Part shown: positions 1 to 23,712 of the stretch, piece after piece
How positions within the stretch are numbered: position 1 is the first letter of the stretch
How the letters are laid out: each line of letters starts with the position of its first letter
DNA from: a virus
Length of the DNA: 23,712 nt
Strand: one strand, 5' to 3'
IMG/VR virus record: IMGVR_UViG_3300009505_000814
Span: 1-23,712 of that record
Translations under genes and position numbers: made by a program
The notes under the pieces: generated by a model
The model's input: only the letters and a program-made list of their open reading frames with translations
The model's database searches: none
Told to the model about the DNA's origin: nothing

Positions 1-2
1 TA

Positions 3-116
3 TTTAGTGACGTCCCGGCAGATAAAGTAGATGAACTGTTGGAGCGAATAACACTACTGAAAAAGTCTTGGACTTGGAAGAGCAAGGACAAATGTCAAGT
101 AATAGAAAGCTATTAA
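3..116 (+). CDS. C-terminal fragment of an unknown protein
   Basis: Frame 3 is open from the window edge to a TAA at 114-116 and gives 37 residues. The fragment is charged and looks helical (a DELLERITLLKK stretch), and ends in QVIESY. The 5' part lies outside the window, so the family cannot be named. It is followed after 16 nt by another small + strand ORF, which fits the dense packing seen throughout the window. Confidence 0.5.
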   Translation, partial: FSDVPADKVDELLERITLLKKSWTWKSKDKCQVIESY

Positions 117-132
117 CTAAAATAAATAAATT

Positions 133-228
133 ATGATTGAATCACTAGGTTGGATTTTTGTTGCGATAATTGTTGCAAATATAGGGACGAGAATAGCAAA
201 AGTATTATTTCCGGAGGATTGGAAATAA
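133..228 (+). CDS. 31-residue single-span membrane peptide
   Basis: ATG at 133 opens a 31-codon frame ending in TAA at 226-228. Residues 6-24 form one hydrophobic segment (GWIFVAIIVANIGTRIAKV), followed by a short charged tail ending in PEDWK. The start follows an A-rich AATAAATAAATT tract, the usual pre-start context here. I do not recognise the family. It could be a membrane-acting phage microprotein or a chance ORF. Support is the start context, the hydrophobic segment and the spacing to its neighbours. Confidence 0.4.
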   Translation: MIESLGWIFVAIIVANIGTRIAKVLFPEDWK

Positions 229-263
229 AAGGTTTTAAAGCAACTTTAAATTAAAAAAGTATT

Positions 264-422
264 ATGAGGTTATTGGGTTACGAAATTAGATTAGGAGTTT
301 TTAAAGGGGTACTGTTTGGAATAAGACATTACCCTTTTGAGGATTTGGAAATATACGAAGAAGATATTGTTATTTACTTTGGGATTTTTCAGCTAGTAAT
401 TACAAGAATTTATCAAAAATAA
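264..422 (+). CDS. 52-residue hypothetical protein
   Basis: ATG at 264 gives 52 codons ending in TAA at 420-422. The product starts MRLLGYEIRLGVFKGVLFGI and is rich in aromatic and branched residues. An acidic patch (EDLEIYEED) sits in the middle, followed by a hydrophobic C-terminal strand (IVIYFGIFQLVITRIY). It could be a small membrane-associated protein or a small soluble beta protein. No family is recognised. An A-rich tract (TTAAAAAAGTATT) precedes the start. Confidence 0.45.
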   Translation: MRLLGYEIRLGVFKGVLFGIRHYPFEDLEIYEEDIVIYFGIFQLVITRIYQK

Positions 423-456
423 TTTTTTTGTACCTTAGACAAAAAATATTTTTATT

Positions 457-1038
457 ATGATTAAATCCAAAATTGAACACGTTTTAATTTCTACACTAAA
501 GGAAAATGAAAACAATCCAAGAAATATAAACAGGCATAAATTTGAAAAATTAAAAAACAGTATTAAGGATTTTCCTGAAATGTTAGCTTTAAGACCAATA
601 GTTGTAGATGAAGACAATATTATTCTAGGCGGAAATATGCGATACAAGGCTTCTAAGGAACTTGGACTGAAAAAGGTTTATGTTATACAGGCCAAAAATT
701 TAAGTGACGCACAGGTAAAGGAATTTATAATTAAAGATAATGTAGGTTTTGGGGATTGGGATTGGGATATTCTTGCTAATTCTTGGGACACTAGCTTATT
801 GACTGATTGGGGTGTAGATGTTTGGAAAAATTCAGATGATTTCAGTTTTGATATTGAAGATGAAGAAGAGGAAGAAGAGGAAAAAAGAAAAATCTCAGAC
901 GACAATTATAGTTCCTTTGAAATAATAATGTATCACGAAAATAAAATAAAGCTAGTTTCAGTTTTATCTAAAATAAAAAAAGAAAAGCAATTTGATAAAC
1001 TAGAAGATGCTTTAATGACATTAATAGAAAATTACTAA
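457..1038 (+). CDS. ParB/Srx-like N-terminal domain protein
   Basis: This 193-residue protein starts at ATG 457 after an A/T-rich leader. Residues 5-100 look like a ParB/sulfiredoxin-type domain: ENNPRN near residue 18, RPIVVDEDNIILGGN at 46-60 with the ParB box-like GGNMR at 58-62, then the typical YKASKELGL helix. In phages such domains often sit before a DNA methyltransferase domain, but none is present here. Instead there is a W/D-rich segment (GDWDWDILANSW), a Glu run at about 135-142, and a short C-terminal alpha/beta tail (SFEIIMY...ALMTLIENY). It is the first gene of a packed block; the next ATG follows the stop after one base. Members of this fold include DNA-binding, CTP-binding and nuclease proteins. 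The activity here is not certain, and plasmid or chromosome partitioning is unlikely because no ParA is nearby. Confidence 0.75.
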   Translation: MIKSKIEHVLISTLKENENNPRNINRHKFEKLKNSIKDFPEMLALRPIVVDEDNIILGGNMRYKASKELGLKKVYVIQAKNLSDAQVKEFIIKDNVGFGDWDWDILANSWDTSLLTDWGVDVWKNSDDFSFDIEDEEEEEEEKRKISDDNYSSFEIIMYHENKIKLVSVLSKIKKEKQFDKLEDALMTLIENY

Positions 1039-1039
1039 T

Positions 1040-1876
1040 ATGATACCAAAAAATATAAAATACGAGGAAAACAATGCTTTTATTTCATTTGACAATTCTG
1101 TTGCAGGTTTAGTCTTTGATGATAGTAAACACGAACAATATCCAATTAGATATTACAATTTAATAAACGGAGAGGGACTTGAAATTAAAAAAGACTGTAG
1201 TTACTACGGATATGTTTATAGTGGCTCTATTGTCTTAGAAAAGGCTGATACGCCTGATTTAGTTCTAGAGGACGGAATGTATTTTTCTATGACTGCACCT
1301 TTTAATATAAAATCAAAAACAAAAGATTCTAAGGCTGTAATAATAGAAGTTCTGCACACCAAAGGAATTTACCCTGAAACAAAATACAGAGCAGTTACTA
1401 CAGTAGGCGGAAAAATTGAAGAGAAAGGCAGGCTTAAATATATTGATGGCTGTACAGATAGCTTATTAATACCTCCTGTAAAAATGGGCGACCCTTGTTT
1501 TAATCATTTATCTTTTCCTAAAAACATAGACCAAACACAGCACACGCACCCGTCACACAGAATTGGAATCGTGGCAAATGGTTACGGTAGATGCCTCACA
1601 CCTTTTGGGACTTTGCCTTTAGTTAAAGGAATGATTTTTGTTATAAAAGAATGGGACGCAAAAACCTACAATAAAGGTTTAGACGGAAAAGATTATCCAA
1701 ATGGGCAGCACAGTTTTGAAACTAGGGAAAGCGGAATGAACGTAATAGCATTTCACCCGGATAGTGACTTTGGTGCAACAGACATAAATCACCCAATGAT
1801 TAACAGAACTTTAGTAACAAATGAAGATGGGGATTTAGTTTCTGCCGGTACTATTGAATCAATTAGAACTGAATAA
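1040..1876 (+). CDS. Double-domain cupin protein
   Basis: This 278-residue protein looks like two tandem beta-barrel cupin halves. The C-terminal half carries the metal-site motifs: HTHPSHR at 168-174 (H168 and H170 as ligands) and GQHSFETRESGMNVIAFHPD from 222, with H224 and H239. The N-terminal half (about 40-110) has the barrel rhythm (GYVYSGSIVLE...LEDGMYFSM) but no His cluster. Cupins bind Fe, Mn, Ni or Zn and act as dioxygenases, isomerases or ligand sensors. The substrate cannot be read from sequence. The gene sits one base after the ParB-like gene and directly abuts the PAPS-reductase-like gene, so it is probably co-translated and part of the same pathway. The fold call is fairly sure; the role is not. 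Confidence 0.7.
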   Translation: MIPKNIKYEENNAFISFDNSVAGLVFDDSKHEQYPIRYYNLINGEGLEIKKDCSYYGYVYSGSIVLEKADTPDLVLEDGMYFSMTAPFNIKSKTKDSKAVIIEVLHTKGIYPETKYRAVTTVGGKIEEKGRLKYIDGCTDSLLIPPVKMGDPCFNHLSFPKNIDQTQHTHPSHRIGIVANGYGRCLTPFGTLPLVKGMIFVIKEWDAKTYNKGLDGKDYPNGQHSFETRESGMNVIAFHPDSDFGATDINHPMINRTLVTNEDGDLVSAGTIESIRTE

Positions 1877-3076
1877 ATGGCTACAAGAAAAAAACAATAC
1901 AACGAACAAAATGTATTTGATGCAGGTATTAGCAGAATAAATTATTTATACGAATCATTTGATAATGTAATAGTAAATTTTTCAGCAGGAAAAGACAGCA
2001 CAGCAGTATTAAATTTAGCCTTAATAGTTTCTAAGAAATTAAATAAAAGGCTTACAGTCAATTTTTTTGATGAAGAAGCAATACACCCTCCGACGATAGA
2101 ATATGCTGAAAGAGTAAGAAAGGAGCATAATAATATTGATTTTAATTGGTACTGCTTAGAATTCAAACACAGAAACGCCTGCTCAAATGAAGAGCCGTTT
2201 TGGTACTGTTGGGACAAAACAAAGGAGGATAAATGGGTTAGGGAATTACCAAAGAATGCAATTACTTCGCACAGTAAATTTGTAAAGGGAATGAGCTTTC
2301 AAGAATTTAGCACGCTTTTACCAAATCAAGCTGATGGCCTTTCTGTTATAATGACAGGCGTAAGAACGCAGGAGAGTTTTCGTAGAATGAAAGCAATGTC
2401 AATGAAAAAAAATGATAATTACATATCAAGGGATAAACACGTTGCACACGCTCACCCGATATATGATTGGAGTAGTGAAGATGTTTGGCTAGCTGTAGTG
2501 AAATTTGATTGGGACTACAATAAAACCTATGACGTAATGAATCAAACTAAAATGTATAATAACTTTTTAAGTCAAAGAGTATGCCCTCCTTTTGGAGAAG
2601 AGCCTTTACGGGGTTTATGGCTTTATGCAGAATGTTTTCCTGAAATGTGGCATAAGATGCTTAACAGGGTTAAAGGAGTTGGGACGGCTTGGAGATACGC
2701 AAATACAGAACTTTACGGCATAGGTAAAAAAGCAAAGCCGGACGGGATAACATATAAGAAATGGGCTGAAATAATACTTGAAAGTTATGACAAGTCAGTT
2801 ATAAATACAGTTAAAAAAAATCTTAATTCAATAATAAAAAGACATTTTGATAAAACAAATGATGATATACCCGAAGAAAATCCGCACCCTCTTACCGGTA
2901 CGTCTTGGGCTTTTATTTGCAAGCTATCAATAAAAGGAGATTTCAAAGGTAGAACAGGACCCTCTCTAGAGGGAAACGCAATTAATGCACAAAAAAAACT
3001 AGGAATAAACTCCTTTGATGAAGCAGTTATAAAATTTGGCAAAAAAGAATACATAAATAAAAGATTTAATAAATGA
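1877..3076 (+). CDS. ibrA-like: IbrA-like PAPS reductase / DUF3440 protein
   Basis: This 399-residue protein belongs to the adenine nucleotide alpha-hydrolase (PP-loop) family related to phosphoadenosine-phosphosulfate reductase. The PP-loop is NFSAGKDST at 34-42, with SAGKDS in place of the usual SGGKDS. Further family features are FFDEEAIHPPT (63-73), the GVRTQESFRR segment (161-170) and HPIYDWSSEDVW (193-204). The long C-terminal part (about 230-399), with CPPFGEEPLRGLW and WRYANTELYG, is typical of IbrA/DUF3440 proteins rather than CysH. I see no classical C-terminal CysH cysteine motif, so sulfate assimilation is unlikely. The family activates a substrate with ATP or binds a PAPS-like nucleotide. 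In E. coli, IbrA acts with IbrB to activate prophage eib genes. The IbrB-like gene follows with an ATGA overlap. Confidence 0.85.
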   Translation: MATRKKQYNEQNVFDAGISRINYLYESFDNVIVNFSAGKDSTAVLNLALIVSKKLNKRLTVNFFDEEAIHPPTIEYAERVRKEHNNIDFNWYCLEFKHRNACSNEEPFWYCWDKTKEDKWVRELPKNAITSHSKFVKGMSFQEFSTLLPNQADGLSVIMTGVRTQESFRRMKAMSMKKNDNYISRDKHVAHAHPIYDWSSEDVWLAVVKFDWDYNKTYDVMNQTKMYNNFLSQRVCPPFGEEPLRGLWLYAECFPEMWHKMLNRVKGVGTAWRYANTELYGIGKKAKPDGITYKKWAEIILESYDKSVINTVKKNLNSIIKRHFDKTNDDIPEENPHPLTGTSWAFICKLSIKGDFKGRTGPSLEGNAINAQKKLGINSFDEAVIKFGKKEYINKRFNK

Positions 3077-3570
3077 AACAACCACTAGACAAAATTAAAT
3101 GGATTGACCGGGAAGAAATATCTCCAAACAATTACAATCCCAATAAGGTAGCACCGCAGGAACTAAAGCTGCTAAAAACATCTATAAAAGAGGACGGGTG
3201 GACGCAGCCAATAGTAATAAATTCAAATAATACTATCGTTGACGGTTTCCATAGGTGGACGGTATCAGGTCATAAAGAAATTTATTCACTAACAAACGGG
3301 AAAGTTCCGGTAGTGGTTATACAGTCAGAAAATAAATCGCAGCAGCAAATGGCTACAATTAGACACAATCGAGCAAGGGGAACTCACGGTGTACTAGAAA
3401 TGAGTAATATTATTTCTGATATGGTAAAGCAGGGAGTTTCAGGGGACGAAATTGCGCTTAGGCTAGGAATGGAAAAAGAGGAAGTAGTAAGACTACTTTT
3501 TAGGTCAGGTATTCCTAAAAGTGAAGTTTTTAAAAATAAGGAATTTAGTAAATCTTGGACACCAAAATAA
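3073..3570 (+). CDS. ibrB-like: IbrB-like ParB-domain protein
   Basis: This 165-residue ParB-type protein is of the kind that partners IbrA. The ParB domain covers about 8-105: ISPNNYNPNKV, then TQPIVINSNNTIVDGFHRW with the signature VDGFHRW at 56-62, then RHNRARGTHG at 97-106. A helix-turn-helix-like segment (SGDEIALRLGMEKEEVVRLL, 123-142) follows, giving a likely DNA-binding half. The ATG overlaps the stop of the IbrA-like gene (ATGA at 3073-3076), the usual IbrA-IbrB arrangement, implying translational coupling and joint action. It is clearly different from the ParB-like protein at 457, so the block has two distinct ParB-fold proteins. Role: transcriptional activation or nucleic-acid modification with IbrA is plausible but unproven. 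Confidence 0.8.
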   Translation: MKQPLDKIKWIDREEISPNNYNPNKVAPQELKLLKTSIKEDGWTQPIVINSNNTIVDGFHRWTVSGHKEIYSLTNGKVPVVVIQSENKSQQQMATIRHNRARGTHGVLEMSNIISDMVKQGVSGDEIALRLGMEKEEVVRLLFRSGIPKSEVFKNKEFSKSWTPK

Positions 3571-3571
3571 A

Positions 3572-3892
3572 ATGAGCAAGTCAGAAACATATAGACCTCT
3601 CCCTGCAAACGTAACTATAGGAAAAAGTAATATTGACGGCTTAGGTTTATTTGCAACAGAAACTATAAAACGAGGCCAATTTATAGGCGTTACTCATTAT
3701 ATTATAAACGATATAAAATATAGAACTCCTTTAGGTGGTTTTTATAATCATAGCATAAAAGCAAATACAGTAAAAGTTCAGGGCTTATATTTAAAGTCTA
3801 GAGATTTTGTATTTAATCTTAAAGCAATAAAGACAATACAAAAGGGAGAGGAAATATTATGTGAATACACTTTCTATAAATTAAAAAAATAA
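3572..3892 (+). CDS. Small SET-domain protein (lysine methyltransferase-like)
   Basis: The best start is ATG 3572, after the A-rich AAAATAA tract. An in-frame ATG at 3521 would need a 50-nt overlap with the previous gene. The 106-residue product is a compact SET domain: SNIDGLGLFATETIKRGQFI at 19-38 (the GxG SAM-binding start), YNHSIKANT at 58-66 matching the NHS-x-x-x-N pseudoknot motif, and GEEILCEYTF at 92-101 with the active-site-type Tyr99. SET proteins methylate protein lysines using S-adenosylmethionine. No pre- or post-SET domain is present, as in other small viral and bacterial members. The target could be a host or virion protein. The gene ends one base into the terminase small-subunit start, so it belongs to the same transcript. 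Confidence 0.8.
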   Translation: MSKSETYRPLPANVTIGKSNIDGLGLFATETIKRGQFIGVTHYIINDIKYRTPLGGFYNHSIKANTVKVQGLYLKSRDFVFNLKAIKTIQKGEEILCEYTFYKLKK

Positions 3893-4248
3893 TGAACAAA
3901 ACTGAACACCATAAAAAAGCAATACTAGAAGCCCTCGAAAAATCACTAGGAGTTGTCACAACTGCCTGCAAAAGCGTTGGAATAGGTAGGACACAGTTTT
4001 ATAATTGGTTAAAGCAGGACGAAGAATTTTCTGTCTTGGTTGAAGATATACAGAATATTGCTCTAGACTTTGCGGAAAGCCAACTGCATAAACAAATTGG
4101 GGAGGGTAACACATCAGCTACAATTTTTTATCTAAAGACAAAAGGTAAAAAAAGAGGCTACATTGAAAGGCAAGAAATTACAGGAGCAGATGGAATGCCT
4201 ACAAACTTTCAAATAGAAATAATTGGGCGAAATAAAGATAAAGACTAA
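3892..4248 (+). CDS. terS: Terminase small subunit
   Basis: This 118-residue protein has an N-terminal helix-turn-helix (VVTTACKSVGIGRTQFYNWL, about 21-40) of the type found in phage small terminases. A helical oligomerisation region follows (DIQNIALDFAESQLHKQIGEG), then TSATIFYLKTKGKKRGYIER. The tail EITGADGMP also fits small terminases. Its role is to recognise the packaging site on the phage DNA and regulate the large subunit. The ATG overlaps the last base of the SET-gene stop, and the end overlaps the large-subunit start by 26 nt. The identity rests on the HTH plus position directly before the large subunit. Confidence 0.85.
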   Translation: MNKTEHHKKAILEALEKSLGVVTTACKSVGIGRTQFYNWLKQDEEFSVLVEDIQNIALDFAESQLHKQIGEGNTSATIFYLKTKGKKRGYIERQEITGADGMPTNFQIEIIGRNKDKD

Positions 4249-5386
4249 TATAGTCTATGAGCATTTATTAGATTCTGACAAAAAAATTATAATTGAACAG
4301 GGTGGGACTAGGTCAGGAAAAACTTATAACATAATTCTTTGGATAATTTTACAATACTGTACGCATAACGTTAACAAAGTTGTTACAATATGCAGGAAGT
4401 CATTTCCTAGTTTACGAGCAAGTGTTTTAAGGGATTTTATGGGGATATTGCAGTCATATAATATGTATGATGAAAAATACCATAATAAGTCAAATTCTGA
4501 ATATCATCTTTTTGGAAACCTAGTTGAATTTATTTCTCTAGACCAACCGCAAAAAATAAGAGGTAGAAAAAGGGATTTACTTTTTATAAACGAGGGAAAC
4601 GAATTATATTTTGAAGATTGGCAGCAGTTAGTTTTTCGTACCCGGGAAAGAATTGTTTTAGACTTTAACCCGTCAGACGAATATCATTGGATATATGACA
4701 AAGTAATACCTAGAGACGATTGCGATTTCTTTAAAACTACGTACCTAGATAACCCGTTTGTTGAAGAAAGTATTATCAAGGAAATAGAAATGCTTAAAGA
4801 TACTGACGAGCAGTATTGGCAGATTTACGGTTTAGGAGAAAGAGCAGCTAGTAGAAGCACAATATTCAAATACTTTGAAGTTTCAACTATTCCTGAAGAT
4901 GCTAAATTAATAGCTTACGGAATGGATTTTGGCTACACCAATGACCCTAGTACATTTGTTTCTGTTTACACTTTGGAACATAACCTGTATATAAAAGAAC
5001 ATCTTTACAGAACCCAAATGACAACAAAAGATATTCACGAATTTTTAAAAACAGAAAACCTATCTAAAAATCCTATTTATGCGGATAGTGCAGAGCCAAG
5101 ACTTATAAAAGAACTTAAAGCAATGGGGCATAATATATTTCCAAGTCTAAAAGGTAAAGATTCAATTAACGCCGGTATTGATTTATTAAAGAGGTACAAG
5201 ATAAATGTATTATCTACATCAACAAATGCTATTTCAGAATTCAGGAATTACAAATGGCGAGAAGATAAATCAGGCTCGTTGATTAATATACCGGAGGACA
5301 AGCATAATCATATAATTGATTCCTGCCGTTACGCTACTTACTCCATTTTAAGTAGGCCAAACTTTGGAAGTTACGCCCTAAATTAA
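4223..5386 (+). CDS. terL: Terminase large subunit (ATPase and nuclease)
   Basis: This 387-residue packaging motor has a Walker A motif GGTRSGKT at 27-34, a Walker B with catalytic Glu in LLFINE at 119-124, and a LDFNPS coupling motif at 146-151. The RNase H-like nuclease domain starts at YGMDFGY (D235), with further acidic residues at D288 (IYADSAEP) and D366 (IIDSCRYA). All expected motor and nuclease residues are present. The reading frame has no ATG upstream of Walker A; TTG at 4223 gives a short natural N-terminus and overlaps the small-subunit gene by 26 nt. Terminase cuts concatemeric DNA and pumps it through the portal, whose gene lies far downstream at 17162. Confidence 0.95.
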   Translation: MGEIKIKTNIVYEHLLDSDKKIIIEQGGTRSGKTYNIILWIILQYCTHNVNKVVTICRKSFPSLRASVLRDFMGILQSYNMYDEKYHNKSNSEYHLFGNLVEFISLDQPQKIRGRKRDLLFINEGNELYFEDWQQLVFRTRERIVLDFNPSDEYHWIYDKVIPRDDCDFFKTTYLDNPFVEESIIKEIEMLKDTDEQYWQIYGLGERAASRSTIFKYFEVSTIPEDAKLIAYGMDFGYTNDPSTFVSVYTLEHNLYIKEHLYRTQMTTKDIHEFLKTENLSKNPIYADSAEPRLIKELKAMGHNIFPSLKGKDSINAGIDLLKRYKINVLSTSTNAISEFRNYKWREDKSGSLINIPEDKHNHIIDSCRYATYSILSRPNFGSYALN

Positions 5387-5414
5387 AAATAAATTAAAAA
5401 AAGTTATTAAATTT

Positions 5415-5446
5415 TTTGTTGATTAAATAAATAATACTTAGATTTG
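5415..5446 (+). promoter_or_regulatory. Host-type (Bacteroidota) promoter
   Basis: TTTG at 5415-5418 and TAGATTTG at 5439-5446 are 20 nt apart. They match the Bacteroidota housekeeping sigma consensus (-33 TTTG, -7 TAnnTTTG). The predicted transcript would start near 5453 and serve the small gene at 5485. This is the best host-type promoter match I see in the window. Confidence 0.65.
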
Positions 5447-5484
5447 TAGAGTTGGTAATAAAGCCGGCAAAAAAAACAGAACAG

Positions 5485-5673
5485 ATGAACGCTTACAGAG
5501 AAACAGAATTAAGAAATATGTTAAGAAGTGGGGACGATATTTCAATAGATGTCATTGATACATTTACCGGGGAGGAAATTGATAGCAAAATTTTTAATAA
5601 CAGAACTCACCAAATTGAGGAAGTTCTTGATTATATTACAGCTAATGAATATGAATATGATGTATATTTTTAA
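5485..5673 (+). CDS. 62-residue acidic hypothetical protein
   Basis: I choose ATG 5485. A TTG at 5452 would extend the frame by 11 residues, but it lies at the predicted transcription start of the promoter at 5415-5446. The product is acidic, with predicted strands (DDISIDVIDTFTGEEIDSKIF), a helix (THQIEEVLDYITANEYEY) and the ending DVYF. It is the first of three tiny genes inserted between terminase and tail genes. No family is recognised. Its own host-type promoter and downstream terminator suggest expression independent of the virion operon, possibly early. Confidence 0.6.
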   Translation: MNAYRETELRNMLRSGDDISIDVIDTFTGEEIDSKIFNNRTHQIEEVLDYITANEYEYDVYF

Positions 5674-5698
5674 AATTAATTTAATAAAAACAGGACAA

Positions 5699-5785
5699 AT
5701 GAAAAAATTACAAAATATATTTTTAATAATAGCTGCAAGCTATTTTATAGGTAGAACATTAATAGGTTTAATTTTTAATATTTAA
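5699..5785 (+). CDS. 28-residue membrane peptide
   Basis: ATG 5699 gives MKKLQNIFLIIAASYFIGRT and continues LIGLIFNI before TAA. Two positive residues are followed by one hydrophobic span, so it is a plausible single-pass inner-membrane microprotein. The start follows AAAAACAGGACAA. A longer open frame beginning at 5549 overlaps the previous gene in another frame and is unlikely to be the real start. Function unknown. Confidence 0.4.
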   Translation: MKKLQNIFLIIAASYFIGRTLIGLIFNI

Positions 5786-5788
5786 GAT

Positions 5789-5914
5789 ATGGAATGGTAT
5801 GATAGTTTAAATCCACTAGAGCAGGACGAGTTTGAATGTTCAGAATGCGGCGCACCAATAGCAACAGATAAGCAGTATTGTTCACAAAGTTGTTTTTCAG
5901 CTAGTATGCGATAA
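5789..5914 (+). CDS. 41-residue zinc-ribbon-like protein
   Basis: ATG 5789, four bases after the previous stop, encodes 41 residues. A four-cysteine site lies at C17-x2-C20 and C31-x3-C35 (FECSECGAPIATDKQYCSQS), which fits a treble-clef or zinc-ribbon fold that binds one zinc. The N-terminus is acidic (MEWYDSLNPLEQDEF). Short zinc ribbons of this kind are common in Bacteroidota phages and may bind nucleic acid or protein. The gene ends 36 nt before a terminator hairpin, so it closes the small-gene unit. Confidence 0.6.
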   Translation: MEWYDSLNPLEQDEFECSECGAPIATDKQYCSQSCFSASMR

Positions 5915-5950
5915 AGTTTAAAATTATACGGCGTGCAATCGTAGGAAAGA

Positions 5951-5978
5951 GGTAGTCAGAAATGGCTGCCTTTTTTTT
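5951..5978 (+). terminator. Intrinsic terminator after small-gene unit
   Basis: The stem GGTAGTC (5951-5957) pairs with GGCTGCC (5964-5970) over a 6-nt AGAAAT loop with two G-T wobbles. Eight T follow at 5971-5978. It separates the host-promoter unit from the tail genes that start at 6026. Confidence 0.75.
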
Positions 5979-5994
5979 ATTATCTTTATTCAAA

Positions 5995-6022
5995 TAAAAA
6001 ACTAAATAAAACCCGTTATAAT
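5995..6022 (+). promoter_or_regulatory. Late-promoter-like motif, copy 1
   Basis: TAAA at 5995-5998, a 15-nt spacer, then CGTTATAAT at 6014-6022. The TATAAT part ends 3 nt before ATG 6026. The same CGTTATA core precedes the starts at 13527, 14330 and 16806. It directly follows a terminator, which favours a new transcription start with an almost leaderless mRNA. Confidence 0.5.
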
Positions 6023-6025
6023 AGT

Positions 6026-6676
6026 ATGTCATTAAAAGTTAAAATACCAAATACATTAAGTGAAATCACTTTAGGCCAATATAAAAGGTTTCTTAAAATT
6101 CAAAAGAATGAATCAGAAGATAGGTTTGTAAATGCTAAAATGATTGAAATTTTTTGCGGCCTAGATTTAAAAGACGTTGTCAGGTTAAAGCTAAGGGACA
6201 CTAACGATATTATAACCGTCCTAAGCGAGTTATTTAATGAAAAACCTAGTCTTGTATCAAAGTTTAAATTAAACGGCACAGAATACGGCTTTCACCCGGA
6301 ATTAGACGATTTACTGCTAGGAGAATATATTGACCTAGATAATTTTATAGGCGATTGGGATAATATGGAAAAAGCTATGAATGTTTTATACCGGCCAATA
6401 TTAGTTTCTTTGAAAAACAAATATAGCATAGAAGAATACCGGGTTGAAAAATCAGATAATTTATTGGATATGCCAATGGACGCAGTTATGTCTGCAATTT
6501 TTTTTTTGTGGAATTTAGGACTAGAATTGTCGCAAGTTATGACGAACTCTTTGGAGCAGGAGGGGGCAGAAGTCTTGACGCAATATCTCAATTCTCAGAA
6601 AAGTGGGGTTGGTATCAATCAATTTATGGCCTCGCTCAAGGAGACGTTACACGATTTGAAAATATCACTAAGTTAA
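6026..6676 (+). CDS. Tail assembly chaperone, upstream frame (G-like)
   Basis: This 216-residue protein resembles Bacteroidota-phage proteins encoded before the tail genes (MSLKVKIPNTLSEITLGQYK start). It is mostly helical, with a FFLWNLGLELSQVMTNSLEQ segment after residue 157. At 6498-6507 the gene has ten T in a row, where codons ATT-TTT-TTT allow -1 slippage. A conserved-looking open frame in the -1 register then continues to 6762. This is the arrangement of lambda G/GT-type tail chaperones, which hold the tape measure protein during tail-tube growth. The unshifted product is 216 residues; the predicted fusion has 160 residues from this frame plus 85 from the next. The chaperone role is inferred from the architecture. 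Confidence 0.7.
   Translation: MSLKVKIPNTLSEITLGQYKRFLKIQKNESEDRFVNAKMIEIFCGLDLKDVVRLKLRDTNDIITVLSELFNEKPSLVSKFKLNGTEYGFHPELDDLLLGEYIDLDNFIGDWDNMEKAMNVLYRPILVSLKNKYSIEEYRVEKSDNLLDMPMDAVMSAIFFLWNLGLELSQVMTNSLEQEGAEVLTQYLNSQKSGVGINQFMASLKETLHDLKISLS
6498..6508 (+). other. Slippery site for -1 ribosomal frameshift
   Basis: Ten T (6498-6507) followed by G. In the zero frame the codons are ATT TTT TTT TTG, so the tract contains the heptamer T TTT TTT in the proper X XXY YYZ phase (6499-6505). A slip of -1 continues at 6505 as TTT GTG GAA and enters the open frame ending at 6762. A sequencing indel in the T run is the main alternative, but both frames remain open and sensible downstream. Confidence 0.6.
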
Positions 6677-6762
6677 AAATGCACAAATGCTTTACGATGT
6701 TATCATTTATGAAAGACAAAAATCAGGTAGAAGCACAACAAATAAAAAAGAATTTTAAATGA
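6508..6762 (+). CDS. Tail assembly chaperone, -1 frame extension (T-like)
   Basis: The open frame in the -1 register reaches TGA at 6762. It has the conserved-looking WGWYQSIYGLAQGDVTRFEN (34-53 counted from GTG 6508) and TKLKMHKCFTMLSFMKDKN, a pattern typical of Bacteroidota-phage proteins next to the chaperone gene. There is no ATG near its beginning; GTG 6508 immediately follows the T10 run. Expression as a frameshift fusion with the 6026 gene is therefore more likely than independent initiation. It overlaps the upstream frame by 169 nt and the next gene by ATGA. Predicted fusion size is 245 residues. Confidence 0.6.
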   Translation: MEFRTRIVASYDELFGAGGGRSLDAISQFSEKWGWYQSIYGLAQGDVTRFENITKLKMHKCFTMLSFMKDKNQVEAQQIKKNFK

Positions 6763-7229
6763 GCAATCAAGGAGTAAGAGGTTTTTATCAATTAACTGAA
6801 ACCATAAAAGAAGAACTGTTAAAAGACGTAAACGTAAACACAGTAACTACAGGGGACATCACAGACGTAAACCTTAATAAACAAGATATATTTCCACTTA
6901 GTCACATTATTATTAACAGCGTAGTAGTTAACGAGCAAACTCTAGATTTTAATATAAGTGTATTGGCCTGCGATATTGTAAATGAATCAAAGTTTCAAAC
7001 AGAAGATATATTTACCGGCAACAATGATGTTCAGAATATTTTAAACACTCAATTAGCGGTATTAAATAGGCTTATTCAAAGACTTAGAATGGGACAACTC
7101 CATACAGATATGTACCAATTATCCGGAAGCCCTAGCTTAAATCCTTTTTACGATAGGTTTGAAAATCATTTAGCAGGTTGGACGGCTACAATGGACGTAC
7201 AAATTTATAACGATATTTATATTTGCTAA
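6759..7229 (+). CDS. Conserved virion protein, possible tail terminator/completion protein
   Basis: This 156-residue alpha/beta protein starts at the ATGA overlap with the chaperone extension. The beginning MSNQGVRGFYQLTETIKEEL, the SHIIINSV strand, and the ends LNTQLAVLNRLIQRLRMGQL and GWTATMDVQIYNDIYIC recall a family seen in Bacteroidota siphoviruses next to tail genes. Position and size fit a tail-completion or neck protein that joins tail tube and connector. This role is an inference and no catalytic motif is visible. The stop overlaps the next ATG by one base. Confidence 0.6.
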   Translation: MSNQGVRGFYQLTETIKEELLKDVNVNTVTTGDITDVNLNKQDIFPLSHIIINSVVVNEQTLDFNISVLACDIVNESKFQTEDIFTGNNDVQNILNTQLAVLNRLIQRLRMGQLHTDMYQLSGSPSLNPFYDRFENHLAGWTATMDVQIYNDIYIC

Positions 7230-7792
7230 TGGAATACAATAATCTAGAAGAGGAACTAAATAATTTTTCTAAGTATGTTATTCAACAGGCTAGAACAAAT
7301 TTAACAAAGGACGATAAAAGAGGTTCTTTGTATGAATCATTGTCTGCTGAAATTATAATTGAAAACGACGCTATATTTGTTGAATTTTTAATGAATGATT
7401 ATGGAATTTTTGTGGACGAGGGAGTAAAAGGGGCGAATCCTAGATTAGTTGATAGCAATATAACCGGAAGAGTAGGAATTCAAAAAGCACCGTTCAGCAG
7501 GTTTAAATATAAATCGAAAAAACCGCCTCTAGATATTCTTATTAATTGGGCTAAAAGTAAAAATATAAGGTTTAGAGTTAAAAAAGGAAAAAAGGGCGGA
7601 GGTCAATTTAAAGTGGGTTCTTATAGGTCAATGGGATTTTGGCTACAGAAAAGCATTTACGCACAGGGTTTAAAAGGAAATAAATTTTTTTCTAAGCCTT
7701 TTGAAAGAGGCCTTAAAAGATTGGGAGACGATATAATAAACGCTTACGCTTTAGACGTTGAAAACACAATAATACTAGGAATAAAACAATAA
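7229..7792 (+). CDS. Neck/tail-completion-like virion protein
   Basis: I choose ATG 7229, which overlaps the previous TAA by one base; TTG 7223 would add two residues. The 187-residue basic protein has a KYVIQQARTNLTKDDKRGSL helix, a YGIFVDEGVKGANPRLVD segment, a Lys/Gly-rich stretch (RVKKGKKGGGQFKVGSYRSM) and the ending FFSKPFERGLKRLGDDIINA. The pattern VDEGVKG...FxxKPFE with a helical C-terminus resembles HK97 gp10-like tail-completion proteins and their Bacteroidota counterparts. It probably acts at the head-tail joint. Confidence that it is a virion assembly protein is good; the exact place is inferred. Confidence 0.6.
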   Translation: MEYNNLEEELNNFSKYVIQQARTNLTKDDKRGSLYESLSAEIIIENDAIFVEFLMNDYGIFVDEGVKGANPRLVDSNITGRVGIQKAPFSRFKYKSKKPPLDILINWAKSKNIRFRVKKGKKGGGQFKVGSYRSMGFWLQKSIYAQGLKGNKFFSKPFERGLKRLGDDIINAYALDVENTIILGIKQ

Positions 7793-7796
7793 AAAA

Positions 7797-8822
7797 ATGG
7801 CAAATATCTGTTTAAGAAATCCGCAATATAAGTCAATCGGAGTAACCAATACAAACGTTTTATCAACCGTTTTGTATCTTCTTATTGATAACACATTAAG
7901 GTACACAATAGCAAAAAATAAAGTTGATAATTCAAGCTTTACAAGTTTTGAAATTTCAGAACTAGCAAGAGATTATTTAATTATAAATTACGGAACTAAT
8001 AATTTTCCTGCTACAATTAGTGTAACCTCTGTTTTAACAAATTTTGACGATTATAACGGGACGGGAAATACTGTTGGATTGAATGCTAATTATTTTGACG
8101 TAGGTTGGGAGGCTTACGGCCTTTATGTGGACGGTGCAAATCCTATAAATCCGGTTTATAGGTCAATAAGTGGAGGGACTTGGTTATTGGCTGCAGATTC
8201 ACTTTCTTTTTCAGTTAATAAATTTGAGGTTTTTTGGCCTAAAGACGTTGGCGGTTATGTGGCAGGAATGGACGCAGCAGGATTGCCTACTATTCACTTT
8301 ATAGGTCCAACAGCTACAAGCTACCAAGCTAATAATATAGACGAGGAATTAAAAATAACTAGAATTAATTGCAGTAAATACGGGGACGGTAGAGAGATTA
8401 TATTTGTTAATAAATTTGGAGTTTCACAGGAGCTTTGGTTTTCATTAAAAGAAGTTCAAAATCTTGGCAGGAAAAACGAATCTTATAAATCAAATACAAT
8501 GTATCTACAAGATGATATAGACCCTTACTACGATACTAGCGATGCGCCGGTAAAGACATTTAATACACAAGCTAAAAAAACCTACACGCTGAGCTCGGGT
8601 TATTATCCTGAATGGGCGGTTGAATATTTTGAGCAGCTACTATTAAGTGAATATGTATGGATGAAAGTTTATAGGAGGCAAAATCCCTCCGCAAGCCCGG
8701 TAACGATACCGGTAAAGGTTAAGTCATCATCAATAAAAATAAAGACAAGCTTAAACGATAAGTTAATAGATTATACAATAGAGTTTGAAGATGCTTTTGA
8801 TTATATAAATAACATACGATAA
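7797..8822 (+). CDS. Tail structural protein (unknown part)
   Basis: This 341-residue, largely beta protein has no signal peptide. It starts MANICLRNPQYKSIGVTNTN after a run of A. The middle has a Gly/Asn-rich region (TNFDDYNGTGNTVGLNANYF). The C-terminal half holds YGDGREIIFVNKFGVSQELW and SLNDKLIDYTIEFEDAFDYI, features I associate with tail-tip proteins of Bacteroidota phages. It precedes an even larger tail protein, so a distal-tail or baseplate hub role is possible. No enzyme motif is seen. Confidence 0.55.
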   Translation: MANICLRNPQYKSIGVTNTNVLSTVLYLLIDNTLRYTIAKNKVDNSSFTSFEISELARDYLIINYGTNNFPATISVTSVLTNFDDYNGTGNTVGLNANYFDVGWEAYGLYVDGANPINPVYRSISGGTWLLAADSLSFSVNKFEVFWPKDVGGYVAGMDAAGLPTIHFIGPTATSYQANNIDEELKITRINCSKYGDGREIIFVNKFGVSQELWFSLKEVQNLGRKNESYKSNTMYLQDDIDPYYDTSDAPVKTFNTQAKKTYTLSSGYYPEWAVEYFEQLLLSEYVWMKVYRRQNPSASPVTIPVKVKSSSIKIKTSLNDKLIDYTIEFEDAFDYINNIR

Positions 8823-8840
8823 CATAGAATAACATAGATG
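8811..8840 (+). repeat. Three tandem 10-nt repeats at gene junction
   Basis: AACATACGAT, AACATAGAAT and AACATAGATG stand head to tail, ending in the ATG of the next gene. The first unit carries the end of the 7797 gene. It is probably a local slippage duplication around the start site; an RBS-spacing effect is possible. Confidence 0.6.
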
Positions 8841-11297
8841 CAGCAGCTAGAATTATACATTGAGGGGAACAGGATTGATTTATTCAAAGACGAAACGGTT
8901 TCTATTACGCAGACAATTCAAAACGTAAAGGATATAAGTAAAATTTTTACATCATTTACAAAAACGTTCTCGCTGCCTGCTAGTAAAAACAATAATAAAA
9001 TTTTTAAGCATTTTTATAATTATAATATCGCAGATGGGTTTGATGCAAGAATAAAAAAATCTGCAGAAATACAACTTAATTCAATACCTTTCAAAACAGG
9101 TAGGATAAAGCTAGAGGGAGTGGAGTTAAAGGATAATGTGGCTTACATTTATAGAATTACATTTTTTGGAAATACGGTTGAACTGCCGGATATTATAGGA
9201 GACGACAAGTTAGGCTCGCTCCCATTTTCAGGCTCTGATTATCAACTTACTTACAGCCCCGACGAAATTAAAGAATTTTTATCTAAAGACAAAACATCTT
9301 CAGGAACAGGAGTAAATGAAAATATAATAGTACCTTTAATTACTCACTCTCAAAGACTTTTTTATGATAGTGTGGCGCATACGAACGGCGACGGAAATCT
9401 TTTTTACCATACAGGTTCAGGCCAAAATTTGCACGGTGTTTTTTGGAATGAGCTAAAATATGCGGTTAGGCTTTATGCTATTATTGAACAGATTGAAGAA
9501 AGATATAGCGCAGCAAATGGCTATGAATTTCCTATACAATTTTCTAGGGATTTTTTTAATGTAAATAACCCGGAGTTTTATAATCTTTATATGTGGTTGC
9601 ACAGGAAAAGCGGAAACGTTGAACCGGCATCACAAGTGACAAGTTATACGTCGCCAATTACAGGGTGGTCAGTAGTTAACCCTGTTGCGGTTATACCGTC
9701 GGGACAGGGGTTTTATATTCCTAGCCTTTATGTAAATCAGCCCAATGGAATAACGAATTGGGAAGTAGAGTTTACGACGGCCAATACAACAGACCCGTAC
9801 AGGCTTGTAATTTCATTAAATGGTACGGTTATTTATACGTCGCCTTTTACAGTTACCGGCTCTTTTACGTTTAATCAAAACCCTCAATTAGTTGGGGACG
9901 GTCAGTATGTTATAAGCGTTCAGCATTCAGAAGTTATTACGTTTTCAAGCGTTGAGATTAGGGTTATAGGATTTGTTTCAACTCCGCAGGCAGTTCCTTA
10001 TACAGACACTTTATTTTTAAATCAAGCGTTTACAGTTCAAAAACAATTTACATTTGTAGTTTCAGAGCAAATACCTGATGTAACAATAATGTCTTTCTTA
10101 ACAGGGCTGTTTAAGGCATTTAATTTGGTTGCCTATGTAAATGATACCGGGACAATAATAGTAAGGCCTCTAGATGCAAAATTAGGCACAGCAGACTATA
10201 GTTATTATACCTCCGCAGATATTGACGGAAACGATGCGCCGGTAAAATACGATATATCACAATTTGTAGATGTTACAAAAAGTCAAGTAAATGCTGCTTT
10301 ACCTTATAAGGAAATTCTTTACAAATATGACGGCCTCGGAACTTACCTTGCAAAACAGCACGAGCAATTATCCGGCTCCGGTTGGGGAACATTAAAATAT
10401 ATCGGCGGTACAAATTCAGACGGAACAGGAGGTCAAAATTATAATGCTTCAACACAAGTTTACAGAGTTTCAGTACCATTTGAGCATATGAAATTTGAGC
10501 GTTTAATAGATGCGGACAATAGCAATCTTACGACGGTGCAATGGGGTTATTCTGTAAATGAAAGTCAACAGGCTTATATTGGTTTACCTCTTATATTTTA
10601 CGCAGAATTTATACCTGTTGATATTGGTACGAATACTAGAATTAGCTTTATGGAAAGCGAAACTACAAAGTTTCGTTTAGACTCTTATTACGTTCCGTCG
10701 AATAGTTTAAATTTAGACTTAACGCAGGGCGGAGAAAATATACACTTTAATCTTGAATTAAACGAGTGGACGGGAGGTAGTGGTTTTAACGAAACCCTAT
10801 TTAATAACTTTCATAGTGAGTACATAATTGCAGTATTTAATGAGAGCAGGAGAATAACAAAAGTAGATGCTTATTTGCCTTTAAGAATTTTATATAATTT
10901 CAAGCTAAACGATATTTTTACAATAATAGATAGGGAGTATATTATAAATTCAATTACTACAAATTTACAGACCGGTAAAAGCTCAATGGAATTATTAAAC
11001 AGAGTTTATAAAAACGGTCAAGGTGGAGTTAACCCTCCTCCGACCTTATTACCTCCTAGTAATTTAAGAGTAACAGGAACGACGCAAAGTTCAATTTCTG
11101 TGGCTTGGGATTTACCTGCTTCACAGGTAGACAACTTTCAAATAGACTTACAACAAGCTCCATTCACAACAGTAAGCGGAACGACCACGTCTTACACGTT
11201 TAATAATTTGCAAGGTCAAACCATTTATAGGATTGGAATAGCCTCTATTTTACAAGGCCAATATTCGCAAACTGTTTTTATAGACGTACCATTATAA
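8838..11297 (+). CDS. Large tail protein with C-terminal fibronectin type III domain
   Basis: This 819-residue protein begins MQQLELYIEGNRIDLFKDET, with an ITQTIQNVKDISKIFTSFTK segment typical of large Bacteroidota-phage tail proteins. The body is beta-rich with many short Thr/Ser/Asn-rich strands. A proline hinge (PPPTLLPPSN, from about 733) leads to a terminal domain of about 80 residues (LRVTGTTQSSISVAWDLP... to the end) with the FN3 pattern: SISVAW on strand B, FQIDLQQA and YTFNNLQGQTIYRIGIAS. FN3 domains on virions often bind carbohydrate on the cell surface. The position between the tail-tip gene and the tape measure suggests a tail tip or fibre-base role. No peptidase motif is visible. 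Confidence 0.65.
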   Translation: MQQLELYIEGNRIDLFKDETVSITQTIQNVKDISKIFTSFTKTFSLPASKNNNKIFKHFYNYNIADGFDARIKKSAEIQLNSIPFKTGRIKLEGVELKDNVAYIYRITFFGNTVELPDIIGDDKLGSLPFSGSDYQLTYSPDEIKEFLSKDKTSSGTGVNENIIVPLITHSQRLFYDSVAHTNGDGNLFYHTGSGQNLHGVFWNELKYAVRLYAIIEQIEERYSAANGYEFPIQFSRDFFNVNNPEFYNLYMWLHRKSGNVEPASQVTSYTSPITGWSVVNPVAVIPSGQGFYIPSLYVNQPNGITNWEVEFTTANTTDPYRLVISLNGTVIYTSPFTVTGSFTFNQNPQLVGDGQYVISVQHSEVITFSSVEIRVIGFVSTPQAVPYTDTLFLNQAFTVQKQFTFVVSEQIPDVTIMSFLTGLFKAFNLVAYVNDTGTIIVRPLDAKLGTADYSYYTSADIDGNDAPVKYDISQFVDVTKSQVNAALPYKEILYKYDGLGTYLAKQHEQLSGSGWGTLKYIGGTNSDGTGGQNYNASTQVYRVSVPFEHMKFERLIDADNSNLTTVQWGYSVNESQQAYIGLPLIFYAEFIPVDIGTNTRISFMESETTKFRLDSYYVPSNSLNLDLTQGGENIHFNLELNEWTGGSGFNETLFNNFHSEYIIAVFNESRRITKVDAYLPLRILYNFKLNDIFTIIDREYIINSITTNLQTGKSSMELLNRVYKNGQGGVNPPPTLLPPSNLRVTGTTQSSISVAWDLPASQVDNFQIDLQQAPFTTVSGTTTSYTFNNLQGQTIYRIGIASILQGQYSQTVFIDVPL

Positions 11298-11307
11298 AAA
11301 ATTAATT

Positions 11308-11460
11308 ATGATAAAAAATATAATAGATTTACTTCAAGTAGTAAATGGAGAAACAGAAAACATAAGAATTGCACAAGGGAAAAATGCTTTACCTAAAGAT
11401 TTTAAAGGGGCTGTGAAATTAATAAAAAAACAATTTAAAAATGGTAGTAAAAGAATATAG
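11308..11460 (+). CDS. 50-residue basic small protein before tape measure
   Basis: ATG 11308, after TAAAAAATTAATT, encodes 50 residues ending in TAG at 11458-11460. It overlaps the tape-measure start (11441) by 20 nt. The product begins MIKNIIDLLQVVNGETENIR and is Lys-rich at the C-terminus (GAVKLIKKQFKNGSKRI), suggesting a small helical nucleic-acid- or protein-binding peptide. The overlap implies translational coupling to the tape measure gene. Function unknown. Confidence 0.55.
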   Translation: MIKNIIDLLQVVNGETENIRIAQGKNALPKDFKGAVKLIKKQFKNGSKRI

Positions 11461-13492
11461 CTTAAAGGTTGATACTGCAACTGCTCAAAAAAATGTCGAC
11501 GAGTTAAACAGTTCTTTTGAGGCTCAAACTGAACTAATTGATGAACTTGAAAATGACTTATTTGATTATGAAAAGGCATTAAAAAAGACATCAAAAACTA
11601 ATTTAGCTGCTAGGGAAAGCCTAAACAAAAAAATACAAAAGACAAAGGACGCTTTAAAGGACGAAAAAAAAGGACTAAAGGACGTTACTAAGGAACGCAA
11701 AAAGGCAAATGAATCACTAAAGGAAGCAGAAGAAAATGCTGCTGACTACAGCGGAGTTTTAGGAGTAATAGATTCTAAGACCGGCGGCCTTATTTCGGGC
11801 TTTACCGGAATGACTAAAACAATAGGCGGTGCAACAAAAGGTTTCAACCTTATGAAAGTCGCTATTATTGGAACAGGAATTGGCGCATTACTAATTGCAT
11901 TAACATCATTATCAGCTGCCTTTACATCTTCAGAAAAGGGGCAAAATAAGTGGAATAAAATAATGGGTATTATCGGGGCAACAGTTTCCGTATTTACAGA
12001 CCGTTTAGCTACACTAGGGGACGGCTTAATTAATTTATTTACTAGCCCGGTAGAAACGCTTAAAAACTTTGGGAAAAGCGTTAAGGAATTTGTAATGGAT
12101 AAAATTGATGCTGCTGTTGAAAGTCTTGGTTTTATGGGTTCTGCAATAAGCAAACTTTTTTCAGGAGATTTTTCGGGTGCGCTAGAAGATGCCGGGAAAG
12201 GTATTGTAGGATTGAATAGGGCTTTAAATCCTGCCGTTATAATTACGGAAGCTTTAATTGATAGCACAAAAGAACTTACTAAAGAAATACTAGAAGAGGG
12301 AAAAGCGGCTTCAAAAATTGCAGACCAAAGGGCAACAGCTGATAAATTAGACAGGCAGTTAATTATTGATAGGGCTATTGCAAATAAAGAAAGAGCAGAC
12401 CTACTACAAAAGGCCGTTGATAAAGAAAAATTTACTCTTCAGGAAAGAATAGGCTTTTTAACTTTAGCAGGACAAAAAGAAGATGAAATAACCGCCAAAG
12501 AAATACAAGCAGCCAATTTAAGATTAGAGGCAAAAATTGCAGAAAATGCTTTAGGAAATTCTACAAAAGAGGATTTAGAAGAAGAAGCTAATTTAAGAGC
12601 AAATCTTATAAATTTAGAAACTGCAAAATTAGCAAAAGCTAAAGAGGTTACAAGTCAAATAATTGCCTTAAATGCTGAAGCAGCAGCAGAAGAACAAAGG
12701 TTAAAAGACGAGAAAAAGTTAAAAGACGATGAAGCGCAGGCAGCAGAGGATTTAAAAGCTGCTGAATTAAAAGCTTTAAAAGAGGAAATAAAAAACGCTG
12801 AAGCGGTTACTGAAGATGAACGCAGGGCGTTAGAAATTGAAAAGGTAGGTAAACACTATGACAAACTAATCGCAGAGGCTAAGAGGCTAGGATTGGAAAC
12901 TGCCGGTTTAGAAAAAGCAAAGAATAATGCTTTAAATAAATTCAGTAAAGAAAACTCTAAAAACGAGATTAAGTGGGACGAAATGACCTCAAAGGAAAAA
13001 GGCAAAATTGCTGCCGACGGCCTTAATAATCTTGCATCAATATTGGGAGAAGAAACCGCAGCAGGAAAAGCAGCCGCAATAGCAGCAGCAACAATAAGCA
13101 CATTTCAATCAGCAACAGATTCCTATAAATCTCTAGCAGGGATTCCAATAATAGGACCTGCATTGGGATTTGCCGCAGCCGGTGCAGCAGTTGTATCAGG
13201 ATTTGCACAGGTTAAATCTATTACAAAAACTAAAGTACCTACACTAGCAGGAAAAACAGCACCGTCGGCAGGTTCAGGAGCTACACCCTCTGCGCCGTCA
13301 TTGGGGACTGCTCCAACAATACCGTCTTTACCTCCTGCATTTAATGCGGTTGGCTCTTCGGACACAAACCAACTTGCAGATGCAATAGGCGGTCAATCAC
13401 AGCAGCCTGTTCAGGCCTATGTAGTTTCCAACGATATATCAACTGCACAAGAATTAGACAGAAATATTGTTCAGGGCGCAACAATAGGATAA
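11441..13492 (+). CDS. Tape measure protein
   Basis: This 683-residue protein has the layout of a siphovirus tape measure protein: a long N-terminal coiled coil (about 10-100, rich in Lys/Glu), a hydrophobic helix at 138-161 (MKVAIIGTGIGALLIALTSL), a second amphipathic/hydrophobic part (about 172-240), a second long Ala/Glu/Lys coiled coil (about 395-500), and an Ala/Gly/Ser/Pro-rich C-terminal tail. Tape measure proteins set tail length at roughly 0.15 nm per residue, which would give a tail of about 100 nm. The hydrophobic stretch probably inserts in the host membrane during DNA entry. The gene closes the tail block; a late-type promoter motif follows it. Confidence 0.85.
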   Translation: MVVKEYSLKVDTATAQKNVDELNSSFEAQTELIDELENDLFDYEKALKKTSKTNLAARESLNKKIQKTKDALKDEKKGLKDVTKERKKANESLKEAEENAADYSGVLGVIDSKTGGLISGFTGMTKTIGGATKGFNLMKVAIIGTGIGALLIALTSLSAAFTSSEKGQNKWNKIMGIIGATVSVFTDRLATLGDGLINLFTSPVETLKNFGKSVKEFVMDKIDAAVESLGFMGSAISKLFSGDFSGALEDAGKGIVGLNRALNPAVIITEALIDSTKELTKEILEEGKAASKIADQRATADKLDRQLIIDRAIANKERADLLQKAVDKEKFTLQERIGFLTLAGQKEDEITAKEIQAANLRLEAKIAENALGNSTKEDLEEEANLRANLINLETAKLAKAKEVTSQIIALNAEAAAEEQRLKDEKKLKDDEAQAAEDLKAAELKALKEEIKNAEAVTEDERRALEIEKVGKHYDKLIAEAKRLGLETAGLEKAKNNALNKFSKENSKNEIKWDEMTSKEKGKIAADGLNNLASILGEETAAGKAAAIAAATISTFQSATDSYKSLAGIPIIGPALGFAAAGAAVVSGFAQVKSITKTKVPTLAGKTAPSAGSGATPSAPSLGTAPTIPSLPPAFNAVGSSDTNQLADAIGGQSQQPVQAYVVSNDISTAQELDRNIVQGATIG

Positions 13493-13495
13493 ATA

Positions 13496-13523
13496 CAAAA
13501 AATAATAAAATAAACGTTATAAT
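13496..13523 (+). promoter_or_regulatory. Late-promoter-like motif, copy 2
   Basis: CAAA at 13496-13499, 15 nt, then CGTTATAAT at 13515-13523, ending 3 nt before ATG 13527. It stands in the 34-nt gap after the tape measure gene, at the junction of tail and head genes. It is the closest copy to that at 6014, with nine identical bases in the core. Confidence 0.5.
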
Positions 13524-13526
13524 AAT

Positions 13527-14129
13527 ATGAGAATAGTAGAACTAATATTAGACGAGGAACAAGAAGAAAGCGGAATTGAAGCAATTTCAATCGTTGAAAG
13601 CCCGGCCATAGAATCAGACTTTGTTGCCTTAAAAGGCGAGGAAATAAAACTAGCAGAAGTTGACAAAGAAAAAAGAATTTTACTAGGGGCTTTATTAATA
13701 CCAAACAAACCAATTTATAGAAAAGGAAAAGAGGGAGATTATTATATATTTTTTTCAAAAGATACTATTTCTAAGGCCTCTCAAATGTATCTAAGAAATG
13801 GCAGACAAAATAATTCTACCTTAGAACACTCTAAAGACTTAAAAGGTTTGACTTTGGTTGAAAGTTGGATTGTTGAAGACGAGGTACAAGACAAATCTAG
13901 GAAATACGGATTGAACGTACCTGTTGGAACGTGGATGGGTGCAGTAAAAGTTAACAATGAAGAAATTTGGCAAGAATATGTTAAGACAAATAAAGTTAGG
14001 GGTTTTTCTATTGAGGGCTACTTTGCGGATAAAATGGAATCACCTAAAGAAGAGATTAAAGAAGATATGTCAAGTCAAAATGATAAGGAGACTTTACTAA
14101 AAATAATTGAAATTTTAAAAAATGAATAG
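13527..14129 (+). CDS. XkdF-like prohead protease
   Basis: This 200-residue protein resembles the XkdF-like putative serine protease family (Peptidase_S78-type). The N-terminus IEAISIVESPAIESDFVAL is the usual substrate-like opening. The likely catalytic His is H101 in NNSTLEHSKD, and the likely nucleophile is S161 in KVRGFSIEGYF. Between them are VESWIVED and VPVGTWMGAVKV, also typical of the family. The last 30 residues are acidic/helical and may act as a scaffold-like or cleaved tail. It matures the capsid by cleaving scaffold and capsid N-termini. Neighbouring scaffold and capsid genes support this. Confidence 0.8.
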   Translation: MRIVELILDEEQEESGIEAISIVESPAIESDFVALKGEEIKLAEVDKEKRILLGALLIPNKPIYRKGKEGDYYIFFSKDTISKASQMYLRNGRQNNSTLEHSKDLKGLTLVESWIVEDEVQDKSRKYGLNVPVGTWMGAVKVNNEEIWQEYVKTNKVRGFSIEGYFADKMESPKEEIKEDMSSQNDKETLLKIIEILKNE

Positions 14130-14289
14130 AAACAATACAAAAAATAAAGGTATTTACATAGGTAGTAGGACAAGCCCTAAAGGCAGTTCTAGAGCCTGTT
14201 TGTGTTGGGACGCTAATACCTACTCTAGAAGTTGTTGCGATGGCTCTATTCAAGCGCAAGGCATAGGAAATATTACAGAATCAAATTGA
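14122..14289 (+). CDS. 55-residue cysteine-rich capsid-operon microprotein
   Basis: ATG 14122 overlaps the protease-gene end by 8 nt and runs to TGA at 14287-14289. Four Cys lie in a compact block, C26-x-C28 and C38-C39 (RACLCWDANTYSRSCCDGSI), before QAQGIGNITESN. A similar pattern occurs, to my knowledge, in small proteins between protease and capsid genes of other Bacteroidota phages. The cysteines could bind metal or form disulfides in the virion. Function unknown. It is easily missed in annotation because of its size. Confidence 0.65.
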   Translation: MNRNNTKNKGIYIGSRTSPKGSSRACLCWDANTYSRSCCDGSIQAQGIGNITESN

Positions 14290-14294
14290 AAATG

Positions 14295-14322
14295 CAAAAT
14301 TAAAATTAATAATCGTTATATA
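14295..14322 (+). promoter_or_regulatory. Late-promoter-like motif, copy 3
   Basis: CAAA at 14295-14298, 15 nt, then CGTTATATA at 14314-14322, ending 7 nt before ATG 14330. It lies in the short gap before the scaffold and capsid genes and could boost their high expression. Confidence 0.45.
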
Positions 14323-14329
14323 AGTAATT

Positions 14330-14983
14330 ATGAAATCAACCGAAATGTTAAACCAAATTAAAACGCTTCTAAATATTGAAGTAAAACTTGAAGAAACCAA
14401 GCTAGAAAATGGAACTGTAGTTACTGCAGAATCATTTGAAAAAGGCAAGGAAATCTTTATAGTAACAGACGACGAAAAAGTCGCTTTACCTGTTGGCGAG
14501 TATTTGCTAGAGGACGGCAGATTAATAGTAGTCGAAGAAGAGGGAACTATTGCAGATATTAGAGAAGTTTCTGACGAAGCACCTGCAAAAGAAGAGGAAA
14601 CAAAAGAAGAGGAAGAGACAGAGGATTTAGAAGAAGAGGAAAAAGAAAAGGCAGATGTTGCAGATTGGCAGGGAATGGAAAAAAGAATCCAAAACCTAGA
14701 AGATGCTATTGCAGATTTAAAAGCTGACAAGGAAAGCAAAATGCAAGAAGAAGAAATGTCAAATGTAGCACAAGCACCTTTGAAATCTAGAACAGTAAAA
14801 GAAGAATTTTCAGAAGAATTACCTGAACAGGTACAAGCTGAATTATCTAAAGCTGCTGCAAAACCAATAAAGCACAATCCTGAAGCAGAAACAAAAAAAA
14901 TAAAAAGGGTTGAATTTGGAAAAGGGAAGTTTGAAACAACTTTGGATAAAGTAATGGCACATATAAGTAAAATTAAAAATTAA
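14330..14983 (+). CDS. Acidic capsid scaffold-like protein
   Basis: This 217-residue, very acidic protein sits directly before the major capsid gene. The N-terminal part (about 15-80) has beta strands with GTVVTAESFEKGKEIFIV and LPVGEYLLEDGRLIVVEEEG. Next comes a long Glu/Lys-rich stretch (about 84-110), a coiled coil (MEKRIQNLEDAIADLKADKE, about 116-135) and a basic C-terminus ending KVMAHISKIKN. Coiled coil plus acidic linker plus basic, capsid-binding C-terminus is the usual scaffold layout. It is probably cleaved or expelled during head maturation by the upstream protease. Role inferred from context and composition. Confidence 0.65.
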   Translation: MKSTEMLNQIKTLLNIEVKLEETKLENGTVVTAESFEKGKEIFIVTDDEKVALPVGEYLLEDGRLIVVEEEGTIADIREVSDEAPAKEEETKEEEETEDLEEEEKEKADVADWQGMEKRIQNLEDAIADLKADKESKMQEEEMSNVAQAPLKSRTVKEEFSEELPEQVQAELSKAAAKPIKHNPEAETKKIKRVEFGKGKFETTLDKVMAHISKIKN

Positions 14984-14994
14984 AATAAAAAAAA

Positions 14995-15969
14995 ATGAGT
15001 AACTTAAAAAAAGTTGATTTAGCAACTACAACTAACATCACTACGACTTACGCAGGAGAGTTCGCAGGCGAGTATATCGCTGCTGCTCTTTTAAAAGCAT
15101 CTACTATCGACGACGGTGGTATTTCTGTAAAATCAAATATTTCTTATAAAGAAGTAATTAAAAAATTAGCAACAGGAGATTTAGTAACTGCTGCCGGGTG
15201 CGATTTTGTACCTAACAGTTCAGTAACTTTAACTGAAAGAATTATTGAGCCAAAAGAATTGCAAGTAAACTTACAGTTATGTAAAAGTGACTTTGTTAAG
15301 GATTGGGAATCTCAACAAATGGGCTTCGGTTTAGGTCAAACTTTACCGCCTAAATTTTCTGACTTTTTAATTGGACACGTTGCAGCTTCAGTAGCACAAA
15401 ACACAGAATTTAATATTTGGCAAGGAGATACTGCAGGAGCAACTTATACGTCTTTTGACGGATTTGAAAAGTTAATCGCTGCTGCTGTAACTGCCGGGGA
15501 TATTCCTGCGAACCAAGCTTTGGTATCAGTACCATTAACTGCTGCTAATATCATTGAAAAATTATCTGACGTTGTTTCAGAAATTCCTAACCAAGTTTAT
15601 GGAAAAGAAGATTTATTTTTATATATTTCTTCTAAAGCTGCGAAGCTTTATGTTCAGGCTTTAGGTGGTTTCGGAGCAAATGGTTTGGGAGCAAATGGTG
15701 TTAACGGAATGGGGACGCAATGGTGGAACAATGGTTCACTAACTGTGAACGGAGTTAAGATTTTTGTTTCTCCGGGATTGTCTGACGACAAAATTTATGC
15801 TGCTCAAAAAGGAAACCTTTATTTTGGAACAGGTTTATTGAATAATACTCAAGAAGTTAAGGTTTTGGATATGGGCGATTTGGACGCTTCAAACAATGTA
15901 AGAATGGTAATGCGTTTTACAAGTGGAACTCAATTTGGAATTGCTGAAGATATAGTTTCTTTCGCATAA
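14995..15969 (+). CDS. Major capsid protein (HK97-fold-like)
   Basis: This 324-residue protein starts after a run of A typical of highly expressed Bacteroidota-phage genes. Codon choice (many GCT, GGA and GTA) looks different from neighbours, as expected for the most abundant protein. It has TAAGCDFVPNSSVTLTERII, IGHVAASVAQNTEFNIWQGD, a Gly/Asn-rich loop (GGFGANGLGANGVNGMGTQW) and the ending VRMVMRFTSGTQFGIAEDIV, in line with capsid proteins of this phage group. It follows protease and scaffold-like genes and is followed by a strong terminator. HK97 fold is inferred. Confidence 0.8.
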   Translation: MSNLKKVDLATTTNITTTYAGEFAGEYIAAALLKASTIDDGGISVKSNISYKEVIKKLATGDLVTAAGCDFVPNSSVTLTERIIEPKELQVNLQLCKSDFVKDWESQQMGFGLGQTLPPKFSDFLIGHVAASVAQNTEFNIWQGDTAGATYTSFDGFEKLIAAAVTAGDIPANQALVSVPLTAANIIEKLSDVVSEIPNQVYGKEDLFLYISSKAAKLYVQALGGFGANGLGANGVNGMGTQWWNNGSLTVNGVKIFVSPGLSDDKIYAAQKGNLYFGTGLLNNTQEVKVLDMGDLDASNNVRMVMRFTSGTQFGIAEDIVSFA

Positions 15970-15991
15970 TTAATTAATTAACCATAAAATC

Positions 15992-16030
15992 AAGGTAGGT
16001 AGAAATTTATCTACTTACCTTTTTTTTTTA
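15992..16030 (+). terminator. Strong terminator after major capsid gene
   Basis: AAGGTAGGTAGA (15992-16003) pairs with TCTACTTACCTT (16010-16021) over a 6-nt loop: 12 base pairs with one G-T wobble, followed by a T run to about 16029. It should set the level of read-through into the tail-protein gene. Confidence 0.85.
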
Positions 16031-16044
16031 AAAAAATAAAAACA

Positions 16045-16575
16045 ATGTCTTGTATTTTAACAACCGGAAGAATCATACCTTGTAAAGCTGCCTTTGGTGG
16101 AATTAAAAGGGCTTACTTTGCTAACTATGGCTCTATTGACGATATAATCGTTGACCCAATAACTAAAGAGGCTACTATTGACCCGAATAGCCCTGTACCA
16201 AAATGGTATCAATACGACGTAAAAGGAAATTCAAGTTTAGAAACTACTGTGACAAGTAGTAGAGAAAACGGAACTACTTTTTACACGCAAACTTTAAATT
16301 TAACTTTAACTTATTTAGATGCTAAAACGCAGGCGGAATTGCAAACTCTTGCAGTTTCTAGGCCTTATGTAGTGGTTGAAGATTATTACGGAAACTTATT
16401 CCTTTGTGGATATGAAAATGGAATGGAATTAACCGGTGGAACTGTTGTTACAGGAGCAGCAGCCGGAGACCTTTCAGGTTTCACTTTAACGTTTGAGGGA
16501 ATGGAAGAAGTAGCACCTTATTTCTTAACAGGTTCTTTTAACCCACAAAGTGAGCAGATAGACCCACAGGCTTAA
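16045..16575 (+). CDS. Probable major tail (tube) protein
   Basis: This 176-residue, mainly beta protein has an ACA-type A-rich leader (AAAAAAATAAAAACA) and strong-expression character. It starts MSCILTTGRIIPCKAAFGGI. The TQTLNLTLTYLDAKTQAELQ region and VVEDYYGNLFLCGYENGMEL match tail-tube-like proteins of Bacteroidota siphoviruses, and the C-terminal GFTLTFEGMEEVAPYFL is a typical beta ending. The location next to the major capsid gene, behind a strong terminator, suggests a high but separately set level. Alternative: another head decoration protein. Confidence 0.65.
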   Translation: MSCILTTGRIIPCKAAFGGIKRAYFANYGSIDDIIVDPITKEATIDPNSPVPKWYQYDVKGNSSLETTVTSSRENGTTFYTQTLNLTLTYLDAKTQAELQTLAVSRPYVVVEDYYGNLFLCGYENGMELTGGTVVTGAAAGDLSGFTLTFEGMEEVAPYFLTGSFNPQSEQIDPQA

Positions 16576-16592
16576 TATAGTTAATCGCTTTA

Positions 16593-16654
16593 TTATACCC
16601 TTTTGCGTATAATGTTGGTTATTTTAATCATTTTATACCCTTTTGCGTATAATG
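16593..16654 (+). repeat. Two exact 22-bp direct repeats with inverted-repeat arms
   Basis: Identical 22-bp units at 16593-16614 and 16633-16654, exactly 40 bp apart. Each consists of TTATAC, an 8-nt centre CCTTTTGC, GTATAA and TG, so each unit is itself a 6-bp perfect inverted repeat. They lie in the 230-bp gene-free stretch 16576-16805 between tail-tube and portal-side genes. A protein-binding site pair or RNA hairpins are possible. Confidence 0.8.
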
Positions 16655-16729
16655 GGCAACAAGACTAACAAAGCTACTAGATTTGATATATTTATGGGGG
16701 TATAAAAATTATTTTATTTAGTTGAAATT

Positions 16730-16758
16730 AGCGTTCTTTTTTAGGGACGCTTTTTTTT
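16730..16758 (+). terminator. Intrinsic terminator before portal block
   Basis: AGCGTTC (16730-16736) pairs with GGACGCT (16745-16751) over an 8-nt loop, with one T-G wobble. Eight T run from 16751 to 16758. It closes transcription from the tail-tube side before the next block starts at 16806. Confidence 0.75.
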
Positions 16759-16773
16759 GTAATAATGATTTTA

Positions 16774-16801
16774 CAAATTAAAGTTTTTTTTTCGTTATAC
16801 T
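16774..16801 (+). promoter_or_regulatory. Late-promoter-like motif, copy 4
   Basis: CAAA at 16774-16777, 15 nt, then CGTTATACT at 16793-16801, ending 4 nt before ATG 16806. It directly follows a terminator, the same layout as copy 1, which strengthens the promoter reading. Confidence 0.5.
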
Positions 16802-16805
16802 AACA

Positions 16806-17165
16806 ATGATTATACTAACTACATCAGCAGCTGCTCAATCAATTTCGGTTATTCCTAGAATCTATTTATCTACTTTTGATTTATTAATCAGGGACGATAG
16901 TACAAACGTACAGGAAACTTATAATATTACAAATGCAGTAATTTCAGGCAATTATTTAAACTTTAGTAATATATTTAACCCTATATTAACTGAAAATCAT
17001 TTTTACGATTTAATACTTACTAGCGAATCGCTTGGGGTTATATTTAAAGATAGAATTTTCTGTACAGACCAAGATATAGACCAATTAAATAATGACTATT
17101 TCAACTTAAATGAAAATGAATATTTAAGTTATAACGGTCACGATAATACTTATAAAGTAAGATGA
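16806..17165 (+). CDS. Conserved small virion-block protein upstream of portal
   Basis: This 119-residue protein starts MIILTTSAAAQSISVIPRIY. Its beta-strand-rich pattern (LLIRDDSTNVQETYNITNAV, SGNYLNFSNIF, ENHFYDLILTSESLGVIFKD, IFCTDQDIDQL) is found in Bacteroidota phages just before the portal gene. Function is unknown; a head-tail joining or decoration role is possible. The N-terminus is hydrophobic, with Ala/Ser, but is not a clear signal peptide. The stop overlaps the portal ATG (ATGA). Confidence 0.65.
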   Translation: MIILTTSAAAQSISVIPRIYLSTFDLLIRDDSTNVQETYNITNAVISGNYLNFSNIFNPILTENHFYDLILTSESLGVIFKDRIFCTDQDIDQLNNDYFNLNENEYLSYNGHDNTYKVR

Positions 17166-19225
17166 AACGATTAAGAAATAACAAGGGGCAATTTGCAAAA
17201 AAATCAAAGACATCAGAATTTGGATTTGTAAATTTAAGTACATACACTAGCCCGGAAATTAAAGAGGTATCAGGAAAAGACTATATTGAATACGGCGCAG
17301 ACAATAATTACTTTCAATATCTAATTGACAGATATAATGGAAGCCCTACGAATAACGCTGCAATAAACGGCATCAGTCAAGCTATTTACGGAAAAGGGCT
17401 AAACGCTACTAATTCAAGTCAAAAGCCAAACGAGTACGCTCAAATGGTTTCTTTGTTCAAAAAAGACGTAGTCAGGAAACTTTGCTATGATTTGAAATTA
17501 ATGGGGCAATGTGCGATTCAGGTTATTTATTCTAAGGACAGGAAAACTATTGCACAGTTAGAGCATATCCCGGTTGAAACTTTAAGGGCGGAAAAATGCA
17601 ATGAGGACGGAGAAGTACCTGCATATTATTATTTCAAAGATTGGGCAAATATAAAAAGGAATGACGACCCTTTAAAAATACCGGCTTTTGGTTTGTCAAA
17701 GGAAAGTATTGAGATTTTATACATACAGCCATATAAGGCCGGATTTTATTACTATTCGCCTGTTGATTATCAAGGGGGGTTACAGTACGCAGAACTAGAA
17801 GAAGAGGTTTCAAATTACCATTTAAACAATATTTTAAACGGTTTAAGCCCTAGTATGTTAATCAATTTCAATAATGGTACACCAAACCAACAGGAAAGAC
17901 AATTAATAGAAAATAAAATAGCTCAAAAATTTAGTGGAAGCAGTAATGCAGGGAAATTCATTTTAGCTTTTAATGACAATAAAGAAAGTCAAGCAGAAAT
18001 TACACCTGTGCAATTAAGCGACGCTCACAATCAATACCAATTTTTAAGCGAGGAATCAACTAAAAAAATAATGGTTTCTCACAGGATTGTTTCGCCTATG
18101 CTTTTAGGAATAAAAGACCAATCAGGTTTAGGAAATAATGCAGACGAAATAAAGACTGCTAGTTTATTAATGGATAACACCGTTATAAGGCCTTTTCAGG
18201 AACTTTTAATTGATAATTTTGATAAGATACTAGCTTACAATAATATTAGCTTAAATCTATACTTTACGACCTTACAGCCGTTAGAATTTACAGAAGTAGA
18301 CCAAAGCATTCAAGACAAAGAAACTATTGAAGAAGAAACAGGGGTTGAAATGCAAAAATTTAATCTCAAAAAAATTGACGGAAAACAAGCGTACGAAACA
18401 AAAGAGGAAGCGGAAAAGGTAGCGAAAGAAATGGGCTGCGTTGGTTCACACGAACACGAAATTGAAGGAATTACCTATTATATGCCTTGTGTAACTCACG
18501 AAGAATTGAAATCTCCCTGTTGGGACGGTTACGAGCAAAAGGGAATGAAAGAAAAAAACGGTAAAAAAGTTCCTAATTGTGTTAAGTTAGAAGAAATTAA
18601 TTTAGAATCTTTTGGCGAAGATGAAGATTTAACCGAATGGGAATTAATTGATGAAAGAAAGGTTGACTATGAAACTGAAGATGCCTTAGACTTTCAAATA
18701 GGCCAATTAAACACAAAGGGAAAAAGCTTACTTTCAAAACTTTGGGAATTTGTATCTACAGGAACTGCAAGGCCAAACGCAAAAAGCAGCCAAGACGAAA
18801 CGATAGACGGAACTCAATTTAAAGTACGTTACCAATATGCACCACTAAAGGCTTCTTTACAGTCAGACGATAGTAGAAGCTTTTGTCAAAAAATGGTTGC
18901 AGCTAAAAAGATATATCGAAAAGAAGATATTGAAATGATGGGCAAACAGGCAGTAAATGCCGGTTGGGGTCCTGAGGGTGCAGATACTTATTCAATTTGG
19001 TTTTACAAAGGAGGTGGAGACTGTCATCATTTTTGGATGCGGAAAACTTATATGAAAAAAGGCAAAGGGAATATTGATATTAATAGCCCACTTGCTCCAA
19101 CAATAAGCGTAAACCAAGCTAGAAAAGCAGGATTTAAACCTGAAAAGAATAATGAGTTGGTGGCAAAGCTCCCAAAAGATATGCCTTATAATGGATTTCT
19201 ACCAACTAATAAAAGATTTAAGTAA
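17162..19225 (+). CDS. Portal protein with C-terminal extension
   Basis: This 687-residue protein is longer than the usual portal of about 400-500. Residues 1-380 carry the portal-like part: YIEYGADNNYFQYLIDRYNG (41-60), KLMGQCAIQVIYSKDRKTIA (112-131), IEILYIQPYKAGFYYYSPVD and SHRIVSPMLLGIKDQSGLGN (306-325). Residues about 400-480 form a Cys/His module (CVGSHEHEIEGITYYMPCVT at 426-445, then SPCWDGYEQKGMKEKNGKKV at 451-470). Residues about 490-687 form another module with STGTARPNAKS, QKMVAAKKIYRKEDI and KGGGDCHHFWMRKTYMKKGK (616-635). The portal forms the dodecameric DNA gate and tail-attachment ring. The extension may be a minor head protein fused to it or a Zn-binding module; its function is unknown. 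The connector gene follows with one-base overlap. Confidence 0.75.
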   Translation: MKRLRNNKGQFAKKSKTSEFGFVNLSTYTSPEIKEVSGKDYIEYGADNNYFQYLIDRYNGSPTNNAAINGISQAIYGKGLNATNSSQKPNEYAQMVSLFKKDVVRKLCYDLKLMGQCAIQVIYSKDRKTIAQLEHIPVETLRAEKCNEDGEVPAYYYFKDWANIKRNDDPLKIPAFGLSKESIEILYIQPYKAGFYYYSPVDYQGGLQYAELEEEVSNYHLNNILNGLSPSMLINFNNGTPNQQERQLIENKIAQKFSGSSNAGKFILAFNDNKESQAEITPVQLSDAHNQYQFLSEESTKKIMVSHRIVSPMLLGIKDQSGLGNNADEIKTASLLMDNTVIRPFQELLIDNFDKILAYNNISLNLYFTTLQPLEFTEVDQSIQDKETIEEETGVEMQKFNLKKIDGKQAYETKEEAEKVAKEMGCVGSHEHEIEGITYYMPCVTHEELKSPCWDGYEQKGMKEKNGKKVPNCVKLEEINLESFGEDEDLTEWELIDERKVDYETEDALDFQIGQLNTKGKSLLSKLWEFVSTGTARPNAKSSQDETIDGTQFKVRYQYAPLKASLQSDDSRSFCQKMVAAKKIYRKEDIEMMGKQAVNAGWGPEGADTYSIWFYKGGGDCHHFWMRKTYMKKGKGNIDINSPLAPTISVNQARKAGFKPEKNNELVAKLPKDMPYNGFLPTNKRFK

Positions 19226-19731
19226 TGGCTACACAATTATTCATAAATAGAACAGACCTTGTCAGGAACTCCATAATGGACGGTAATATTTCTACGGACA
19301 AGTTTATTCAGTTCGTAAAGATAGCGCAGGAAATAGACGTTCAGCAAATAATGGGAACAGATTTGTATAATGGTTTGTCTGCTGCAATACCAAATATAGA
19401 TGACCCTATTAATGCAAGGTGGAAAACAATTTTAGATGACTATATTGTGCCAATGTTAATATGGTACTCACAGGCCAATTATTATCCGTTTGCTGCCTAC
19501 CAAGTAAAGCAAGGCGGAGTATTTAAACACACGTCGGAAAATGCTGTTTCAGTAGATAAAAACGAAATAGATTTTTTAGTAGAAAAAGCTAGAACGAATG
19601 CAGAATGGTACTCTAGAAGATTTATTGATTTTATGAGTTTTAACCAAAGTACATATCCGGAATATACTAGCAATACAAATGACGATATTTATCCGAGTTA
19701 TGATGCGACTTTTAATGGTTGGGTGCTATGA
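19225..19731 (+). CDS. Head-tail connector (adaptor) protein
   Basis: This 168-residue helical protein starts MATQLFINRTDLVRNSIMDG, followed by FIQFVKIAQEIDVQQIMGTD and NARWKTILDDYIVPMLIWYS. This matches the small all-helical adaptor proteins (DUF6712-like) that sit beneath the portal in Bacteroidota phages. Its ATG overlaps the last base of the portal-gene stop, fitting a direct partner. The C-terminus (SNTNDDIYPSYDATFNGWVL) is typically disordered and docks on neighbouring neck proteins. Assignment is by pattern memory and position. Confidence 0.7.
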   Translation: MATQLFINRTDLVRNSIMDGNISTDKFIQFVKIAQEIDVQQIMGTDLYNGLSAAIPNIDDPINARWKTILDDYIVPMLIWYSQANYYPFAAYQVKQGGVFKHTSENAVSVDKNEIDFLVEKARTNAEWYSRRFIDFMSFNQSTYPEYTSNTNDDIYPSYDATFNGWVL

Positions 19732-19835
19732 GATATAAACCAAAGGAAAAAAATATTAAAAAGTTAGAAGTTTTCTTAAAGAAAACAGAAAAGAATATTA
19801 ATTCAAAAAAATTAAAAAATGGCGAAAAAAAATAA
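19728..19835 (+). CDS. 35-residue lysine-rich peptide
   Basis: ATG 19728 (ATGA overlap with the connector gene) reads 35 codons to TAA at 19833-19835 and overlaps the next gene by 17 nt. The product is almost entirely Lys/Glu/Asn with a helical core (KNIKKLEVFLKKTEKNI). The double coupling to both neighbours argues it is translated. Function unknown. Confidence 0.4.
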   Translation: MRYKPKEKNIKKLEVFLKKTEKNINSKKLKNGEKK

Positions 19836-20283
19836 TATTAGTGAGCATATAAGTTACAAAGAAGCTACTCACTCAAAATACGCTAGTCAATTTGGTATTA
19901 AAAACGTACCTAGTGAAGATATTGAAAAAAATATGAAGCTAGTTTCGGAGGAATTATTTGAGCCATTACGAGAATGGGTAAAAGCACCAATAAAAGTAAA
20001 TAGTTTTTATCGTTCTGAAAAATTGAATACTGCTTTAGGAGGTAGTAAAAGGTCAAGTCATTTAACCGGTAACGCTATTGACATAACATCTTTAGGAGGA
20101 AAGACTAATCTTGAAATGTTTCACTACATAAAAGATAATCTAGACTTTGACCAATTAATTTGGGAATTTGGAACAGAGCCAAAATGGTTGCATATTTCTT
20201 ACAAGTCTAAAAAAGACAATAGAAAAGAAGTTTTAGTAATTAAGAAAAAAGGAATTTATTACCGTTATGCCGATACCGAATAA
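19819..20283 (+). CDS. M15-type peptidase, endolysin candidate
   Basis: This 154-residue protein has the compact M15A-like peptidase fold: VNSFYRSEKLNTALGGSKRS (60-79), then the zinc-site motif SSHLTGNAIDI with H81 and D88, a catalytic-type Glu in IWEFG (E116), and WLHIS with H125. All expected zinc and catalytic residues are present. Family members cleave D-Ala-containing peptide bonds in peptidoglycan. No signal peptide is seen, so release needs a holin; candidates lie at 20728 and 21902. The N-terminus (KKNNISEHISYKEATHSKYA) matches other phage members. A tail-associated lysozyme is an alternative. Confidence 0.85.
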   Translation: MAKKNNISEHISYKEATHSKYASQFGIKNVPSEDIEKNMKLVSEELFEPLREWVKAPIKVNSFYRSEKLNTALGGSKRSSHLTGNAIDITSLGGKTNLEMFHYIKDNLDFDQLIWEFGTEPKWLHISYKSKKDNRKEVLVIKKKGIYYRYADTE

Positions 20284-20731
20284 AAAAATAGGAGAAAAGC
20301 AAAAAGACTTTATGATGCGATGCGTTCCACAGGTAATGCAGAATCACGAAAAGTCTCAGGCGATAGCAATTTGTTACAAGTCTTTTGAGGGTAATATGAT
20401 TAACCTTGAAACTTATAATGACTATCCGGAAAGTGCAAAAAATAACGCTAAGAAAGTTTTAAAATGGAGGGAAAAATACGGCAGCGAAGTAAAAGGAATG
20501 ACTAGAACAGGTTGGGTTCGTGCAAATCAATTAGCAAACGGAAAAAATATAAGCAGGGAAACAATAGCTAGAATGTCTGCATTTCAAAGACATAAAAAAA
20601 ATTCTGCAGTAGCTCCTGAAAACAAAAGTACACCGTGGAAAGACAATGGATATGTAGCTTGGCTAGGTTGGGGCGGAACGTCCGGTATTAATTGGGCTTC
20701 TAAGAAGTTAAAATCAATAGATAAAAAATGA
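20267..20731 (+). CDS. Conserved phage protein with two segments (unknown function)
   Basis: This 154-residue protein starts at ATG 20267, overlapping the peptidase gene by 17 nt. The N-terminal part (PIPNKKIGEKQKDFMMRCVP...AIAICYKSFEG, 2-42) is a short Cys-containing motif found in Bacteroidota-phage structural proteins. The C-terminal part has SAKNNAKKVLKWREKYGSEV (56-75), RANQLANGKNISRETIARMS (85-104) and GWGGTSGINWASKKLK (133-148), recalling the C-terminal module of other phage head proteins. Residues 56 onward probably fold as one helical domain. Its place in a lysis-side cluster is not telling. Unknown role, perhaps head assembly. Confidence 0.6.
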   Translation: MPIPNKKIGEKQKDFMMRCVPQVMQNHEKSQAIAICYKSFEGNMINLETYNDYPESAKNNAKKVLKWREKYGSEVKGMTRTGWVRANQLANGKNISRETIARMSAFQRHKKNSAVAPENKSTPWKDNGYVAWLGWGGTSGINWASKKLKSIDKK

Positions 20732-20886
20732 CAAACGATTATAGAACCCTAGCTTTAAATGCAGGAACATTCGGAATATCAATGACAAGCATAGACGTAT
20801 TTTTAAAAATCGTTTTATTAACCGTATCAATTTTATATACACTACAAAAGTGGTATTTAATGAATGAAAATAAAGACAAAGAATGA
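20728..20886 (+). CDS. Small single-span membrane protein, holin-like candidate
   Basis: ATG 20728 (ATGA overlap with the previous gene) gives 52 residues ending in TGA at 20884-20886. One hydrophobic segment at about 24-41 (VFLKIVLLTVSILYTLQ) is followed by a charged tail (NENKDKE). Small size, membrane span and position two genes after the M15 peptidase fit a small holin or a holin antagonist. The 3TM protein at 21902 is the stronger holin candidate. The next gene starts inside its stop (ATGA). Confidence 0.55.
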   Translation: MTNDYRTLALNAGTFGISMTSIDVFLKIVLLTVSILYTLQKWYLMNENKDKE

Positions 20887-21689
20887 TAGCAGCAATTTAT
20901 GGTTCAACTTGGTGGGGAAGCCCTTTGGTTAATGGTTGGGGAAGCATTTACTATGGCCTAAAAGAATTAAACGAGCCTTTAACAGACGCAACTTTTCAAA
21001 CCGCAGTAAATGATATTTTAGCTCAGGACGACGACGGAGATTATAACCTTGTCCCTTATGGTAGAATTCAAGATTGGGACGTTTCACAAGTTACTTATAT
21101 GGGATATGCTTTTGACGGTAGAACAAATTTCAATGGAGATTTAGGTAAATGGGACGTTTTTAACGTAACATCTATGACAAGAATGTTCAGGGATTGTACT
21201 AGCTTTAATCAGTACATAGGGGAATGGGACGTTAGCGATAATACTAGTGTATATTTAATGTTCAGAAATGCAAGCTCGTTTAACCAAGATTTAACGTATT
21301 GGGATATTACAAATATAACTAGTTTCAACAGTATGTTTAGGGGCGCAACTTCATTCAATGGAGACGTAAGTATTTGGGACACTTCAAATGCAGATAACTT
21401 TATAAGAATGTTTACTGACTGTCCTGCCTTTAATCAAGATTTAAGTGCTTGGGATATTACAGGATTGTCTTTAGCTCCGAACGCAGGCCTTGACTTTTTA
21501 AATGCATCAACTTTATCAACTGCAAATTATGATGCAACATTAATTGGTTGGGCGGCACAAACTCCAATAAACGGTTTAATTTTTAATTTTGGTACAAGTA
21601 AATTTACATTAAGCAGCGCAGCAGAAACTGCAAGAGATACATTAATTAATACCTACGGTTGGACTATTCTTGACGGAGGTGGAATATAA
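20883..21689 (+). CDS. BspA-family (DUF285) repeat protein, possible receptor binder
   Basis: This 268-residue protein has five repeats of about 25 residues starting near 83, 108, 133, 158 and 183. Each begins FNxDLxxWD or a variant and continues with the MFRxAxS pattern, for example FNQDLTYWDITNITSFNSMF. This is the BspA/DUF285 leucine-rich-like repeat used in bacterial adhesins. The C-terminal cap LSTANYDATLIGWAAQTPIN...TLINTYGWTILDGGG is the usual ending of such proteins. The N-terminus (GSTWWGSPLVNGWGSIYYGL) is aromatic/Gly-rich and could attach to the tail. No signal peptide is visible, which favours a virion component over a secreted surface protein. It may bind the host surface. Confidence 0.75.
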   Translation: MIAAIYGSTWWGSPLVNGWGSIYYGLKELNEPLTDATFQTAVNDILAQDDDGDYNLVPYGRIQDWDVSQVTYMGYAFDGRTNFNGDLGKWDVFNVTSMTRMFRDCTSFNQYIGEWDVSDNTSVYLMFRNASSFNQDLTYWDITNITSFNSMFRGATSFNGDVSIWDTSNADNFIRMFTDCPAFNQDLSAWDITGLSLAPNAGLDFLNASTLSTANYDATLIGWAAQTPINGLIFNFGTSKFTLSSAAETARDTLINTYGWTILDGGGI

Positions 21690-21699
21690 ATAAAATACA

Positions 21700-21912
21700 A
21701 TGGAAAACATAGAAAAAACTTATACTACTGAAAAAACTTGGTTTATAATTTACGACGATAGCAGAAAAATTATAAGTTACGGCGATGTTAGAGCAGGTCA
21801 AGTAATTGGCACAAAATGGGACAATGTAGATTTTTTTACAACTGAAGAAGAATGGCTTAATATTTTAACTCAAAAAAATATAAACCCTTACTTAGTAGAA
21901 GATGAAGAATAA
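21700..21912 (+). CDS. 70-residue conserved small protein after adhesin gene
   Basis: ATG 21700, ten bases after the previous stop, encodes a small acidic protein. The WFIIYDDSRKIISYGDVRAG segment (14-33) and FFTTEEEWLNILTQKNINPY (45-64) recall small phage proteins next to tail-fibre genes. Direct adjacency to the DUF285 gene suggests it assists or decorates that protein. It overlaps the holin-like gene by 11 nt. Function unknown. Confidence 0.55.
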   Translation: MENIEKTYTTEKTWFIIYDDSRKIISYGDVRAGQVIGTKWDNVDFFTTEEEWLNILTQKNINPYLVEDEE

Positions 21913-22354
21913 AAAAAAATTCTCTGAAACTAGAGTAGGTAAATTTCTTAAAAAGGTTGCACCGAAAATCTTTGGTGTATTGGGCGACGTTATTCCGTCT
22001 GTTGGTATTTTAAACAAGGCTAAGGCTTTAATTCAAAATGATAATAGCATAACGGCAGAAGATAAAGAAATTGCTTTAGAACTACTTAAAATTGATACAA
22101 TAGAAATTCAGGAAATTACTAAGCGGTGGGAATCAGATAACCTTTCAGATAGTTGGCTTTCAAAAAATACAAGGCCAATTACATTGATATTTTTAACCTT
22201 GTCTATGACAATTTTAATAGTATTAGATTCTTTGAATATAGAGTTTTCTGTTGGTAGTGAATGGGTTGACCTACTTAAATCACTTTTAATTACAGTTTAT
22301 GTTGCTTATTTTGGTAGCAGGGGCGTTGAAAAATTTAAGTCTTTGGGAAGATAA
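21902..22354 (+). CDS. 3TM-type holin
   Basis: This 150-residue protein resembles phage/GTA 3TM holins. A basic N-terminus (KNKKKFSETRVGKFLKKVAP) leads to a hydrophobic segment at about 22-36, then a helical middle (AEDKEIALELLKIDTIEIQE). The conserved WESDNLSDSWLSKNTRPITL block (80-99) is followed by a membrane span at about 97-111, a short loop with SVGSEW, and a last span (LLKSLLITVYVAYFG, about 124-138). It makes pores in the inner membrane so the M15 peptidase can reach the wall. It is the last gene before an AT-rich gap (22355-22512), so it probably ends the late transcript. Confidence 0.75.
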   Translation: MKNKKKFSETRVGKFLKKVAPKIFGVLGDVIPSVGILNKAKALIQNDNSITAEDKEIALELLKIDTIEIQEITKRWESDNLSDSWLSKNTRPITLIFLTLSMTILIVLDSLNIEFSVGSEWVDLLKSLLITVYVAYFGSRGVEKFKSLGR

Positions 22355-22482
22355 AGGGAGTTGAATAATAGCCCTATATTCTTATTTTTATTTTATATTT
22401 ATATTCACTTATAGTTATAACTATTTTACTATTATAATTTTATGTATTTTTATTTTAATATTATTTTTTAAATATATTTATA

Positions 22483-22490
22483 TATATTTG
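22483..22490 (+). promoter_or_regulatory. Host-type -7 element before recombination gene
   Basis: TATATTTG matches TAnnTTTG and stands 22 nt before ATG 22513. No clear -33 TTTG is seen at the right distance. It lies in the extremely AT-rich gap 22355-22512, so a chance match is possible. Otherwise that gap holds only a weak AGGG...CCCT inverted repeat (22355-22375). Confidence 0.4.
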
Positions 22491-22512
22491 AATAATATGC
22501 TTTAATAAAAAA

Positions 22513-22968
22513 ATGCTAAGTTTATATTTTTATTCCACAAGAAAAAACAATTTTAGTAAAATTTTAAAAATATTGAAATCTAATAAAAAAATAAGCAGGT
22601 CAAAAATAGTTAAAAAGCTAGATGCAATATTTAGTCAATATATTAGACTTAAAGATTCAGTAAATGAAAAGGCGACTTGTTTTACTTGCGGAAAAGTAGA
22701 CCATTGGAAAAAGCTACAAAACGGACATTTTCAATCTAGAAAGCATTATTCAACTAGGTGGGACGAAATTAATTGTCAAGTGCAATGTGCCGGGTGCAAT
22801 GTTTTTAAATATGGAGAGCAGTACAAATTTTCTGTAAACCTAGACGCAAAATACGGTCAAGGAACTGCAGAAAGGCTAAGTATTAAAGCACAGCAAATAA
22901 TTAAATTATCTAACTTTGAACTAGAAGAAATGATAAAAGAATATAAAACTTTTGTAGATTCATATTAA
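22513..22968 (+). CDS. ninG-like: NinG-like recombination protein (HNH-type zinc fold)
   Basis: This 151-residue protein matches the lambda NinG/Rap family. It has KKLDAIFSQYIRLKD (34-48), the zinc pair CFTCGK (about 57-62), HWKKLQNGHFQSRKHYSTRW (65-84), then INCQVQCAGCNVFKYGEQYK with the second Cys pair. The NGHFQSRKH segment carries the HNH-like catalytic His residues. Rap is a structure-specific nuclease acting on recombination intermediates in phage DNA. The N-terminal 25 residues, up to KKISRSKI, extend beyond the usual start and are Lys-rich. No inner ATG offers a shorter start. It begins a new functional region with a host-type -7 element upstream. Confidence 0.85.
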   Translation: MLSLYFYSTRKNNFSKILKILKSNKKISRSKIVKKLDAIFSQYIRLKDSVNEKATCFTCGKVDHWKKLQNGHFQSRKHYSTRWDEINCQVQCAGCNVFKYGEQYKFSVNLDAKYGQGTAERLSIKAQQIIKLSNFELEEMIKEYKTFVDSY

Positions 22969-23003
22969 ATGACTACATTTGAACGTTCTGTTTACCAAAC
23001 GAG

Positions 23004-23038
23004 AAAAGGGGTTGAATTAATTTTCACCCTTTTTTTTT
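23004..23038 (+). terminator. Intrinsic terminator after ninG-like gene
   Basis: AAAAG plus GGGTTGAA (23004-23016) pairs with TTTCACCC plus TTTTT (23022-23034), with one mismatch and wobbles, over a 5-nt loop. T continues to 23038. The flanking A and T runs make it potentially bidirectional. Confidence 0.75.
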
Positions 23039-23046
23039 GTTTTTTA

Positions 23047-23097
23047 TTTCTCTATTAATATTTTTTTACTACATTTGTATTGCAAACAAATACAAAT
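23047..23097 (+). promoter_or_regulatory. Host-type promoter with overlapping palindromic operator
   Basis: TACATTTG at 23070-23077 matches TAnnTTTG; TTTC at 23047-23050 is a one-mismatch -33 element with a 19-nt spacer. A perfect 9-bp inverted repeat, ATTTGTATT (23073-23081) and AATACAAAT (23089-23097) with a 7-nt centre, covers the -7 element and the predicted start near 23084. That is the position of a repressor operator. Confidence 0.55.
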
Positions 23098-23116
23098 TAA
23101 TTTAAAATTAGGTAAA

Positions 23117-23266
23117 ATGGACGCAATTATTTGGAAAGACAAGACAGTAACTTACAAAAACAAAAGCAACAAAGTAGTAACAGAGGAATTAAAAAAGTAT
23201 GACGGGAACAAGGGCTTTATAATGCCACAATCATATTTAGATGCCTTAAAAAGTTTAAAAAAATAA
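23117..23266 (+). CDS. 49-residue basic hypothetical protein
   Basis: I choose ATG 23117, with GGTAAA just before it. A TTG at 23075 would add 14 residues but overlaps the -7 element, so it is not a likely start. The product (MDAIIWKDKTVTYKNKSNKV...IMPQSYLDALKSLKK) is Lys-rich, with two beta strands then a helix. It could bind nucleic acid. The strong palindrome over its promoter suggests tight control. No family is recognised. Confidence 0.55.
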   Translation: MDAIIWKDKTVTYKNKSNKVVTEELKKYDGNKGFIMPQSYLDALKSLKK

Positions 23267-23285
23267 TAATTTAAAAAGCAAAATT

Positions 23286-23528
23286 ATGAGGCAAAAAACA
23301 CAATTTGAAAAAGACCTAGATTTGTCAATGTCAATTAATGGTAAACAATCGTCTAGAGGCTATTATAATCTAATTGTTAGTATTAGGGACGTAAAACTTT
23401 TTAGCGGAGGCTTGAAGCCTCACAGGCATTGGAGATTAAAAGATGTTAAATGGTATTTTGGCTTAAAAGGAAATACTGAAAAAGTATTACTAGGCTTAGA
23501 AGATTATCTTTCAATTTTAAAAAAATAA
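23286..23528 (+). CDS. 80-residue basic hypothetical protein
   Basis: ATG 23286, 19 bases after the previous stop, follows an AAAAAGCAAAATT leader. The 80-residue product has beta strands (GYYNLIVSIRDVKLFSGGLK), a HRHW motif at 46-49 and a C-terminal helix (NTEKVLLGLEDYLSILKK). It probably shares a transcript with the 23117 gene. No family recognised; a small regulatory or DNA-associated phage protein is plausible. Confidence 0.5.
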   Translation: MRQKTQFEKDLDLSMSINGKQSSRGYYNLIVSIRDVKLFSGGLKPHRHWRLKDVKWYFGLKGNTEKVLLGLEDYLSILKK

Positions 23529-23544
23529 TTAATATTAATAAACC

Positions 23545-23571
23545 GGGCTATAACTTAAATTTTTATAGCCC
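23545..23571 (+). promoter_or_regulatory. Perfect 9-bp hairpin in leader of last gene
   Basis: GGGCTATAA (23545-23553) pairs perfectly with TTATAGCCC (23563-23571) over a 9-nt loop. No T run follows, so it is not a standard terminator. It ends 16 nt before ATG 23588. CGGG (23544-23547) could alternatively pair with CCCG (23578-23581), closer to the start codon. Confidence 0.55.
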
Positions 23572-23587
23572 ACAAAACCCGATAAAA

Positions 23588-23712
23588 ATGGTAACAGAAC
23601 AATTAAATAATTTTAAGTATATTATAAAAGATAATTTGAATACTTATATTAAAATGGTGGATAATTTAGATGAAGTTCACAAAGTTTTGAATAAACTATC
23701 GTATCAATTTAA
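23588..23712 (+). CDS. N-terminal fragment of an unknown protein
   Basis: ATG 23588 opens a frame that runs off the window edge after 41 full codons. The visible part (MVTEQLNNFKYIIKDNLNTY, then IKMVDNLDEVHKVLNKLSYQ) looks fully helical. The family cannot be named from this part. The hairpin at 23545-23571 lies in its leader. Confidence 0.5.
   Translation, partial: MVTEQLNNFKYIIKDNLNTYIKMVDNLDEVHKVLNKLSYQF

Follow-up and report, generated by a model that had tools for sequence, protein, structure and literature searches.

The four adjoining genes for ParB1, a bicupin, an IbrA-like PP-loop protein and the IbrB-like protein ParB2 in this viral DNA are one version of a wider modular phage cassette, which is carried by many unrelated phages just ahead of their DNA-packaging genes. 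Genome context reveals a constant core, ParB1–IbrA–ParB2 with the terminase just downstream, and a variable slot whose gene is exchanged between phages. We propose that the slot supplies a metabolite that IbrA would activate with ATP and that the ParB proteins would direct to a nucleic-acid target, with phage DNA the likeliest one; we put the probability of this whole model at about 0.45. Homologues of IbrA and IbrB occur widely in phages, where the usual annotation is sulfur metabolism or co-activator, and to our knowledge there is no agreed biochemistry for them. The exchangeable slot offers a concrete lead to their partner, a small molecule that is made or imported. It also gives the DUR3-like symporters and TctC proteins of phages a specific and testable hypothesis in place of the label "auxiliary metabolic genes".

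The window analysed was the entire 23.7-kb viral record IMGVR_UViG_3300009505_000814 (positions 1 to 23,712), in which Rfam and tRNA scans gave no match. The four genes, all on the + strand (Table 1), abut or overlap, with successive intergenic spacings of +1, 0 and -4 nt. Their order was repeated on nearly every viral locus with sufficient flank, and the block is real, far beyond chance. A sequence-only reading had described four such genes spaced by -4 to +1 nt, with a two-domain cupin carrying an intact His site, IbrA- and IbrB-like products and two differing ParB proteins; the coordinates, the Pfam and motif matches and the analyses below bear out this description.

Table 1. Genes of the cassette and its downstream context in the window.
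Feature	Position	Strand	Evidence
ParB1: ParB/Srx-fold protein	457..1038	+	Pfam PF02195 7.7e-9; PHROG 498/940/620
Bicupin, variable supply slot	1040..1876	+	Alignment, AlphaFold model, fold search, QxxHxHxxxR motif
IbrA-like PP-loop ATPase (PAPS_reduct + DUF3440)	1877..3076	+	Pfam; PHROG 2302 4.8e-85; IbrA 32%
ParB2: IbrB-like ParB/Srx-fold protein	3073..3570	+	Pfam PF02195 2.7e-7; PHROG 2159 5.7e-68; IbrB 42%
Terminase small subunit, downstream context, outside the cassette proper	3892..4248	+	PHROG 309/4044; TerS family in 65 loci
Terminase large subunit, downstream context	4223..5386	+	Terminase_3 3.1e-25

The IbrA-like protein, which we propose to be the activating enzyme of the cassette, contains PAPS_reduct (1.3e-13) and DUF3440 (2e-12) domains with the P-loop SAGKDST, and shares 32% identity with IbrA (E 3e-55). 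The P-loop S[GA]GKDS was kept in all 164 IbrA sequences aligned. A classical PAPS reductase role was rejected, since the protein scored only 20-30 bits with the curated PAPS/APS reductase models, far under their cut-offs of 154-235. ParB2, which starts directly downstream with a 4-nt overlap, is homologous to IbrB (42% identity, E 4e-45) and carries the motif VDGFHRW, of which DGFHR is invariant in the ParB2 alignment. ParB1 was found in nearly all cassettes; it has the motif GGNMRYKA, an acidic run at about residues 133-143 and a conserved C-terminal extension, and its closest solved chains are ParB/Noc. The two proteins are distinct (33% identity over 81 aa), and both exceed the Pfam cut-off for the ParB_N domain. 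They did not pass the ParB/RepB/Spo0J partition model TIGR00180 (28.2 and 30.7 bits against 58.45), and a role in chromosome or plasmid partition was rejected on these scores, which lie far under the curated cut-off. ParB-fold proteins also include NTPases, nucleases and small-molecule kinases.

Taken alone, the window cupin matched Cupin_2 at 0.02, under the Pfam cut-off; 33 of the 41 members of its family matched at E 0.1 or better. The AlphaFold model revealed a two-barrel bicupin (pLDDT 93). The QxxHxHxxxR motif of a metal-type site was present in the C-terminal barrel of 124/124 distinct viral members, and just 2 of the 124 had a motif of this type in their N-terminal part; the site is kept in the C-terminal barrel alone, and the N-terminal barrel is degenerate. 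The putative C-terminal 3-His-type site comprises H168, H170 and H224, with Q165 and R174 invariant. Many family members also matched the AraC ligand-binding domain profile. A fold search revealed similarity with (S)-ureidoglycine aminohydrolase (4e2q; Z 18.7, 218 residues, rmsd 3.3 Å), also a bicupin, and with the two-barrel cupin BacB (Z 16.7, 197 residues, 3.5 Å). However, these and other bicupins share only 10-14% identity with the window cupin, and a search against PDB sequences, the solved ureidoglycine aminohydrolase included, gave no significant match; the function of the solved bicupins therefore cannot be transferred. A tblastn search of the cupin against isolated phages gave no match. 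Of the loci with non-phage homologues of the bicupin, 11 had another PP-loop protein (SGGIDST) nearby and 5 had an asparagine-synthetase-like protein, and the surroundings were metabolic, with TauD, aminotransferase and threonine-aldolase-like neighbours.

Independent searches placed the slot genes beside the core. IbrA was within three genes in 83 of 84 cupin-seeded viral loci, and the sole exception (L091) comes from a truncated part of a contig that also gave a locus with IbrA (L039). PP-loop and ParB genes adjoined 52 of 57 viral symporters, at least 3 of the remaining 5 loci being cut at the contig end, and 23 of 25 loci seeded with the single-domain cupin lay inside a cassette. Among 60 new loci seeded with the IbrA profile, ParB1 was present in 51, ParB2 in 52, the bicupin in 41, a symporter in 5 and TctC in 3. 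These counts uphold the view of the sequence-only reading that the cupin and ParB1 are additional parts of an IbrAB system, and a chance association within one lineage is not borne out; that reading did not foresee the slot, in which the cupin is one of several genes that replace one another. In 200 loci TerL followed the cassette, within 1.5 kb in 189 of them, with a median gap of 450 nt. The association persisted with dissimilar TerL proteins (230 pairs) and where the gene order differs (L166, L223-L231). To judge by their IMG-style ids, several cassette contigs, such as L256, L258, L310, L311 and L313, probably derive from isolates. Two kinds of insertion were observed between IbrA and ParB2: a PD-(D/E)XK-like gene in 13 loci, and a 165-aa protein, U165, in 31 loci (duplicates included). 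U165 gave no notable Pfam or PHROG match, and its model (pLDDT 88) gave no convincing fold match.

Slot genes belong to the TctC, SSF, Aldedh, Amidoligase_2, GNAT, SDR, PP-loop and GATase families in addition to the cupins. The slot holds a bicupin, with or without an SDR, a second PP-loop protein and a glutamine amidotransferase; a single-domain cupin, with or without an aldehyde dehydrogenase, an amidoligase and a GNAT; a DUR3-like symporter; or a TctC solute-binding protein. Exchange was seen directly between close relatives: L239 carries a bicupin at the position where L238, L240 and L337 carry TctC, while identity is 80-82% for IbrA, 82-84% for ParB2 and 53-55% for ParB1. The bicupin occurred together with a symporter, TctC or aldehyde dehydrogenase in 0 of 143 cassette clusters; one contig held a symporter plus a weak single-cupin match. 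On the IbrA tree, the symporter label required 4 changes, at least 3 of them forced by supported branches. The best solved-structure match of the slot symporters, which occur in relatives and not in the window itself, was DUR3 (phmmer 1.2e-19 and 3.6e-17), a urea/amine symporter and their closest solved relative in the SSS family. Some divergent IbrA cassettes (e.g., L253 and L254) had no recognised slot gene, and none was annotated in the isolated phages that we viewed with IbrA-ParB pairs; therefore, the core can exist without the slot.

Interchangeable slot genes that include transporters point to metabolite supply, and genome context supports this part of the model well. The slot would provide a small nitrogenous or carboxylic metabolite, synthesized by the bicupin here and elsewhere by a cupin with an SDR, second PP-loop enzyme, glutamine amidotransferase, aldehyde dehydrogenase, amidoligase or GNAT, or imported by a DUR3-like symporter or by a TctC binding protein together with host permeases. 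IbrA may then spend ATP on activating this metabolite or its acceptor, as PP-loop ligases and amidotransferases do; the slot product would be its co-substrate and the chemistry adenylation plus conjugation. The two ParB-like proteins may steer the product to a nucleic acid. The likeliest one would be the DNA of the phage itself, modified just ahead of packaging and so disguised from host nucleases. DNA as the presumed acceptor is the weakest step. Among 20 cassette records, which may be fragments, the C5-methyltransferase PF00145 was above cut-off in 1, thymidylate synthase PF00303 in 0 and an N6/N4 methyltransferase in 2, and this near-absence of known base-hypermodification partners may count against the model. 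We also counted against the model the other roles of the ParB fold, the cassettes lacking a slot gene and the contig with both symporter and single cupin; for it we counted the frequent pairing of slot genes with the core, the slot exchange between close relatives, the near-exclusive slot types, the PP-loop and asparagine-synthetase-like neighbours of non-phage bicupins, the PD-(D/E)XK-like insertions, the invariant P-loop, the terminase position and the CmoX/CmoY precedent. A bolder claim, that the ParB-PP-loop-ParB machine represents a novel kind of nucleic-acid hypermodification in phages, charging DNA before packaging with any molecule made by cupin or amidation enzymes or imported by a symporter, so that related phages with the same core bear different modifications, is tentative and on balance doubtful.

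The most serious alternative, somewhat unlikely in our estimation, is a metabolite module that has no nucleic-acid target: a small molecule that is made, imported or amidated would act on the metabolism, signalling or surface of the host cell, one possible use being the exclusion of other phages, and ParB1 and ParB2 would be NTP-dependent small-molecule enzymes or regulators. Every slot gene is indeed a small-molecule gene, the contexts of the non-phage bicupins agree with it, and a cell-wall-altering role has been proposed for a phage amidoligase (cited in PMC11318856). However, such a module makes a constant site beside the terminase, two ParB-fold proteins retained in most cassettes and the nuclease-like insertions in 13 loci less expected. 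Transcriptional control, in which the proteins would be co-activators of prophage or host genes and the cupin a ligand sensor, is unlikely: the homology to IbrA and IbrB is genuine and the AraC-type profile matches suit a sensor, but the P-loop and the metal-type residues of the cupin are strictly retained, and among the slot genes are enzymes and membrane transporters but no regulators. Sulfur chemistry, in which a DndC-like enzyme and a DndB-like ParB would phosphorothioate or thiolate DNA or RNA, is still less probable. The IbrA-like protein weakly resembles DndC and BrxP in profile searches and has a ParB-fold partner, as in Dnd with DndB (PMC10853773), but the IbrA-like protein scored 30.7 bits with the DndC model (NCBIfam TIGR03183) against a curated cut-off of 290.4, and the glutamine amidotransferase and amidoligase association fits nitrogen better. 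The cysteine table of the IbrA alignment held no Cys column, for sulfur transfer or an Fe-S centre, retained across all slot types, which weakens the sulfur-transfer idea; phosphorothioation, like classical PAPS reduction, is disfavoured as IbrA chemistry. A cargo hotspot, where the pre-terminase region gathers unrelated auxiliary genes and the IbrAB association is merely positional, would explain the variable content and the lineages lacking a slot gene but is the least credible reading, considering that independently searched symporters, bicupins and single cupins adjoin ParB/PP-loop genes in 91-99% of loci, the genes overlap, slot genes are nearly mutually exclusive, and the association survives TerL dissimilarity and changed gene order.

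A literature search revealed no published system with this gene set or an exchangeable slot; most subscription papers were beyond reach, and this absence is not proof. IbrAB itself is already known, and the exchangeable-slot cassette is what is new relative to the literature searched. The IbrAB proteins of E. coli have been proposed to be co-activators of prophage eib genes. They share with the cassette adjacent, overlapping PP-loop/DUF3440 and ParB-fold proteins, homologous at 32% and 42%, whereas no ParB1, cupin or transporter is annotated beside the E. coli phage pair (annotated in phage PhiR5_2). DndBC and BrxP of type 4 BREX likewise use a PAPS-reductase-like PP-loop enzyme, and Dnd phosphorothioation has a ParB-superfamily partner, DndB (PMC10853773); in contrast, the cassette IbrA falls under the DndC cut-off and has no conserved cysteines, and slot genes of the cassette kind are not described for these systems. 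In the DpdA/DpdB 7-deazaguanine DNA modification, a ParB-like ATPase similarly partners the base-modifying enzyme (PMC12839542), but where that system has a TGT-type enzyme the cassette has a PP-loop IbrA, and no deazaguanine genes were noted adjoining cassettes. The CmoA-CmoX-CmoY system differs in its PP-loop family and in its C5-methyltransferase and CmoA-type enzymes, neither of these two enzymes being recognised adjoining the cassettes, and no transporter-bearing supply slot is described for Cmo (PMC12783734). Nevertheless, an asparagine-synthetase homologue of the phage CmoX/CmoY pair ligates glycine to 5-carboxymethylcytosine, and this phage asparagine-synthetase-type ligation, with its frequent ParBc neighbours and glutamine-amidase variants, resembles the arrangement found here (PMC12783734).

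The sequence-only reading had described a ParB-cupin-IbrA-IbrB block, and the coordinates, spacings, domain scans and IbrA/IbrB homology all bear this out. The window covers all 23,712 bases of a viral record, and the four closely packed + strand genes at 457-3570 are spaced by +1, 0 and -4 nt. The PP-loop protein and ParB2 are homologous to IbrA (32%) and IbrB (42%), respectively, of Escherichia phage PhiR5_2. The SET-domain gene between ParB2 and the terminase small subunit was found in the window alone among the first 123 viral loci. Separately, the portal-like protein carries an inserted DUF3721 segment, and a DUF285 repeat protein lies in the late region.

Features of the window
Feature	Position	Strand	Basis
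ParB1	457-1038	+	Pfam, PHROG, NCBIfam scans
Cupin	1040-1876	+	Pfam, PHROG, NCBIfam scans
IbrA-like PP-loop/DUF3440 protein	1877-3076	+	Pfam, PHROG, NCBIfam scans
ParB2	3073-3570	+	Pfam, PHROG, NCBIfam scans
SET-domain protein	3572-3892	+	PF00856, 5e-10
Portal-like protein	17162-19225	+	PF12518 (insert)
DUF285 repeat protein	20883-21689	+	PF03382, 7e-43

Two separate scans of viral contigs, seeded with IbrA (76 loci) and the cupin (59 loci), recovered the ParB1-cupin-IbrA-ParB2 order on nearly all sufficiently flanked loci. ORF calls were mechanical, the contigs may be fragments, and the profiles were derived from the loci themselves; those of IbrA and the second PP-loop protein overlap, labels following the best score. 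Pooled, the two cupin-seeded scans gave 84 loci, 83 of them with IbrA within three genes of the cupin, 79 with ParB1 and 65 with ParB2, counts that exceed the independent cases because some contigs enter twice; loci lacking a partner were mostly contig-end cases. An IbrA profile search added 60 loci, at identities down to 36%, with ParB1 in 51, ParB2 in 52 and the bicupin in 41, at times 3' of ParB2 rather than ahead of IbrA. Downstream, 200 loci encode the terminase large subunit (TerL) on the strand of the cassette (within 1.5 kb in 189; median 450 nt), and this position holds in 230 pairs with similar IbrA but dissimilar TerL sequences. In two near-alike contigs (L008, L010), ORF calling places an extra short IbrA-like piece beside full-length IbrA, between it and the cupin. 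Three deep records with a symporter (L310, L311, L313) gave no DUF3440 match; therefore, the core itself is variable.

Several loci without the bicupin carry a TctC solute-binding protein, a sodium:solute symporter, or a single-domain cupin with an aldehyde dehydrogenase between ParB1 and IbrA. PP-loop and ParB genes adjoined the symporter in 52 of 57 symporter-seeded viral contigs, and the single cupin sat inside the cassette in 23 of the 25 contigs that it recovered as seed. DUR3 urea symporters are the best solved-structure match of the slot symporters; the aldehyde dehydrogenase best matches aminobutyraldehyde dehydrogenase, below that model's cut-off. Between L239 (bicupin) and L238, L240 and L337 (TctC), the slot gene is exchanged in place, while IbrA is 80-82% and ParB2 82-84% identical. 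No cassette in 143 clusters combined the bicupin with a transporter or aldehyde dehydrogenase, although these are not 143 independent events because labels cluster by descent; on the IbrA tree, the symporter label requires four changes, and supported branches force three or more of them. One contig carries both a symporter and a weak match to the single cupin.

Some phage relatives add a second PP-loop protein and then a class II glutamine amidotransferase 3' of the cupin, or an SDR ahead of a divergent cupin. L350:5217-12109 is an eight-gene run of ParB1, single cupin, Amidoligase_2, GNAT-HAD, aldehyde dehydrogenase, second PP-loop protein, IbrA and ParB2. The IbrA/ParB2 gap of some relatives holds a PD-(D/E)XK-like protein (YDCIF..LNDFKG; 13 loci including L057:6166-6780, L205:2710-3279 and L211-L220) or a conserved protein of about 165 aa (AKSYS..PHxYTTR..KQYLYLE..YWEMGRP; L048:4371-4865 and 30 other loci), for which neither a family nor a fold match was found.

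The AlphaFold model of the cupin is a confident bicupin (pLDDT 93). Its nearest solved folds, ureidoglycine aminohydrolase/DUF861 proteins and BacB, are only 10-14% identical, so no function was carried over. The C-terminal QxxHxHxxxR is invariant in 124 distinct viral members, just two of which have a comparable N-terminal motif, and H224 is invariant in a 41-row alignment; the C-terminal site is a predicted 3-His-type metal site. Among 70 homologues in bacterial genomes, five sit in prophage-like cassettes with ParB1, one of them ordered ParB1-IbrA-ParB2-SDR-cupin (Endozoicomonas, L166). Elsewhere, 11 loci have a nearby PP-loop protein (SGGIDST, about 357 aa; for example L136:6895-7965), mostly adjoining the cupin and lacking a Pfam match in the two tested, and five have an asparagine-synthetase-like protein, so the partnership of the cupin with PP-loop ATPases extends beyond the phage cassette. 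In cyanobacteria (L171-L188), genes near the bicupin homologue include those for a CysE-like hexapeptide transferase and a PLP enzyme resembling threonine aldolase.

The P-loop S[GA]GKDS is kept in 164/164 IbrA rows, and no cysteine in the alignment is common to all cassette types. Combined with the presence of an amidotransferase, an amidoligase and a second PP-loop protein as partners, this makes ATP-dependent activation with amide or amine chemistry more likely than sulfur transfer. Judging from exchange and adjacency, the slot product would be a co-substrate of IbrA. As the weakest step, the acceptor may be phage DNA, given the pair of ParB-fold partners, the location beside terminase, the nuclease-like inserts and the phage precedent of CmoX/CmoY (PMC12783734). 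The cassette is a real, widespread modular form of phage IbrAB, undescribed in the literature searched, and its exchangeable genes offer a concrete, testable lead to its function.
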